A DNA stretch of 64,000 nucleotides, taken from NCBI GenBank assembly GCA_002256115.1, contig NKIK01000006.1, positions 1 to 64,000 on the forward strand. The letters run 5' to 3'. The notes under the pieces were generated by a model. The model worked only from the letters and a program-made list of their open reading frames with translations, made no database searches and had not been told where the DNA came from. The position numbers and the translations under genes are program-made. This document shows, in pieces, positions 1 through 64,000 of this stretch (positions are counted from its first letter, which is position 1; each line of letters starts with the position of its first letter). This DNA is from Burkholderiales bacterium PBB3. GTDB lineage: Bacteria > Pseudomonadota > Gammaproteobacteria > Burkholderiales > Burkholderiaceae_C.

Positions 1-2
1 GG

Positions 3-167
3 CTAGGCCCAGTGCTTGGCAAAACAGCTCTTCTTGCATTTGCGCCTTTCCTGCTTATTGCGGTGTCAACACAATACCCTGATGTGGGAGTGGGCAGTGG
101 CGTGCCACCCGAAACGGAAGAGAGCCGATTCGGCACTCAAATTAAGACCACTGAGAGCACAATTTAG
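3..167 (+). CDS. 3' end of an unidentified gene (partial at left edge)
   Basis: A reading frame open from the window edge runs to a TAG at 165-167 and would encode the last 54 residues of a protein. The visible part starts with a hydrophobic stretch (ALLAFAPFLLIAV) that could be a final membrane helix, followed by a polar tail ending KTTESTI. It converges on the pilin operon, and its stop lies inside a short inverted repeat (gagcac at 155-160, gtgctc at 167-172). The family cannot be identified from this fragment. It could also be a chance open frame, since nothing upstream is visible. Confidence 0.35.
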   Translation, partial: LGPVLGKTALLAFAPFLLIAVSTQYPDVGVGSGVPPETEESRFGTQIKTTESTI

Positions 168-180
168 TGCTCGACGGAGG

Positions 181-819
181 CTAGTTGATGCGCAACGCAG
201 CGTTGGCGACCGGCAAAATCTCGCTTTGGTCCGTGCCACCGGCACCGCAATCGTTAGCTGCAGTACGCAAATTACCACTGTTCGTATTGCCGTCATCCAG
301 CAGTCTGTCCATCTGCACGATCACATCACAATCGGTGGCTTGTATGCGCACTACATTGCGCCAGTTGGCGGGTAACCCCACACCAGATAGCGCAACCGCA
401 GCGCCAGTCACACTCAAAGTGGTTGGGCCGTTGGTGCGGATGGGCTGAACCGCATCACCCCGCAGCATGCCGGAGCGAATTAGCGACTCGCTTGCGCACG
501 CTGACTCTGCAGCTGTGGCAATCACACCCGTGGTGTTACCCACACAAGTGGCGGACAAGTTTGCGATAGCTGTACCAGCAAGTTGCAAGGTACCTGGCCA
601 TGCGCCATAGCGGTCTCGGAACTGTTGGGAGGCATTGGCTATGTCGGTCACGGCCTTGATTGTGTCTTTGGTGCGGGCATTGCGCATCACTGACTGTGCA
701 TTCAATATGCCCGCCAACAAAAACCCGATGATCACCAGCACGATGGCGATTTCAATCAAGGTAAAACCCTGCTGGCCTGCTGACTGCCGACCCCGGCGCG
801 TGATGAGTGGGGTAGTCAT
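181..819 (-). CDS. Prepilin-like protein (type IV pilin N-terminus)
   Basis: A 212-residue protein with a short basic leader (MTTPLITRRGRQSAGQQG) followed by the prepilin peptidase signature G/FTLIEIAIVLVIIGFLLAG, the hydrophobic alpha-1 segment of type IV pilins and pseudopilins. The glutamate at +5 of the mature protein, needed for assembly in this family, is present. The start at 819 gives a leader of normal length; an earlier in-frame start at 888 would lengthen it and overlap the previous gene. It is the last gene of the minus-strand pilus cluster, 16 bp behind another prepilin. A role as minor pilin of an MSHA-like fibre is inferred from context; the C-terminal domain is not recognised. 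Confidence 0.85.
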   Translation of the reverse strand: MTTPLITRRGRQSAGQQGFTLIEIAIVLVIIGFLLAGILNAQSVMRNARTKDTIKAVTDIANASQQFRDRYGAWPGTLQLAGTAIANLSATCVGNTTGVIATAAESACASESLIRSGMLRGDAVQPIRTNGPTTLSVTGAAVALSGVGLPANWRNVVRIQATDCDVIVQMDRLLDDGNTNSGNLRTAANDCGAGGTDQSEILPVANAALRIN

Positions 820-835
820 GGCCGTGCACGCATCA

Positions 836-1519
836 TCACAGCGGCACAAAAGTACGCACTGCAGTGCCCCCGCCAGGACACGCCGCACTAGTCCTTACTT
901 TTCCAGTAGTCGGATCACCATCGTCCAGGGCTCGATCCACATCCAGAACCACCTCACACGGCAAGTTGTAGAAAATAATCACATTGGGCACCGCCGGGTA
1001 TGCGTTGTTGTAGGCAATACTCGTATTGGCTGCGCTGCGAATCGCCATGTGGACCGGGCCAAACTGGGTTTGAAGCGGCTGCTGCACATTGGATCCGACC
1101 TTGCCGATCAGCCCCGCTTGGTAGAGCTGCTGTGGCGCTTGTCCGATTTCGTCGGCCGCGGTGGCCACGCCTGTGGTGACGCTCAGAGTACCCTCGATCA
1201 ATCCGTTGCCTATAGTACCCCCAGTGCCGCCAGCCCCAATGTTCGGAATCTGGTTGGCCACAAAAACCCAGTCGCCTGGCAGGTAACCGTATCGCTGTTT
1301 GAAAGTGACCGCAGCCGTTTGCAGATCACCCGCAATTTGAATCACATCTTGTGCCTGCGCACGGCTGATCTGACCGCGTCCGGCCATCAATCCTGCGGCC
1401 AGCAGAATGCCACCCAACACGATCACGATGGCCATCTCGGCCAAAGTGAAGCCCTGCTGGGCTTTCAAGGGAGTGCTCAAAGTTCGCATCGCTTTGATTG
1501 GTGCATCGTTTCTCATCAT
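836..1519 (-). CDS. Prepilin-like protein (minor pilin)
   Basis: A 227-residue protein with the prepilin motif QQGFTLAEMAIVIVLGGILLAAG, so cleavage after the Gly and N-methylation of Phe are expected. The sequence aaagga sits immediately upstream of two adjacent ATGs (1519 and 1516), which favours this start over the internal ATG at 1489 and implies a 22-23 residue leader, long but acceptable for the family. The segment RYGYLPGDW after the helix matches the 'pilin-like, G-D' region common in MSHA and type II secretion pseudopilins. It lies between two other prepilin genes and is probably a minor pilin of the same fibre. Confidence 0.87.
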   Translation of the reverse strand: MMRNDAPIKAMRTLSTPLKAQQGFTLAEMAIVIVLGGILLAAGLMAGRGQISRAQAQDVIQIAGDLQTAAVTFKQRYGYLPGDWVFVANQIPNIGAGGTGGTIGNGLIEGTLSVTTGVATAADEIGQAPQQLYQAGLIGKVGSNVQQPLQTQFGPVHMAIRSAANTSIAYNNAYPAVPNVIIFYNLPCEVVLDVDRALDDGDPTTGKVRTSAACPGGGTAVRTFVPL

Positions 1520-1547
1520 GGTTCCTTTGGGTGAATGGGGCTATGCG

Positions 1548-2624
1548 CTAGGGGCAGCGCGTCTGAATGGCGGGGTAGGCCGCCTGCAATTGGGCATAAG
1601 TCACCGTTTGCGCCGCAGCGCCAAACAAAGACAAGCGATAGAGAACCTGGGCACCTGCGGTGACCGGTGGGCCGCTGTGCACGGGTGTGGCGGTGTTACA
1701 CAAATCGCCCAACGCACAGCTGTAGGTAATCGCGCCGTTGCCTACGGACGGAATAATGGCATCCACCAGCGGCTGGGCCACCGCTACGACCGGCGGAGTG
1801 CAATTCGACACGCCCAGCTGAATGATCGCCAAGTCACGGTATGAACTAGGCACACCTTTGAGCGTCTTGTCGTCCAGCAAAGGTTGCAGCAAGTCTTTGG
1901 GGCTTAGGTAGGCCACCAAATCGTCATAGGCACCACCGGCCGCAGCGGCGACTTCAGTGTGGGTACGGGTAATAAACGTGGTGCTGGCTGCGGCTGCGTT
2001 GCTGACTTCATCAGCCCCAGTCGGTGCTGGCAGCAGGGCGGTACCGCGCACGCTGCGCGCGCCAAAGCCATTTTTGCCGTGCGATAAAATAATTGCTACA
2101 GGGCTGGGGACCATGGCCGCGCCCAGCACACCAGCATCATCACGCGCCTGTAAGGACAAGGCGGTCAGCGGCGCGGTCAGCTCAGTAATCGTGAAGGGGC
2201 CTGCCCCCGCCTTGATCGTCCAGTTGCTGCTGGTGGCTGGCGTGCGATTGGCCACACGGTAGGTGAAGAAGTTGGACCAGCCATCTTGCACATCCCCTGC
2301 ACCCAAGCCCAAGGTCTGCCACGGCAGAACGCCCCGACCGAAATTCACCAAACAGGCGGCGGGCTCCACGCCCGTGGGCGGCAAGGCCGAGTCTGGGCAT
2401 GGCAAGCGGCCATTGGTGCGCATGAAGGCGATCAATGCGAGTTTGATGCGCTCTTGCTTGGTTTGGGTTTGCGAATAAGCTGCATTGTTTTGCGTGGCCT
2501 GCAACATGCGCAGGCCCAGTGTCATTACTATGCCCATCAACACGACGACCACTGCCATTTCAATCAGCGTGAATCCACCCGACCTGGCGTGGCGGTTTGC
2601 AATGGGATATCTGCCTAGGATCAT
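1548..2624 (-). CDS. Large prepilin-like protein
   Basis: A 358-residue protein starting MILGRYPIANRHARSGG/FTLIEMAVVVVLMGIVMTLG, a canonical prepilin leader and hydrophobic helix. The body is unusually long for a type IV pilin, with several Cys residues (CPDS, AACL, NCTP, YSCALGDLC, TRCP end) suggesting disulphides in an exported domain. Long minor pilins of this kind can sit at fibre tips or carry adhesin domains in related systems; that function is inference here. It is first of three closely packed minor prepilin genes and is separated from the upstream pilin gene by a terminator and a family A repeat, so these three may have their own promoter. Confidence 0.85.
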   Translation of the reverse strand: MILGRYPIANRHARSGGFTLIEMAVVVVLMGIVMTLGLRMLQATQNNAAYSQTQTKQERIKLALIAFMRTNGRLPCPDSALPPTGVEPAACLVNFGRGVLPWQTLGLGAGDVQDGWSNFFTYRVANRTPATSSNWTIKAGAGPFTITELTAPLTALSLQARDDAGVLGAAMVPSPVAIILSHGKNGFGARSVRGTALLPAPTGADEVSNAAAASTTFITRTHTEVAAAAGGAYDDLVAYLSPKDLLQPLLDDKTLKGVPSSYRDLAIIQLGVSNCTPPVVAVAQPLVDAIIPSVGNGAITYSCALGDLCNTATPVHSGPPVTAGAQVLYRLSLFGAAAQTVTYAQLQAAYPAIQTRCP

Positions 2625-2644
2625 ATGTGAAACCGGTCAATTAC

Positions 2645-2684
2645 TACAAAAAAGATAGCTGCTCCCGCACTATCCATGGCTCCC
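2645..2684 (-). repeat. Dispersed repeat family A, copy 1 (intergenic)
   Basis: The minus strand carries the family A core GGATAGTGCGGGAGCAGCT, preceded by gccat and followed by an A/T-rich tail. The copy lies between the terminator of the upstream pilin gene and the start of the three-gene prepilin group. The core contains the small palindrome GGAGC-A-GCT. The same core occurs at nine other places in this window. Confidence 0.9.
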
Positions 2685-2738
2685 GGCGACTATTTTGCTC
2701 TCAATTGTGAGTGCTTGGTTGGTAGCTAGATTTTTCAC

Positions 2739-2768
2739 AAAAAAACCCGCCTCGGCGGGTTTTTTTGA
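2739..2768 (-). terminator. Strong Rho-independent terminator behind the main pilin gene
   Basis: The sequence has A7, the stem cccgcc-tc-ggcggg (2746-2759), and T7. The symmetric A and T tracts make it functional on either strand. It lies 38 bp past the stop of the pilin gene at 2807-3481, which suggests that gene is transcribed at high level and insulated from the minor prepilins. Confidence 0.92.
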
Positions 2769-2806
2769 GGCATGTGCAAAAGCCTTTACTGTTTAACTAA
2801 AGTTGC

Positions 2807-3481
2807 TTAAATTTTCATGCATACAGTGTGTTGGCCACTGGTGTTTGCAGCGGTGGGAACAAATGCTGGCCCATAAACAGCGGAGGTAGCCACCGCTGTT
2901 GCCGGCGTGGCAGCGGCCCCAGCTCTCACATTACCGGTTGCACTGTTGCCATCATCCAAAAGAATATCGAGCGCCTGAGCAATCTTCCACGGCACCGCAC
3001 CAGCGCAAGTGACAACACCTGTAATTCCGTAGGTAGATGCTGCGGCCACGTTGGCTTGGACACCCAAGAAACCACCCAGCGCGTGCGTTGGTGGAACTGC
3101 CACGGTAGCCGTAGCAGTGCCACTTAAGAACCCTGCCATGCGCGTGTGCTGCCAAAAATTGTTGCTTTCGGCCGCAGCAGCCGGAGCAACTGTGGCGTCA
3201 TAGAGTCCAGTGATAGTGCCATTCCCACCGCCATTGACAGCGCCAACAAAGCGGGTTGACGCCGCCGCATCATCACCCGGAACCGCTTTGTAGCGATCTT
3301 GGTAGGCGTAGTAGGCTGCAGCGACGCCTTTCATATCATTCGCCAGATTCTTGATTTTTGCGTTCTCAATCATCTCTTGCCCCTTGAGCACACCGCCCAA
3401 CAGCAGACCGATGATGACCAGCACAATGGCAATTTCGACCAAAGTAAAACCCGCTTGGCGGGACTTAGCTAAAGATTTCAT
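2807..3481 (-). CDS. Type IV pilin, probable major subunit of the MSHA-like pilus
   Basis: A 224-residue prepilin with leader MKSLAKSRQAG and mature start FTLVEIAIVLVIIGLLLGGVLKGQEMIENAKIKN, the classic class IV pilin helix. The tail contains two Cys residues (VTCAG and the C-terminal TVCMKI) placed as in the D-region disulphide loop of type IV pilins. The start at 3481 has aaagga just upstream and gives a normal short leader. It is the first pilin after the biogenesis genes and is followed by a strong terminator, as expected for an abundant subunit. The MshA-like assignment is inferred from cluster content. Confidence 0.88.
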   Translation of the reverse strand: MKSLAKSRQAGFTLVEIAIVLVIIGLLLGGVLKGQEMIENAKIKNLANDMKGVAAAYYAYQDRYKAVPGDDAAASTRFVGAVNGGGNGTITGLYDATVAPAAAAESNNFWQHTRMAGFLSGTATATVAVPPTHALGGFLGVQANVAAASTYGITGVVTCAGAVPWKIAQALDILLDDGNSATGNVRAGAAATPATAVATSAVYGPAFVPTAANTSGQHTVCMKI

Positions 3482-3576
3482 AAATGTCCTTTCGGGGTAA
3501 CAGATCAGCACGCCCCTATGGCTGCGCTGATGTCTCGAATGTAGCCATCGCCGCGTCCTGGGGGTGTCAGAGATTT

Positions 3577-4731
3577 TTACACCCGTGGTTCGATCTCGTC
3601 ATTTTTGCCAACTTTTTCACATTTTTGCGGTATTCGCAGCGCAAACTGCAGTTGCCGCCGCACCACCGTGGCATGCAAATCGCCCCCCGCTTCGCGCAGG
3701 CAAGTGCGCGCCTGGTACAGGCCCAAGCCCAGCCCGCCCGGGCGGCCACTGGCAAAGGGCTCGAACAATTTCTCGGGGGGTAACTCCATACCTTCAGGCG
3801 GCAAGGGGCACACCAAGAGAATCTGCACCGTTCCAGCGCAGTCGCCATCCGGGTCAATCGGACGGGAGATGGATACCTGGGGAGCCGCAGTCAGGCCCTC
3901 GCGCCAATCAGCTGCCAAGTTGCCCAATAAATTGTCCAACGCGCGCTCCAAGAGTTCGGGGGCTATCCAGGCAGTCGCGTCGCCGTCAATAGCGAGCTCC
4001 AGCCCCGCCAGTCGCGCTGCCTGCTCTATGGCATCGCGCAGCACCACATCTCGGGGTGCCCCCGCCTGGCGCTCCTTACCCAAGGCGTTGGTCAGACGCT
4101 GGGCGCGCTCCAGCGCCAAGGGCGCATTGGTTTGCAAGCGCCGGGCTGCCGCCATCAGCCGGGGTTCGGAATCGGCGTGCACAAAGTCGGTACTCACCCA
4201 ACTGACCCACTGGGCCAGGTTGCGCATATCGTGCTGCAAATACAAAGACAGGCGCGCTCTTTCCGCCAGCGCCGCAGATAGGGCACCCGTGCGCTCGCGC
4301 AGCCGGGTTTCCAGTAGCAATACAAACACTTGGGCTAGATGGGTGGCAAACAAGCGCTTCTCGCCGCGTGGAGCACTGTGCCTCAACGCCACGCTGAGGC
4401 GTGCCTGCGCGCCGCTGCTCACTTCAAACAACTGACGAAGCTCATCATTGGTACCCCGAGCAAGGGTGTCTTCGCCCAAACTACCCTGCACGGGTTGACC
4501 GTACCAATCTCCTTCCCAACGCAGGTGGCACCAGCCAGCGCCATGGAGCACGGGCCAGGCTGCGGCGGGTAGGTCCAGCAGTTCGATCGGGCTACTTGCC
4601 AGCTGCAACAATGTTTGCATGCCGTGTTGGTAGCGGTGTGCGCGGCGCGATAAAACGAGTGCGGTTGCAAACAGCGTGAAACCGGCAACCAAAAAGGCAA
4701 GCGCCAAATTAGTCAGGACGCTGGATGCCAT
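3577..4731 (-). CDS. Sensor histidine kinase of the pilus-cluster two-component system
   Basis: A 384-residue protein with one N-terminal membrane segment (about residues 5-27), a poorly conserved linker, an H-box LQHDMRNLAQW (His167 the likely phosphorylation site), an N-box ALDNLLGNLA and a G-box GGLGLGLYQA of the HATPase fold. The H-D-x-x-N form of the H-box resembles the PrsK/NtrB type. Its start overlaps the response-regulator stop by 23 bp, so the two are probably translationally coupled. The signal it senses is unknown. Because it sits between biogenesis genes and pilin genes it probably controls pilin expression, which is inference. The stop lies within a short inverted repeat (3562-3584). 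Confidence 0.87.
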   Translation of the reverse strand: MASSVLTNLALAFLVAGFTLFATALVLSRRAHRYQHGMQTLLQLASSPIELLDLPAAAWPVLHGAGWCHLRWEGDWYGQPVQGSLGEDTLARGTNDELRQLFEVSSGAQARLSVALRHSAPRGEKRLFATHLAQVFVLLLETRLRERTGALSAALAERARLSLYLQHDMRNLAQWVSWVSTDFVHADSEPRLMAAARRLQTNAPLALERAQRLTNALGKERQAGAPRDVVLRDAIEQAARLAGLELAIDGDATAWIAPELLERALDNLLGNLAADWREGLTAAPQVSISRPIDPDGDCAGTVQILLVCPLPPEGMELPPEKLFEPFASGRPGGLGLGLYQARTCLREAGGDLHATVVRRQLQFALRIPQKCEKVGKNDEIEPRV

Positions 4732-5311
4732 ATTTATTCAGATAGTAATAGAGGTGTTCGCGCGCTACGCCCAACTGGCGTGCCGCCAAGGTCACGTTGT
4801 AGCCCGCAGCGGCCAAACTGCGCCGCAGCAATTGCTCTTCGGCCTGCGCCCCAGCCTCTTTGGGGCCATCGCCCAGGCGCACGGTGACCGCTATGCGGGA
4901 CTCCCCGCGCAGCACCATACGCGCCTCTTCCCTGGCAAACAGGCTCGCGCGCTGCACCGCCTGCAACACCACGGCCATAGAGGTAGGTTTGGTCAAAAAA
5001 TCAAAGGCCCCCAGGCGCACGGCCTCTTGGGCGGCGGCTGACTCATCCTGGCCGGTCAGCACAATGACTTTAGTGGGTGGCTGAAGGCGCAAGATATCTT
5101 GTAGCGCCAACAAGCCCTCGCGCATGGTGCTGGGTTGGGGCGGGAGCCCCAGATCCAGCACGGCGATGGCCGGTGCTGCGGGCAAGGCCATGGCAGCCAC
5201 TGCGCTGGCCCGGTCTTGGGCGAGCTGCACCGTAAAACCAGCCTCTTCGAGCGCGCTGGCCAAGTAGCCACGCAGGGCCGCGTCATCCTCGACCAATAAC
5301 ACGGCGGGCAT
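4709..5311 (-). CDS. Response regulator with Fis-type helix-turn-helix
   Basis: A 200-residue two-domain regulator. The receiver domain (about 1-125) shows the acidic pair VEDD at 8-10, the phospho-acceptor Asp53 in VLDLGLP, the Thr in VLTGQ and the Lys in LTKPTS. The C-terminus (about 155-200) is a Fis/NtrC-like HTH (NVTLAARQLGVAREHLYYYL). There is no sigma-54 AAA+ domain between them, so it resembles short PrrA/ActR- or PilR-truncated-type regulators. The start at 5311 overlaps the preceding stop (TAATG). Together with the downstream kinase it forms a two-component pair embedded in the pilus operon. Confidence 0.9.
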   Translation of the reverse strand: MPAVLLVEDDAALRGYLASALEEAGFTVQLAQDRASAVAAMALPAAPAIAVLDLGLPPQPSTMREGLLALQDILRLQPPTKVIVLTGQDESAAAQEAVRLGAFDFLTKPTSMAVVLQAVQRASLFAREEARMVLRGESRIAVTVRLGDGPKEAGAQAEEQLLRRSLAAAGYNVTLAARQLGVAREHLYYYLNKYGIQRPD

Positions 5312-5550
5312 TAGTCGCCGCTGGTCCAGTGGGCCAACAAAGGCAAGACGGCCATGCCAAAGCCCACCACGATGCAAGCCAGCCCCCCCATGGCACGCGC
5401 CAGCACCCAATCGCTGCTGGTGCCTGGGCCTACTGCCATCAGGAAATAACCCGCCACGATCAGAATGAGCCCAATGACGATATAGACGCGACGGCGCACG
5501 TGGCGTGCACGGTATTCGGCCTGGGCGAGTTCGCCAAACTCGGTGTTCAT
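5311..5550 (-). CDS. Small two-helix membrane protein
   Basis: A 79-residue protein with a charged N-terminus (MNTEFGELAQAEYRARHVRRR) and two hydrophobic helices (about 23-42 and 52-72). It overlaps the upstream gene by ATGA and the downstream response regulator by TAATG, so it is certainly translated as part of the chain. No known family is evident. By position it could be an inner-membrane accessory protein of the pilus machinery or a partner of the sensor kinase. Confidence 0.75.
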   Translation of the reverse strand: MNTEFGELAQAEYRARHVRRRVYIVIGLILIVAGYFLMAVGPGTSSDWVLARAMGGLACIVVGFGMAVLPLLAHWTSGD

Positions 5551-5999
5551 CGTGTGGGCCCTTTGCGCACCGCGCCGGGTGCTACCACGTCAGTTTTGCT
5601 ACCCGTGGTGGTATCCACGGACTCGCCCACGCGCAGGCGGCGGCCCTCCACCACCGCATCGGTCCCCCGCAGCAGGGGCGCTTTGGGCGCCCCTTGCGCC
5701 ATGGGCTCTCCGTTCACCCAGGCAGTGCCCTTGGCGCTCTCACGGGCGACCACACCGTCCAGGCGGGCCGTACTAGGCTTCAGCGGAATCAGGGATGCCG
5801 ATTCACCCGCCGGGCGTTTGCGTGCGGCGGCAATCGCCTGGCGCTGGGCGGGGGAATACAGCAGCGTACCCAGGGGCTCTGCCGCTTGCGCCGCATCACT
5901 AACAATCCACAGCCCAATACCCAGCACAAGCGCACCCGCAAGCCCGCCAAAGTGGCTGGCGTGGTGGCAGTGAACGCAGGGGCACGGTGCAGAACGCAT
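5547..5999 (-). CDS. MshK/PilP-like pilus accessory protein
   Basis: A 150-residue protein with one N-terminal hydrophobic segment (GGLAGALVLGIGLWIVSDAAQA), either a membrane anchor or a signal peptide, followed by a proline- and arginine-rich exported region. That region ends in a short conserved-looking segment (ARESAKGTAWVNGEPMAQG ... VEGRRLRVGESV) like the small beta-domain of MshK. An upstream in-frame ATG exists at 6104, but it would overlap the previous gene heavily, so 5999 is preferred. In MSHA clusters the K position follows I and J, as here. The assignment rests mainly on synteny and size. Confidence 0.72.
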   Translation of the reverse strand: MRSAPCPCVHCHHASHFGGLAGALVLGIGLWIVSDAAQAAEPLGTLLYSPAQRQAIAAARKRPAGESASLIPLKPSTARLDGVVARESAKGTAWVNGEPMAQGAPKAPLLRGTDAVVEGRRLRVGESVDTTTGSKTDVVAPGAVRKGPTR

Positions 6000-6040
6000 A
6001 GAGCAAAAGTTTAGGCGGGAAAGTGGTTTTGGCAAGGCGC

Positions 6041-6673
6041 TTATTGGGCGGCGGCAGAGGCTGCCGCCTTGGGCGCAGGTATGGTCACAAATCGCAGCAC
6101 GCATTGCGCCGTCATGCCGGTGTCTTTTGGCTCAGCGAAGCTGCAGGCATTCACCCGAAAACGCCCCACCACATGGGCACGGTAATCTTGAATGAGCCTG
6201 AGTAATTCTTCTTCATGCGTCTCGCGTACCTCAAATTGCAAGTCGTGGAACTGGGGCTCTGACGCAGCACCTTCGGCTGGTACAGCCGCGGGGGCGGCGG
6301 TCCCAGCATTGGTATCGGCCACCAGTTTGGGTATTAACAAGCGGTAGACCAAAGGCGTTGTCAGACCCAAGCGACCGTGGCTGGCTTGCAGCTCCTCGAC
6401 CCACAGCGGGCGATCCGGGTCGCCCACCAGCCCCTGCGTGCGCAAGGCTTCAAAGCGCTTGATATGGCCGCTCACATTGCGCAAATCCTCTTGTTTAGTG
6501 GCCAACTGGCTGCGCTGACCTTGAACAGCGGCTTCCAACTGGGCCACCTGGACCTTGAGCGTGTCCGCCCACATTTGCAAAGCAAACACGGCGGCAGCCG
6601 ACACCACAGCCACGATGCCCAAGGTCACCAAACTCCGTTTGGCAGCGACCAAAATGGGGCTCCACTCGCTCAT
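6041..6673 (-). CDS. MshJ/PilO-like inner-membrane pilus protein
   Basis: A 210-residue protein with one N-terminal membrane helix (about 13-33: SLVTLGIVAVVSAAAVFALQM), a coiled-coil stretch (about 35-75, heptads rich in L, Q and V), and a C-terminal periplasmic domain. This is the architecture of PilO/GspM/MshJ proteins, which form the alignment complex between the inner-membrane platform and the secretin. The start at 6673 overlaps the previous stop as ATGA. Sequence identity to any named family member was not tested. Confidence 0.78.
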   Translation of the reverse strand: MSEWSPILVAAKRSLVTLGIVAVVSAAAVFALQMWADTLKVQVAQLEAAVQGQRSQLATKQEDLRNVSGHIKRFEALRTQGLVGDPDRPLWVEELQASHGRLGLTTPLVYRLLIPKLVADTNAGTAAPAAVPAEGAASEPQFHDLQFEVRETHEEELLRLIQDYRAHVVGRFRVNACSFAEPKDTGMTAQCVLRFVTIPAPKAAASAAAQ

Positions 6674-8139
6674 TGGCCAGACTCCAACACGCTGGCAGTC
6701 TGGGTGGCAGCAGGTAGCGCCACACACCAATTGAGGCTGCGCTGATCATCGGCCTGGCCCACTGCCACGCTGCCAATATCCCCCTCACGCAAGGCCCGTG
6801 CTGGGTCTAGCACCACCACAGCGCCGGGCACCAGCCCGAGTTGGGTGGTGATTTTGCTGGCCTGCTGCAGTCTCAAGCGAGGCCCCGCATCCGCAGCCAG
6901 CGCGATGGACAACTTGACCTCCACCTTGCGCCGGGGCTCTACAGCCGGTTCGGGCACCGCTGCACCTGCCACCGGCACTGCGCCAAGCTCTGCGGGGCAG
7001 GCGGTTTCAGACGCAGCCATAAATTGCCACTGCAGTGCCGTAACGCGGGCACCCGGCACGCTGCCCACCACCCGCGATAGCGCGCCCAATTGGCCTTGCA
7101 GATCAAGGGCAGAGCCGATCTCATCACTGTCAAGTGCCAAGACCTTGCGCAGCAGCTCAGGCGACACGCCAAAGGCCTCTATCGAGGTCTCTGCCGCCGC
7201 GATCTTTCCCGCCAATTGGGTGGCGCTGGTGTTCAGCCCCGACTGGCTACTGGTGTCACTGACCACGGACAAAATACTGCCACTGGCCACCACGGCCGCG
7301 CCCACCAAGCACGCCACCATAGCGATGCGTGCGGCTTTTTCTAGCCGCGAGGTCAGGTAGCTGGCACGCAGCGCCACCGGTGCCAGTTGGCCTGAAGTGC
7401 CCTTGCAAGCCAGGTCAAACAAGCCCGCCCTCCAGCCACTATCGCCCTCGGCCCACTGCTTGCCGGGTGCTGCCACAGCATCGATGCGGTCGCCAGACAG
7501 AACTCCGGCCAAGCCTTGTGCTGTGCCCAGCAGCAGCGCGGGTAGCCGCTGCGCACCCCGCTCCAGCACTTTGGTGTTTTCCAAATGCCGTACGGTGCGC
7601 AAGATCTCTACCGCCTGCTCGGCCGCCGTGCCAGACGCCGCTACCAAACGGGTCAAAACCGGTGCGCGGTCTTTCAGAAAAACGATGCGGGTACTGGACG
7701 CCTGGCTCAGCACAATCAACAAAGTGGCGGGCAATGATTTGGATTGGCCCAACTGCGCCAAGATGACCGACACGCCCCAGATGCCGACGATAGGTGCAGA
7801 GACCGCCTGCAAGGCTGCTTGCAAACGGTCTGAGGGCTCTATCGCTGTCAAGACTTGCTTGGGAGGTGCCAAACGGTCCATCAACCCGCCCCCCTGCGGC
7901 GGCACCAGGGCGGCACGGAATTGGCTCTCTGGGAAACGGTTCGCCAACTGGCGCTGCACAAAGCGCTTGCGGTCGTTGCCAAATACCCGTGGTACGGCAA
8001 TCTCAACAAAGGTCTCTTCGGTCAGGTCAGCCACCACGCGCGTTGCCTGTGTGGAGGGGGCAGCCACGGCTAACCACGTGCCCGAGCTGTTGTCCCACCA
8101 ACTCGGCCCGGCTGCGCTGATATACAAAACGGATGCCAT
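6670..8139 (-). CDS. MshI-like (PilM/PilN-type) pilus biogenesis protein
   Basis: A 489-residue protein. The N-terminal half (about 1-270) has no membrane segment and resembles the cytoplasmic actin-like PilM/MshI half. A single membrane helix follows (about 277-297: IAMVACLVGAAVVASGSIL), then a coiled region and a periplasmic domain like PilN. It lies 4 bp downstream of the GspF-type gene and overlaps the next by ATGA. It probably anchors the ATPase/platform to the periplasmic alignment complex. The fused M/N arrangement is a structural reading of the sequence and is less certain than the location in the operon. Confidence 0.72.
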   Translation of the reverse strand: MASVLYISAAGPSWWDNSSGTWLAVAAPSTQATRVVADLTEETFVEIAVPRVFGNDRKRFVQRQLANRFPESQFRAALVPPQGGGLMDRLAPPKQVLTAIEPSDRLQAALQAVSAPIVGIWGVSVILAQLGQSKSLPATLLIVLSQASSTRIVFLKDRAPVLTRLVAASGTAAEQAVEILRTVRHLENTKVLERGAQRLPALLLGTAQGLAGVLSGDRIDAVAAPGKQWAEGDSGWRAGLFDLACKGTSGQLAPVALRASYLTSRLEKAARIAMVACLVGAAVVASGSILSVVSDTSSQSGLNTSATQLAGKIAAAETSIEAFGVSPELLRKVLALDSDEIGSALDLQGQLGALSRVVGSVPGARVTALQWQFMAASETACPAELGAVPVAGAAVPEPAVEPRRKVEVKLSIALAADAGPRLRLQQASKITTQLGLVPGAVVVLDPARALREGDIGSVAVGQADDQRSLNWCVALPAATQTASVLESGQ

Positions 8140-8143
8140 AGCC

Positions 8144-9343
8144 TCAGGTCTTCATTTTGGCAATAGTGTCGTAGATCGGCCCCAGCACGGCGAGCATGAT
8201 CCAGCCCAAAATCAGCCCCATCACTACCGTCAGCGCCGGCTCGATCATGGCCTGTACGCGGGCAATGGACTCGTCGATATCGCGCGAGTAAAAGTAGCTT
8301 ATATTGGCCAGAGACTGGTCCAAAGCACCGGTGGATTCACCCACCTTGATCATGCGAATCACAAACGGCGGGAACAATTGCTCCGCCGCAAAACTCTCAG
8401 AAATAGCGGTCCCGGTGACGACCCGTTCGCGCGCTCGGCGAATGGCGTTTTGAATCACCACATTGGAGGTTATTTTTTCGCAATACACCAAGCCGTCTGT
8501 CAGCGGAATGCCAGTGCGGTACATCAAGCCCAAGGTGTCGGCAAACCGGGCCAGCGTGAGCTTTTTGAGCACGGGGCCGATCACGGGCATACCTAACTGC
8601 ATGGCGTGTAATTTGTAGCGTACACCCGGGTAGGTGGCCGACAGCGACAGCACGGCCACTACCAGCAGCGGTGGCACCGTCAAGATAGCCCACCAGTAAT
8701 TCACAAAGATGCCCGACAGCCCTATCAGCAAGCGGGTCTGTAGCGGGACTTCCTGGCCCAGGTTTTTCAGAAAGCCGATGAGCTGGGGCACCAGATAAAT
8801 CATCAGGAAAAAGACTACGCCACCGATAACCACCATCACAAAAGCAGGATAGGCCAACAGCTTCTTGGTTTGGGCTTCCATCTCGTCTTGCCACTTTAAG
8901 GAGCGCACAATCTCCTTGAGGACTTCAGGCAACTGGCCCGTGACCTCGCCGGAGCGAATCAGGTTCACCACCGTCTCAGAAAACACCCCCGGAAAGGTGC
9001 CCACGGCCTCACCCAAAGTGGAGCCCGCTTCAATTTTTTCGAACAAGCCACCGGACAGCTCCCGCCCCGCAGGCGTGTCTGATGCATCGCGCATATCGGC
9101 CAGCGAGTCCAGAATCGGCACCCCCGCACGCACCAACATTTCCAGCTGAAACAAAAAGCCCAGCACCTCGCGGCGCGGCACCTTGGATACCGCGCTGGCG
9201 CGTTCGGCAATCTCTTTGGCGGACAGCAAGGCCATGTCCAGGCGTTTGAGCTGCGCCTCCAGGTCGGTCTCGTGCAGGGCATCTATGCGCCCCTTGGCAA
9301 TGCGCCCATCGCTGTAGGCTGCACGGTACTCGTAGAGCGCCAT
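8144..9343 (-). CDS. mshG: Type IV pilus / type II secretion inner-membrane platform protein (GspF family)
   Basis: A 399-residue protein with the typical GspF/PilC layout: two related cytoplasmic helical domains (about 65-190 and 270-390) and three membrane helices (about 165-190, 215-240 and 368-390). Family features visible are LLRAGVPILDSL-like (LVRAGVPILDSL), GEVTGQLPEVL, and in the second half KVGESTGALDQSLANIS. It forms the platform that the assembly ATPase drives. Its ATG overlaps the ATPase stop. Length is normal for the family (about 400). Confidence 0.93.
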   Translation of the reverse strand: MALYEYRAAYSDGRIAKGRIDALHETDLEAQLKRLDMALLSAKEIAERASAVSKVPRREVLGFLFQLEMLVRAGVPILDSLADMRDASDTPAGRELSGGLFEKIEAGSTLGEAVGTFPGVFSETVVNLIRSGEVTGQLPEVLKEIVRSLKWQDEMEAQTKKLLAYPAFVMVVIGGVVFFLMIYLVPQLIGFLKNLGQEVPLQTRLLIGLSGIFVNYWWAILTVPPLLVVAVLSLSATYPGVRYKLHAMQLGMPVIGPVLKKLTLARFADTLGLMYRTGIPLTDGLVYCEKITSNVVIQNAIRRARERVVTGTAISESFAAEQLFPPFVIRMIKVGESTGALDQSLANISYFYSRDIDESIARVQAMIEPALTVVMGLILGWIMLAVLGPIYDTIAKMKT

Positions 9344-11070
9344 CAGTGAATCAGCTCGGTGAGATCCACGACGCGTCCGACCTCTTCCACGGTCGTCAGG
9401 CCTTCTTTGACCCGGCGCAGGCCGTCTTCTGCCATGGTGGCAAAGCCCTGCTGGCGCACGTAGTCCAGCATGACTTTCAGGCTGGCGCGTTGGGTAATAA
9501 GCTCGTCCAGCGCGGCATCAAACTTCAGCAGCTCCAGAATCGAGATACGGCCCTTGTAGCCCAGATGTTCGCAAGCCGGACAGCCCACCGGGCTGTAAAC
9601 CGAGTGCGGCTCGCCGGGTTTGAGCCCCAACAACTGCAATTCAATCGGGCTTGGATCGTGCAGCACCTTGCAGACTTTGCACAAGGTGCGCAACAGGCGC
9701 TGCGCCACGATGCCAATCACGTTGCCAGCCAGTACCTCGGGTTTGATGCCCAGGTCCACCAAACGCGGGATGGAGCGAATCGCAGAATTGGTGTGCAGCG
9801 TGGAGAACACCTGGTGGCCCGTCATGGCGGCACGGAAGGCCATCTCTGCGGTCTCGTGGTCGCGCACCTCGCCCACCAAAATGATGTCGGGGTCCTGGCG
9901 CATCATGGAGCGAATGCCTTCGGCAAAGTCCATCTTTACGGAGTCAGAAATCGAGGTCTGCCGAATCACCGGCATGGGGTATTCCACCGGGTCTTCCAGC
10001 GTCATGATGTTGACGCCTTCTTTGTTCAGGTGGCCCAAAATGGAATACAGCGTGGTGGTCTTGCCCGAGCCCGTGGGCCCGGTCACCAGCATGATGCCTT
10101 CGGGGCGCGACAGCATCAGCTGCATGGTGTTGTACTGGTCGTCTGACAAACCCAGGCCGTCTAAGGGAACAATGCCTCGCTTGCGGTCCAAAATCCGCAG
10201 TACAAAGTTTTCACCGTGGATGGTGGGTTGCACGGCGGATCGAAAGTCCACCTGCCGGCCCGATATGGACAGAGAAATGCGGCCATCTTGCGGGGCACGG
10301 GTCTCGGCAATGTTCATACCGGCCATCACCTTTAAGCGCACCACCATGGCCGACCAATAGCGCATGTGCAAGGCCCGCACCTGGCGCAGCACGCCGTCAA
10401 TACGGTAACGAATACGCAAGAACTGCGGCTCTGGCTCGAAGTGAATATCCGACGCGCCACGCAAGGTAGCGTCTGCCAACAGGGAGTCCATCAAGCGCAC
10501 CACCGGGTGGCTATAGCCCTCGGTCTCCTGCGTCAATCCCGCCATGTCCACCGTGCCGGTTTCCAGCTCATGCAAGATCCCGTCGATCGACAACTCATGG
10601 CCATAAAACTGCTCAATGGCGGTCAGTATCTCGGCACTGCTGGCCAGCCGCCATTGAATGCTGGGCCCGCCCGCCAACAAGGCGGTGATTTGGTCTACCG
10701 CAACAATGTCGTTCGGGTTGGCACCCGCAATCACCAGCACATTGGCTTTGCGGTCCAAACTGACCGGAAACAGCATGTGCCGCTTGGCCACGGGCTTGGG
10801 GATCAGCGCCAGCGCATCCGAGTTGGCCACAATACCTTTGAGGCTGATCGCCGTCTCACCCAGGTTGTCTGCCAGCGCGCTGCGCATGGCTTCTTCGGTA
10901 GTGAAGCCCAGCACCAGCAGGGCCTCACCCAAGGGCTTGCCAGAGCTTTTTTGCTCCATCAGCGCAATGCGCAACTGGTCTTGGGTAATAAGGCCCAGTT
11001 GAATCAGTTTGTCACCCAGGCGCACGGGCGGGGCGGTGGTTGGAGCGGCACCCGCTAAGTTCGATGTCAT
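9343..11070 (-). CDS. mshE: Type IV pilus assembly ATPase (GspE/MshE family)
   Basis: A 575-residue GspE-family hexameric ATPase that powers pilus extension. The N-terminal MshEN-type domain (about 15-150) is of the kind that binds cyclic di-GMP in MshE (RLGDKLIQLGLITQDQL, KPLGEALLVLGF). The ATPase core has Walker A GPTGSGKT at 331-338, an Asp box (LEDPVEYPM), Walker B (PDIILVGEVRD) and a His box (VFSTLHTNSA). The zinc-binding tetracysteine CKVC...CPAC lies near 455-495. Overlapping start and stop codons on both sides show it is within one transcript. Confidence 0.95.
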   Translation of the reverse strand: MTSNLAGAAPTTAPPVRLGDKLIQLGLITQDQLRIALMEQKSSGKPLGEALLVLGFTTEEAMRSALADNLGETAISLKGIVANSDALALIPKPVAKRHMLFPVSLDRKANVLVIAGANPNDIVAVDQITALLAGGPSIQWRLASSAEILTAIEQFYGHELSIDGILHELETGTVDMAGLTQETEGYSHPVVRLMDSLLADATLRGASDIHFEPEPQFLRIRYRIDGVLRQVRALHMRYWSAMVVRLKVMAGMNIAETRAPQDGRISLSISGRQVDFRSAVQPTIHGENFVLRILDRKRGIVPLDGLGLSDDQYNTMQLMLSRPEGIMLVTGPTGSGKTTTLYSILGHLNKEGVNIMTLEDPVEYPMPVIRQTSISDSVKMDFAEGIRSMMRQDPDIILVGEVRDHETAEMAFRAAMTGHQVFSTLHTNSAIRSIPRLVDLGIKPEVLAGNVIGIVAQRLLRTLCKVCKVLHDPSPIELQLLGLKPGEPHSVYSPVGCPACEHLGYKGRISILELLKFDAALDELITQRASLKVMLDYVRQQGFATMAEDGLRRVKEGLTTVEEVGRVVDLTELIH

Positions 11071-12629
11071 GGCGTGGTCTCCTGCGGCAGACCTAAGGAC
11101 TGGCGCAACTGGGCGGCACGCACACGGGCGGCACTGGCCTGCGGCGCACCCAAGGGTACCGAGGCAGCGGCGCTGACGCGCAACGCTTTTTCGTATTGCG
11201 TAGCAGCCTGCGCGTAGTTGCCCAGCTTATCCAAGGCCACCGCCAAGTTGTAAGCATGCAAAGGATTGGCGGGCTCCAGGGCTTGCGCCCGTGCAAAAGC
11301 GAGCGCAGCGTCGGGCAACGCGCCCTCTTGCACCAAGGCGCTGGCGGCCAGCGCCTGCACCGCGGCAGATTCGGGCTGCCGTGCCGCCAATTCTTTGGCA
11401 CGCTCGCCCTGGGATACGCCATTGGCAGCACCACTGCTACCTGACTCCAAAGCCACCAGACCGGCATTGGCCACGCTATTGCCGGGGTCGTGGCGCAAGA
11501 CACGGCGGTAGTAGCTTTGGGCTTCATCACGCTGGCCTTTGGTGTGGGCTATGTAGGCCAGACCCAGCAAGGCATCGGGCTCACTCGAATTAGCCTCCAG
11601 TGCTGCGGCATAGGCTCGACTGGCATCGTCAAAGCGCCCAGCCTGCAAGGCCGCATAACCCACTTCCAAGGCTGACTGGCTGCGGGCACGTGCGGCAAAT
11701 ACCGGTGTAGTGGGTGTGGCACGCAAGACCGGTTCAGTTGCTGGTGGGTTAGGTGGTTTTTTAGGGGGTGTCGCGGCAGTTGGAGCCATCGCAGCAGTGG
11801 GCAGTGGCATTGGTACTGCAGCCGATGCAGCAGCCTGGGGCAGCGGCACAACGCCACCCACTCCAGGTGCAGGGACCGGTATTGGAACCTGCGCAGTAGC
11901 TGCAACCAGCTCTGGGGCTACCGCCACCGGTGACGGCGCTGGAGCAGGGGCTTGCTGCACAGCCGTCGCGGGCGCTGCGGGCGCTACCGAGGACACACTA
12001 CTCAAACCCAGCAGCTTCTCAGGATCACCCCATACACCGAACAGAAACGACGCAAAAGCCAAGCCCAAAGCACCCGCAATACCCGCCAACACCATCGCTC
12101 TGCGGTTGGGCGGGCGGCGTGTCTCAAAGACCGGTGCCGCGTAGGCATTTTGAATTGCGGCGGCTGCGGCCTGGGGGTTGGGGGATTTGGGGGTGTTAAA
12201 GGCGCTGTCCGGACGCTTGGTTGACGCGACAACAGCCGCTGTCGCTACGCTGTTTGTCGAAATTTCGATGGCGTCTTTCGCAGGCGCTTTAGTAATAGCG
12301 GGGGGGGCATCGACAGGCTTTACTGGTGCGGGTGCTACAGCGGCAGGAGGTGCACTCGTCTCCAGCTCCATTTCAAGCTCCAGAACCATGGGCTTTTCCG
12401 CCACCACGGGCGACTCTGGTGTCAGCGCCATCGGCACTTCTGCTACCGGGCTGGTCGCCACTGGGGCCGACGGCACCAGATCGGGAAAGTCGGAAGCTGG
12501 CACCGCAGGAGCCGCCAGCACAAACTTCCCCTCGCTCAACGAGTCTGCGGCGGCTGCGTTGGCCGCAGCCTGTGCAGCCTTTTCTTTGTCCTTACTGGCA
12601 CGTTGCAAAGCATCAAGTAACAGGCTCAT
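11067..12629 (-). CDS. mshN: TPR-repeat pilus biogenesis protein (MshN-like)
   Basis: A 520-residue protein with a low-complexity Pro/Ala/Val-rich cytoplasmic N-terminus, one membrane helix (about 178-198: MVLAGIAGALGLAFASFLFGVW), a long Pro/Ala linker, and a C-terminal block of tetratricopeptide-like repeats from about 318 (ALEVGYAALQAGRFDDASRAY, PDALLGLAYIAHTKGQRDEA, NPLHAYNLAVALDKLGNYAQA). The TPR domain would lie in the periplasm, where such proteins help secretin assembly. The order M-L-N-E-G around it matches MSHA loci. It overlaps the ATPase start by 4 bp. Confidence 0.85.
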   Translation of the reverse strand: MSLLLDALQRASKDKEKAAQAAANAAAADSLSEGKFVLAAPAVPASDFPDLVPSAPVATSPVAEVPMALTPESPVVAEKPMVLELEMELETSAPPAAVAPAPVKPVDAPPAITKAPAKDAIEISTNSVATAAVVASTKRPDSAFNTPKSPNPQAAAAAIQNAYAAPVFETRRPPNRRAMVLAGIAGALGLAFASFLFGVWGDPEKLLGLSSVSSVAPAAPATAVQQAPAPAPSPVAVAPELVAATAQVPIPVPAPGVGGVVPLPQAAASAAVPMPLPTAAMAPTAATPPKKPPNPPATEPVLRATPTTPVFAARARSQSALEVGYAALQAGRFDDASRAYAAALEANSSEPDALLGLAYIAHTKGQRDEAQSYYRRVLRHDPGNSVANAGLVALESGSSGAANGVSQGERAKELAARQPESAAVQALAASALVQEGALPDAALAFARAQALEPANPLHAYNLAVALDKLGNYAQAATQYEKALRVSAAASVPLGAPQASAARVRAAQLRQSLGLPQETTP

Positions 12630-12638
12630 GGCGGTGGG

Positions 12639-14510
12639 CTACTGCAACTGAAACTCAGGCCGCGTCGGCTGACTGGGGACATCCATGGCTTCGCGCGCCT
12701 CTTGAATGACATTGCGGTAGCCCTTGAAATCGCCCTCCAGACTGGCGTCTTGCAACACAGTCGGGCGCAAGAAAATCACCAGCTCGGTCTTCTTGCTGGC
12801 CTCATCGCGGTACTTGAAGAGATTGCCCAAACCAGGCAGCCGGTTGAGGATGGGCACTTCATCGGAATTGTTGTTGCGGGAGTCTTGCATCAAACCACCC
12901 AAGATGGCCACGCCGCCCGACTGCACGCGCAACACCGACTCCATCTCACGCGTTTGCACTTCGGGGATGCGGTTCGACACGCCCGACAAGGTTAGCGCCG
13001 GGCTCGGGTCGCTGGCATAGCCGGTGATACGGCTGATGGTGGGACGCAAATTGAGGATGACCTCGCCCGATTCACTGATCTGCGGCGTGACCGACATCAG
13101 CAGGCCAATGGGTACGGTGTTGATCACCGTGTTGTACACAGCGGGGGTGGCCGCCACGCCCGCCGATGCGGCAGTGCCAGGTGTCACCGCGAGTGTGAAA
13201 TAGACTTTGTTGTCGACCACCTTGAGTACGCTGCTCTGGTTGTTCAACACCGATATTTTGGGGCTGGACAAAACCCGCAAGGTGCCAAAAGACTCCAACA
13301 TGCTCAACATGCCGGTGAGGTCGTAGCCCTTGAACACGCTGGGGCCGTTGAGTGTGAGCGAGGTGAGCGTGCTGATCAGACCGCCCGTTTGTAAACCGCT
13401 TGAAGGCCCTGCAGGGCGTATGGAAAAAGAGGAATCGTAGGCCGTGCCGCCGGGCTTGATGAGCGACCAGTCGATGCCCTGCTGATAACGATTCGACAGA
13501 TCGACTTCGACGATCGTCGCCTCAATGAGCACTTGGCGACGGGCTGAGCGCATCACCCGGTCAATGAACTCCTGCACCTTTTGATGTTGGCTTTGCGTAG
13601 CGCGCACACTGATGTAACCGGCTTCGGCATTGGACATCACCGATGCAGCTTCGCGAAAAATCGTACGCCCAGCCACTGACGCTGCAGCTGCATTGGCAGC
13701 AGCAGACGCTGCAGAACTGGCATTGCCGGTGCCAGCGGCCGCAGAAGCCCCTGGGCTTGCAGCCGCACCCGCACTGGGGCTTGCGCCCGCCGCAGCGCCG
13801 GGCAGGACCTTATCGGTCTCACGCAGCATGTCGCGCACATTGTTGACCAGCGTGTCCCAGAAGTTGTTATTGGATTTACTGACGATTTCCGAGGTCGATG
13901 AGTTGCTACCCGTGCCGCCACCCGCAGAACCTGGTGCCGCACCGGTACTGGCAACATTGGTCGATGTGTTGATCGATATGGCAGAGTTGCGCTGGATATT
14001 GGGGTAATCCACCCGGTAATTTTTTAAATACGGCACATCCGGCAGGATCGACAAACTATTGCCCTGCAGCTCGTAGCGCAAATCAACTTGGCGCGCGACC
14101 CGGTCCAATATTTCTGTCAGCGTTTGGTCGCGCACATTCATGGTCACGGTGCCGCTGATACTGGGGTGGATGTCCACATTGACCTTGGCATCGCGGGCCA
14201 AGGCAAACAAGAGGTCTTGCACATTAACGTTTTGCATGACGACGCTGTAGACCTCTTGCTTGGGCGTGGCCCGGGGGCGCGGCGGCATGGGCGGCGCAGA
14301 GGCAAAGTCTGGGGCCGTGCCAGCCACAGCCGGGGCCACTTGGATATGGGATTTGGATACAGGGGGGGCTGGCGGCGCGGCGCAGGCCGTCATAAATAGG
14401 GCACAGGCCACTGCGAGCACACGGGGCAATGAAGGCGAATCTACCGACGGGCCAACGATGGGAACTGCGGAGCTATTCAAGATAGTTGATCCTGTCTTAT
14501 TTTTATCCAC
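12639..14510 (-). CDS. mshL: Outer-membrane secretin of the MSHA-like pilus (lipoprotein)
   Basis: A 623-residue secretin. The N-terminal region is followed by a lipobox (ALFMTACAAPP), so the mature protein is probably lipid-anchored at Cys43. An STN/N0-like domain follows (about 90-160: VNVQDLLFALARDAKVNVDIHPSISG), then an Ala/Ser-rich insertion (about 250-290), an N1-like domain (VRATQSQHQKVQEFIDRVM) and the GspD secretin core to the end (VEVDLSNRYQQGIDWSLI, EVQTREMESVLRVQSGGVAILGG, PILNRLPGLGNLFKY). It forms the outer-membrane pore for the pilus. Its start overlaps mshM by 34 bp. Confidence 0.94.
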   Translation of the reverse strand: MDKNKTGSTILNSSAVPIVGPSVDSPSLPRVLAVACALFMTACAAPPAPPVSKSHIQVAPAVAGTAPDFASAPPMPPRPRATPKQEVYSVVMQNVNVQDLLFALARDAKVNVDIHPSISGTVTMNVRDQTLTEILDRVARQVDLRYELQGNSLSILPDVPYLKNYRVDYPNIQRNSAISINTSTNVASTGAAPGSAGGGTGSNSSTSEIVSKSNNNFWDTLVNNVRDMLRETDKVLPGAAAGASPSAGAAASPGASAAAGTGNASSAASAAANAAAASVAGRTIFREAASVMSNAEAGYISVRATQSQHQKVQEFIDRVMRSARRQVLIEATIVEVDLSNRYQQGIDWSLIKPGGTAYDSSFSIRPAGPSSGLQTGGLISTLTSLTLNGPSVFKGYDLTGMLSMLESFGTLRVLSSPKISVLNNQSSVLKVVDNKVYFTLAVTPGTAASAGVAATPAVYNTVINTVPIGLLMSVTPQISESGEVILNLRPTISRITGYASDPSPALTLSGVSNRIPEVQTREMESVLRVQSGGVAILGGLMQDSRNNNSDEVPILNRLPGLGNLFKYRDEASKKTELVIFLRPTVLQDASLEGDFKGYRNVIQEAREAMDVPSQPTRPEFQLQ

Positions 14511-15937
14511 GTCCTCACGATGGGCTTGTTGGCCCTCAGGGCCCCAGGCAGATCGTTTCGCGCGGCATTGGCTTGGGCAATGCTCGGGTAACTGCCAATG
14601 AACACTGCGACAAAGTCTTTTCCATTGTAGTGACTAAGCTGCGCGTAGACCTGCTCGGACCCGATTTGCTGGGCCACGGTTTGCAAGTAGGCCGCGACTG
14701 GTGCCTCACGGGGTAAGGCGGCAATTTGCAGCGTGTAGCCGGAGAGCTCCGGGTTTTGGAGTTGGGCCTGGGTGCGTTCCAGGTACGGCAAAACGACCCC
14801 CATCCAGGGGGGTAAATCCTTAGCCAGCGCAGGTGCCGATGCTGGTGCCGATACCGGCAACTGCGGTGGACTGGGCTCTGCTGCAGGAACGACCGCAGCC
14901 ACCGCAGCAGCGATTGGGGCCGAGGCTGGCGGCAGAACTGCAGGGCTGACCGGTGAGGCGGGGCGCGCAAGGGCGGCAGGCGTCTCCGCACTGGCCGCGA
15001 CAGCCGCTCTAGCCTTGGCACTGCGCTGCCCCAGCAACACAGCCAGCCATACCCCCAAAACAAGGGCCAGGCTCACCACTGCCCAAGGCCAACTGGGCAA
15101 GCGCCAGCGGGAGGGCGGCGCAATGTTGTCATGCAGCTCGGCCACGGCATTGCGCACTTGCTCCACCTGCACCGTCGATTTACCGCCCGCGTAGGCCCCC
15201 AACAGCGCCTTGTCCGCCAACAAATTGATACGCCGCGCGCGCCCGCCCGAAGACTTGATCAGCAGCGCCATGGCGGCCGGTGCAAACAAGGTACTACCCG
15301 ACCAACCCGCCGCGCGCAGGCGGTGGTCTACATAGGCAGCAGCTTCATCCGCAGGCAGCGGCGTGAGCTCGAAACGGTGGATCACCCGGTCACGCACCTG
15401 GCGCATGCGCCGGTCGGCCAGCGTCTCGTCTAGCTCGGGCTGGCCAAACAGCATGATGTTCAGCAGCTTGTGCTGGTCCGTCTCCAGATTGGAGAGCAGG
15501 CGCACTTCTTCCAGGGAATCCAGCGGCATGGCGTGGGCTTCGTCGATCACCAGCAGCACGCGTTGCCCCGCAGCATGGCGGCGCAGTAGCTCGTTTTGCA
15601 GGGCTGCCAGGCGGGCTTCGGTAGAGCGAGGCAGGTCGGTCAGCCCCAGGTCGCGGGCAATAGCCCCCAGAATTTCATCGCGGCTGAAGCTGGGGTTGGC
15701 CAGGTAGATGGTGCAGATATCCGCGGCCAGCTTGCTGATCATCAGCCGCGCCAGCAGGGTTTTGCCACTGCCCACCTCGGCCACCAGGGTCATGATGCCT
15801 TCTTCATGCTGGGCCACGTGTAGTAGCGCCGACAAGATATCCCCCCTGCGTCCACCCGCAAAAAAGAAGCCCAAGTCCGGCGTGATTTGGAATGGGGGCT
15901 TGTTCAAGCCAAAGTGGTCTAGGTACAGGGATGACAT
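14477..15937 (-). CDS. mshM: ExeA/MshM-type AAA+ ATPase with SPOR domain
   Basis: A 486-residue protein with an N-terminal AAA+ domain of the ExeA/GspA type (YLDHFGLNKPPFQITPDLGFFF), Walker A AEVGSGKT at 54-61 and Walker B VLLVIDEAHAM. One membrane helix follows at about 285-303. A Pro/Ala-rich periplasmic linker leads to a C-terminal SPOR-like domain (YTLQIAALPREAPVAAYLQ ... YNGKDFVAVFIGSYPSIAQA), which binds peptidoglycan. Such proteins open or organise the cell wall for secretin insertion. It is the first gene of the pilus operon, 50 bp after metH. Confidence 0.9.
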   Translation of the reverse strand: MSSLYLDHFGLNKPPFQITPDLGFFFAGGRRGDILSALLHVAQHEEGIMTLVAEVGSGKTLLARLMISKLAADICTIYLANPSFSRDEILGAIARDLGLTDLPRSTEARLAALQNELLRRHAAGQRVLLVIDEAHAMPLDSLEEVRLLSNLETDQHKLLNIMLFGQPELDETLADRRMRQVRDRVIHRFELTPLPADEAAAYVDHRLRAAGWSGSTLFAPAAMALLIKSSGGRARRINLLADKALLGAYAGGKSTVQVEQVRNAVAELHDNIAPPSRWRLPSWPWAVVSLALVLGVWLAVLLGQRSAKARAAVAASAETPAALARPASPVSPAVLPPASAPIAAAVAAVVPAAEPSPPQLPVSAPASAPALAKDLPPWMGVVLPYLERTQAQLQNPELSGYTLQIAALPREAPVAAYLQTVAQQIGSEQVYAQLSHYNGKDFVAVFIGSYPSIAQANAARNDLPGALRANKPIVRTWIKIRQDQLS

Positions 15938-15987
15938 CGCAACTCCTCAGCTTGCGATTCTGGCATGGTTACCGTGGAGTAACAGGC

Positions 15988-18867
15988 TTAGAGATTCGGG
16001 GCCAGCAGGCGCTGCAAGGCCGTCGCGTCCATGCCTCTGCGGCGGGCCAGATCTTGCAGCTGGTCGTCGCCAATCTTGCCGACGTTGAAGTAGGTCGCGT
16101 CCGGGTGGCCGATATAGAAGCCGCTGACGCTGGCTGCGGGCGTCATGGCCAGGCTCTCGGTCACACCCATGCCAATTTCCTCGCACTGCAGCAGTTTGAA
16201 CATGTCCAGCTTCACGCTGTGGTCCGGGCAGGCAGGGTAGCCGGGCGCAGGGCGGATGCCCTGGTACTTCTCGGCAATCAGCGCTTCTGGCGTGAGCGCC
16301 TCACTCGGGGCATAGCCCCACAAATCGGTGCGCACGCGGTGGTGCAGGCATTCGGCAAAGGCCTCGGCCAGCCGGTCGGCAATCGCCTTGAGCATGATGG
16401 ATGAATAGTCGTCGTGTGCTGCCTCGAACGCCTGGGAGCGCTTGTCGGCACCAATGCCCGCGGTGACTGCAAACAAGCCCGCATAGTCCTTGGTTTCAAG
16501 GGTCAAATTGGCATTTGAGGCCGTGGATAGTGCGGGAGCAGCTCCTGGTTTGATAGCAGCACGGGGTGCCACAAAGTCTGCCAGGCAGCGGCTCGGGCGC
16601 ATCACACCGTCGATTTCCTGCTTCTCGGCTTGCTGGCGCAGGCCGTACCAGGTCAGTGCCACCTCCGTGCGGCTCTCGTCGGCGTAGAAGGCGATATCGT
16701 CGTCATTGACGCTGTTGGCCGGGTACAGGGCCACCACCGCGTTGGCGGTGAGCCAGCGGCCATCGATGATTTTCTTGAGCAGCGCCTGGCCGTCGGCCAG
16801 CACCTTCTGGGCCTCCACACCCACCACATCGTCCTTCAAGATAGCGGGGTAAGGCCCGGCCAAATCCCAAGTCTGAAAGAACGGGCCCCAGTCGATGTAC
16901 TGGGCCAACTCGGTCAAATCAAAGTTCTTGAACACGCGTCGGCCAATGAATTTGGGCACGGCAGGCTGGTAGTTAGACCAGTCGATGGGGGTCTTGTTAG
17001 CCCGCGCTTTGGCCAGCGGCCACAGCGGAATCTGCTTTTTGTTGGCGTGCTGCTCGCGCACCTTCACATAGTCGGCGTTCAGCTCGGCGATGTACTGGGC
17101 CGCGTTATCGCTCAGCAGGCCCTGGGCCACACTCACGCTGCGCGAGGCATCGGGCACGTAGACGATGGGGCCTTCATAGTGCGGAGAAATTTTCACTGCG
17201 GTATGCACCCGGCTGGTGGTCGCCCCGCCAATCAGCAAAGGCATTTTGCGCAAGCGAAAGTAAGCGTCCTTTTGCATCTCGCCCGCCACGTACTGCATCT
17301 CTTCCAGGCTGGGGGTGATCAGACCCGACAGACCAATGATGTCCGCCCCTTCGGCTTTGGCCATGGCCAAAATTTCATGGCAGGGCACCATCACGCCCAT
17401 GTTGACCACGTCAAAGTTGTTGCACTGCAGCACCACGGTAACAATGTTCTTGCCGATGTCATGCACGTCGCCCTTGACGGTGGCAATGACGATCTTGCCC
17501 TTGGCTTTGGCTTCGCCCCCGGCCTCGATCATGGCCAGCTTTTCGGCCTCGATATACGGCAACAAATGCGCCACGGCGCTCTTCATCACGCGCGCGCTCT
17601 TCACCACCTGGGGCAAAAACATCTTGCCCTGGCCAAACAGGTCACCCACCACGTTCATGCCGTCCATCAGTGGGCCTTCGATCACATGCAGCGGGCGGCC
17701 GCCCTTGGCCAACACGTCTTGGTAGGCCTCTTCGGTGTCCTGGGTGATGAAGTCGGTGATGCCATGCACCAGCGCGTGGCTCAGGCGTTCGCCCACCGTT
17801 TTGGGGGTCTCGGGCGTGCCGCGCCACTCCAGCTTTTTGCTCTCGTCCTTGGCACCGCTCTTGGCGGTCTCGGCGATCTCCACCAGGCGCTCGCCCGCGT
17901 CGGCACGGCGGTTCAGCACCACGTCTTCCACGCGCTCGCGCAGCACCGGCTCCAAGTCGTCGTACACGCCCACCATGCCGGCGTTGACGATGCCCATGTC
18001 CATACCCGCCTTGATGGCGTGGTACAGGAACACGGTGTGAATCGCCTCGCGCACCGGGTCGTTGCCGCGGAAACTGAACGACACGTTGGACACACCACCG
18101 CTCACCTTGGCCCCTGGCAAGTTCTCCTTGATCCAGCGCGTGGCGTTGATGAAATCGACCGCGTAGTTGTTGTGCTCTTCAATGCCGGTGGCTATGGCGA
18201 AGATATTGGGGTCGAAGATGATGTCTTCGGGCGGGAAACCCACCCCACCTTGGTCAACATCCGCCACCAGAATGCGGTAGGCGCGCTCGCAGATTTCCAC
18301 CTTGCGCTCGTAGGTGTCGGCCTGGCCTTTTTCGTCAAACGCCATGACCACGGCGGCGGCACCGTAGCGGCGCAGCAGTTTGGCCTGGTGCTTGAAGGGC
18401 TCTATACCCTCTTTCATGCTGATGGAATTGACCACCGCCTTGCCCTGCACGCAGCGCAGGCCGGCCTCGATCACGCTCCACTTGGAGCTGTCGATCATGA
18501 TGGGCACGCGCGAAATATCGGGCTCGGAGGCGATCAGGTTCAGGAAGCGCACCATGGCGGCCTGGCTGTCCAGCATGGCCTCGTCCATATTAATGTCGAT
18601 GATCTGCGCGCCGTTTTCCACCTGTTGGCGGGCCACGGCCAAGGCCTGTTCAAACTCGCCATTCAAGATCATCCGGGCGAAGGCCTTGGAGCCGGTGACG
18701 TTGGTGCGCTCGCCGATATTGACGAATGTGGCTCTGGGGGACAGACCTTCAGCTCTGTCCTCCGCTGAATAGATGGCACCGATGACAACCGGTTCCAGCC
18801 CGGACAACATCATGGGCGCAACAAATGGGCGGACTGCTTGTGCAGTTTTGGCGGGGGTTTGGGGCAT
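15988..18867 (-). CDS. metH: Cobalamin-dependent methionine synthase, C-terminal part (pterin, B12 and activation modules)
   Basis: A 959-residue protein covering modules 2-4 of MetH. It starts with the pterin-binding barrel ([29 protein letters not shown]). A cap/B12 domain follows with the cobalamin ligand motif [10 protein letters not shown] and [12 protein letters not shown], then the AdoMet activation domain ([33 protein letters not shown]). The homocysteine domain is absent and is encoded separately at 19650-20744. The start at 18867 has the Shine-Dalgarno AGGTGAG just upstream and follows an SAH riboswitch. A family A repeat is read in frame at about residues 770-783 ([15 protein letters not shown]), between the B12 and activation domains, so the enzyme carries a repeat-derived linker. 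Confidence 0.95.
16519..16557 (+). repeat. Dispersed repeat family A, copy 2 (inside metH)
   Basis: The plus strand reads ggccgtggatagtgcgggag followed by cagctcctggtttgatagc. This is a complete family A copy lying antisense inside the metH reading frame without disturbing it. It encodes a 13-residue, Ala/Pro-rich stretch between two folded modules. Confidence 0.92.
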
Positions 18868-18870
18868 AAA

Positions 18871-18970
18871 CTCACCTGAAATGAAAGGCAACAGGTGAGC
18901 GTCGTTGCGAGGGTGCAAGCACCCGGTCCAAGCCTGACAAACCGCTAGGGTCTGCTGCAACGCTCCTTGG
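18871..18970 (-). promoter_or_regulatory. SAH (S-adenosylhomocysteine) riboswitch upstream of the large metH gene
   Basis: On the minus strand CCAAG (18966-18970) pairs with CTTGG (18928-18932) to make P1, and GAGCGT (18960-18965) pairs with ACGCTC (18897-18902) to make the pseudoknot. The conserved GGAGCG-TGCA and CAGGCTTGG elements of SAH riboswitches are present, with an extra hairpin GGGTGC-TT-GCACCC at 18911-18924. The 3' pseudoknot strand continues as CTCACCTG (18892-18899), exactly complementary to CAGGTGAG (18871-18878), the ribosome-binding site of metH. SAH binding would favour the pseudoknot and release the ribosome-binding site. The class assignment is from recognised consensus; the switching model is inference. 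Confidence 0.9.
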
Positions 18971-19060
18971 AAACCCGATTTTACGGGATATCCTTTTGAA
19001 AACAGCAAAGCGCAGACCAGCAGAGCTTCCTAAAATGGCAGATTAACACCGGCACACACC

Positions 19061-19630
19061 ATGAAACCCTCGCTTCCTTCGGCCGACTCTCAGGATGCTT
19101 TTGAGCGGGCGGCAGAACTCCTCACTGCGCCCAACGCCCTGGTCCGACTGGCGCTGGAGGAAGCCCGTGTGGTGGTGAGCTATATGACGCCACGCTTTAT
19201 CGCCGCAGACACCACCTTTATTCGCGAAGGCGATGCGGGCGATGATGGTTTTATGGCCCTGCTGCTGGAGGGCGAGGTGGTGGTGGAAACCATCACCGTG
19301 AGCCGCACCGAGCCGCTGACCATCAGTGTTTTAGGGCCAGGCAGTTTGTTGGGGGAGGTGGGCTTGATCGACAAGGAACCCCGCTCGGCATCCTGCACCG
19401 CCAGCACCGACGTACTTTGCGCCATTTTGACGCGCGAGGCCCTGGAGACCCTGATCCAAGAGTCCCCCTCCATCAGCGCCAAACTGCTACTGGCCATTTC
19501 GGCCAAATTAGCGGAGCGGCTGCGCGACAACGCCCGCAAGCTGCGTTTGTATGCCAAATTGGCCAAGGCCATGCACCAGGAGCTGGCGCATTACTCCCAA
19601 GAGGCGCTACGCCCCAACATCGGCCGGTAA
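19061..19630 (+). CDS. Cyclic-nucleotide-binding domain protein
   Basis: A 189-residue protein with a single Crp-like cNMP-binding fold (about 40-150: FIAADTTFIREGDAGDDGFMALLLEGEV, LGPGSLLGEVGLIDKEPRSASCTA). There is no DNA-binding HTH after it, only a helical tail, so it is not a Crp/Fnr transcription factor. The phosphate-binding cassette GEVGLIDKEPRSAS is close to the functional consensus GE-x-A/G-L...RSA, so nucleotide binding is plausible. It is transcribed against both metH genes and separates them. Role unknown; a link to methionine metabolism is not shown by the sequence. Confidence 0.85.
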   Translation: MKPSLPSADSQDAFERAAELLTAPNALVRLALEEARVVVSYMTPRFIAADTTFIREGDAGDDGFMALLLEGEVVVETITVSRTEPLTISVLGPGSLLGEVGLIDKEPRSASCTASTDVLCAILTREALETLIQESPSISAKLLLAISAKLAERLRDNARKLRLYAKLAKAMHQELAHYSQEALRPNIGR

Positions 19631-19649
19631 AAAAACGGCCTGGCGGCAA

Positions 19650-20744
19650 CTAGGCTGCTTCCGCGTTTTCCACGTCTTCCTTGTAGAAGAAATTGCGCTG
19701 CAAAGAGCGCGCCGCCATCGGATGCACCGCATCGCTGATCGCGCGAATGTGGTCCGGCGTGGTGCCGCAGCAGCCACCCACAATATTCACCAGTCCTTCA
19801 GCCGCAAACTCGCGCACCAGTCGGCTGGTCACGTCGGGCGTTTCATCAAAGCCGGTATCGCTCATGGGGTTGGGCAGGCCCGCGTTGGGGTAGCAGCTGA
19901 TGTAAGTGTCCGTAGCCACCTTGTTCAGCTCCTGGATATAGGGGCGCATCAGCGTGGCACCCAGCGCGCAGTTCAGGCCAATGGCCAGCGGGCGCGAATG
20001 GCGCACGCTGTGCCAGAAGGCCGTGACGGTCTGACCGCTCAGGATGCGACCGGAGGCATCGGTCACCGTGCCGCTGATGATCAATGGCAGGCGCTCGCCG
20101 CTGGCTTCAAAGTATTCGTCAATCGCAAACAGCGCCGCTTTGGCGTTCAGGGTGTCAAAGATGGTTTCCACCAGCAGCACATCGCTGCCGCCTTCCACTA
20201 GCGCCTTAGTCTGGTCGTAATAGGCAGCACGCAGCTCTTCAAAAGTGACATTGCGCGCGCCGGGGTCGTTCACATCAGGACTGATGCTGGCCGTCTTGGG
20301 CGTGGGGCCCAGCGCACCCGCCACCAAGCGGGGTTTGTCGGGCGTGCTGAATTTATCGCAAGCCGCGCGCGCCAACTGTGCGGAAACCAGATTCATCTCA
20401 ATCGCCAAGTCAGCCATGTCGTAGTCGGCCTGGGCCACCGTGGTGGCACCAAAGGTGTTGGTCTCGATCAGGTCCGCACCGGCAGCCAGGTAGCGCTCAT
20501 GGATGTCGCTGATGACATCCGGGCGGGTCAGGCTCAGCAGTTCGTTGTTGCCTTTGACGTCGCGGTGAAAGTGCGTGAAACGCTCGCCCTGCGCGCCCGG
20601 GCCGGTGTAGCCCGCGCCGCGGTACTGGGCCTCGCCCAGCTTGAAGCGCTGGATCATGGTGCCCATAGCGCCATCCAAGATGGCAATGCGATTGGCCAAA
20701 ATGCCGGGAAGGGCTTGTCCGCGGGTGTATTTCAGGGGTGTCAT
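19650..20744 (-). CDS. metH: Methionine synthase, homocysteine-binding module
   Basis: A 364-residue protein equivalent to the N-terminal module of MetH (homocysteine S-methyltransferase barrel). It shows [31 protein letters not shown], the first zinc Cys in GLNCALGA and the pair [10 protein letters not shown] that completes the zinc site. Split MetH with this module as a separate polypeptide is familiar in betaproteobacteria. The start at 20744 is chosen because upstream codons lie inside a riboswitch. It would act with the 959-residue protein encoded at 15988-18867. It converges with the cNMP-binding gene, with 19 bp between the two stops. Confidence 0.94.
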
Positions 20745-20750
20745 AGGCAG

Positions 20751-20847
20751 GCTCAGCTTGTAGTGATTCACAAGTGAGCGCGGTTGAATTCCCCAAGCCT
20801 GACTAAACCAGCGATTCATCGCCGGAGCAGCTGCAGCGCTCCTTGGG
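20751..20847 (-). promoter_or_regulatory. SAH riboswitch upstream of the homocysteine-module metH gene
   Basis: On the minus strand CCCAAG (20842-20847) pairs with CTTGGG (20792-20797) for P1, and GAGCGC (20836-20841) pairs with GCGCTC (20776-20781) for the pseudoknot. These pairs differ from the other copy by compensating changes. The conserved GGAGCGCTGCAGC and GTCAGGCTTGG elements are intact. After the pseudoknot, GCTCA-CTTGT (20770-20779) can instead pair with ACAAG-c-TGAGC (20751-20761), which lies directly before the start codon and includes the only ribosome-binding-like GAG. The same on-switch logic as the other copy is inferred. Confidence 0.9.
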
Positions 20848-20910
20848 AAGCCACTATTTTAATTCACAAACTGCAAAACTGCCGCGCGATCTCGGTCAGC
20901 ACCCACTGCG

Positions 20911-21696
20911 CTAATGCAAGTACTGTTCGCGAATGCGCTGTTCGGTGCGGCTGCCGCGCACGGCCTGCATGCCTTTGTCGACCGCGTTGCGCCAGGCCAC
21001 GGCATGTTCCAGGCCTTTGTTAAACACCACAAAGGTCGGGAACTCCTCCACCGCCGGACGCAGCGCTTTCACGTCCACCAGTTGCAAGCGCCGCACCATG
21101 GTCTCGCCCACGTCCTGGTTAGTCAGCACATAGTCCACGCGACCCAGGCTGAGTTTTTTGAAGTTAAGTTCGTCGTCGTTGACGGTTTCCAGCGTGATGT
21201 CGCCCCGCTCTGCGGCGTGCTTGATGGCTTCTGGCACCCGAAAGGCCAGCCGCACGCCAATACGGGCACCCTGCAAGGCGTCCACCCCGGTGTAGGCCAC
21301 ATGGCTCTTGCCCGCCTTGGCATACAACACATAGCTGGTCACCGACACCGGCACGCTGCCAAACAGCATATAGGCCTCGCGCTCCGGCGTGCGGCTGAAG
21401 GCATACGCACAGGCCACGCTGGATGCCGTCCCACGCTTGAGTTCATTGTCGATACGGGCAAAGGGCAATACTTTGACCGTGATGTCCAGCCCCGCACGCC
21501 TGCCGGCGGCTACCAACAAGTCAGCCGCCATGCCCGAGACCACGCCATTGTTGTGCAGTGTGAATGGCGGGTACACGTCTGCCACACACTCCAGCGCTGT
21601 GGTGCTGGGCAATTTGCTCTCGCCCTGCGCGTGGCCTGCAGATACCAGCCCGACCCACAGCAGGGTGCCAACAACCACCGCAGTAAAGCGTTGCAC
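20911..21696 (-). CDS. Periplasmic solute-binding protein (family 3 type)
   Basis: A 261-residue protein with a signal peptide (MQRFTAVVVGTLLWVGLVSAGHA, cleavage after AHA/GHA near 23) and a SBP_bac_3-like body (ADVYPPFTLHNNGVVSGMAADLLVAAGRRAG, LGRVDYVLTNQDVGETMVRRL). There is no transporter gene nearby. It lies 12 bp behind a membrane histidine kinase in the same operon, so it more likely serves as a signal-binding partner of that kinase than in uptake. Ligand unknown; the PPFT and NELKRGTA segments resemble amino-acid binders, but this is weak evidence. Confidence 0.85.
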   Translation of the reverse strand: MQRFTAVVVGTLLWVGLVSAGHAQGESKLPSTTALECVADVYPPFTLHNNGVVSGMAADLLVAAGRRAGLDITVKVLPFARIDNELKRGTASSVACAYAFSRTPEREAYMLFGSVPVSVTSYVLYAKAGKSHVAYTGVDALQGARIGVRLAFRVPEAIKHAAERGDITLETVNDDELNFKKLSLGRVDYVLTNQDVGETMVRRLQLVDVKALRPAVEEFPTFVVFNKGLEHAVAWRNAVDKGMQAVRGSRTEQRIREQYLH

Positions 21697-21708
21697 AACG
21701 ACCGCCGC

Positions 21709-23688
21709 TTACGCCACCCGAAGCGGCAGTGCCAGGGTAAACCGCGCGCCCATGCCGGGCTCGCTAGACACCTGAATACGCCCACCCAAGCTGGTATTCG
21801 CCAGGTTGTAAACAATATTAAGGCCCAAGCCGCTGCCGCCTTTGCCCAGTTTGGTGGTGAAAAACGGGTCAAACACTTTGTCCAAATGGGCGGCGGGGAT
21901 GCCGATACCGTTGTCCGCCACGGTGATCTCCACCCAGCCCGGTTGGGTAAGCTGGGCAGCGATAGAAATAACGCCGTGCTGGCGACCTTCAAACGCATGC
22001 AACAACGCGTTGTTAATCAAGTTGGTAACGATTTGCCCCAAGGGGCCGGGGTAGCTGTCCAGGGAAATGTCCTCATGCACCACGCACTCCACCGAGTGGC
22101 TGGTCTTGCGCAGTGTGGGGCCTAGAGTGAGCAAGATTTCGTTCAGCGTTTCTTTGAGCCGGAACACGCGCCGGTTCACACTGGTCTGGTCTACCGCTAC
22201 CTGCTTAAAGCTCGACACCAGCTCGGCGGCATGGTGCAGGGAGCGCATCAAAATATTAGTCCCCTGCTGGCTGCTCTGCACAAACTCGTCCAGCTTGCTG
22301 CGGGTCAGGCCCTTGGACATTTCCGCCGCAAACGCAATGCCGTGGTCTTGCAAGGTGCTGGCCACGGTCAAACTATTGCCGATGGGCGTGTTCAGCTCAT
22401 GGGCGATGCCAGCCACCAAGGCACCCAAGGCCGACATTTTTTCAGAACGCACCAATTCCGCCTGGGCCGCAGTCAGTTGGTTCAGCGTGTTAGTTAGCTC
22501 CTGGGTGCGCTCTTCCACGCGTTGCTCCAGCGTCGCATTGAGCTGCAGGATTTCTTGCTCGGATTGGTATTGCGCGGTGATGTCGTCGTAGGCCAAGATC
22601 AGCAAGGATTCGTTGCCCGTAGACACTTTGCTGCCCGAGACCTCGCACAACATCGGCACCGCTTCGCGCCCCCGCAGCATGGGTATTTTCAGCCGGTTGA
22701 CCGAGCCGCTTTTCCGTATGGCCGCACTCACGGCGAAGCGATCTTCCACATTTTTCCAATACGCTTTGGTGCTGTTGACCGTACCCAAAACGTCATCGCG
22801 CTCGCAGCCAAACAAATTCGTCCAGGCGGCGTTCACGTCCACCAACACCACCTGCTCCGCCATGAGGGATACCGTCATGGCCACCGGGGAGGCATTAAAA
22901 ATAGCCTCAAACTTGGCCTGGCTGATGCCCAAAGCGCTTTCCATACGCTTGCGCTCGGCCAACTCCTCTTGCAGGGCCAGATTCTTCTGCTCTCGCTCCT
23001 TGATCAGCACCAGCAGGTCGCCGCGCATGGCCTCCAGCCCCTGCGCCAGACTGCCCATTTCGTCTTGCCGTGTCCAGCGCAAGGGCTCATCCAACTCACC
23101 GCGCGCCAGCCGCTGCGCAGCCGCTTGCAGTTTTTTGAGTGGGCGCACCATGCGCCGGTCAAACAGCAGCCAGATGATGCCGATGGAAATACCCACCTGG
23201 GCCACCAAAGCCACGGCCATTTTGACCAGGTCGGCCCACAGCTCGCGTTGAATCCGCGCAGTAGTCAGCACCACTTCCAGATGCCCCACATGGGCTCCGT
23301 CATGCACCACTTCGCGACTTTCCGTGAGCAGTTCACCGGTGCTGGGCACTGGCTTTTCCTGCACGGCAAAGGTCTGTTTGAACTCATCAGTCACCTCAAC
23401 CCGCACCACATCGGGGTTGTGCATCACCGAGTCCACCAGTTCGGCCGCAGCCCGCTGGTCCACATTCCAAATCGCCATACCCAGGCTGCGCGACAAGACA
23501 CCGGCCTGCTGCTGCATGGGCGCACGCACGCGTATCTCCACCTCGGATTCCAGCTTGCTATTGACCTGAAAGAAAGCCAACACCAGCGCCGGAATGAATA
23601 TGCCCAGCGCAGCGCCCAAGAACAAGGTCTCGCGCAACGACAACGCAAAGAAGCTGCGCTTTGCCAGGGGTTCAGTGGGATCCGTCAT
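21709..23688 (-). CDS. Membrane sensor histidine kinase (HAMP-PAS-HisKA-HATPase)
   Basis: A 659-residue kinase with two membrane helices (about 18-38 and 158-180) flanking a periplasmic sensor region, then a HAMP domain (about 180-235: VRPLKKLQAAAQRLARGELD) and a coiled-coil. A PAS domain follows (about 250-370: SQAKFEAIFNASPVAMTV), then a second coiled-coil, a HisKA domain with VAGIAHELNTPIGN, and a HATPase domain (LINNALLHAF, VADNGIGIP, GKGGSGLGLNIV). No response regulator is adjacent, so its partner is encoded elsewhere. The following gene encodes a periplasmic binding protein, consistent with ligand sensing. It is divergent from recQ with a 181-bp gap. Confidence 0.92.
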   Translation of the reverse strand: MTDPTEPLAKRSFFALSLRETLFLGAALGIFIPALVLAFFQVNSKLESEVEIRVRAPMQQQAGVLSRSLGMAIWNVDQRAAAELVDSVMHNPDVVRVEVTDEFKQTFAVQEKPVPSTGELLTESREVVHDGAHVGHLEVVLTTARIQRELWADLVKMAVALVAQVGISIGIIWLLFDRRMVRPLKKLQAAAQRLARGELDEPLRWTRQDEMGSLAQGLEAMRGDLLVLIKEREQKNLALQEELAERKRMESALGISQAKFEAIFNASPVAMTVSLMAEQVVLVDVNAAWTNLFGCERDDVLGTVNSTKAYWKNVEDRFAVSAAIRKSGSVNRLKIPMLRGREAVPMLCEVSGSKVSTGNESLLILAYDDITAQYQSEQEILQLNATLEQRVEERTQELTNTLNQLTAAQAELVRSEKMSALGALVAGIAHELNTPIGNSLTVASTLQDHGIAFAAEMSKGLTRSKLDEFVQSSQQGTNILMRSLHHAAELVSSFKQVAVDQTSVNRRVFRLKETLNEILLTLGPTLRKTSHSVECVVHEDISLDSYPGPLGQIVTNLINNALLHAFEGRQHGVISIAAQLTQPGWVEITVADNGIGIPAAHLDKVFDPFFTTKLGKGGSGLGLNIVYNLANTSLGGRIQVSSEPGMGARFTLALPLRVA

Positions 23689-23863
23689 CGGGCAGTGGGT
23701 CCGTTCAACAAGTCACAAGTTGGGGGAGTCGCAAACTGCAGCATACGGGAAAATTCGGCTCCAGCGGCGCAGTGTCAGCATCCGGACAGCGACAATAGAT
23801 CGCCCGACACCCGAGACCCAGGCCTTTGCGCAACGGCCCATTTAAGTATCTTTTAGACCCCTA

Positions 23864-23904
23864 GGCCGCATGGAATTTGCGGGAGCAGCTCATATTTTGA
23901 TAGC
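23864..23904 (+). repeat. Dispersed repeat family A, copy 3 (supplies the recQ start)
   Basis: The sequence gccgcatggaatttgcggga followed by gcagctcatattttgatagc is a diverged family A copy (gaattt in place of the usual gatagt). Its atg is the annotated recQ start codon, so the first 12 or so residues of RecQ ([12 protein letters not shown]) derive from the repeat. Confidence 0.82.
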
Positions 23905-25804
23905 AGAAACCAATCCTTCGCAGACCACCGGCGATTCCCCTCTGGAAATTTTGCACGACGTGTTCGGGTATCCGGCGTTTCGCGGGCCACAGCAGGCCAT
24001 CGTCGAACACGTGACCGGTGGCGGCGACGCGCTGGTGCTGATGCCCACGGGCGGTGGCAAATCCCTGTGCTACCAGATCCCTGCCATTGCGCGCCAGCGC
24101 GCAGGCTACGGCTTTACGCTGGTGATTTCGCCTCTGATCGCCCTGATGCACGACCAGGTGGGTGCCTTGCACGAGGCTGGGGTGAGCGCGGCGTTTTTGA
24201 ATTCGACCCTGACCAGCGAGGAAGCCTCGGACGTGGAGCGCCGCCTGATGCGCGGCGAGATCACCCTGCTGTACGCCGCGCCCGAGCGGGTCACTTCATT
24301 GCGGTTTTTGGCACTGCTGGATTCCATCCACGAGCGCGGCCAGCTCAGCCTATTTGCGATTGACGAAGCCCATTGCGTGAGCCAGTGGGGCCATGATTTC
24401 CGGCCCGAGTACCGCGGCCTGACCGTGCTGCACGAGCGCTTTGCCAGCGTGCCACGCATTGCACTCACGGCCACGGCAGACGATTTGACGCGGGCGGACA
24501 TTCTGGAACGCCTGCAGTTGCAGGAAGCCCAGGCCTTTGTCAGCAGTTTTGACCGGCCCAACATCCGCTACACGATTGTGGAAAAGCGCGAGAGCACCCA
24601 ACAGTTGCTCCGCTTCATTCAGCGCGAACATGCGGGCGACGCGGGCATCGTCTACTGCCAATCGCGCCGCAAGGTGGAGGATATTGCCCAGACCCTGGTG
24701 GAGGCCGGCATAGACGCCCTGCCCTACCACGCCGGGCTGGATAGCAAACTGCGTCAGCGCCACCAGGACCGCTTTTTGCGCGAAGAAGGCGTGGTGATGG
24801 TGGCCACGATTGCCTTTGGCATGGGTATCGACAAGCCCGATGTGCGCTTTGTGGCCCACCTGGATATGCCCAAAAACATTGAAGGCTACTACCAAGAGAC
24901 CGGCCGCGCCGGGCGCGACGGCCTGCCCGCCTACGCCTGGATGGGCTATGGCTTGCAAGACGTAGTGAACCAGCGCCGCATGATTGACGAGAGCCCGGCG
25001 GCCGAAGAATTCAAGCAAGGCCTACGCGGCAAGCTCGACGCCCTGCTGGGCTTGGCCGAAGCCACCGACTGCCGGCGTGTGCGGCTGCTGGCGTATTTTG
25101 GGGAGCAGTTGGGAGATGGCCAGCCCAAATACAGTTGTAAGAACTGCGACAACTGCCTGAACCCGCCGGACATTTGGGATGGCACCGACGCGGCCCGCAA
25201 GCTGCTCAGCACGATTTATAGAGTGCAACAAACCAGTGGCATGCACTTTGGGGCCGGACACTTGATGGACATCGTGCGCGGCAAAGTGACGGAGAAGGTC
25301 ACCCAATACGACCACACCTCACTCAGCACCTTTGGCATTGGGGCCGATTTTTCAGAAATTCAGTTGCGCGGTGTGTTGCGCCAGCTGATTGCGCTGGGTG
25401 CGGTGGCGGTAGACGCTCAGGCCTTCAATACCCTGCATTTGACGGACAAGAGCCGAGCGGTATTGCGCGGCGAGGTGGCGGTGCAGTTGCGGGAATCGGT
25501 ATCCACCCCTGCAGAGCGCAAATCCCGCAGCAAGTCTGGTGCCGGGCCTGGGGCTATAAAAGCGCCGATTGCTTTGGACGGCGCAGCGCTCGAACGTTAT
25601 GCGGCCCTGAAGGCCTGGCGCGCCGAGGTGGCGCGCGAACACAATTTACCGGCCTATGTGATTTTTCATGATGCCACGCTGGCAGCGATTGCCAAGCGCG
25701 CCCCGCAAAGTCTGGAAGACTTGCAAGGCATCAGCGGTATGGGCACCAAGAAACTGGAAGCCTACGCTGATGCGGTGTTGAAAGTGATGATGCAGGGGGA
25801 GTGA
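23870..25804 (+). CDS. recQ: ATP-dependent DNA helicase RecQ
   Basis: A 644-residue 3'-5' DNA helicase with all RecQ landmarks. Walker [16 protein letters not shown] is near 57-71 and motif II is [19 protein letters not shown]. Helicase C has [16 protein letters not shown]-like [21 protein letters not shown] and [10 protein letters not shown]. The zinc cysteines are CKNCDNC (with an upstream Cys in ATDCRR), followed by an RQC winged-helix and a C-terminal HRDC domain (about 565-640: [26 protein letters not shown]). The first ATG lies in a family A repeat; the conserved part begins at about residue 25 ([18 protein letters not shown]). No alternative ATG exists before Walker A, so the repeat appears to have replaced the original start. 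Confidence 0.95.
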
Positions 25805-25933
25805 GAGGATTGCGACCCACGCTGCGGTGCAGCTTGGGGGCAACATGGAAAGTCGGCGCCGGGCCGCCCCAAGCCGACTTAGCCCCCTCGGGGGGCAGCG
25901 ACCCGCGCAGCGGCGGAGCGTGGGGGCCACATC
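25805..25933. repeat. GC-rich intergenic block with inverted repeats between convergent genes
   Basis: The 129 bp between recQ and the next minus-strand gene hold cccacgctgcggtgcagctt at the left and gcggcggagcgtgggggcc at the right, an imperfect inverted repeat, with gccccctcggggggc near 25881 forming a compact GC hairpin. The region is unlike coding sequence and looks like a degenerate dispersed repeat of the kind seen between genes in Comamonadaceae. It may end transcription from both sides. Only one copy is present in this window. Confidence 0.6.
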
Positions 25934-26227
25934 TCAATGACGACGGAAGCAGCTTTCGTACGACATGGCCGCACCGGTCATGGTGTTTTGCAGGCGGGCG
26001 ATGGCGCGGCTGTGGCGGTCACCACCGGATTTATCGGCCAAGTGCTGGCTGTGGTGCTGAATCAGGGTGTGCAGTTTGCTGCGGCAAGCGTCCAAAACAC
26101 CGGCAAAGTTCAGCGCGATATACGCTGAGTGGTCGGCATTGGTTTCGCGAAACTCGTCGGACCAGTACGCAAACAACTGGGATTGGTAGGTACCTTGGTC
26201 CGGAACTTTGATGGTTTCAGTGCGCAT
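25934..26227 (-). CDS. Hypothetical protein, 97 residues
   Basis: A soluble, His-rich protein (MRTETIKVPDQGTYQSQLFAYWSDEFRETN...) with no signal peptide, membrane segment or family I recognise. Aromatic residues near the N-terminus and the helical middle (LNFAGVLDACRSKLHTLIQHHSQHLADK) look like a genuine compact fold rather than a shadow frame. It lies 126 bp downstream of the AAA ATPase gene on the same strand, and could be co-transcribed with it. Confidence 0.6.
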   Translation of the reverse strand: MRTETIKVPDQGTYQSQLFAYWSDEFRETNADHSAYIALNFAGVLDACRSKLHTLIQHHSQHLADKSGGDRHSRAIARLQNTMTGAAMSYESCFRRH

Positions 26228-26353
26228 AGCGTGATGTCAGAGGTCAAAGGAATGGTGACTTGATCGAATGTCATGTCACCGCCTGTACCTATGACGCACG
26301 AGCTTCACAATCGGTTGACAGACGGTTTCAAGCTTCTGCTGCCAAGACGTGAA

Positions 26354-28705
26354 TCAGACCAAAAATCCCATGCTGCGGGCCTCTCGCACCTCGGGTTTGA
26401 TACGGTGTTCAGCCTCCAACTGGTCCAAAAACTCATCAGGCTCCATCACGGTGTCCAAAATAACGGCTTGCCGCTGCACTGCAGCAAAATCACCCAGGCA
26501 AAGCTGCTCCAGCACGGCCAGTCGGGACTGCCGCGCCACGGTGAGGTCGCTAGCGCCGCCCTGGCAGGCCTGCGCCACAAAGGCCTGTTCTCTTTGCAAG
26601 GCAGTCAAAGGCTTGAACTGAATCTTGAAGGTGAACCGCCGCAAGGCGGCCTGGTCCAGGCGCTCCAACAGGTTGGTGGTGCAGATAAAAATGCCCTTGA
26701 AGCGCTCCATGCCCTGCAGCATTTCATTCACCTCAGTGACTTCGTAGTTGCGCTGGGCACCGCGGCGGTCTTGCAGGAAGCTATCGGCCTCGTCCAGCAG
26801 CAGCACGGCGCTTTCTGCTTCGGCCTCGCGGAACATATCGGCCATAGCCTGCTCGGTCTCGCCGATATATTTGCCCAGCAGATCGCTGGCTTGGCGAATG
26901 ATCAAGGGCTGCCCCAGGCTGGTAGCGATATGCTCTGCCAGCGCGGTTTTGCCACTGCCGGGCGGGCCATAAAAGCAAAGCGTGCCGTGCCCACGCGCTT
27001 GCAAGGCTTGCACCACGCGTTCGATGCCGTAGCGGCTTTCCAGATTCAGCAGGCCCAGGTCGTAGCCCATGCAGGACTGCTGACCCGCAGCGGGTGTGGC
27101 GCGGTTGCCCAGGGCTTGGTCGGCGTTTTTGAGCTGGCGTTCAATCAGCTGCTCCAACCCGGATGGGTTTTGCGCGCCAGCCGCACCCACATTGGGGGCA
27201 TCGCCCGGCGGGCAGGCCAGTTCGGCAAAGCGGACCGCCGTGCGAATCTGTGCCGGGGTCAGGCCCTTGCGCCGGGTCAAGCGCGCCACAAAACCATCCG
27301 ACACCGGAACGCCCTCCAGGGTTTTGCGCACCAGCCCCTCACGCGCGCCAGGCGGCGGCGAGCGCAACTCCAGGTGGTAGGCAAAACGCCGCCGAAACGC
27401 CGGGTCGATTTGCTCAATGCGGTTGGTGACCCAAATGGTGGGCACCGGGTTGGCCTCCAACACTTGGTTGACCCAGGCCTTGCCACTGACGCTGCCACTG
27501 GGCGGCGCAAGCGAAGCATCGGCACGTGCGATGGAGTGCAGGGCCTCGCTGGACAGCGCCGGGAACACGTCTTCCACCTCATCAAACAACAAGGCGGCCT
27601 GGGCGCTGCCCTTCAAAAAAACCTGGGCGATTTGCAAGGAGCGATAGCGGTCGCGCCCACTTAAAGAGTTGCCATCGCGGTCGGCATATTCCACTTCAAA
27701 CAGCTCCAGCCCCGCGGCTTGGGTGACAACCTTCGCCAGCTCGGTTTTGCCGGTGCCAGGCGGGCCGTACAGCAGGATATTGACACCCGCCTGCTTGCGC
27801 GCCACAGCGTTGGCCATCAGATCGCGCAGCACTGCGGCGTCCTCGGCCACAAAAGCAAAGTCATCCATGCCCAGCGCCGTTTTGGCAGACAGCCGGGTGA
27901 ACACGGCCATCAGCTCGGCCTGGTCACGGTACTGGCGCATAAGCACCGGTGGTAGCTTTTCACTGACCTTCATCAAGTCGGCCAGGTCGGTGATGTTGTG
28001 CTCGGAGATCAAATTTTCGACCAAGCCAATGCGCTCCAGTCGCGAACCGGCGCGCAGGGCCTCGCCCACCTGGTCGGGGCTGACACCTGCCACTTCGGCA
28101 ATCGCGGCATAGGCTTCGGGTGCGGTATTCACCTTGAACTCCACCAGGATGCTGCGCATATCGCGCTGGTAGCGGGCCAACGTGCCGTACAGCAGCAGCG
28201 CCCGCTCGGCCTGGTTGAGCTGCAGCAGCCCGGCCAGGGCATCGATGTTTTTTTCAACCAGCGTGGATTGGCGCTTGAGCGAATGGCTCAGCCAGTCGCC
28301 TGTGACTTTAAGCACTGCGCTCAAGTCTTTGGGCTGGTCTTTGGCGTATTCATCTAAAAAGAAGAACAGCGTGGCTTCGTCGTAGGGGCCGCGCCACAGG
28401 CCGTGGCGGGCCAGAAAATCACGATCGGCCAAAGACTCGTGGCCACGCCACAGTTCGTTGCTGGCGCAGCGCCGCGCCAAGAAGGCGCGCAGCCGGGCCA
28501 GCACCGATACCGGCCACACCAAGTGGCGACCGGCCAAACCGACGACGCCGTTGAAATCACGGCGCACGGTGAAGCCCGTGCCCTGGCGACCCGCCAGGGT
28601 GAGTACAAAGTGCGAACACATCAAGTCCAGCACCGGTGCTTCCAATAAGCCCGGCGATGCCACTAGGTGAGGACCCAGCTGTGCAGACAATATTCGTTTG
28701 GCCAT
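26354..28705 (-). CDS. Tandem AAA+ ATPase
   Basis: A 783-residue protein with a unique N-terminal helical region (about 1-310) and two AAA+ modules. Module 1 has Walker A LLYGPPGTGKTELAK and Walker B AALLFDEVEDVFP; module 2 has Walker A CFYGPPGSGKTALAE and Walker B AVLLLDEADSFL. Arg fingers and sensor residues are suggested by NRIEQIDPAFRRRF and NLLERLDQAALRRF. The order resembles Cdc48/Vps4-like classic AAA proteins, but the N-domain is different. Substrate unknown; protein remodelling is the likely activity. It is divergent from ilvA. Confidence 0.9.
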   Translation of the reverse strand: MAKRILSAQLGPHLVASPGLLEAPVLDLMCSHFVLTLAGRQGTGFTVRRDFNGVVGLAGRHLVWPVSVLARLRAFLARRCASNELWRGHESLADRDFLARHGLWRGPYDEATLFFFLDEYAKDQPKDLSAVLKVTGDWLSHSLKRQSTLVEKNIDALAGLLQLNQAERALLLYGTLARYQRDMRSILVEFKVNTAPEAYAAIAEVAGVSPDQVGEALRAGSRLERIGLVENLISEHNITDLADLMKVSEKLPPVLMRQYRDQAELMAVFTRLSAKTALGMDDFAFVAEDAAVLRDLMANAVARKQAGVNILLYGPPGTGKTELAKVVTQAAGLELFEVEYADRDGNSLSGRDRYRSLQIAQVFLKGSAQAALLFDEVEDVFPALSSEALHSIARADASLAPPSGSVSGKAWVNQVLEANPVPTIWVTNRIEQIDPAFRRRFAYHLELRSPPPGAREGLVRKTLEGVPVSDGFVARLTRRKGLTPAQIRTAVRFAELACPPGDAPNVGAAGAQNPSGLEQLIERQLKNADQALGNRATPAAGQQSCMGYDLGLLNLESRYGIERVVQALQARGHGTLCFYGPPGSGKTALAEHIATSLGQPLIIRQASDLLGKYIGETEQAMADMFREAEAESAVLLLDEADSFLQDRRGAQRNYEVTEVNEMLQGMERFKGIFICTTNLLERLDQAALRRFTFKIQFKPLTALQREQAFVAQACQGGASDLTVARQSRLAVLEQLCLGDFAAVQRQAVILDTVMEPDEFLDQLEAEHRIKPEVREARSMGFLV

Positions 28706-28809
28706 TCATAGCCTCCCGCACAAAATGTGCTGCGTAAACCATACCGCAGTCCGGGCCAAGATGGAAGGGCTACTGGTTTTTTCCGTAGAAATGCGCGGAC
28801 AATGCCAGC

Positions 28810-30009
28810 ATGATCGAATACCAAGACGTCCAAGCCGCAGCCGTTCGCTTACAAGGCCAACTGCTCGACACCCCGTGCGTAGCCTCCAAAACCCTGTCCG
28901 ACATCACCGGTGCACAGGTGTTTTTGAAGTTCGAAAATTTGCAGTTCACCGCCTCCTTCAAAGAGCGTGGCGCGTGCAACAAGTTGGCCCAACTGACACC
29001 CGAACAATCCGCCAAAGGCGTCATCGCCATGAGTGCGGGCAACCATGCCCAAGGTGTGGCCTACCACGCGCAGCGCCTAGGATTGCGCGCCGTGATCGTG
29101 ATGCCGCGCTTCACGCCCGGTGTGAAGGTGGAGCGCACCCGTGGCTTTGCGGCTGAAGTGATTTTGCACGGCGACACGCTGGATGAAGCGCGCAACTACG
29201 CGGTAGAGATGTCGGAGCGCGAGCAGCTTACTTTTGTGCACCCTTATGACGACGAAGCCATCGTGGCTGGGCAAGGCACGGTGGCGATAGAAATGCTGAA
29301 AGAGGTGCCGGATCTGGACACCTTAATCATTGCGGTGGGCGGCGGCGGGCTGATTGCCGGTATGGCCACCGTGGCCAAGGCCTTGCAACCGAACATGGAA
29401 GTGGTGGGCGTACAGACCGCACGCTTTCCAGCCATGGTCAATGCCATCAAAGGCACCAACCACCCGCAAGGCAACAGCAGCATTGCCGAAGGCATTGCCG
29501 TGGGCACGCCGGGGCGCATCACCCAAGAAATCATTGCCAAGCGCGTGGACGACCTGGTGCTGGTGGAGGAAGGCGATATTGAACAAGCCCTGGTGATGTT
29601 GCTGGAAGTGGAAAAGACCCTGGTGGAAGGCGCAGGCGCGGCTGGGCTGGCGGCCCTACTGAAATACCCCGAGCGCTTCAAAGGCAAACGCGTCGGCCTG
29701 GTGCTGTGCGGCGGCAATATTGACCCCCTGCTGCTGGCAGCCATCATCGAGCGCGGCATGGTGCGCGCCGGGCGGTTGGCACGGATTCGGGTCAGCGCAC
29801 GCGATATCCCCGGCTCCCTGGCGCGCATCACCGCCACCGTGGCCCAGGCCGGTGCCAATATTGATGAAGTCCACCACCAACGGGCGTTTACGACCTTGTC
29901 TGCACAAAACGTGGAAGTGGAACTGGTGGTGCAAACCCGGGGCCACACCCATGTGGCGGATGTGTTGGCGGCTCTGCGGGCTGCCGATTTTGATGCACAA
30001 GTGGTCTAA
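28810..30009 (+). CDS. ilvA: Threonine ammonia-lyase (threonine dehydratase)
   Basis: A 399-residue PLP enzyme that converts threonine to 2-oxobutanoate and ammonia, the first step towards isoleucine. The PLP lysine is Lys51 in TASFKERGACNKL, the phosphate-binding loop is AVGGGGLIAGMA, and SAGNHAQGVAYHA is the substrate loop. A single short ACT-like domain lies at the C-terminus (about 325-399: RIRVSARDIPGSLARITATVAQAGANIDEV). With one ACT domain and about 400 residues it is of the short TdcB/IlvA2 type rather than the 510-residue E. coli IlvA. A 104-bp gap separates it from the divergent AAA gene. Confidence 0.93.
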   Translation: MIEYQDVQAAAVRLQGQLLDTPCVASKTLSDITGAQVFLKFENLQFTASFKERGACNKLAQLTPEQSAKGVIAMSAGNHAQGVAYHAQRLGLRAVIVMPRFTPGVKVERTRGFAAEVILHGDTLDEARNYAVEMSEREQLTFVHPYDDEAIVAGQGTVAIEMLKEVPDLDTLIIAVGGGGLIAGMATVAKALQPNMEVVGVQTARFPAMVNAIKGTNHPQGNSSIAEGIAVGTPGRITQEIIAKRVDDLVLVEEGDIEQALVMLLEVEKTLVEGAGAAGLAALLKYPERFKGKRVGLVLCGGNIDPLLLAAIIERGMVRAGRLARIRVSARDIPGSLARITATVAQAGANIDEVHHQRAFTTLSAQNVEVELVVQTRGHTHVADVLAALRAADFDAQVV

Positions 30010-30070
30010 GACGTTAAAATCTGCCAAATTGAACCATCGCCTGCCCGCAGGCACCACCGAAGGAAACTCC

Positions 30071-30211
30071 ATGTCTGCACCCGCACCGCACACCCCCGAC
30101 CACGAAGTTGATATTGTGGAAGCCGTTGTTCCCTATATGCCCATCGTGTTGCCCGTCGCGGGTGGTGTGTTGATGTTCTTGTTGGCGTTTATCGCCGTGT
30201 TCATGGCCTAA
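30071..30211 (+). CDS. Single-helix small membrane protein
   Basis: A 46-residue protein, MSAPAPHTPDHEVDIVEAVV followed by one strongly hydrophobic helix (PIVLPVAGGVLMFLLAFIAVFMA) reaching the C-terminus. A good ribosome-binding site (aaggaa at 30060-30065) precedes the ATG. It lies 61 bp after ilvA and is followed by a terminator at 30286. No function is suggested by sequence. It may be a tail-anchored regulator or a respiratory-complex accessory, but this is unknown. Confidence 0.7.
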   Translation: MSAPAPHTPDHEVDIVEAVVPYMPIVLPVAGGVLMFLLAFIAVFMA

Positions 30212-30285
30212 ACGCCAACCCGGCTGGGGCACCGCCCCCGGCTTTGCAAAGGGATTCCTACGGAATCGGATTGCAGATTTCTCAC

Positions 30286-30316
30286 AGGGCACCGCAAGGG
30301 TGCCCTTGTTGTTTTA
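30286..30316 (+). terminator. Rho-independent terminator after ilvA and the small membrane protein
   Basis: The stem agggcacc/ggtgccct (30286-30293 and 30299-30306) with a gcaag loop is followed by tgttgtttt. Confidence 0.8.
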
Positions 30317-30557
30317 GCTTCCCATTCTTCATCCGCGTCCGCAGCTTTTGGCATAACCCTATGCGTATTTTGCATATCTTTTGCCCGTAATCGCTATGTA
30401 ACTTGGGTACCGGTTCATAAAATGGGCGACTCTGGCGCGTTGGCCAGGGCGGGCTTAGCGTCGTGCTTAGGCCCAGGTGACTTGGAAGCCGTGTTCTCAA
30501 AGTCAAAGCCCCCGCTTTCATTTTGAAAAGACGATTTTCAAACTTAGGAGCTTTTCC
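30317..30557 (+). promoter_or_regulatory. pckG upstream region with a hairpin beside the ribosome-binding site
   Basis: The gap from the ilvA terminator to pckG is 241 bp with no convincing gene. The inverted repeat tttgaaaa-gacga-ttttcaaa (30522-30542) ends three bases before the ribosome-binding site taggag (30545-30550), so folding could influence translation. No clear promoter motif could be fixed by eye. Confidence 0.45.
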
Positions 30558-32444
30558 ATGAACTCACCTGTGATGCGGGGCTTGAACCTGAACACGCCTA
30601 GCTACGTTAAAAATGCCAATCTGATTGCTTGGGTGGCCGACATGGCGGCCCTGTGCAAGCCAGACACCATTTACTGGTGCGACGGCTCAGACGAAGAGTA
30701 CCAACGCCTCTGCCAGCAACTGGTGGATGCAGGCACTTTCAAAAAGCTCAACCCTGCCAAGCGCCCCAATTCCTTCCTGGCCTGCTCTGACCCCACCGAT
30801 GTGGCCCGCGTGGAAGACCGCACCTACATCTGCTGCGAGAAAAAGGAAAACGCTGGCCCCACCAACAACTGGATGGCTCCGGCCGAGATGCGCCAGATTC
30901 TGCAAAGTGGGCAAAAGGATGGCACCCCCGCCCTGTTTGACGGTTGCATGAAGGGCCGCACCATGTATGTGGTGCCGTTCTCGATGGGCCCGCTGGGCTC
31001 GCACATTGCCCACATTGGCATTGAACTGACCGACAGCCCCTATGTGGCGGTGAACCAGAAAATCATGACCCGCATGGGCAAGGCCGTGTACGACGTGCTG
31101 GGTGTGGAGGGCGCGTTTGTGCCCTGCATGCACACCACCGGTGCGCCGCTGGAGCCGGGCCAGGCCGATGTGAAGTGGCCCTGCAACAAGACCAAGTACA
31201 TCGTCCACTACCCCGAGACGCGCGAAATCTGGAGCTACGGCTCCGGTTACGGCGGCAATGCGCTGCTGGGCAAGAAGTGCTTCGCGCTGCGCATTGCATC
31301 CAATATGGGAAGAGACCAAGGCTGGTTGGCCGAGCACATGCTGATTTTGGGTGTGACCAACCCCCAGGGCAAGAAATACCATGTGGCAGCCGCTTTCCCC
31401 AGCGCTTGCGGCAAGACCAACTTCTCGATGCTGGTGCCGCCAGAGGGCTTTGAAGGCTGGAAAGTCACCACCATTGGCGACGACATCGCCTGGATCAAAC
31501 CAGGCGCGGACGGCAAGCTGTACGCGATCAACCCCGAAGCGGGTTACTTTGGCGTGGCCCCCGGCACCAACTTCCACACCAACCCCAACTGCATGGCCAG
31601 CCTGGACAAGAACGTGATCTTCACGAACGTCGCGCTGACGGACGACGGCGACATCTGGTGGGAAGGCATGGAAAAGGACACCGGCGGCCTGCCCACGCAC
31701 CTGATCGACTGGCAAGGCAAGGACTGGACACCGGCAATTGCCAAGGAAACCGGCGCTAAGGCCGCCCACCCTAACGCCCGCTTCACCGTGGCCGCTGGCA
31801 ACAACCCCGCGCTGGACGCGCAGTGGGACGACGCCAATGGCGTGCCGATTGACGCCTTCATCTTTGGTGGCCGCCGCTCGACCACCGTGCCGCTGGTCAC
31901 CGAAGCGCGCAACTGGACTGAAGGCGTCTACATGGCTGCGACCATGGGCTCCGAAACGACTGCCGCCGCCACCGGCCAGGCCGGCGTGGTGCGCCGCGAT
32001 CCGTTCGCCATGCTGCCCTTCATGGGCTACAACATGAGCGACTACTTCCAGCATTGGCTCAATATGGGCGAGAAACTGGCCGCATCGGGCGCCAAGCAAC
32101 CCAAGATTTTCACGACCAACTGGTTCCGCAAGGGTGACGATGGCAAGTTTGTCTGGCCCGGCTATGGCGAAAACATGCGCGTGCTGAAGTGGATGATTGA
32201 CCGCCTGGAAGGCACGGCCACGGGTTCCGCCAATGGCTTTGGTATCAGCCCGCAGTACGCGGAGATCACCTGGACGGGCTTGGACTTCATGCCCGCCCAG
32301 TTTGAATCGGTCACCAGCCTGGACAAAGCCGCGTGGAAGGAAGAGTTTGCCCTGCACACCGAGCTGTTTAGCCAGTTGGCCTACCACCTGCCCTCGGCTT
32401 TGGTCGAGACCAAGGCCCGCCTGGAAGCGCAACTAACCGCCTAA
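30558..32444 (+). CDS. pckG: Phosphoenolpyruvate carboxykinase (GTP)
   Basis: A 628-residue cytoplasmic enzyme that interconverts oxaloacetate and PEP using GTP, the entry step of gluconeogenesis. GTP-class features are the kinase loop [13 protein letters not shown] (about 278-290, with the reactive Cys), [21 protein letters not shown] and the metal-binding region MGEKL...[25 protein letters not shown]. Length is normal (about 600-625). The ATG at 30558 is supported by taggag 8 bp upstream; an in-frame start at 30477 lacks one. A strong terminator follows 30 bp after the stop, so it is monocistronic. Confidence 0.96.
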
Positions 32445-32473
32445 AGTTCAGGGCCCACAAGGCCCCGGAATGC

Positions 32474-32506
32474 AAAAAAGCCACCCGACCAGGGTGGCTT
32501 TTTTGT
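32474..32506 (+). terminator. Rho-independent terminator after pckG
   Basis: The sequence aaaaaagccaccc-gacca-gggtggcttttttg makes a perfect bidirectional terminator between pckG and the convergent membrane-protein gene. Confidence 0.95.
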
Positions 32507-32543
32507 TGGGCTGACGGATCAGCGACTCGCTGACACTTCGGTT

Positions 32544-32957
32544 TTAACCTTGGGTCTGGCGCAAGGAAGCCATGCGGATTTCAGCCATCACGCGGGAGTC
32601 GTGGCGGGCCAGTTCCCACATTTCTTCTTCTTGGCGGCGCTCTTTGCTTGCCTTGGCAAAAGCACTGACCCAAGCGGCACCGGTATTGGAAAACCGGCGC
32701 AGCGGTGTGGCCAACAGAGCCAACGCGGCGAAAGTAACGGTCCACAAAGCCACCCAGGCGGCGAGCAAGTGGCCATCGGCCCAGCTGTCAATCACTTGGT
32801 CGGCAGCTACCAGCAAAGCGGCCATCGCTGCGGCCAACAACATACCGGCCAGAGGGCGGGCGTTTTCTTCGGTGTTGGCGGTCTTGTCATGGGCCAATGT
32901 GGTTGGTGCAGACTGGCGAGTAGTAGTGAACAGGTCGGGAGATACGAGGCGGGTCAT
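32544..32957 (-). CDS. Hypothetical inner-membrane protein (two helices)
   Basis: A 137-residue protein with a polar N-terminus, two hydrophobic segments (about 38-55: LAGMLLAAAMAALLVAADQVI; about 65-85: LAAWVALWTVTFAALALLAT) and a charged helical tail (ASKERRQEEEMWELARHDSRVMAEI). The start at 32957 has aagga upstream. It is divergent from a LysR regulator with a palindromic operator between them, so it is probably that regulator's target. Function unknown. Confidence 0.75.
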   Translation of the reverse strand: MTRLVSPDLFTTTRQSAPTTLAHDKTANTEENARPLAGMLLAAAMAALLVAADQVIDSWADGHLLAAWVALWTVTFAALALLATPLRRFSNTGAAWVSAFAKASKERRQEEEMWELARHDSRVMAEIRMASLRQTQG

Positions 32958-33060
32958 GGCAAATTCCTTTGCAAAATAAACAAAAATAGAATCAGCGGAA
33001 GCATTTTGGTGTGGCATTGGGTGGATGTTAGGGTTAATACTAATGTTTGTCCACTTTATG

Positions 33061-33084
33061 TTGGTGATGTTTGGTATTCACCAA
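33061..33084. promoter_or_regulatory. Palindromic LysR-type operator candidate
   Basis: TTGGTGA (33061-33067) and TCACCAA (33078-33084) form a perfect 7-bp inverted repeat separated by 10 bp, ending 14 bp before the LysR start and lying in the divergent gap. The size and symmetry fit an LTTR recognition site. Confidence 0.7.
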
Positions 33085-33098
33085 AGTTATGATCGGGG

Positions 33099-34103
33099 AT
33101 GCGTGATGTTTCCCTCAGAACCCTGGACCTGAACCTGCTCAAGGTGTTTGACGTGGTCATGTCCGAGCGCAGCCTGACCCGCGCGGCCGAGCAACTGGCC
33201 CTGACCCAGCCCGCCGTCAGCAACGCGCTGCGCCGCCTGCGCGAGGCGCTGGGCGACGAGCTGCTGGTGCGCAAAGGCCGCGCCCTGGAGCCCACGCCGC
33301 GCGGGCAAGCCCTGTGGCCCGCCGTGCGCACCTGCCTGCAGCAGCTGCAAGAGTCCATCACCCCGCCCCGTTTTGACCCCAGCACGGCCACCAGTACGTT
33401 CATATTGACCATGGCCGATGCCACCGCCGCCGAAATGATGCCGGGCCTGCTCGGTGTCATCACCGCCCAAGCACCCGGTGTATCACTGCGCGTGGTGCCC
33501 CTGACCACGCGCGACCCGCGCCTGCTGCTCGAAGGCGGGCACGCCGATTTGGCGGTGGGCCATTTCCCGGCCGTGTTGGCCGACCTGACCGCACGCGCGC
33601 AGGCCGGAGAAAGCGCCAGCTTTTTGCACCACCGGCTGTTCTCAGGCGACTATGTGTGTGTGATGCGCAAAGACCACCCGCTGGCCCAGGCACCGCTGAC
33701 GCTGGAGCTTTTTTGTGCGGCGCGCCACATGCTGGTCAGTTTTTCAGGCCGCCCCTACGGCTTTATTGACGAAGCCCTGGCCACACTGGGCCAGAGCAGG
33801 CGCGTCGTGCTGACGGTGAACCAGTTTTTTACCGCAGGCAAAGTGGTGGCCCAATCGGATGTGCTGACCGTACTGCCGCGCCATTTTGTGGGTGTCACCG
33901 GGTTTGCCCACGCGCTGGTGCAGCGCGAGCTGCCGTTTCCGGTGCAGCCCATCCACGTGGACGGGCTGTGGCATTTGCGCAAGGACGGTGACCGTGCCCA
34001 CGCCTGGCTGCGCGCGCGTATTGCGGAGTTGGCAGAGCAGTCGACTAGCCTCGCAAAAATGGCACGCAAACCAAGCCGCGCCACCGTGCAAGCATCGGCA
34101 TGA
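33099..34103 (+). CDS. LysR-family transcriptional regulator
   Basis: A 334-residue regulator with the N-terminal winged HTH (about 8-66: LNLLKVFDVVMSERSLTRAAEQLALTQPAVSNALRRLREALGDELLVRKG) and a periplasmic-binding-protein-like effector domain (about 95-300), NodD/PnbR/LinR-like in the FILTMADATAAEMMPGLL segment. It is divergent from the small membrane protein and overlaps the metallophosphoesterase start by 4 bp (ATGA), an unusual coupling of a regulator with a hydrolase. The effector is not predictable. Confidence 0.92.
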   Translation: MRDVSLRTLDLNLLKVFDVVMSERSLTRAAEQLALTQPAVSNALRRLREALGDELLVRKGRALEPTPRGQALWPAVRTCLQQLQESITPPRFDPSTATSTFILTMADATAAEMMPGLLGVITAQAPGVSLRVVPLTTRDPRLLLEGGHADLAVGHFPAVLADLTARAQAGESASFLHHRLFSGDYVCVMRKDHPLAQAPLTLELFCAARHMLVSFSGRPYGFIDEALATLGQSRRVVLTVNQFFTAGKVVAQSDVLTVLPRHFVGVTGFAHALVQRELPFPVQPIHVDGLWHLRKDGDRAHAWLRARIAELAEQSTSLAKMARKPSRATVQASA

Positions 34104-34945
34104 AGATTCAACTGCTATCCGACTTGCACCTGGAGGTGCACCCGCACTGGCTGCCCACGCCCACGCCCGGCGCAGATGTGCTGGTGCTGGCTGGGGACAT
34201 TGGCTCCTACCAGCCGGGCTCCTTGTTGAAGGACGCGGACTTTGGCCTTGCGCGCTTTTCACCACGGCACGGCTGGCCCACGCCCGTGCTGTTTGTGCCA
34301 GGCAACCACGAATACGACACGCAGGACTTTGACGCCGCCCACGCCCGCCTGCGCGAAACCGCCGAGCGCCTGGGCATGGTCTGGCTGGAGCGCGAAACCG
34401 TGGTCTTGGACGGCGTGCGCTTTGTCGGCACCACGCTGTGGACCGACTTTGACGCGCTGGCCCCCCAATCCAGCCACACCACCGGAAGCGGCCCCGCCAC
34501 GGCCAATGGGCTGGCGCTACAACTCAAAGCCCGCGACAAGGCCTCCAGAGCGGCCAACTACTACCTGCGCAAAACGGGGGTCACCCGCCACGGCGAGACC
34601 TGGCTGGCACCCGGCTTGCGTGAGCAGGCGCTGCAGTGCCAAGCTTGGCTGCGAGCAGCGCTGGCGGCACCGTTTGACGGCCCCACCGTGGCCGTGACGC
34701 ACTTTGCCCCCAGCCTGAAGAGCGCGGATGTGCGCTACGGCCTAACCCCCGGCACCGCCGGGTTCTGCAATGCGCTGGACGAACTGCTGCCCCTGGCCCA
34801 ACTCTGGCTGCACGGCCACCTGCACGCGCCCAGTGACTATGTGCACCAGGGCTGCCGCGTGGTGGCAAACCCGCTGGGCTATGCGCGCAAGAATGAACAA
34901 GCCGCCTTCAAGCCGCAAATTTTGATAGAAATCGAGCTCAACTAG
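34100..34945 (+). CDS. Calcineurin-like metallophosphoesterase
   Basis: A 281-residue cytoplasmic phosphoesterase. The two-metal site is complete: DLHLE (Asp8, His10), LAGDIG (Asp32), PGNHEY (Asn-His), the His in VTHFAPS, and GHLH near the C-terminus. It belongs to the Ser/Thr-phosphatase-like group that includes many cyclic-nucleotide and general phosphodiesterases; the substrate cannot be told from sequence. It is translationally coupled to the preceding LysR gene and followed by a family A repeat and a terminator. Confidence 0.9.
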   Translation: MKIQLLSDLHLEVHPHWLPTPTPGADVLVLAGDIGSYQPGSLLKDADFGLARFSPRHGWPTPVLFVPGNHEYDTQDFDAAHARLRETAERLGMVWLERETVVLDGVRFVGTTLWTDFDALAPQSSHTTGSGPATANGLALQLKARDKASRAANYYLRKTGVTRHGETWLAPGLREQALQCQAWLRAALAAPFDGPTVAVTHFAPSLKSADVRYGLTPGTAGFCNALDELLPLAQLWLHGHLHAPSDYVHQGCRVVANPLGYARKNEQAAFKPQILIEIELN

Positions 34946-34954
34946 AAGTCAAAT

Positions 34955-35003
34955 CGGCCGTTCGGGCCGTGGATAGTGCGGGAGCAGCTCCTATATTCAT
35001 AGC
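34955..35003 (+). repeat. Dispersed repeat family A, copy 4 (intergenic)
   Basis: The sequence aatcggccgttcgggccgtg continues as gatagtgcgggagcagctcc and tatattcatagc. It begins 9 bp after the phosphoesterase stop and includes the upstream extension (aatcggccgttc) shared by several copies. Translated in one frame it reads MDSAGAAPIFIA, the same peptide found inside other genes. Confidence 0.93.
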
Positions 35004-35011
35004 ACTTCAAC

Positions 35012-35040
35012 CAAAAAAGAGGCCCGAAGGCCTCTTTCTA
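35012..35040 (+). terminator. Rho-independent terminator between convergent genes
   Basis: The stem aaagaggcc-cgaa-ggcctcttt with flanking A6 and a T-rich run serves the phosphoesterase gene and the convergent phoX gene. Confidence 0.88.
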
Positions 35041-35059
35041 TTCGTAGCGCAGGCTGCTT

Positions 35060-37285
35060 TTACACGCCCACCGCCGCACCGTCTTTGCGCGTCACCACAA
35101 ATGTGGCGGAGCGCGGGCGTTTGGTGGACGCGGCCACGGTCTGGCTATCTGGCCAGTGGCTGGTGACGCCGGTACCGGTCAGGGCACCGTTCTCACCGGG
35201 GTGCTGCACGTTGCAGAACATGGTTTTGCCGTCTGGCGTCATCGCGATGCCGGTGATTTCGCAATCGACCGGGCCAACCAAAAAGCGGCGCACCGAGTCG
35301 GCGCTGGCGTTGGCACCCTTGATGGTGGCGGTGCCGCCCGCAGCAGTCACCGGGCCACCGTCGCCCACTTTGCCGGGTACGGCGGCCAGCATCATGCAGT
35401 TGGTGACATCGGTGTAGGCACCGTCGTCGGTCTGAATCCACAACAGGCCGCGCGGGTCAAAGTACAGGCCATCGGGGCTGGAGAAGTCGTTCACTGCCGT
35501 CAGGCCCGACAGGTTCACATCGCCCGCCGCATCAGCCTGCGCGCCAAAGAGGTAGATGTCCCAGGCAAATGTGGTGGCCGCCACGCTACCGGCGTTTTCG
35601 CGCCAGCGGATGATGTGGCCATTCGGGTTGCCACTGTTGGTGCTGGTGGTGCCGTTGGCGTTGTTATAGGTGTCCGCATAAAAGCGCGGGTTGGCTGCGT
35701 CGGGCTTGAGCTGGCTGCCCGTGGGCGTGGCGGTGGTGGCTACGCGGTTGCTGTTGTTGGTGAGGGTCATGTAGGCCTCGCCATTGAGCGGGTTCACGCC
35801 GCCCCACTCTGGGCGGTCCATCTTGGTGGCGCCCAATTTATCGGCAGCCAGACGGGCATTGGTCACCACATCGGCTTGGTCCGCAAAGGGGTAGGCGGTG
35901 TTGGTGGCATCCAGGCCGTTTTTGCCAAATGTAAGCTCCAACCAGGCACCCGAACCATCGGCGTTGAACTTGGCCACATACAGCGTGCCTTCGTCCAGGT
36001 ATTTGGCACCGGCGGCCATACCGCCATTCACGTCGGCAGCGCTCCACAGCGCCTTAGAGACGAACTTGTAGATGTAGTCGTTGCGCTGGTCATCGCCTTG
36101 GTACACAACGATAGGCTGCCCCACTACCGCAGGGGCCGGCCACGCACCTTCGTGGTTGAAGCGACCCAATGCACTGCGCTTGGCGGGAGTAGAGGTGGGG
36201 TTGAACGGATCAATCTCGACCACCCAGCCAAAGGTGTTGGCGATGTTGCGGTAGTCGTCGGTTGCGCTGGTACCGGTCACGGAAGATGTCCAGCGGACGA
36301 ACAAATCTTCTGTACCTGCGGTGTTCCAGAGGTAAGGGCTGTTGCGGTTCTCAGGCAGGCCGTAGCGGTTCAAGCTTGCAACATCTTTGGCCGTGCGCTT
36401 GGCGTTGTCACCCGCAGCGCGGGATACCACATTGAGCCAATTCTCCTCACACGTGAGGTAAGTACCCCAAGGCGTGTAGCCGTTGGCGCAGTTGTTGTTG
36501 GTACCGCGGGTTTTAGTGCCATCGGGTGAGAACTTGGTTTGCACCAATGCGCTGCCTTTGACCGGGCCGGTAAACACCATTTCGGTGGCGGAGGTAATGC
36601 GGCGGTTGTATTTGGAGCCGCGCACCATAGCCATATCAGCACCCGTGCCGCGTTTGACTTCGGCCACGCTGATGCCATGGGCGTAGATTTCTTTTTCTAC
36701 CTCAGCAGCCAGGCGGGCGGCACCGGCCGTGCGGCCTGCCGGGTGCAAAGCAAAGGGCTGCACCACGTATTCGTGGTTGACGCACAGCAGGCCCCGGTCA
36801 GAGCGGTCGGCCTGGTAAGCACCGGCCTCAGACAAGCCAAAGTAGTACATACCGTCATGGCCATCGCCAATGCGGCGGTTGTAGGATTCGGCGGCTTCGC
36901 TGCCGTCGTCTTTCCAGGACTCATCGCCAAAGTGCATGGGGTCGCCCAGCGCGTGCAAGATGCTGACTTGGTAGCCCTCGGGCACAGTAACCAGGTCGTT
37001 TTTGTTTTTGGCCACGGCCGCAAAACCCAGGGCCAGCGGTTTGGTCACCGGGCCGGGTTCAGGCGTGGGGGTTGGCACGATGGCTGGGTTGCTATTGCCA
37101 CCGCCGCAAGCGGTGAGGCCCATGCCGCCCAGCAGCACGCCAGCGGTCACGCTGACGCCGCCGCGCAGCGCGCCACGGCGGCTGAGCCGCGTCGCCATGA
37201 TGTCGCTCATGTGGGGGTTGGCGGAGGTGTTGACGATGGCGTCGTCATCGTATTCATTGGCGGGCGTAGGGTGCGTAGGTGTCAT
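35060..37285 (-). CDS. phoX: PhoX-type (DUF839) secreted phosphatase
   Basis: A 741-residue protein of the PhoX/DUF839 family of calcium- and iron-dependent alkaline phosphatases that release phosphate from organic esters in the periplasm. A twin-arginine signal (SRRGALRGGVSVTAGVLLGG, Arg36-Arg37) sends it through Tat. A Cys after it (GLTACGGG) could allow lipid attachment. PhoX-like segments include CVNHEYVVQPF, TCEENWLN, GRFNHEGAWPA, YQGDDQRNDYIYKFVS, DGLYFDPRGLLWIQTD and CNVQHPGE. The start at 37285 is preferred because the in-frame ATG at 37363 lies too far upstream for a normal signal. It is divergent from the arsenic operon. Confidence 0.9.
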   Translation of the reverse strand: MTPTHPTPANEYDDDAIVNTSANPHMSDIMATRLSRRGALRGGVSVTAGVLLGGMGLTACGGGNSNPAIVPTPTPEPGPVTKPLALGFAAVAKNKNDLVTVPEGYQVSILHALGDPMHFGDESWKDDGSEAAESYNRRIGDGHDGMYYFGLSEAGAYQADRSDRGLLCVNHEYVVQPFALHPAGRTAGAARLAAEVEKEIYAHGISVAEVKRGTGADMAMVRGSKYNRRITSATEMVFTGPVKGSALVQTKFSPDGTKTRGTNNNCANGYTPWGTYLTCEENWLNVVSRAAGDNAKRTAKDVASLNRYGLPENRNSPYLWNTAGTEDLFVRWTSSVTGTSATDDYRNIANTFGWVVEIDPFNPTSTPAKRSALGRFNHEGAWPAPAVVGQPIVVYQGDDQRNDYIYKFVSKALWSAADVNGGMAAGAKYLDEGTLYVAKFNADGSGAWLELTFGKNGLDATNTAYPFADQADVVTNARLAADKLGATKMDRPEWGGVNPLNGEAYMTLTNNSNRVATTATPTGSQLKPDAANPRFYADTYNNANGTTSTNSGNPNGHIIRWRENAGSVAATTFAWDIYLFGAQADAAGDVNLSGLTAVNDFSSPDGLYFDPRGLLWIQTDDGAYTDVTNCMMLAAVPGKVGDGGPVTAAGGTATIKGANASADSVRRFLVGPVDCEITGIAMTPDGKTMFCNVQHPGENGALTGTGVTSHWPDSQTVAASTKRPRSATFVVTRKDGAAVGV

Positions 37286-37336
37286 AGCGGTTCTCGGGTG
37301 TTGTAGATGGCAAGCCCCCGATTCTTCAAAACCTGT

Positions 37337-37352
37337 GTGACACCGCCGTGAC
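37337..37352 (-). promoter_or_regulatory. Possible Pho-box-like direct repeat upstream of phoX
   Basis: On the minus strand two GTCAC units are spaced exactly 11 bp apart (37348-37352 and 37337-37341), the spacing of PhoB half-sites. The match to the CTGTCA consensus is partial. It is a weak call supported mainly by position before phoX. Confidence 0.35.
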
Positions 37353-37384
37353 GCAGTTGTCATCTAGTTTTCACAATGCTTGCT

Positions 37385-37409
37385 TATAATTCAACAGTTA
37401 TTGAATTAT
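37385..37409 (+). promoter_or_regulatory. ArsR operator overlapping the ars promoter
   Basis: Two perfect 9-bp arms, ataattcaa (37386-37394) and ttgaattat (37401-37409), flank a 6-bp centre. The left arm overlaps a consensus -10 hexamer TATAAT (37385-37390). ArsR-type dimers bind such TTCAA...TTGAA palindromes, so binding would block RNA polymerase. It is 51 bp before the arsR start. Confidence 0.82.
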
Positions 37410-37459
37410 TTAAACATCATCCCTCCGCTACCCACAAATAAGCCACACACAAGGAAGAT

Positions 37460-37786
37460 ATGGACGAAAAAGATGTGATTCGCGCCCTAGCGGCACTGGC
37501 CCAGCAGTCGCGCCTGCAAATCTTCCGGCAGCTGGTGGTGGCAGGGCCAGACGGCATGACCCCGACGCGCCTGTCTGAGGCCTTGGGTCTGCCCGGTACG
37601 GCGCTGTCCTTTCACCTCAAAGAGCTCACCCACGCCAACCTGATCACCCAGGAGCGCGATGGCCGCAACCTGATTTACCGCGCCGACTTTGCCAGCATGA
37701 ATAGTGTGCTGGCCTACCTGACCGCGCACTGCTGCGAGGGCACGGCCTGCGAAGTCACCACGCCTGCAGCCTGCACCGCTTGCTAA
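37460..37786 (+). CDS. arsR: ArsR-family arsenic-responsive repressor
   Basis: A 108-residue winged-helix repressor (HTH about 35-60: TPTRLSEALGLPGTALSFHLKELTHANLI). The typical helix-3 Cys-x-Cys of E. coli ArsR (ELCVCDL) is absent. Instead five Cys residues lie at the C-terminus (91, 92, 97, 105, 108: CCEGTAC...CTAC), matching the C-terminal As(III) sites of Acidithiobacillus- or Corynebacterium-type ArsR. It starts the operon arsR-arsC-aquaporin-arsC-arsH and should repress it through the adjacent palindrome. Confidence 0.93.
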   Translation: MDEKDVIRALAALAQQSRLQIFRQLVVAGPDGMTPTRLSEALGLPGTALSFHLKELTHANLITQERDGRNLIYRADFASMNSVLAYLTAHCCEGTACEVTTPAACTAC

Positions 37787-37801
37787 CAGATTTATGCCAA
37801 A

Positions 37802-37853
37802 TCAGCCGTTCAGCTTATGGATAGTGCGGGAGCAGCTCCTGAATTTATAGCGC
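37802..37853 (+). repeat. Dispersed repeat family A, copy 5 (between arsR and arsC)
   Basis: The sequence tcagccgttcagcttatgga continues as tagtgcgggagcagctcctg and aatttatagcgcc. It fills most of the 116-bp gap between arsR and the first arsC, inside an apparent operon. Confidence 0.93.
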
Positions 37854-37902
37854 CTTCTGCAAAAACCTCTTATCTACCCCACCCGCAATAAAGGAAGTCC
37901 CC

Positions 37903-38403
37903 ATGCCCCAAGCTCCCCTGAATGTGCTGTTTCTGTGCACCCACAACTCGGCACGCAGCATCCTGGCCGAGGCTACGCTGAACCATATCGGTGGCGGTCG
38001 CTTCAAGGGTTTTTCGGCCGGCAGCAGCCCGCGCGAGAACCAGCAGCCCAACCCCATTGGCCTGCAAACCCTGCGCAATGCCGGCATTGCCACCGAAGGT
38101 CTGCACAGCAAAAGCTGGGACGAATTCGCCTTGCCCGATGCCCCGCACATGGACTTGATCATTACCGTCTGCGACAACGCCGCCGGTGAGGTCTGCCCCT
38201 ACTGGCCCGGCAAACCCGCCACCGCACACTGGGGCTATGCCGACCCGTCTGCAGGCGATGGCACAGACGCTGAAAAGGCAGCGGCATTTAAGAACACCCT
38301 ACACGCCATCCGCCGTCGATTGGACCTGCTGGTGAATTTGCCCGCTGACAAGCTGGGGGCGATGGTGATCCAGCAAACGGCTAAGGACTTGGCGAAAGCA
38401 TGA
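37903..38403 (+). CDS. arsC: Arsenate reductase, low-molecular-weight phosphatase (thioredoxin-linked) type
   Basis: A 166-residue protein with the LMW-PTPase P-loop CTHNSARS (Cys12 to Arg18) that attacks arsenate, and further Cys residues in VCDNAAGEVCPYWPG that can relay the disulphide as in thioredoxin-coupled ArsC. It reduces As(V) to As(III). A second, unrelated arsenate reductase follows two genes later. Its stop overlaps the aquaporin start (ATGA). Confidence 0.92.
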   Translation: MPQAPLNVLFLCTHNSARSILAEATLNHIGGGRFKGFSAGSSPRENQQPNPIGLQTLRNAGIATEGLHSKSWDEFALPDAPHMDLIITVCDNAAGEVCPYWPGKPATAHWGYADPSAGDGTDAEKAAAFKNTLHAIRRRLDLLVNLPADKLGAMVIQQTAKDLAKA

Positions 38404-39257
38404 GCCGCAGTACAGCGACTAAACCGCGCCGCAGCGCCACCACAGGAGCCCGGGCGGCAGAGCGTTCTGCGCAGGTCAAGGAGGAGCCCGCGCAGCGGGC
38501 GGGGCGAATAGACGGTGGGAAGCAGAACGCTCTGCCGCCCATGCGCCGCGCACCGCAGCCACAGCCACTAGCACCAAGGCTGCTCTCCGAATTCATCGGC
38601 ACAGCAGCACTCCTCTGCGCCGTCATCGGCTCCGGCATCATGGCTCAGCGTATCAGCGGCGGCAACGATGGCGTGGCCCTGCTGGCCAACACGCTGGCCA
38701 CGGTGTTTGCTTTGTATGTGCTGATTGAAACCCTGGGGCCTATCAGCGGCGCGCACTTCAACCCGCTGGTCACCTTGGTAATGTGGTCCAAAAGACGCTT
38801 ACAGCCCATGGATAGTGCGGGAGCAGCTTCTCTTTTGATAGCAAGCCAGCTGACTGGCGCGGTGGCGGGTGCCGCCCTGGCCAATGCCATGTTTGAGCTG
38901 CCGCTGCTGCACGCCAGCCAGCACCTGCGCGGCGGCTGGGATGCAGCAGGCCAGTTCAGCGGCTGGGGCCAGTGGCTGGCAGAGGCCGTGGCCACCGGCG
39001 GCCTGCTGTTCACCATCTTGCGTGCGCCCGAGGGCAAAGCCAGCGCGCTGGTGGCTTGCTACATCGGCGCGGCCTACTGGTTCACCGCCAGCACCTCGTT
39101 TGCCAACCCCGCCGCCGTGCTGGGCCGCATGTTCAGCGACACATTTGCCGGTATTGCACCGGCCAGCGCCCTGAGCTTTGTGCTGGCCCAAGGCGTGGGC
39201 GCAGTGCTGGGCGTCGCCTTGGCAAACGCACTTGATACGAAAAAGACTTCTGTATGA
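38400..39257 (+). CDS. aqpS: Aquaporin-family channel of the arsenic operon (AqpS-like)
   Basis: A 285-residue MIP-family channel with six membrane segments and two half-helix motifs, HFNPLVT and FANPAAV (second and first NPA variants), inside an arsenic operon. Sinorhizobium uses AqpS to let arsenite leave the cell by facilitated diffusion after reduction; the same role is inferred, as no arsB or acr3 pump is present here. Two insertions are visible: the N-terminal 60 residues include the family B element (about 18-47), and a family A copy lies at about 133-147 in a loop (RRLQPMDSAGAASLLIASQ). Conserved channel sequence starts at RLLSEFIGTAALL. Whether the first ATG or a later one is used is open. 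Confidence 0.88.
   Translation: MSRSTATKPRRSATTGARAAERSAQVKEEPAQRAGRIDGGKQNALPPMRRAPQPQPLAPRLLSEFIGTAALLCAVIGSGIMAQRISGGNDGVALLANTLATVFALYVLIETLGPISGAHFNPLVTLVMWSKRRLQPMDSAGAASLLIASQLTGAVAGAALANAMFELPLLHASQHLRGGWDAAGQFSGWGQWLAEAVATGGLLFTILRAPEGKASALVACYIGAAYWFTASTSFANPAAVLGRMFSDTFAGIAPASALSFVLAQGVGAVLGVALANALDTKKTSV
38452..38540 (+). mobile_element. MITE-like element, family B copy 1 (inside the aquaporin gene)
   Basis: Perfect 19-bp terminal inverted repeats, gggcggcagagcgttctgc (38452-38470) and gcagaacgctctgccgccc (38522-38540), enclose an 89-bp unit with ggtcaaggaggagcccgcgc near its centre. It has no reading frame of its own, and lies in frame within the aquaporin N-terminus. A related unit occurs at 49151-49241 in the opposite orientation. 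Confidence 0.8.
38797..38842 (+). repeat. Dispersed repeat family A, copy 6 (inside the aquaporin gene)
   Basis: The sequence cttacagcccatggatagtg continues as cgggagcagcttctcttttg and atagca. It is read in frame to give PMDSAGAASLLIA, placed in a loop between membrane segments of the channel just after the first NPA-type motif. Confidence 0.92.
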
Positions 39258-39673
39258 CCATCACCATCTTTCACAACCCCGCCTGCGGCACCTCACGCAA
39301 CACCCTGGCCCTGATCCGCAACAGCGGCGTCGAGCCCACGGTTATTGAATACCTGAAAACCCCACCCACCAAAGCGCGCCTGCAGCAACTGCTAGCCGCC
39401 ATGGGCATCGGCCCGCGCGCGCTGCTGCGCGAAAAAGGCACGCCCTATGCCGAGCTGGACCTTGCCAACCCGAAGTGGAGTGATGACGAACTGTTGGACT
39501 TCATGCTGGCCCACCCCATTCTCATTAACCGCCCCATCGTGGAAACCCCGCTGGGTACGCGCCTGTGCCGCCCATCGGAACTGGTGTTGGACATCCTGCC
39601 CGATCTACAACAAGGCGCATTCACCAAAGAAGACGGTGAAGCCGTCATCAACGACAAAGGCCAACGTGTCTGA
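39254..39673 (+). CDS. arsC: Arsenate reductase, glutaredoxin-linked type
   Basis: A 139-residue ArsC/Spx-fold enzyme with the catalytic motif [12 protein letters not shown] (Cys11), the ArsC-type Arg triad candidates ([17 protein letters not shown]) and the expected length for E. coli-type ArsC. It uses glutathione and glutaredoxin, so this operon has two chemically different arsenate reductases. Its ATG overlaps the aquaporin stop by 4 bp and its own stop overlaps the arsH start. Confidence 0.94.
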
Positions 39674-40388
39674 TTTGCAAACCACTCTGCCCCAGTTGGA
39701 TGCTACGCACTTCCAATCGCCCGATGCGGCCGCACTGCGCCACGCCACGCCATCCATCCACGCGCCACGTATCGCTTTGCTCTATGGTTCGTTGCGGCCC
39801 CGGTCGTTTAGCCGCCTGCTAACCGAGGAAGCCGCGCGCTTGCTGCAAGCCATGGGTGCCGAGACCCGCATATTCAACCCCACCGGCCTGCCCCTGCCCG
39901 ACGACGCGCCAGACACCCACCCCAAGGTGCAAGAGCTGCGTGAATTGGTGCTGTGGTCCGAAGGCATGGTGTGGACCTCACCCGAGCGGCACGGCGCGAT
40001 GACGGGCATCCTGAAATCGCAGGTGGATTGGATACCCCTGAGCAGCGGCGCGGTGCGCCCCACCCAGGGCAAGACGCTGGCGGTGATGCAGGTCAGCGGC
40101 GGCTCGCAGTCTTTCAACGCGGTGAACCAGATGCGCGTGCTGGGCCGTTGGATGCGCATGCTAACCATCCCCAACCAAAGCTCGGTGGCCAAGGCATTTA
40201 TGGAGTTTGGCGACGACGACCGCATGAAGCCGTCGAGCTACTACGAGCGCGTGGTCGATGTGATGGAAGAACTGGTGAAGTTCACGCTGCTGACGCGCGA
40301 TGTGTCGCCGTATTTGGTGGACAGGTATAGCGAGCGCAAGGAGTCGGCAGAAAAGCTCGCCAAGCGGGTGAATCAACGCAGTATCTGA
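39666..40388 (+). CDS. arsH: ArsH NADPH-dependent FMN oxidoreductase
   Basis: A 240-residue flavoprotein of the ArsH family ([64 protein letters not shown]). It reduces or oxidises organoarsenicals and protects against oxidative stress. The likely start is GTG at 39666, overlapping the arsC stop by 8 bp, because the frame upstream of it is only arsC in another frame. Length is normal for ArsH (about 230-240). It is the last gene of the operon. Confidence 0.92.
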
Positions 40389-40433
40389 GGCCCGTGAGCT
40401 ATCGCCCGATACTTTGCAGCCTTGGCGGTAAAA

Positions 40434-40640
40434 CTACTTATTGCAGGCGCACCCGTTTCCAATTGTGCACGTTTGATTCGTAGCAATACAGGTATCGCCA
40501 CAGGCCTTACCCTCAGAGCAAACTTTGCAGCACCCTTCCCCACCGCCACCACACCCTTGTAGGGCTGGAATAGGTGCTGCGATGAGTAGCGGCAGAACCA
40601 GCACACCGATTCGACGCAGAAATTTTGAAATTGTTGACAT
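40434..40640 (-). CDS. Small Cys-rich exported protein
   Basis: A 68-residue protein with a signal-like N-terminus (RRIGVLVLPLLIAAPIPALQGCGGG) and a Cys-rich mature part (CCKVCSEGKACGDTCIATNQTC...GCAC). The N-terminal Cys (LQGC) fits a lipobox, so it may be a lipoprotein. The CxxC-GKACGDTCI pattern recurs in small proteobacterial proteins of unknown role. With ten Cys it could bind metal; given the neighbouring arsenic genes, metal binding is tempting but unproven. It converges on arsH. Confidence 0.68.
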   Translation of the reverse strand: MSTISKFLRRIGVLVLPLLIAAPIPALQGCGGGGEGCCKVCSEGKACGDTCIATNQTCTIGNGCACNK

Positions 40641-40756
40641 GTTGATCTCCCTGTATGGCCAGCTAGGCTAACACTCCGAGTCTTCAGCGCGCAAACGGTA
40701 TTTTTAGCCGTTTTGCGAAATATTCTGACCTTTCAACCTTCTGCAAAAGTAGCTGG

Positions 40757-40811
40757 ATATCGGCCATTCAGGCCATGGATAGTGCGGGAGCAGCTCCTAT
40801 TTATATAGCGC
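40757..40811 (+). repeat. Dispersed repeat family A, copy 7 (intergenic)
   Basis: The sequence atatcggccattcaggccat continues as ggatagtgcgggagcagctc and ctatttatatagcgc. It has the full upstream extension seen in copies 4, 5 and 10. Confidence 0.93.
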
Positions 40812-42013
<1,202 letters not shown>

Positions 42014-42019
42014 GCCACC

Positions 42020-43057
42020 ATGGCCTTGCCGCCAAAGGCCCCGCCGGGGCCTTTTTCACGCCTGCTTTCACGCCTTTTCAAGGGCCCGGCGCTGCATTGG
42101 TGCGCTGCTTTACTGGTGCTATGTGCATTGCTGTGGAGTGGCTGGTTGTGGCTATCGCCAGACACCGCGCCTGGTGGCGCAGTGGTGCTGTCGCCCCGCG
42201 CGCCGACCGATGCGGTGGCGTTTGTGCCCTCGCAACAGGGCACGCAGCCGGATGGTGATTTGCGCAGCTTCAAGGCCCTGGCCCAGGGTGGCAGCGGCGG
42301 CCCGCTGGCCTATGGTGAGCTGCGCCGCCTGTTTGACTACTACCTGAGCGCCCTGGGCGAGCAAGACTTGCCCGCCATCACCCAACAAATACAAAGCCAG
42401 CTCGACCAACGGCTGGATGCGGCGCAGGCCAAAAAGGCGCGGCGCTTGCTGGATTTGTACATCGCCTTCAAGCGCGCGCTGGTGGAACTGGAAAGCCGGC
42501 CCGGCCTGGCGGGTGATGCGGCGGGTGCAGTGCGCCGACGCATGCTGGCGCAGCAGGCGCTGCGTGACCAGTATTTCAGCGCGGCAGAGACGGAAGGCAT
42601 GTTTGGCTTTGAAGACGCCTACGACGCCGACGCCGTGGCGCGGCTGGAGATCAGCCAAAACCCGCAGCTCAAACCCGACGAGAAGCAAAAGCAACTGGCC
42701 GCGCTGGACGCCGCCATGAGCCCCGCGCTGCGCGCCGAGCGCGACGCCAGCGTGGTGGTGGCCCGCGTAGAGCAACGCGCCGCCGACATGCGCGCCAAAG
42801 GTGCCAGTGACGATGAGGTCTACCGCATGCGCGTCCAAGAGTTTGATGCCGGGGCGGCCGCCCGCCTGGCCGAAGTAGACCAGGAGGAAGCCGCCTGGAA
42901 GCGCCGCATTGGCATGTATTTGGAAGCCCGCAACCAGGTGCTGAAAAGCCAAACCAATGGCACGGCCAGCGAACGCCAGCAGGCGCTAAACGCGTTGCAA
43001 CAAAGCCTGTTTACCGAGGACGAGCGGCGCAGGCTGGTGGCTTATGAGCCGCAGTGA
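42020..43057 (+). CDS. Lipase-specific foldase (lipase chaperone)
   Basis: A 345-residue inner-membrane-anchored steric chaperone (Lif family) that folds the lipase in the periplasm. An N-terminal membrane helix spans about 25-46 (LHWCAALLVLCALLWSGWLWL), then a Pro/Ala-rich variable linker, then the signature RRLFDYYLSALGE (102-114; consensus RxxFDY(F/C)LSAxGE). The long alpha-helical region that wraps the lipase follows to the end. It lies 6 bp after the lipase stop. The first codons contain a terminator-like hairpin (42034-42056). Confidence 0.92.
   Translation: MALPPKAPPGPFSRLLSRLFKGPALHWCAALLVLCALLWSGWLWLSPDTAPGGAVVLSPRAPTDAVAFVPSQQGTQPDGDLRSFKALAQGGSGGPLAYGELRRLFDYYLSALGEQDLPAITQQIQSQLDQRLDAAQAKKARRLLDLYIAFKRALVELESRPGLAGDAAGAVRRRMLAQQALRDQYFSAAETEGMFGFEDAYDADAVARLEISQNPQLKPDEKQKQLAALDAAMSPALRAERDASVVVARVEQRAADMRAKGASDDEVYRMRVQEFDAGAAARLAEVDQEEAAWKRRIGMYLEARNQVLKSQTNGTASERQQALNALQQSLFTEDERRRLVAYEPQ
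42034..42056 (+). terminator. Terminator-like hairpin in the first codons of the foldase gene
   Basis: aaaggcccc-gcc-ggggccttt is a perfect 9-bp stem with a 3-base loop followed by further T residues (T5 in all at 42052-42056). It lies 21-43 bp past the lipase stop and inside codons 5-12 of the next gene. It probably reduces read-through from lipase to foldase. Confidence 0.72.
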
Positions 43058-43115
43058 TGGCTCTTGGTGCCTTAGTGGCCGAACCGCACGACCGCTCAGG
43101 CTTGTAGTTTTGACC

Positions 43116-44054
43116 TCAGTGGCTGTTGTCAGCTGGCACTGGCTCAGCCTGCGCCACCCGTACAAAACTCGCAAAGCGCGGCACACCGGCATCCGTCAGC
43201 CCTCGGTAGCGGTAGGTCACCACGCTGCCCACCGGCGGTGGCTGGCGGCGCTGGGCATCCGACAAGCCGGTACCGATTTTGAAGCGCACACCGGGTGCGG
43301 CGGCGTTGCCGCTGGCCACGCTTTCCACCAGCAGTGCGCCCAGCATGCCGGTGTATTTGCCTTGGCCCGGCTGGTGGCCCAGCACCTTGGCCTCGGCATC
43401 TTCATGCGGCTTCACTTTCAGCAAATCATCATTGCGCGCGGCGGTGTAGAGCGACGCACCCCGGTGCAGCACCAGCCCCTCGCCACCGGCTTTGACGATG
43501 CGGTGCATCTGCGTCTGCAAGGCGGCATGCGTGGTGGCGTGGGTCTGCACCACGGCCACCACCCAGGGCTGCCCTATTTGCGCCACGGCGGCGTTCAGCG
43601 CAGTAATGCGTTCGGTGAACGGGCCGCCGTGGGCGGGCACATCAAACACCATGAACTTCATGCCGCGCCAGGCGGCATCGTTGGGCACCAGCTGGCGCAC
43701 GGTGGACGTGGCTTTGGCAAACTGTCCGCGCCCGGCCCACAGTTCGCCATCCAAAGGAATGTTGGGCCAGCCCGCCGTGAACCAGGCCGGAGCCTGCACG
43801 CGTTCGCCACCGCGGGTGAAGAGCTGCTGGCCATCCCAGTAGCCGCGCAGGCCGTCGTATTTCTCGCTCACCCAGTAGTCGGCCAGATCAACGCCGGGGT
43901 GGTAGACCTTGGCCAGCATCAGCGCGGGTGCGCTGGCGGCGGGCGTTTGGGCCACAGCGTGTGGCAGTGGCCCCAGAATCGACAGGCACAACACGCAGGC
44001 CAGTGCCCCAGCCCTGGTCCACAGGAAGCGATTCAGACGTGAGAGCAAATGCAT
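43116..44054 (-). CDS. Exported ATP-dependent DNA ligase (LigE-like)
   Basis: A 312-residue protein with a signal peptide (MHLLSRLNRFLWTRAGALACVLCLSILGPLPHAVA, cleavage near 35) and a minimal ATP-dependent DNA ligase. The nucleotidyl lysine is Lys65 in SEKYDGLRGYWDG; motif III is in FMVFDVPAHGG, motif IV in EGLVLH, and motif V in LLKVKPHED. There is a short C-terminal OB domain (VRFKIGTGLSDAQRR) and no other DNA-binding domain. Such exported ligases are placed near uptake or competence functions. The start at 44054 keeps the signal peptide; a frame extending to 44342 is unlikely. Confidence 0.88.
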   Translation of the reverse strand: MHLLSRLNRFLWTRAGALACVLCLSILGPLPHAVAQTPAASAPALMLAKVYHPGVDLADYWVSEKYDGLRGYWDGQQLFTRGGERVQAPAWFTAGWPNIPLDGELWAGRGQFAKATSTVRQLVPNDAAWRGMKFMVFDVPAHGGPFTERITALNAAVAQIGQPWVVAVVQTHATTHAALQTQMHRIVKAGGEGLVLHRGASLYTAARNDDLLKVKPHEDAEAKVLGHQPGQGKYTGMLGALLVESVASGNAAAPGVRFKIGTGLSDAQRRQPPPVGSVVTYRYRGLTDAGVPRFASFVRVAQAEPVPADNSH

Positions 44055-44225
44055 AGCGCAGTCTCCGGGTTCGGCTGGTGGCATGGGGTTTGCCGGTGGA
44101 GTGCAGCATAGCAAGCGTCGGCGGCGCGCTTGGGCGTATAGAAGCCCTAAGCCATTGATGCATATCAAACCCAACCGCTGGTGCATGGCTACACTGGTCC
44201 TCACCCAAGAATCAAGGAGCATCCC

Positions 44226-44648
44226 ATGAAAATTCTTCTGGCCGTTGACGGCAGCGCTTACAGCAAGAAAATGCTGGCCTACCTGGCCACCCACAATGGC
44301 ATGTTCTCCGCCACCCATGACTACACGGTGTTCACCGCCCAAGCCGCACTGCCCACACGCGCCCGCGCGGCGGTGGGCAAAGAGGTGGTAAACAGCTACT
44401 ACGCAGATGAGAGCGAAAAGGTGATTGCGCCGGTGACCAAGTTTTTACTGCGCCATGGCATCAACGCCAAGAGCAGTTGGAAGGTGGGCCAGGCCGGTGC
44501 GCTGATTGCCAAGCTGGCCGAAGACGGCGAATTCGACATGGTGGTGATGGGATCGCACGGCCAGGGCGCGTGGGCCAACTTGGTGATGGGCTCGGTGGCC
44601 ACCCAGGTGTTGGCCCACTGCAAAGTGCCGGTGCTGATGGTGCGCTAA
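44226..44648 (+). CDS. Universal stress protein family protein
   Basis: A 140-residue single-domain UspA-fold protein: MKILLAVDGSAYSKKML at the start, and the nucleotide-binding signature GSHGQGAWANLVMGSVATQVLAHCKVPVLMVR at the end. The G-x2-G-x9-G(S/T) motif is intact, so it is of the ATP-binding group. A good ribosome-binding site (aaggag) precedes the ATG. It is divergent from the ligase gene. The role is probably stress survival, as for the family. Confidence 0.93.
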   Translation: MKILLAVDGSAYSKKMLAYLATHNGMFSATHDYTVFTAQAALPTRARAAVGKEVVNSYYADESEKVIAPVTKFLLRHGINAKSSWKVGQAGALIAKLAEDGEFDMVVMGSHGQGAWANLVMGSVATQVLAHCKVPVLMVR

Positions 44649-44681
44649 GTTGTTATGTGTGCGGTCGCAATCAGCACAGTC

Positions 44682-44734
44682 GCTATCAAATAGTGAGCTT
44701 CTCCCGCACTATCCATGGCCTCAGCGGGCGTTTA
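44682..44734 (-). repeat. Dispersed repeat family A, copy 8 (overlaps tetR stop)
   Basis: The minus strand reads ctgaggccatggatagtgcg followed by ggagaagctcactatttgat and agc, with the gene-side extension taaacgcccg. The last codon and stop of the tetR gene (44721-44726) lie within the edge of the repeat, so the C-terminus has been defined by the insertion. Confidence 0.88.
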
Positions 44735-45362
44735 GACCCTCAAAACAGGTAGACATCACCAGTTCAATGATCTGCTCGTTTTCATGCAGGCCACCCATCT
44801 TTAAAAACTCCAGCACCGGGTCGCAAGCGCGGGCGTACAGCGTGTAGAGCACCGCAATCGCAGGCAGTTGGGGGTTGATGGCACCCGCCGCCTGTGCTTC
44901 TTCAATCCACGCGCCCAAGCGATCACTCACGTCCATCAGGCCATCCATATAGGCCTTGTTACCCATCAGCGTGGTGCGCAGGCTGGAGTTTTGGCTGGGC
45001 AAGGACGGCATCTCGCCGTTGAGTTTCAGGCCCATGGTCCAGCGTGTTACCGCCTTGATTTTGTCGACCGCGCTGGAGTCGGTTGCCAGGGTGTCCAAAA
45101 ACGCCTGCGCCCGCTGCATCACGCCCACCATGGCGGCGGCGGCCAGGTCTTCTTTGCTAGAAAAGTGTTTGTACAGACTGGCTTTGGCAATGCCCACATT
45201 GGCTGCCACTTCGTCCACCGTCATGGCTTCAAAGCCCTTTTCGGCCAGGAGTTGGTTGACGACTTTGATGATGGCGTCTTCCCGCGCCAACAGCATTTGG
45301 GCTTTGAAAGAGATTTTGACGGGCGGAGGGGTGGGGACGGGGGCAATAGCGTTCATGCCCAT
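44721..45362 (-). CDS. TetR-family transcriptional regulator
   Basis: A 213-residue regulator with a TetR_N HTH (about 27-73: EDAIIKVVNQLLAEKGFEAMTVDEVAANVGIAKASLYKHFSSKEDLAAA) and an all-helical ligand domain. The start at 45362 (or 45356) places the HTH as usual, after a Pro-rich N-terminal tail. An inverted repeat upstream (45378-45410) may be its operator. The final residues overlap a family A repeat. Ligand and target genes unknown. Confidence 0.9.
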   Translation of the reverse strand: MGMNAIAPVPTPPPVKISFKAQMLLAREDAIIKVVNQLLAEKGFEAMTVDEVAANVGIAKASLYKHFSSKEDLAAAAMVGVMQRAQAFLDTLATDSSAVDKIKAVTRWTMGLKLNGEMPSLPSQNSSLRTTLMGNKAYMDGLMDVSDRLGAWIEEAQAAGAINPQLPAIAVLYTLYARACDPVLEFLKMGGLHENEQIIELVMSTCFEGLNAR

Positions 45363-45377
45363 ATTTTATCCAACAAT

Positions 45378-45410
45378 GTCACAAAATGGAAAATTGGTTT
45401 AATTTGTGAC
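45378..45410 (-). promoter_or_regulatory. Candidate TetR operator
   Basis: gtcacaaa (45378-45385) and tttgtgac (45403-45410) are perfect 8-bp inverted arms with a 17-bp spacer, directly upstream of tetR and just inside the end of the argP-like gene. The spacing is longer than a typical TetR operator, so the call is tentative. Confidence 0.45.
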
Positions 45411-46321
45411 TACTCAGTATGCAAAGCCTGCTGCGCCGCCGCTTCCAGCGCACTGGTCAGGCGGTCTATCACTTCCGAATCCAGGTTCCAGCAATGCCAA
45501 TACAGGCTCACCGGCAGCGTCACCAGTGGGGCCAGATTGACCAATGCGCCGCTGTGCAGCAGCTCGCGTACCAGCATTTCAGGCACTACACTGGCACCCC
45601 AACCCGCTAACACGGCACGCACCTGACCTTCGGAACTGGGCACAAAACGCTGGCTGAGCGTGACACGGCGCAGGCCGCAGGCCCGGCCGACAAAATCGGC
45701 CTGCAAGTCGTCTTTGCGGTTGAAAGCCACGAAAGCAATGTCCCGAAAGTTGTGGCTGGTCAGGCCCTGCGGGCAGTGTTGGCGGGCATAATCCGCACTG
45801 GCCACGGCCACGTAATGCATGGCCCCCAGCGGCAGCACTTTGCAACCGCGCAGGGCCTGCTTGAGCGTAGTGACGCAGCCCAGCACCTGGCCTTCGCGCA
45901 GCCATTCGTGGGTGAAATCTTGGTCATCTGTGATAATTTCCAGCGGTAAGCCCTCACTAACCAGCGGCCCTACTGCGGGTAGCACCCAGGTGGCGATGCT
46001 GTCGGCGTTGACCGCAATGGAGACCCGATCTTCCTCGCGCGAGCCTTTGGTGGACGGCGTCAGGTCATGCAAATCGGTTTCCAAATCGGCGCGCAGCAGG
46101 CGCATTTGCATCGCGTGTTTGATCAACAAACGCCCTGCGACCGTGGGCTTGACCGGGCGGCTGCGCACCAAGAGCACGGTGCCAATTTGCGCTTCCAACG
46201 CCCGCAGGCGCTGCGACACGGCCGATTGGGTGACCGACAGGCGCACCGCCGCGCGCTCGAAACCGCCCTCCTCCACGATAGAGGCCAGGCATTCCAGGGC
46301 GTCAGGGTCAAAGGTTCGCAT
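45410..46321 (-). CDS. argP: ArgP/LysG-type LysR regulator
   Basis: A 303-residue LysR-family protein of the ArgP (IciA) branch: MRTFDPDALECLASIVEEGG then HTH FERAAVRLSVTQSAVSQRLRALEAQIGTVLLVRSRPVKPT. This branch senses lysine or arginine and controls amino-acid exporters or catabolism. It is divergent from dadA, which fits control of amino-acid degradation. The start at 46321 matches the family N-terminus; the frame reaches 46405 with non-conserved residues. The target of regulation is inferred from location only. Confidence 0.88.
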   Translation of the reverse strand: MRTFDPDALECLASIVEEGGFERAAVRLSVTQSAVSQRLRALEAQIGTVLLVRSRPVKPTVAGRLLIKHAMQMRLLRADLETDLHDLTPSTKGSREEDRVSIAVNADSIATWVLPAVGPLVSEGLPLEIITDDQDFTHEWLREGQVLGCVTTLKQALRGCKVLPLGAMHYVAVASADYARQHCPQGLTSHNFRDIAFVAFNRKDDLQADFVGRACGLRRVTLSQRFVPSSEGQVRAVLAGWGASVVPEMLVRELLHSGALVNLAPLVTLPVSLYWHCWNLDSEVIDRLTSALEAAAQQALHTE

Positions 46322-46487
46322 GTTTATTGCTTGGTTGGGTCTGTCCCGCCAGGACATCTTTAATTCGTTGAGGACAGAGCAAAGCTTCGCATTGGTCTGT
46401 CCCACAAGTTTATAAGTTTTCCTACTGTTTTCGCAAACGCTTTAATTCCGCTTTTACTGCAAACGCATTTCTAGGACACTTGCCACC

Positions 46488-47792
46488 ATGAAAATCATCG
46501 TTTTAGGCGCAGGCATTATTGGCATCAGCACCGCGTGGCATTTGGCCCAGCGTGGGCACGAGGTCACCGTGGTGGACCGCCATGGCGAGGCCGCACTGGA
46601 AACCAGCTTTGCCAATGCGGCGCAAATCTCGGTGAGCTACTGCGAGCCCTGGGCCAACCGCGATGCGCCCTGGAAAGCCCTGAAGTGGATGTTCAGCAAA
46701 GAGGCGCCGCTGCTGTTCCGCCCGCAATCGCCCTTGGGCGCAGGCTGGCACCAATACAGTTGGGGCCTGGAGTTTTTGGCCAATTGCAATGACACCGCGT
46801 TTGAGCGCAATGTGCAGCAGCTCGTGGCCCTGGGCTCCTACAGCCACGAGGCGCTGAAGCAAGTGGTGTTGGACACCGGTATCACCTACAACCGCCTGGA
46901 AAAGGGCATTGCTCACTATTACGTCGATCAAAAATCCCTGGACACTGCGGCCGATGCCGCCGCGCTGATGGCCAAGTACGGCGTGAACCGCCGTGTGGTC
47001 AGCAAAGCGGAGTTGCTCAAAATCGAACCGGCCTTCCAGCAGTTTGCCGACCACATTGTGGGTGGCACCTTTACCGCCAGCGACGAGAGTGGCGACGCCC
47101 GCGTGTTTACCCAGGAGCTGAGCCAGCGCTGCCAAGAGCGCGGCGTGCAGTTTTTGTGGAACCACGATGTGCTGGGCCTGGACCAGGCGGGCGGCAGCAT
47201 CACCTCCGCGCGCGTGCGCAGCCAGGCCACGGGCCAGGAGCAGGCCCTGAGCGCGGACCATTTTGTGGTGGCCATGGGCTCCTACACCGCGCCGCTTCTG
47301 CGCACCGTGGGTGTCAGCTTGCCGATTTATCCTGGCAAGGGCTACAGCGCTACCTTCAAAATTTTGAAGCCCGAACTCGCCCCCAAGGTCAGCTTGCTGG
47401 ACGATTCGGTGAAGTGCGCCATGAGCCGCCTGGGCGATAACTTGCGTATTGCCGGCACGATTGAAGTGGGTGGCTATGACTTGTCGCTGGACACGCCACT
47501 GGCGCGTGCGCGCTGCGAGATGCTGGCGCGCCGGGTCGAGACCGTGTTCCCCGGCGTGTGCGATACGCGCTTGGCCAAAGACGGCGGTGAGCCGCATTTT
47601 TGGACGGGTCTGCGCCCGGCTACGCCCACCAATATTCCCTACATCGGCAAATCCAAAGTGGGCAAACTGTGGGTCAATGCCGGCCACGGCACGCTGGGCT
47701 GGACACACGGCGCGGGCTCGGGCAAAGCCATTGCAGAACTCATCAGTGGCCACAAGCCCGCCATGCAGTTTGGCTTCTACGGCTATCGCTAA
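46488..47792 (+). CDS. dadA: D-amino acid dehydrogenase small subunit
   Basis: A 434-residue FAD-dependent oxidoreductase of the DadA family, which oxidatively deaminates D-amino acids to keto acids and feeds electrons to the respiratory chain. The FAD dinucleotide-binding site is MKIIVLGAGIIGISTAWHLAQRGHEVTVVDRH. Family segments include ANAAQISVSYCEPWA, GKGYSATF and the C-terminal GLRPATPTNIPYIGKS...VNAGHGTLGWTHGAGSGKAIAELISG. Length is normal (432-434). The ATG follows gacacttgccacc without a strong Shine-Dalgarno. It is divergent from the argP-like regulator. Confidence 0.95.
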   Translation: MKIIVLGAGIIGISTAWHLAQRGHEVTVVDRHGEAALETSFANAAQISVSYCEPWANRDAPWKALKWMFSKEAPLLFRPQSPLGAGWHQYSWGLEFLANCNDTAFERNVQQLVALGSYSHEALKQVVLDTGITYNRLEKGIAHYYVDQKSLDTAADAAALMAKYGVNRRVVSKAELLKIEPAFQQFADHIVGGTFTASDESGDARVFTQELSQRCQERGVQFLWNHDVLGLDQAGGSITSARVRSQATGQEQALSADHFVVAMGSYTAPLLRTVGVSLPIYPGKGYSATFKILKPELAPKVSLLDDSVKCAMSRLGDNLRIAGTIEVGGYDLSLDTPLARARCEMLARRVETVFPGVCDTRLAKDGGEPHFWTGLRPATPTNIPYIGKSKVGKLWVNAGHGTLGWTHGAGSGKAIAELISGHKPAMQFGFYGYR

Positions 47793-47896
47793 CACTGCGG
47801 CCCGCCGGGCTGCATCAGGTAAAGAAACGCCGTGCAACGGCTGGCATGGGCCAGCACTTGTAAAATCAGCGTTCTATTCCTCTTAGGCGGTTCTTC

Positions 47897-49135
47897 ATGC
47901 ACTTTTCCTTGATCCGGCAGGCGTTTGCTGCTTTCTTCGTGGCCCTCGTGGTTTCAGCGTGCGGCGGCGGTAGCTCTGCACCAGCCCCCACTGGCGGCAT
48001 CAACGTGGTTCCGGGTGATAGCAAAGCCACCGTGACGTGGACCATGGAGCCGGGCGTGCAGTATTGGGTGTTCTACGCCCCCGTGAGCACCAAGTTCCCC
48101 AATGTGACCACCACGGACTGGGTCAACATCCCCGGCGCGCAGGCGTTTATCAACGTCAAATCGCCCTACTCCGTCACCGGTCTGGTCAACGGATTCCAGT
48201 ACTCCTTTACCGTGAATGGCCGCACGGGCGACGGCCCTGGCGGCCCCGGCGCGCCCTCGGTAACGACCTTGCCACGTCCTGCGGGAACCACCTGGGGCAA
48301 GGGTGGCGACATGGGCACCAACAGCCTGCGCACGGTTACCTACGGTATTGGCTCTGACAACCTGGGCTACTACTTGGCCCAAGGCGATGGCGGCACCACG
48401 TACAAGAGCACAACCGGCCTGACCTGGACGCCAGTCCCTGCCGCCGGTCCAGCGCAAATCAATTCGAATATTTACACCCTGACACGCTTCGTCGGCGTGG
48501 GCAATGGCGGCAGCATCGTCACCAGTACCGATCTGGCCACCTGGACCAACGCCGTATCCAACACCACCGAGAACCTGAACTCAGTCACCAGCAACGGCGC
48601 CTTGGCCGTGGCCGTGGGCAACAACGGCGTGATACGCACCAGCACCGACGGTGCCACCTGGACGGCCGCCACCACGGTGCCGACGACTAAAAATCTGTAT
48701 GGCGTGACCTACTCGGGCAATGGCTTCTGGATCGCGGTGGGCGCAGGCGGCACTGTGCTGACCAGTACCGACGGCACGACCTGGGCCGAAAAGGCCTCGG
48801 GCACCACGTCTGACTTGCGCGCCGTGACCGTGCAGGTCATTTCCAGCTACACCTTTGTCGCGGTGGGCAACAACGGTGCCGTGGTCTCCAGTGCCGACAA
48901 TGGCACGACTTGGACCGCACAAACTACCGGCATCACTGGTAACTTCTTGGCGGTCAGCCCGTCCACCAGCCAATTGGTGGCTGTGGGTGCCGGTGGCCTG
49001 ATCGCCAGCAGCGCCGATGGCGTGACCTGGACCCAGCGTACCAGTGGCACCACTGCCGATTTGTTCAGCGTATTGGCTGGCTTGTCGCAGTATGTGGTGG
49101 TGGGTGCGGGGGGTGTGAATATCAATTCGCAATAG
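47897..49135 (+). CDS. Lipoprotein with fibronectin-like domain and Ycf48/BNR-like beta-propeller repeats
   Basis: A 412-residue outer-surface or periplasmic lipoprotein. The lipobox VVSACGGG places lipid attachment at Cys22. A fibronectin type III-like segment (about 34-125) ends GPGGPGAPSVTT. From about 135 to the end there are roughly 40-residue units of the pattern AVG-NNG-V-TSTDGATWT (for example GVGNGGSIVTSTDLATWT, AVGNNGVIRTSTDGATWT, AVGAGGTVLTSTDGTTWA), typical of Ycf48/BNR-type propellers. Function unknown; similar proteins are secreted by many Burkholderiales. It is followed by a family B element. Confidence 0.88.
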   Translation: MHFSLIRQAFAAFFVALVVSACGGGSSAPAPTGGINVVPGDSKATVTWTMEPGVQYWVFYAPVSTKFPNVTTTDWVNIPGAQAFINVKSPYSVTGLVNGFQYSFTVNGRTGDGPGGPGAPSVTTLPRPAGTTWGKGGDMGTNSLRTVTYGIGSDNLGYYLAQGDGGTTYKSTTGLTWTPVPAAGPAQINSNIYTLTRFVGVGNGGSIVTSTDLATWTNAVSNTTENLNSVTSNGALAVAVGNNGVIRTSTDGATWTAATTVPTTKNLYGVTYSGNGFWIAVGAGGTVLTSTDGTTWAEKASGTTSDLRAVTVQVISSYTFVAVGNNGAVVSSADNGTTWTAQTTGITGNFLAVSPSTSQLVAVGAGGLIASSADGVTWTQRTSGTTADLFSVLAGLSQYVVVGAGGVNINSQ

Positions 49136-49150
49136 TCCTGTGCGCTTGGG

Positions 49151-49241
49151 AGCTTGGGCAGCGAGACGTCCGGCTCCGTGTCCCCCGCCCGCTATGCGGG
49201 CTCCTCCTTTTACCTGCGCAGAACGCCCCGCCGCCCAAGCT
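49151..49241 (-). mobile_element. MITE-like element, family B copy 2 (intergenic)
   Basis: A 91-bp unit with 9-bp inverted ends agcttgggc (49151-49159) and gcccaagct (49233-49241). Its core (gcccgctatgcgggctcctc and tacctgcgcagaacgc) matches the reverse complement of copy 1 in the aquaporin gene. It lies between the lipoprotein and a convergent LysR gene and may also help end transcription. Confidence 0.75.
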
Positions 49242-49273
49242 CTGGACCCGTGCACTCGCGGCGCTGCTCTCGT

Positions 49274-50194
49274 TTACTGGTGCGCGTCTTGCAGGCACGC
49301 CAACAGCGCACGTGTGGAGCGGGCCAGCTCTGGTGAACGCCGGGTGATGGCAAAGAATTCACAGTCGTAGCGGAACAGATCGGGCTTCACCGCCCGCATC
49401 TGGCCGGTCTGCACAAAACTGTGGGCGTAGTGGTCAGGCAAAAAACCCAGAAATTGGCCCGACAAAATCAGCGTCGCAATCGACTCCTGATCAAAACCGG
49501 TGGCGGCACGCGTCAAGCGCTGGCTCTGCGTGACTTCCATGTTCGGCGAGTGATAGCCCAGCCCCGCGAAGGCGTGTTTGCGCATGCCGCCCCAGTCCAT
49601 GGAGTTGTTGTCCGCGCCAAACAAAAGGTGGCCTTGCCCGCAGTACAGCAGCATGGTCTCGCCAAACAAGGGCGTGTACTGCAACACGTCCGAGCTACGG
49701 TGGCCGGGGATGATGCCCATCTGGTAATTGCCATCGATCACGCCGCGCTCAATGCCGTTCAGCGTAGACACATGCAGGTTCAAGCCCACCTCGGGGGCCT
49801 GCGCCGTGAACGCTGACAAGGCTTGCGCGATGTGGGCCTGCGGGTTGCTGGCGGTTTTGTCGAACACCGCCAGATGCAATTGCCCGCCCATGCGCTGGTG
49901 GATGTCGTCCACGCTGGCTTTGAAAGCCTCGGTGGCGGCCAGCAGCTGCGTGGTTTGGGCGTAAATCTTTTCGCCCTCGGGCGTGAGTGCAAAGCCGGCC
50001 CGACCGCGGCGGCATAGCGTCAGGCCCAAGCGGGTTTCCAGGTCCTTGATATGGCGGCTCACCGTGGAGGTGCCGATGTTCAGCTCCAGCTCCGCCGCTG
50101 CCATGCCGCCGCAATCGACCACCGCGCGAAACACCTGCAGCAGGCGCAGGTCCATATCGCTGATCTGACCCAAGGGGGCCTTATGGGCTTTCAT
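49274..50194 (-). CDS. LysR-family regulator of the beta-alanine genes
   Basis: A 306-residue LysR regulator with N-terminal HTH (about 15-72: DLRLLQVFRAVVDCGGMAAAELELNIGTSTVSRHIKDLETRLGLTLCRRGRAG) and a substrate-binding-like domain. It is transcribed divergently from the omega-aminotransferase gene with a 113-bp gap, the usual layout for a LysR activator and its target. The inducer could be beta-alanine or a pyrimidine breakdown product, which is inference from the target's identity. Confidence 0.9.
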   Translation of the reverse strand: MKAHKAPLGQISDMDLRLLQVFRAVVDCGGMAAAELELNIGTSTVSRHIKDLETRLGLTLCRRGRAGFALTPEGEKIYAQTTQLLAATEAFKASVDDIHQRMGGQLHLAVFDKTASNPQAHIAQALSAFTAQAPEVGLNLHVSTLNGIERGVIDGNYQMGIIPGHRSSDVLQYTPLFGETMLLYCGQGHLLFGADNNSMDWGGMRKHAFAGLGYHSPNMEVTQSQRLTRAATGFDQESIATLILSGQFLGFLPDHYAHSFVQTGQMRAVKPDLFRYDCEFFAITRRSPELARSTRALLACLQDAHQ

Positions 50195-50307
50195 AGATTA
50201 CTTTCATAAATCGGCAACTAAGTAGTGATATTTGTATCTTTATAAGAGTAACAGAGCGCACCACAATGACAGGCTATGCGTACATGCCGTGCGCCCTTGG
50301 AGATGCC

Positions 50308-51696
50308 ATGAAGCTCAACGACAACCCCAGCCAAGTCCTCACCAGCACCAGCCCATACCCACAAGACCGGGCCTGGCTGGAAGCGCACTGGATGCCCTTC
50401 ACCGGCAACCGCGACTTCAAAGGCAGCGGTGCCCAGTCCGGGCGCATGATGGTCAGCGCCCAGGGCGCCTACTTCACCGACAACCATGGCAAAAAGATTT
50501 TTGATGGCCTTTCCGGCCTGTGGACCTGCGGACTGGGCCATGGCCGCACCGAGATTGCCGAAGCCATCGGCCGCCAAGCTGCCACGCTGGATTACTCGCC
50601 CGCCTTCCAGTTCGGCCACCCCCTGTCGTTTGAGCTGGCCAACCGCATCCGTGACCTGACACCCGAGGGGTTGGACTATGTGTTCTTCACCGGTTCAGGC
50701 TCCGAGTCGGCCGACACCTCCTTGAAGATGGCGCGTGCCTACTGGCGCGCCAAAGGCATGGGCACCAAGACCCGCCTGATCGGCCGCGAAAAGGGCTACC
50801 ACGGCGTCAACTACGGCGGCATTTCGGTCGGCGGCATGGTAGGCAACCGCAAGACCTTTGGCCAGGGCATTGAGGCCGACCACCTGCCCCACACCCAGCC
50901 TCCGATGGGCTCCTTTATTCACGGTATGCCGCCGCAAGACGGCCCACACGGTGCCAATCTGGCCGATGAACTCACGCGCCTGATTGCGCTGCACGATGCG
51001 TCGAACATTGCCGCCGTTATCGTCGAACCCATGTCCGGCTCGGCCGGGGTGGTGATTCCGCCCGTGGGCTACCTGCAGCGCCTGCGCGATATCTGCACGG
51101 CCAACAACATCCTGCTGATTTTTGACGAAGTGATCACTGGTTTTGGGCGCATGGGCGCTTATACCGGCGCAGCGGCTTTTGGCGTGACGCCCGATATCAT
51201 GAACGTGGCCAAGCAGATCACCAACGGCGCGCAGCCGCTGGGTGCTGTGATTGCCAACAAAGAGATCTACGACACCTTCATGGGCGTGGGCGGCCCCGAC
51301 TACATGCTGGAGTTTGCCCATGGCTACACCTACTCGGCCCACCCCGTGGCCTGCGCGGCCGGCATTGCGGCGCTGGACATTCTGGTGAAGGAAAACATGG
51401 TGGAGCGCGCCGCCGCGCTGGCCCCGCATTTTGAAAAGGCCGTGCACAGCCTGCGCGGCGCCAAGCATGTGGCCGACATCCGCAACTACGGCCTGGCCGC
51501 GGGCTTCACGCTCAACGCCGTGCCAGGCGAGCCCGCCAAGCGCCCCTACGAGGTGGCGATGAAGTGCCTGGAAAAGGGCTTCTACGTGCGCTACGGCGGA
51601 GACTGCATTGCACTGGCCCCGCCGTTCATTTCTACGCCGGCCGAGATTGACAGCCTGGTCAACGCGCTGGGCGAGGCGCTGAACGCGACCGACTAA
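50308..51696 (+). CDS. Omega-amino acid:pyruvate aminotransferase (beta-alanine--pyruvate transaminase)
   Basis: A 462-residue class III PLP aminotransferase. Family marks are WMPFTGNRDFKG, FTGSGSESADTSLKMARAYWR, GYHGVNYGGISVGG, the PLP Asp in LIFDEVITGFGRMG and the Lys in VAKQITNGAQPLG. The YSAHPVACAAG and FYVRYGGDCIALAPPFIS segments match bacterial beta-alanine--pyruvate aminotransferases, which make malonate semialdehyde and alanine. The start at 50308 has ggag 8 bp upstream; an earlier in-frame ATG at 50266 lacks it. The next gene handles the semialdehyde product. Confidence 0.93.
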   Translation: MKLNDNPSQVLTSTSPYPQDRAWLEAHWMPFTGNRDFKGSGAQSGRMMVSAQGAYFTDNHGKKIFDGLSGLWTCGLGHGRTEIAEAIGRQAATLDYSPAFQFGHPLSFELANRIRDLTPEGLDYVFFTGSGSESADTSLKMARAYWRAKGMGTKTRLIGREKGYHGVNYGGISVGGMVGNRKTFGQGIEADHLPHTQPPMGSFIHGMPPQDGPHGANLADELTRLIALHDASNIAAVIVEPMSGSAGVVIPPVGYLQRLRDICTANNILLIFDEVITGFGRMGAYTGAAAFGVTPDIMNVAKQITNGAQPLGAVIANKEIYDTFMGVGGPDYMLEFAHGYTYSAHPVACAAGIAALDILVKENMVERAAALAPHFEKAVHSLRGAKHVADIRNYGLAAGFTLNAVPGEPAKRPYEVAMKCLEKGFYVRYGGDCIALAPPFISTPAEIDSLVNALGEALNATD

Positions 51697-51724
51697 ATTC
51701 AGCTGCACACATTCACAACGGCAT

Positions 51725-51780
51725 TGCTATATTTTTAGTAGCTGCTCCCGCACTATCCACGGCTCAGAACCGCTATTTCA
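51725..51780 (-). repeat. Dispersed repeat family A, copy 9 (between aminotransferase and mmsA)
   Basis: The minus strand reads agcggttctgagccgtggat followed by agtgcgggagcagctactaa and aaatatagcaatgc. It sits in the 104-bp gap of what is probably one operon. Confidence 0.92.
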
Positions 51781-51800
51781 CTTAAATTCTCAAATCACCT

Positions 51801-53306
<1,506 letters not shown>

Positions 53307-53403
53307 GCGAGCTTGAATATCCTTCAAACACCGAATTTGCCGATACGAAGATAATAAAAAATATCTAAGTGCCTGTATTTAAACGATTTTTGTTAGATCG
53401 CCA

Positions 53404-53462
53404 GTTTGTTATCTTTTAGGACGGATAACAAACTTGACTCAGATGTTTACCTTTTGGTAAAC
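53404..53462. promoter_or_regulatory. Pair of perfect inverted repeats behind mmsA
   Basis: gtttgttatc...gataacaaac (53404-53413 and 53424-53433) and gtttacc-tttt-ggtaaac (53445-53462) lie 11 bp apart in an AT-rich stretch between mmsA and a downstream terminator. They might be parts of a small RNA, an operator pair, or the relic of a mobile element edge. Confidence 0.5.
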
Positions 53463-53476
53463 TCATATACAACACG

Positions 53477-53527
53477 GCCCCCTTCAGAAACGCACTTCGG
53501 TGCCAACTGCTTGGGGGTTTTTTATTG
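53477..53527 (+). terminator. Rho-independent terminator with inner UUCG hairpin
   Basis: ccccc-ttcag ... ctg-cttggggg closes over an inner hairpin gcac-ttcg-gtgc and is followed by T6 at about 53517-53522. It ends plus-strand transcription from mmsA, or a short RNA arising at about 53350, before the convergent Abi-type gene. Confidence 0.72.
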
Positions 53528-53546
53528 CCTGCTTGATTGCCGCAGG

Positions 53547-54554
53547 TCACCAACTACGTTGGTCCCACCCCTCATCTACGCCCATTCCCAATAGGTTTAA
53601 GCCTAGGTGGTCGAGTGCAGGGAACTCCTCTAACAACAGCGTTCTTAACCGCTTGCCCCAGGAAGATGCGGGGTTGATTTGCTGCATTAAGTGCTGGGCA
53701 ATACACAAGGCCAGAAACGGTCTTGCTAAACGATGGGCATTGCCGTGGAATGCGGTCAACTCAGGCACCTCTGCAATTGGCGGCAACTTTGGCTGATCGG
53801 CCATATTCCTGTTCCAGAGTCGGCAGTGATGCGCACACACATTGCGCAAGTAATTCAGGCTTCGGAGCCATGACGCAAACACACGGCCATTGCTAATGCC
53901 GTATCGCTGGGCAATATGGTCTTGGTCCGCCTCTGCCATGCCACCAAATAGAGTGGACATACAGCCAAAGTCCCACACCTCACAAGCGACCTATATCGCC
54001 AAAGGCAGCCCATACTTTTCCCGGTTATGGCGAATAAAGTCTTCTTTGGATCGGGTGATGAGCGTAGCCTGCTTGGCAAGCCAGTTGTGATGTGACGTAA
54101 GCCCCGTCTTCGCATCGATGGCGCTGGAGAATCCGGAATGAAACAGTTCTGGCTGCAAATAAGCAAACCGGTGACGCTCGCCCAGATGATGTGAAATGTC
54201 CACCCGCAAACTGATCTCGATGCGCTCCAGCGCATCCATAGCCATCAAGCGAAGCTTCTTGTCAAAAACGTACAAGTCCACCGCATTCTCAAAGCTGGCG
54301 CCAGATTTGAACTGTTCCAAAGGCAGTCGCCCTGGCTTAGATCGCTCGTGCTTGCCCTGCGATGCTGGGTTCAAAACACAGCAGAGCTCCGACCGCTCAC
54401 GAAACGCAAACCAATATCCGCTCAGCCGGTAGTAGCCAATGCGTTCCAGATAATCACGTGCCTTGGCAACGTCACTGATGACCATGCCACGCTGGTGCAA
54501 TTGGTCCAGTTGATCATCGATGCTCAACCTGGGCTTGGTGTAGTTCTCGGGCAT
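53547..54554 (-). pseudogene. Abi_2-family (AbiD/AbiF-like) abortive infection gene with in-frame amber codon
   Basis: Read through one stop, the frame encodes about 335 residues with the Abi_2 layout: start MPENYTKPRLSIDDQLDQLHQRGMVISD, then LERIGYYRLSGYWFAFRE, DKKLRLMAMDALERIEISLRVDISHHLGE, and after the stop WDFGCMSTLFGGM, YGISNGRVFASWLRSLNYLRNVCAHHCRLWNR. The TAG at 53991-53993 lies in YGLPLAI*VACEVWDFG, where family members commonly have Trp, so a single G-to-A change (TGG to TAG) is the likely lesion. Abi_2 proteins block phage replication by cell arrest or death. It could be a pseudogene, a suppressed codon or a sequencing error. It lies 9 bp behind hsdS. Confidence 0.85.
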
Positions 54555-54563
54555 TCTGATTCC

Positions 54564-56273
54564 TTACTGTTGCACCTCTTGCACCAGCGCCTCGGCCAGA
54601 TGGGCTTGGGTGGATTGGCTGGCGGACAGGCGCTGGCGCAGGTCGGCGCATAGGCTGCGCAGCTGGGCGACGCGGGTGACGATGCGGGATTGTTCTGCGA
54701 GGGGTGGGAGTGGAATCAACGTCGCTTTGATCTTTCCGACATTCAAATTTGGCTGCGCGCCACCTGCTGAAAGTTCGCGTATCTCGTCGTAACTCTTCTC
54801 AAACACCAGCTTGACGAAACTGCGGTGGGCCAACGTTGGCTCAACGAGAACAATAGCTGCGCACGCTTGGTTTGTTGTAGCCTCAATTTGCAATTCGGAG
54901 ACTTGCCCACGCGTTTTGCCTTGGCCATACATCGCCACGATCAGCGTCCCAACGGGATAGACCGTCACACTGGTTTGCGCAAGTGCAAGCTCTGTGACGT
55001 GCTGGGCGGTTTTCGCGATGAACGGCTTGCCAGTTTCACCGCTGGTCACCCACGGTATCGAACCTCCGGCAAAGAAAGCGACGTTGTCCCGGGATGGAGT
55101 CGTCCCGGTCCCCACATCGGCCAGCGTCTCAATCGGAATCCACTCCCACCCTTGTGGTAACGCAAACGGCTGTTCATCGTCCGCAATTGGCGGTAGGGGT
55201 TTGTCGCGTTTGATCTTGCCCTCGGCAATGAGCTTGTCTTTCTCGGCGCGGATTTTCTTGAGGAGTTCGCTTGCGGGTTCGTCTTGCGGGTCTTGGGGGG
55301 CGAGCAGGCCGCGCACTGCGAGTTGGAGGATGGTTTGCTCCAAGGCGTCCACGGCTTCGGGGCGGTCTAGCAGCAGGTCGAAGTGGGTGGCGATGCGGTG
55401 CCAGTCCTCTGTCAGTTTCTCGGGCGTTTCGCTCTCGGTGAGCGTGGCCAGCAGGGTGCTAACGAGTTGGGCGTGTGCTGTGGCTGCTAGCTGGCCTTTG
55501 GCTTCCAGCGCGTCGCACAGGCGCATGAGTTCTTCGACGCGGGTGACGATGCGGGATTGCTCGGCCTTGCTGCATATTGGCAGCCACAAACCACGGAGGT
55601 CAGACTGAGAGATGTTGACCTGACTCGCCGCCATGCCGGTTTTCGCGTCTTCAATCTGACTCTTCGTCCATCCTGCATTCAATGCCAGCACGATAAAGGC
55701 CGGAAGCATTTCATCAGCGATGGAATGAAAGCGAACAATCTTGTCTGAGAGCATTAAGCGCGGTGGGGTATTGCTAACCCAACAAGAGATTCCAACGCGG
55801 TTCATCGGCCCTGCACGGGTAATCAGGATGTCTCCATCTTTGACTTCGATTTCTGGTCGCGGCGACAGTTTCAACGGTATGACTTTGTGCTCGCGAGCGC
55901 GGTACTCATTGACTTGCACTGCTGTTGTGCGCAATACAGCCCACTGTGTCGAATCTGACCGTTCGCCGTCGTCGCAGGCAGGGCTCCAGCCAGAACCCAT
56001 GTTTTCAACGATTTCTCCGAGTCGGCTCCAAGCCCAGCCGTCTGGAAGTTCATATGGTTTTGCAACCTCATCGCTGTCGCCGCTTGCTTTAAGACCCTTA
56101 GCAGACCGCGCGGGCGCGTTCGCCGCAACACGCTGTAGCAGCTCGCTCGCAGGTTCATCCTTGGGGTCCTGCGGCACCAATTTGCCTCGCACCGCCAACG
56201 TCAAAATCAGCTCACGCAATCGCGCCACACCACCGGGCGCGGTGGCCAATAGGTTTAAATTTAATAGCAGCAT
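54564..56273 (-). CDS. hsdS: Type I restriction-modification specificity subunit
   Basis: A 569-residue HsdS with two target-recognition domains and two conserved helical repeats: LRELILTLAVRGKLVPQDPKDEPASELLQRV (about 18-48) and LEQTILQLAVRGLLAPQDPQDEPASELLKKIRAEKDKL (about 310-347). TRD1 follows with GWAWSRLGEIVENMGSGWSP and TRD2 with GWEWIPIETLADVGTGTTPSRDN. It determines the bipartite DNA target. The two repeats are near-identical, a potential site for recombination that would swap domains. It is 8 bp behind hsdM. Confidence 0.94.
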   Translation of the reverse strand: MLLLNLNLLATAPGGVARLRELILTLAVRGKLVPQDPKDEPASELLQRVAANAPARSAKGLKASGDSDEVAKPYELPDGWAWSRLGEIVENMGSGWSPACDDGERSDSTQWAVLRTTAVQVNEYRAREHKVIPLKLSPRPEIEVKDGDILITRAGPMNRVGISCWVSNTPPRLMLSDKIVRFHSIADEMLPAFIVLALNAGWTKSQIEDAKTGMAASQVNISQSDLRGLWLPICSKAEQSRIVTRVEELMRLCDALEAKGQLAATAHAQLVSTLLATLTESETPEKLTEDWHRIATHFDLLLDRPEAVDALEQTILQLAVRGLLAPQDPQDEPASELLKKIRAEKDKLIAEGKIKRDKPLPPIADDEQPFALPQGWEWIPIETLADVGTGTTPSRDNVAFFAGGSIPWVTSGETGKPFIAKTAQHVTELALAQTSVTVYPVGTLIVAMYGQGKTRGQVSELQIEATTNQACAAIVLVEPTLAHRSFVKLVFEKSYDEIRELSAGGAQPNLNVGKIKATLIPLPPLAEQSRIVTRVAQLRSLCADLRQRLSASQSTQAHLAEALVQEVQQ

Positions 56274-56281
56274 GCGCAGAT

Positions 56282-57751
56282 TTAACGGGGGCTAGCGAGC
56301 GATTTGGCCAATATTTCTTTCAGCTCATCGCGCAGGGCCTGGGCCTCGCCTTGCAGGCGCGCGTACTCGGCCAGCAGTTGCTCGGGGTCGTGGCTCACGG
56401 CGTCCACGGCGTGCGGATTCTTCTGGTCCAGGTTGTAGCCCGCGGCTTTGATCTGCTCAATGCTGACCTTCCAGGCGCGTTCGTTCTCGACACGGCTGGC
56501 AAAGGCATCCGCCTCGCTGCCCCACCAGGCTTTCTCGGCGTCAAACTCTTCGATGCGGATGGGCTTGGTCTTGTTGTAGTTCTTCACGCCCGCCGGGTAC
56601 GGGTGTTCGTAGTACCACACGTTTTTCGTGGGCGTGCCCTTGGTAAAGAACAGCAGGTTGGTCTTGATGCCGGTGTAGGGCGCAAACACGCCGTTGGGCA
56701 GGCGCACGATGGTGTGCAGGTTGCACTCGGCCAGCAGTTGCTCTTTGATGCGGGTTTTGACACCTTCGCCAAACAGAGTGCCGTCGGGCAACACCAGTGC
56801 GGCGCGGCCGTGGGCTTTGAGGATGTGTTTGATCAGCACTAAGAACAAATCCGCCGTTTCTTTAGTGCGCACATCAGCCGGGTAGCCCTGTTCAATGCCC
56901 GGCTCTTCCACGCCGCCAAAGGGCGGGTTGGTGAGCACCACGTCCACCCGTTCTGCCGCTGTGTAATCGCGCAGCGGGCGAGCCAGCGTGTTGCCATGCA
57001 CCACCTGGCTGGGTACCTCGATGCCGTGCAGCATGAGGTTGGTGACGCACAGCATGTGGGGCAATTGCTTCTTCTCGACACCGCCGATGCAGGCTTGCAG
57101 CACGGCTTCTTGCTCGGTGTTTTGCACCTGCTTGCGCATGTGTTCAATGGCGCAGACCAGAAAGCCGCCGGTGCCGGTAGCCGGGTCCAGCACCTTTTCG
57201 CCCAGTTGGGGGTTGACCATGTCCACCATGAACTGGGTGACGGCGCGGGGGGTGTAGAACTCGCCCGCGTTGCCGGCGCTTTGCAGGTCTTTGAGAATTT
57301 TTTCGTACAGGTCGTTGAACTGGTGGCGCTCGCTCTGGCGGTTGAAGTCGATGGCGTTGAGCTTGTTGATGACCTGGCGCAGCAGGTGGCCGCTTTTCAT
57401 GTAGTTGTAGGCGTCTTCAAACACGCCGCGCACCACAAACCCGCGCGGGTTGCGCTGGGCATCGCCGCGCAGATTTTTCAGCGCGGTAAACAGGTCGTTG
57501 TTCACAAAGGCCAGCAGGGTGTCGCCAGTGATGCCCTCTGCGTCGGCGGCCCAGTTGCGCCAGCGCATGGCTTCCGGGATGGGGCTGGTGTAGCTGTCGC
57601 GGGTGAGCTCCAGCTCTTCTTCCAGCGCGTCAAACACTTTGAGGAACAAGAGCCAGGTGAGTTGGGAGATGCGTTGGGCGTCGCCATCGACGCCGCTGTC
57701 TTGGCGCATCACGTCCTGGATGGATTTGATGACGCTGGAGAGGTTGGACAT
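56282..57751 (-). CDS. hsdM: Type I restriction-modification N6-adenine methyltransferase
   Basis: A 489-residue HsdM. Motif I is DPATGTGGFLVCAIEH and motif IV is DVVLTNPPFGG, the catalytic N-P-P-F of N6-adenine methylases. The N-terminal helical HsdM domain begins MSNLSSVIKSIQDVMRQDSGVDGDAQRISQLTWLLFLKVFD. It methylates the target set by HsdS to protect host DNA. Between it and the upstream ATPase is a family A repeat of about 55 bp. Confidence 0.95.
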   Translation of the reverse strand: MSNLSSVIKSIQDVMRQDSGVDGDAQRISQLTWLLFLKVFDALEEELELTRDSYTSPIPEAMRWRNWAADAEGITGDTLLAFVNNDLFTALKNLRGDAQRNPRGFVVRGVFEDAYNYMKSGHLLRQVINKLNAIDFNRQSERHQFNDLYEKILKDLQSAGNAGEFYTPRAVTQFMVDMVNPQLGEKVLDPATGTGGFLVCAIEHMRKQVQNTEQEAVLQACIGGVEKKQLPHMLCVTNLMLHGIEVPSQVVHGNTLARPLRDYTAAERVDVVLTNPPFGGVEEPGIEQGYPADVRTKETADLFLVLIKHILKAHGRAALVLPDGTLFGEGVKTRIKEQLLAECNLHTIVRLPNGVFAPYTGIKTNLLFFTKGTPTKNVWYYEHPYPAGVKNYNKTKPIRIEEFDAEKAWWGSEADAFASRVENERAWKVSIEQIKAAGYNLDQKNPHAVDAVSHDPEQLLAEYARLQGEAQALRDELKEILAKSLASPR

Positions 57752-57783
57752 GTTGGGTAGGGGGCTTGGTGAAATTGAGGTCC

Positions 57784-57837
57784 CAATCGGCGTTCTAGGC
57801 CGTGGATAGTGCGGGGGCAGCTATGAATTTAGTAGCT
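57784..57837 (+). repeat. Dispersed repeat family A, copy 10 (inside the type I operon)
   Basis: The sequence caatcggcgttctaggccgt continues as ggatagtgcgggggcagcta and tgaatttagtagct. It occupies most of the 88-bp gap between hsdM and the ATPase gene, antisense to both. Confidence 0.92.
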
Positions 57838-57839
57838 AT

Positions 57840-59018
57840 TTATTCTTCCAACCAGTCGAGTTGCGGGCTGACTGGAGGCCATGTGCCTGCTGCAAGGCGC
57901 TGGGTGTACCAGCGGAGCATGGCCGCGTCTTCCACGGCGTATTCGCTGCGGGCGGATTTCCAGATGAGGCTGGGCTGGTGCGTGCGCAGGCTCTCCAGTG
58001 CTTTTTGGGCCTTGGCCACGCTAACTTTGTCACCCGTTTTTTCGTTGTAGAACTGCAGGGCATCTGCGTCGTAGGGGCGAAAGCGGTTGCCCAGCTCCAG
58101 CATGCGCCACAGTACGGCTTGCTCCAAGGGTTTGAGAGCGGTGTAGTCGCTCTGCATCTGGGCCTCATCGGTTTGCTGCTGCTGGTGCGCTTTGGCGAGC
58201 ATGGCCTCTTCAAACCGCCCGGTGTGGGTGGCCAGAGGACTCAACACTTGGCCCAAGGCCTCCATAAAAAACTGGGGCCGCTGGCCAAACAGCACAAATG
58301 CTTCATGCAAGGTAGCTTGGTTTATCTCCACCAAGTCTGGGCGCTGGTGCGCAATGAGCTGGGCGATGTGGGCAATGAAGTCTGGCCCCAGCTCAGGCAT
58401 ACGCTGAATTTGGGAGCCATAGAACGGCGCTGCATTGGTGTTAACCAGGCGCAAGAGTTTGTCGCGGTCTGAGCCCGACATGACCAGCATGAGCTTGACC
58501 AGGCCGGGGCGGTTGAGTTGGTCACGGGCGGACTTGAGCGCGGCCATGGCGGTCTCGCCCGCCTCGCTGGTGAGGGCGTGCTGGGCTTCGTCAATGATCA
58601 GTGCCACCGGGTTTTTAGCGGCTTCGACCAAGGCACGCAAAGCATCCGCCAGCGTGGTGCCGTCTACCCGACCGATTTTGGAGGTGTCGATTTTGATGCC
58701 CCCCACGCTGATGCTTTCCAGCCCAGCGGATTTGGCAGTTTTGGCCACCACGCCCAGCTGCTTCATGAGCGCGCGGCCCACGGCTTCTGCAATCAGGCTG
58801 CCGGGGTCGCGCTTTTGGTCGGCCCACAAATCCACATAAACCACCACCACTTGGCGGCGGGCCAGTTCGGGCATAAGGTCTGCCTGCAAAAAAGTGGACT
58901 TGCCTGTGCGCCGGGGTGCTGCCAAGAACAGGCCATTCGGCGCGTCGCTGAACGCGGCTTTGCCCTGCAGGGCGTTGGCCAGTTCGGCAGCGAGGGTGGT
59001 GCGGGGGTAATACAACAT
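57840..59018 (-). CDS. AAA/ATPase-domain protein embedded in the type I operon
   Basis: A 392-residue ATPase with a Walker A APRRTGKSTFL (about 34-44) and Walker B VALIIDEAQHA (about 137-147), of the STAND/AAA_16-like fold (ATP-binding, MGSGSDR-like sensor LMLVMSGSDRDKL). The C-terminal half is helical (SDYTALKPLEQAVLWRMLELG ... AVEDAAMLRWYTQRLAAGTW) with a winged-helix look. It is not a known Hsd subunit. It lies between hsdR (60 bp upstream) and hsdM on the same strand, so it is probably part of the island's defence function or a separate toxin-like guard. Function unknown. Confidence 0.82.
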   Translation of the reverse strand: MLYYPRTTLAAELANALQGKAAFSDAPNGLFLAAPRRTGKSTFLQADLMPELARRQVVVVYVDLWADQKRDPGSLIAEAVGRALMKQLGVVAKTAKSAGLESISVGGIKIDTSKIGRVDGTTLADALRALVEAAKNPVALIIDEAQHALTSEAGETAMAALKSARDQLNRPGLVKLMLVMSGSDRDKLLRLVNTNAAPFYGSQIQRMPELGPDFIAHIAQLIAHQRPDLVEINQATLHEAFVLFGQRPQFFMEALGQVLSPLATHTGRFEEAMLAKAHQQQQTDEAQMQSDYTALKPLEQAVLWRMLELGNRFRPYDADALQFYNEKTGDKVSVAKAQKALESLRTHQPSLIWKSARSEYAVEDAAMLRWYTQRLAAGTWPPVSPQLDWLEE

Positions 59019-59078
59019 GGAATATCCGAAATTATCTCAATTTAGATATTTTATCCAAATGTGGATAATTGTGGATAT

Positions 59079-61562
59079 TTAAGAAGCTGCGTACAGCTCA
59101 CGCTCCAGAGTTTGCACAGCGCTCAGGTATTGCGGGCGGCCACCAAAGCTTTTAATCAGCTCGCCGGGGCGGCCCATGTCGGTGAAGGGCTGCACGTTGA
59201 AAACCGTGTCGGCCTCGATGGTCGCAATACCCTCATCGGCGTATTTGTCCAAAAGCGCGTCAATGACTTTGCGGGCTACGGGGCCGTACTGGGTGAATAC
59301 GTTGCGCTTTTTGACGCGGTTGGCGCGCTCGCGCCGGGTGAGCGCGGGCATGTTGTAGGCCACGTGCAGCAGCAAATCAAACGGGTCGAGGTTGGTGAGG
59401 CCGGTGCTGGCCAGTTCTTCGGCCAGTGCCTCGATCAGCACGCCCTGGCCTTCCAGCTCTTGGATCAATGCGGCTTTGCGGTCGGCATCGTTCCAGGCCT
59501 GGAGGAACTTGTCGAGCGAGTCGTATCGTTTGGTGAGGTTGATGCGGGTGTAGTCGCGCAGGCTTTCAGTGATGAGTTTGCCTTGGGCGTTGAGGTATTG
59601 CACGCGCTCGCGGGCGACGGTAACAGTGACCATGGCGCCGACGATGTACTTTTTGGGGCCGTCGTTACCGAGGGCAAAGGGGCCGAGTGGGTTTGCAGGC
59701 TGGCCTTCGACAGGCTCAGGCTGAACGGATGTGGGTGCGCCCGGCATATCCGGTGCGTCATCCGGTGGCGCGATGGGGTCGCCCGCCTTGGGTTCGTAAA
59801 TCTGTACCGGCTCGCCGTCAAAGTCTTTGTCGGCAAACAGTTCGGTGGCGCGCTTGAAGTCGAGGATGGTGAACCAGGTTTTGCCCAAATCCTCACGCAG
59901 GCGGGTGCCACGGCCAATGATTTGTTTGAACAGTGTCATGGACTTGATGTTTTGGTCCAGCACGATGACTTTGCAGGTTTGAGCATCCACGCCGGTGCTC
60001 ATGAGTTTGGACGTGGTGGCGATCACCGGATAGATCGCTTCGGGGTTGATGAAGTTGTCTAGCTCGCGCTTGCCTTCAGGGTTGTCGCCAGTGATCTGCA
60101 CCACGTATTTGGGATGGGTGGCGCAGATGTCGGCATTGGCGTTGCTCAGGGCCTGGCGCATGCGGGCGGCATGGTCTATGTCTTCGCAAAATACGATGGT
60201 TTTGGCGTAGCGGTCGGTGGCTTTCAGATAGGCAGTTATCTTGGTGGACACGGCTTCGTCGCGAGCCTCCAAGACCAGCTTGCGGTTCATGTCGGTGCCG
60301 GTATAAATGCGGTCTTCAATCACATGGCCGTGTTTGTCTGTCATGCCGGCCGTGGGGCGCCAGCCAAAGGCATCTTTGTCCAGATCGATGCGAATGACTT
60401 TGTAGGGTGCCAAAAATCCGTCTTCAATGCCTTGCTTCAGGCTGTAGGTGTAGAGGGGCGCTCCAAAGTAATCGCTGTTAGAAATCTCTTTGGTTTCCTT
60501 GGGCGTAGCGGTCAGGCCGACCTGCGTGGCGCTGGCAAAGTAGGTCAGGATTTCACGCCAGGCGGAGTCTTCATCCGCGCTGCCACGGTGGCATTCGTCC
60601 ACCACGATGAGGTCAAAGAAGTCGGAGCTGAACTGTTTGTAGATGTTTTGCGACTCATCGGTGCCACTCACCGCTTGGTAAAGCGAGAGGTAAATTTCGT
60701 AGCTCTTGTCCACCAGCTTGGTGGTTTTGTTCACTGCCAAATCCACCTCTTCAAGCTCAACCAGGCCTTGTGCGTTAACGCGCTCAATGCCCTTCGCATT
60801 GGGGCTGAGCTTGGCCATAGCGCCTTTGAACGGTCGGAAGTCGTTGACCATAGTTTGGTCAATCAAAATATTGCGGTCGGCCAGGAACAAAATGCGCTTT
60901 TGGCCGCTGGGCTTATCCGCGCGCCAGGGCGACTTCCATAGGCGGTGGATGATCTGGAACGCGGTGTAGGTCTTGCCGGTGCCGGTGGCCATGACCAGCA
61001 ACACGCGGTTTTGGCCGTTGGCAATGGCCTCGACGGTGCGGTTGATGGCATTGAGCTGGTAGTAGCGCGGAGACTTCGCGGGGGCGTAGTCAAACTCGGC
61101 AACGCGCTGGACTTCAGGTGCCCAGCCTTTCCATTTGCAATAGCGCGCCCACAGCTCGTGGGGCGAGGGAAACTGGTCAAGGCTGAGGTTTTGCTCCAAC
61201 ACGCCCGTCGCCAGCGTGGCATCGCGAAACACAAACCCTTCACCATTGCTGGAAAAGCTAAATGGCACATCGAGTAGCTGCGCGTAGTCAATAGCCTGCT
61301 GCATACCCGCTTGCATCGAAAGGCGAGACTTTTTGGCCTCCACCACCGCCAGTGGAATGTTGGGCTTCAAAAACAACACCAAGTCGGCAAACAGCACTGT
61401 AGATGGGTCACGTTTGGCGCTTTTACCGCGGACCACCACACGACCGGCGCGCAGAGGATATTGGGCGTAAATCTGGTCGAGCGTGTGCCATCCGGCCTGC
61501 ACGATGGCGGGGCGGATGTATTTGTCGACGGTGTCGCTCTCGGAGAGGTTGTTTTTGTTCAT
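59079..61562 (-). CDS. hsdR: Type I restriction enzyme motor/nuclease subunit
   Basis: An 827-residue HsdR. An N-terminal PD-(D/E)xK nuclease has LFADLVLFLKPNIPLAVVEAKKS (the Asp and E-x-K at about 60-79). SF2 translocase motifs follow: Walker A ATGTGKTYTAFQI, DECHRGS, GLTATP, and helicase C with IATTSKLMSTGVDAQTCK and QIIGRGTRLREDLGK. It is shorter than EcoKI-type HsdR (about 1,000-1,200) and closer to EcoEI-like forms. A short repeat-derived insertion at about residues 618-626 reads SVQPEPVEG. The ATG at 61562 has aggga upstream. Confidence 0.94.
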   Translation of the reverse strand: MNKNNLSESDTVDKYIRPAIVQAGWHTLDQIYAQYPLRAGRVVVRGKSAKRDPSTVLFADLVLFLKPNIPLAVVEAKKSRLSMQAGMQQAIDYAQLLDVPFSFSSNGEGFVFRDATLATGVLEQNLSLDQFPSPHELWARYCKWKGWAPEVQRVAEFDYAPAKSPRYYQLNAINRTVEAIANGQNRVLLVMATGTGKTYTAFQIIHRLWKSPWRADKPSGQKRILFLADRNILIDQTMVNDFRPFKGAMAKLSPNAKGIERVNAQGLVELEEVDLAVNKTTKLVDKSYEIYLSLYQAVSGTDESQNIYKQFSSDFFDLIVVDECHRGSADEDSAWREILTYFASATQVGLTATPKETKEISNSDYFGAPLYTYSLKQGIEDGFLAPYKVIRIDLDKDAFGWRPTAGMTDKHGHVIEDRIYTGTDMNRKLVLEARDEAVSTKITAYLKATDRYAKTIVFCEDIDHAARMRQALSNANADICATHPKYVVQITGDNPEGKRELDNFINPEAIYPVIATTSKLMSTGVDAQTCKVIVLDQNIKSMTLFKQIIGRGTRLREDLGKTWFTILDFKRATELFADKDFDGEPVQIYEPKAGDPIAPPDDAPDMPGAPTSVQPEPVEGQPANPLGPFALGNDGPKKYIVGAMVTVTVARERVQYLNAQGKLITESLRDYTRINLTKRYDSLDKFLQAWNDADRKAALIQELEGQGVLIEALAEELASTGLTNLDPFDLLLHVAYNMPALTRRERANRVKKRNVFTQYGPVARKVIDALLDKYADEGIATIEADTVFNVQPFTDMGRPGELIKSFGGRPQYLSAVQTLERELYAAS
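59702..59727 (+). repeat. Short dispersed repeat inside hsdR ('VQPEPVEG' element)
   Basis: The sequence ccttcgacaggctcaggctg followed by aacgg is a well-known short repeat of proteobacteria, with a small inverted motif (aggctcaggct). It is read on the hsdR strand as VQPEPVEG within a Pro-rich linker between the helicase and C-terminal domains. Only this copy is in the window. Confidence 0.7.
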
Positions 61563-61621
61563 GGCAGTCCCTGACCGAACATAACCGAAAAACGTTCATG
61601 ACCAAAAGGCGACAAGCGCCA

Positions 61622-62725
61622 CTATCGACCCTTCTTCCACACAGCCTCATAGGCCGCTTCAAAGCCCAGCATAGACTCGATTCCGCGCTTGCCCGTGGTC
61701 TTGAGCAAGGCCTGGGTCACGAGGATGGGCTTGGATACCACGCCGCTGTGCGGTGCCCTGGCGAAGGCGCGGTTGAGTTCATCGGCCAGTTGGTAGCCCT
61801 GCATCTTCAGCGGCTCGGCCACGGAAGCGATTTGCTGCCCACTGCCCAATTCAATGCGGGCAAAGGCTTTGTTGGAGCCATCACCCGCAGAGACGTTTTG
61901 CACATCCGTGCGCCGCGCCGTGGCAAGCGCGGTACCCAAGTGGTCGAAGTAAATATCGTTGATCGCCAGCGAATACGTCCAGGCAGTGCCGTGGTCGGCA
62001 GCGAGCTTGGCCACCACCTCACCCATCACCGTGTTGGCCTTGGCTATGGCTACGTTTTGTACCGCCAAAAGCTTGCAGCGCTGGTAGCCAGCGCATGCCT
62101 CCAGGGTCTTGGTCATCACCTCCGTCTTGGCGTTGGCAACGGCAAACTCGCTGTCGTTAAAGATAACAACGCCCAGTTCCTTCTTCGCGGCCCTGGCATC
62201 CTGAATCACAAAGTCTGCGGCCATGCGTGCCACTTCGTTGGTGTCGGTTGCCACATTGGTAAACAGATCGCGTGTCGGGCCAGGCTCCTTAACAGAATGC
62301 CAACCCACCAAACTTCGGCCCGCCTTTTTGGCCAAGGCAACTTGCGCACCAAACTTGCTCGCGTCAAAGCCGCCCAAGACGATGCCGTCATAGCCATCAG
62401 CGACGGCGCTATCCATCAGCCGGGCCAGCACGTCTGGCTTCCCTTGCCCGTCCACCACGTCCACTTTCCAAGCCAAGGTGCGCGCCGCAGCCTCCAGCCC
62501 CCGGTACACGCCAATCACGCCAGCGTTTTTAAAATCTGCCGCCACAAAAATAATGCGCTTGCCGACCTGAGGTTTGGGGCCGGGAGGTGGCATTGCGCCC
62601 ATGCTGTTCGCTGCCAAGGCGTGGGCCGCCCACAAGCCGCTTGCCAGCAGCCACACTAGCTTGCGGCCATGGCCAAAACCGGAGCGAGCCTTACCGAGAA
62701 AGTTCTTGGCGAACCAGTTTTTCAA
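61622..62725 (-). CDS. Periplasmic sugar-type substrate-binding protein (Peripla_BP_4-like)
   Basis: A 367-residue exported protein with signal peptide (about 20-38: RKLVWLLASGLWAAHALA) and a periplasmic-binding/LacI-like fold (KRIIFVAADFKNAGVIGVYRGLEAAARTLAWKVDVVDGQGKPD, DGIVLGGFDASKF, AINDIYFDHLGTAL, QGYQLADELNRA). No permease or ATPase genes are adjacent, so it is an orphan or a chemosensory/signalling binder. It overlaps the upstream binding-protein gene by 35 bp, so the pair is co-translated, and is 59 bp before hsdR. Confidence 0.85.
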   Translation of the reverse strand: MKNWFAKNFLGKARSGFGHGRKLVWLLASGLWAAHALAANSMGAMPPPGPKPQVGKRIIFVAADFKNAGVIGVYRGLEAAARTLAWKVDVVDGQGKPDVLARLMDSAVADGYDGIVLGGFDASKFGAQVALAKKAGRSLVGWHSVKEPGPTRDLFTNVATDTNEVARMAADFVIQDARAAKKELGVVIFNDSEFAVANAKTEVMTKTLEACAGYQRCKLLAVQNVAIAKANTVMGEVVAKLAADHGTAWTYSLAINDIYFDHLGTALATARRTDVQNVSAGDGSNKAFARIELGSGQQIASVAEPLKMQGYQLADELNRAFARAPHSGVVSKPILVTQALLKTTGKRGIESMLGFEAAYEAVWKKGR

Positions 62726-63461
62726 GGCTACCGTCCTTCACCATTTTCTCGAGTTCCAGATTGAACAGCCTGAGGGTTTCGAGTTGCCCTGCCTTCTTGG
62801 AAAAGGCCAGATACGCCGGATTTCGGATCAGCAGTGTAGGGGCCATTTTGAGGTAAGCAAAGTCCCCGGCACCCTCCTCCAGCAAACGCTCGCCGGACTC
62901 GACCACAGCCAGCACCGCATCGACGCGACCCAAAGAGAGTTTCATAAAGTTGTTGCGGTCCGCAGCTGTTTCCTCTACCAGCAGATGCTTGTTCTTGCGC
63001 GCCAGATCAAACACATCGCCATAGCTCCAACCCCGCACCAAGCCAATGCGCTTGCCGTGGAGGTCTCGAATCGATTTGAATTCGATCGGGTTTTTGGTAT
63101 TGAAAAAGACTGCGATCCGCTCTACAAAGATAGGATCGCTGTAGTCGTACTTGGCAGCACGTTCTTCATTTTTGTAGAGCCCGGCAGCACCGGCGCGGCC
63201 TCGGTCTATCTCTTGCAGCACGCGGGCCCAGGGCAAGCCCCCCAGGGCTACGGATGTGCCCAGTCTTTTGGATATTTCAGTGACAACAGCCGGGTAGACA
63301 CCAGAGGGTGTTGTAGCGCCTGCTGCAACGTACATGAAGGGCGGATTGCCTGCATCCACATTGATTGGCAAGGGCTGCGCCGACACGGCCTGCACACCCA
63401 TGGCACCGAACAAGCAGCCCACAAGACAGGCACGAAGGAAGTGAACAGGCCACGGCTTCAT
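62691..63461 (-). CDS. Periplasmic solute-binding protein (family 3 type)
   Basis: A 256-residue exported protein with a signal peptide (MKPWPVHFLRACLVGCLFGAMGVQAVSA, about 28 residues) and a SBP_bac_3 body (NVDAGNPPFMYVAAGATTPSGVYPAVVTEISKRLG, GLYKNEERAAKYDYSDPIFVERIAVFF, HGKRIGLVRGWSYGDVF). Ligand unknown. It overlaps the next gene, another binding protein of a different family, which is unusual. It is divergent from an unidentified gene at 63550, with 88 bp between the starts. Confidence 0.87.
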   Translation of the reverse strand: MKPWPVHFLRACLVGCLFGAMGVQAVSAQPLPINVDAGNPPFMYVAAGATTPSGVYPAVVTEISKRLGTSVALGGLPWARVLQEIDRGRAGAAGLYKNEERAAKYDYSDPIFVERIAVFFNTKNPIEFKSIRDLHGKRIGLVRGWSYGDVFDLARKNKHLLVEETAADRNNFMKLSLGRVDAVLAVVESGERLLEEGAGDFAYLKMAPTLLIRNPAYLAFSKKAGQLETLRLFNLELEKMVKDGSLEKLVRQELSR

Positions 63462-63549
63462 AGTCAGTCCATCATATCTGCGCGTTTCAGTATCGGCAAT
63501 CCGCAGACCGTGGCAATATGCGCGTCAAACCAAAGAGGACAGACTGGAA

Positions 63550-64000
63550 TGTCAAGAACCGACACACGCCACAGCCACATCAGCGTTGGACTCCAGTTTC
63601 TTGCCAACGGGCAATGGGAGCAGTTTGACGCACTGGGATGGAATGATGTGGGCTTCAATTTCTACCATGTGCATGAAATCCACGAGCCCGCACTGGAGCT
63701 CAAGCGGGGCCTCATCCGCTTCACGGGAACCATCACCTGGCGCTCTATCAACACCAGCGACGAGGTGGCGCTGGGCGCGCTGGTGAACGAGCTGATTTAC
63801 AAACGCGCCCAAGAGGTGACCAACAATGCAACGCTGCAGGAACGGCTGGTCAAGCTCATCCGCGTGTCGGGCATGGTGACCGAGAAGCGCCGGGTGCTGG
63901 GCTCTCTGGGCATGGATCTCTCGGACGAAAAGCTGGCCGAGCTGCTGGCCCAGAAGAACCGGCAGCAGCCACTGTCGCATTACGGCGTGCAGGTGGACTC
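63550..64000 (+). CDS. Unidentified protein, 5' part only (runs off the window)
   Basis: From ATG 63550 an open frame runs to the window edge (150 codons, no stop). The first 45 residues (MSRTDTRHSHISVGLQFLAN, then GQWEQFDALGWNDVGFNFYH) have a beta-rich, PilZ-domain-like look, followed by a helical part (SDEVALGALVNELIYKRAQEVTNNATLQERLVKLIRVSGMV). Agagga lies 14 bp upstream. A PilZ-like cyclic-di-GMP effector would fit with MSHA-type pili, but the match is by eye and not secure. Confidence 0.6.

Follow-up and report, generated by a model that had tools for sequence, protein, structure and literature searches.

The DNA considered here, the window, is a stretch of 64,000 nucleotides from the genome of a relative of Rhodoferax and Curvibacter. 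In this genome methionine synthase is encoded by two separate genes, between which the Pfam domains of MetH are shared out. The gene metH-N (19650..20744, reverse strand) codes for 364 amino acids and carries the homocysteine S-methyltransferase domain (PF02574, 316.9 bits). The gene metH-C (15988..18867, reverse strand) codes for 959 amino acids and carries the pterin, B12 and activation domains (PF00809, PF02607, PF02310 and PF02965). Between the two halves lies an antiparallel gene, here called K (19061..19630, forward strand), for a cNMP-binding-domain protein of 189 amino acids (PF00027, 59.2 bits); a Pfam scan of K at E 0.001 yielded no further family. Gene K, which is divergent from metH-C, recurs beside metH-C in many relatives.

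Jointly, the products of metH-N and metH-C match the classical MetH model NF007024 (1234 positions) from end to end, metH-N covering positions 9-338 and metH-C positions 343-1229. Taken alone, each half stays below the whole-protein cut-off of 1497 (505.4 for metH-N, 1455.2 for metH-C), as is expected of halves. The model TIGR02082 (cut-off 1010.85) is passed by metH-C (1146.1) and not by metH-N (455.6). The NCA, GGCCG and DVHDIG motifs are present in the two halves. Both look intact and seem to be parted by a cut in the linker; from their domains, the two products are predicted to act as one enzyme. The only match to the catalytic domain of MetE (PF01717) in the same genome is a frame of 346 amino acids consisting of that domain only (locus L168, G000:C15:7994-8980(-)).

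Each half has its own leader, and each leader contains an aptamer of the SAH riboswitch family RF01057. The aptamer of metH-N occupies 20769..20850 (reverse strand; 49.5 bits, E 4e-06), that of metH-C 18890..18974 (reverse strand; 56.0 bits, E 1.2e-07). The gathering score is 37, both matches span model positions 1-78, and an Rfam scan of the window at gathering score matched nothing besides these two elements. They lie about 1.9 kb apart, on two separate genes, and each is placed as the leader of a SAM-cycle gene, with 22 bases between aptamer and ATG in metH-C and 24 in metH-N. The longest open reading frame of metH-C begins above its aptamer (TTG 19008) and that of metH-N inside its aptamer (ATG 20819). 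The true starts are most likely the ATG at 18867 for metH-C and the ATG at 20744 for metH-N; they lie just below the aptamers, and relatives have the same starts.

The family's P1, P2 and pseudoknot can be recognised in both leaders. P1 reads CCAAG/CTTGG in the C leader and CCCAAG/CTTGGG in the N leader. The pseudoknot of the C leader is formed by GAGCGT (18960..18965) and ACGCTC (18897..18902), that of the N leader by GAGCGC (20836..20841) and GCGCTC (20776..20781), all on the reverse strand. In the N leader the CTC of the 3' strand also opens a strand able to hide the ribosome-binding region, and in the C leader the CTC is likewise common to such a strand. The Rfam alignments contain a few non-standard pairs, in P1 of the C leader and in P2 of the N leader. 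A sequence-only reading of this DNA had named P1 and the pseudoknot of both leaders as diagnostic of SAH riboswitches; these helices are indeed there, and the covariance model, which that reading had proposed as a check, places both leaders above its gathering score. The idea that one of the two matches is due to chance was rejected, as both exceed this score and have counterparts in relatives.

The same reading had further taken compensating changes between the two leaders as evidence for both. Such changes turn out to be general in the relatives. All six pairs of the pseudoknot are formed in each of the 92 metH leaders compared (33 N and 59 C, the latter including one, L111, near a contig end, with its metH-C outside the stretch), G-T being counted as a pair and the strands being located in model-found leaders by motif patterns that allow two substitutions, which biases the count towards conserved strands. 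The last pair is T-A in 52 leaders, C-G in 33 and T-G in 7. Nearly all N leaders (31 of 33) have C-G there, and most C leaders (52 of 59) T-A; the strands themselves read GRGCGC/GCGCTC in 31 of 33 N leaders and GAGCGT/ACGCTC in 51 of 59 C leaders. Family score, structure and covariation, that is the evidence of sequence, identify both elements as SAH riboswitches of the known class. Binding of SAH by both leaders is putative and follows from family membership. Where the discrimination of the class is addressed in the literature, SAH is preferred over SAM about 1000-fold (PMC11188199, PMC7367207).

How might the aptamers act on their genes? In both leaders a hairpin can be drawn that would hide the start site, i.e., a proposed OFF hairpin. 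In metH-C (18871..18899, reverse strand) it pairs CTCACCTG with CAGGTGAG of the ribosome-binding region (-11.7 kcal/mol, z -4.17, equalled by 0 of 200 shuffles). In metH-N (20752..20778, reverse strand) it pairs CTCACTTGTG with TACAAG-c-TGAG (-8.8 kcal/mol, z -2.46, equalled by 4 of 200 shuffles), and folding yields ten pairs and one bulge. The same hairpins recur when the whole leaders are folded; these folds, which are computed without pseudoknots, are modestly better than those of shuffled sequences (z -1.11 and 19 of 200 as good for C, z -2.27 and 4 of 200 for N).

Among the relatives, the eight pairs of the hairpin are complete in 46 of the 59 C leaders; the count is seven or more in 57 of these 59, and in 13 of 33 N leaders. 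The mean number of pairs is 7.27; it falls to 5.24 when the downstream bases are shuffled and to 5.96 when the strand is reversed. These figures are to be read with the fact that the 3' end of the aptamer itself resembles an anti-Shine-Dalgarno sequence, which means that some pairing with the ribosome site is built in. When strands and sites were swapped between the two types of leader, counting Watson-Crick pairs only, C strands paired better with their own ribosome sites (7.66) than with N sites (5.69). No N-specific compensation was seen in this control: N strands made 6.54 pairs with C sites and 6.15 with their own. The OFF hairpin is well supported for the C leaders and moderately for the N leaders.

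The proposed mechanism is simple. Without SAH, the strand right after the pseudoknot (CTCACC/CTCACT...) would pair with the ribosome-binding region. Once SAH is bound, the pseudoknot would be locked and would occupy the CTC of that strand. As the CTC is common to the hiding strand and the pseudoknot, SAH binding should free the start site. From this anatomy, each leader is most likely a translational ON switch for its own gene. In work of Wang et al. in 2008, the SAH riboswitch class reportedly activates genes. A high level of SAH would mean that homocysteine is on its way, and both halves of methionine synthase would then rise together.

Might the switches act on transcription, by termination or by Rho, instead of on translation? 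The class may well know that route: in one genome of the genus (G046), a terminator-like hairpin whose tail is rich in T follows, by eye, the first of two tandem aptamers before ahcY. Also, the absence of the C switch from co-directional gene clusters (see below) would fit a control that reaches downstream genes. Yet a scan revealed no terminator-like site between either aptamer of the window and its start codon, the distance from aptamer to ATG is just 22 and 24 bases, and the partner strand of the hairpin is the ribosome-binding region itself. Control of transcription is thus considered quite unlikely. As to the transcription of the halves themselves, no sigma-70-like promoter was detected between 18800 and 21100 (0 found, 0.4 expected), and their separate transcription therefore rests on gene orientation. 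The metH-N gene could be co-transcribed with the gene for a solute-binding protein above it.

A different doubt concerns the pair as such. Only one of the leaders might be functional, the other being a relic or an inactive copy. The candidate would be the N leader, whose hairpin and ribosome site are the weaker ones: hairpins of at least seven of eight pairs occur in 13 of the 33 N leaders, the N ribosome site of the window looks weak by eye, and in the genome G066 the N expression platform is interrupted by an insertion-like stretch bounded by terminal inverted repeats. Against this stands that the pseudoknot is fully paired in every one of the 33 N aptamers, despite their sequence differences, and that in 14 genomes the N leader is the sole metH leader. 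We regard a single functional leader as very unlikely. The stretch in G066 deserves a word of its own. It lies between 391 and 683 of locus L129 in the expression platform of metH-N, resembles a MITE with long terminal inverted repeats, and widens the gap between aptamer and start to 291 bases, versus 24; it amounts to a natural disruption. With two aptamers at their places, the separate tuning of each half by the same metabolite, as suggested by the sequence-only reading, is supported by position and family membership, and that the paired switches would keep the MetH subunits in step is plausible.

The distribution of the leaders was surveyed in 103 genomes of the genus, 48 of which have metH-N and 51 metH-C at E 1e-100; at least 99 of the 103 have an SAH match. 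For the scan of the metH stretches of these 48, a model was made from 28 SAH elements, among them the two of the window. The N leader is present in 34 of the 48 (in G029 by a match cut at the contig end), absent in 13 and undecidable in one. Eighteen genomes, the present one included, have both leaders, 14 the N leader only, 10 the C leader only and two neither, while in four one side is unseen. When the 14 N-only loci were scanned permissively with Rfam, each yielded a single SAH element, which was the N leader; the locus of G017 yielded none.

Outside the genus the picture is different for the two leaders. A set of 80 further loci comes down to 67, all from other relatives, once 13 that duplicate genus rows are removed. 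None of the 67 has the N leader. The C leader is there in all 29 loci whose stretch includes metH-C, the remaining 38 being covered on the N side alone. In a sample of 90 genomes from the order, 75 have a metH-N match, which in 66 lies in a frame of 1227-1337 amino acids, i.e., in an undivided metH. By frame length, a divided metH seems to exist also in at least four other families of the order (f10, f17, f32 and f39). Out of 24 order members outside the family, 19 have both an SAH match and a metH-N match. In these 19 the SAH match is never near metH: in nine the two are on different contigs, and in the ten with both on one contig they are at least 34 kb apart. By its sequence, the N leader appears to be a type of its own that is found in one genus only.

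The descent of the N leader can be approached by trees. On the metH-N tree, the N-leader label changes seven times, at least four of these changes being forced by starred branches; the C-leader label also changes seven times. A tree of 116 aptamers, which is built on few columns and weakly supported, separates the metH leaders from the genus's own ahcY leaders; N and C leaders are also separated from each other, but for a few cases (L108_C falls among the N leaders, and the ahcY leader of an order member, G043, among the C leaders). A single clade of all N leaders (p-AU 0.73) and a clade of N plus C (p-AU 0.67) are both compatible with the data, without proof of either. In no genome were the two metH leaders seen to group together; there is therefore no sign of recent copying inside the locus.

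Two candidate origins were rejected. A recent duplication or gene conversion between the leaders of the window is at odds with their nearest neighbours on the aptamer tree, which are G085_N for the N leader and G087_C for the C leader. A derivation of the N leader from an ahcY leader of the genus was dismissed too: eight ahcY leaders have CGAG/CTCG in P1 and GCAGTTC in P2, and N and C leaders mostly share CAAG/CTTG.

The N leader could also be the ancestral metH switch, lost in most relatives and not gained in the genus. The seven label changes, at least four of them forced, tell us that losses or transfers did happen, and the N leaders of distant branches have one sequence type in common. The count of zero among the 67 loci of other relatives, however, speaks against such an ancestry, as does that of zero among the 19 order members for any SAH match near metH, and we consider it unlikely. 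The preferred reading of the sequences is that a metH-type leader was copied to metH-N long ago and that losses or transfers followed. The C leader is the wider-spread and probably the older one, and the N leader, a related type, is probably a copy of a metH-type leader. The N leader of G074 differs most in sequence and is perhaps a separate gain.

The presence of the C leader seems to go with how the genes are arranged. Where genomes with an N leader have an antiparallel K before metH-C, all 15 have the C leader as well; in 12 of these K lies between close halves, in two metH-N is far off, and in one it is on another contig. Where the halves are co-directional or adjacent, the C leader is present in 2 of 16. 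Genomes without an N leader have the C leader in seven of seven cases with K between the halves and in three of four with adjacent halves. These counts leave out G080 (halves 9.4 kb apart, both leaders), G100 (N start missing, C leader present), G102 (halves on different contigs, neither leader) and the genomes with one side unseen. On raw counts, the link between switch and arrangement has a Fisher probability of 5e-7. Starred branches reduce it to four independent pairs, of which three agree, one shows no difference and none opposes (p 0.25); with the genomes lacking an N leader added, two to three of five pairs agree and again none opposes.

The co-directional loci have a further trait in common. 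A gene for a Gfo/Idh/MocA oxidoreductase, assigned by a family scan of the copy in G071, is present in 14 of 16 and lies on the metH strand in all 14, strands of intervening genes being set by homology. From its aligned end to the start of metH-C there are 32-53 bases in the 12 loci without a C leader and 150-157 in the two with one. In 8 of the 14 loci another gene of about 200-240 amino acids, on the metH strand too, is found above it. The locus of G072 looks intermediate: the N leader, metH-N and the Gfo/Idh gene are followed by K and the C leader.

Across a small number of independent events, there seem to be as many switches as transcription units. Most co-directional loci under an N leader lack the C leader, and the pair of leaders therefore seems to reflect two transcription units, not a need for two sensors as such. 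There are exceptions. Two co-directional loci have both leaders (G087, G062), two genomes have neither (G017, G102), and three with adjacent halves have the C leader only (G063, G090, G103). In the latter three (L157, L160 and L148, respectively) the roughly 68-165 bases between metH-N and metH-C are filled by the SAH element, as if a switch had been placed at the domain cut. In G090, a frame of 1312 amino acids with one TAG is seen at the metH-N match.

The overall explanation, to which we assign a probability of roughly 80%, is that the two leaders are SAH riboswitches of the known class and translational ON switches, present twice for the sake of two transcription units. There would be two switches because the halves form two such units, parted by the antiparallel gene K, as their orientation suggests. 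Where N and C are made co-directional under the N leader, the C leader would mostly be absent, having probably been lost.

SAH riboswitches of the genus are not confined to metH. The third SAH match of the present genome precedes ahcY, followed by a TlyA-like gene (170.2 bits, below the cut-off of 185.8). A gene for betaine-homocysteine S-methyltransferase is present in 47 genomes of the genus (E 1e-100), and in at least 28 of them it is preceded, at a distance of 36-84 bases, by an SAH riboswitch, e.g., at L164:1063-1151(-) in G034. The identity of the enzyme is backed by NCBIfam PRK07534 (467.8 bits for the copy in G002, cut-off 338). None of these 28 genomes has a metH half at E 1e-100, many of the genomes being incomplete. 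Four genomes have metH together with the betaine-homocysteine methyltransferase gene; in three of them the SAH matches are elsewhere, and the fourth, G067, is outside the matches listed. Four aptamers of this group were placed on the tree and nest among the ahcY leaders of the genus. Judged by sequence, betaine-homocysteine methyltransferase is likely a new target of the SAH riboswitch.

A tandem arrangement was observed in G046 (contig C93, locus L166), where two SAH aptamers precede ahcY at 1113-1184(-) and 963-1050(-). By eye, the terminator-like hairpin after the first one, which has a T-rich tail, overlaps the pseudoknot strand, and the second one is followed by an apparent ribosome-binding site. 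Perhaps this tandem exerts joint control of transcription and translation.

Part of this is already known, namely the riboswitch class and metH as its target in Comamonadaceae. The aptamers of the window do not differ from the RF01057 class: sequence core, P1, P2, pseudoknot and the placement before a SAM-cycle gene are the same. What differs is their number: the locus has two, and each half of the divided enzyme has its own. Leyn et al. 2014 (PMC4239095), in their account of the Comamonadaceae regulon, list MetH and COG1189 as SAH riboswitch targets and ahcY and metF as its core; that an SAH leader stands before metH, which the sequence-only reading took as established, is thus on record. The passages on this regulon make no mention of a split metH, of two metH leaders or of betaine-homocysteine methyltransferase as a target. 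Sun et al. 2013 (PMC3766115) dealt with SAH riboswitch regulons as well, and the word metH is absent from the main text.

Related arrangements exist elsewhere. In Xanthomonas, according to the relevant section of the same regulon study (PMC4239095), the co-located methionine synthase genes metH1 and metH2 are likewise under one methionine-cycle regulator, SamR; there, however, control is through a site for a transcription factor in the upstream region that the two genes share, whereas here each gene has its RNA switch. Phaeobacter inhibens also has a split methionine synthase with separately encoded parts (Price 2018, via PMC12478193). As described in that secondary source, its parts are not simply separated from a classical MetH (PMC12478193), while the two genes here match the classical model end to end. 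Tandem aptamers such as those of glycine riboswitches, in outline at least, also bring two aptamers for one ligand to one locus; here the two are on two genes. A search of the open literature, with most subscription papers and supplements outside its range, yielded no description of a divided metH with two SAH leaders and, within the same limits, none of a betaine-homocysteine methyltransferase gene preceded by an SAH riboswitch. Neither the arrangement of one switch per half nor its distribution among genomes appears to have been described.

What, then, may the arrangement mean? Tentatively, and with rather less confidence than for the explanation above, we propose that in this genus the SAH aptamer follows the step of homocysteine methylation: the units that make a methyltransferase part, i.e., the MetH halves when they are apart and betaine-homocysteine methyltransferase when MetH is absent, would carry their own copy and drop it on merging, and the paired copies would set the ratio of the halves by parallel sensing. 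The close relatives offer a natural series of loci with the C leader only, with both, with the N leader only and with neither, in which it can be studied how riboswitches are copied, kept and lost as genes part or join. The findings also point to betaine-homocysteine methyltransferase as a likely new SAH riboswitch target. Finally, the same series lets one ask whether having the sensor twice keeps the parts of an enzyme balanced.
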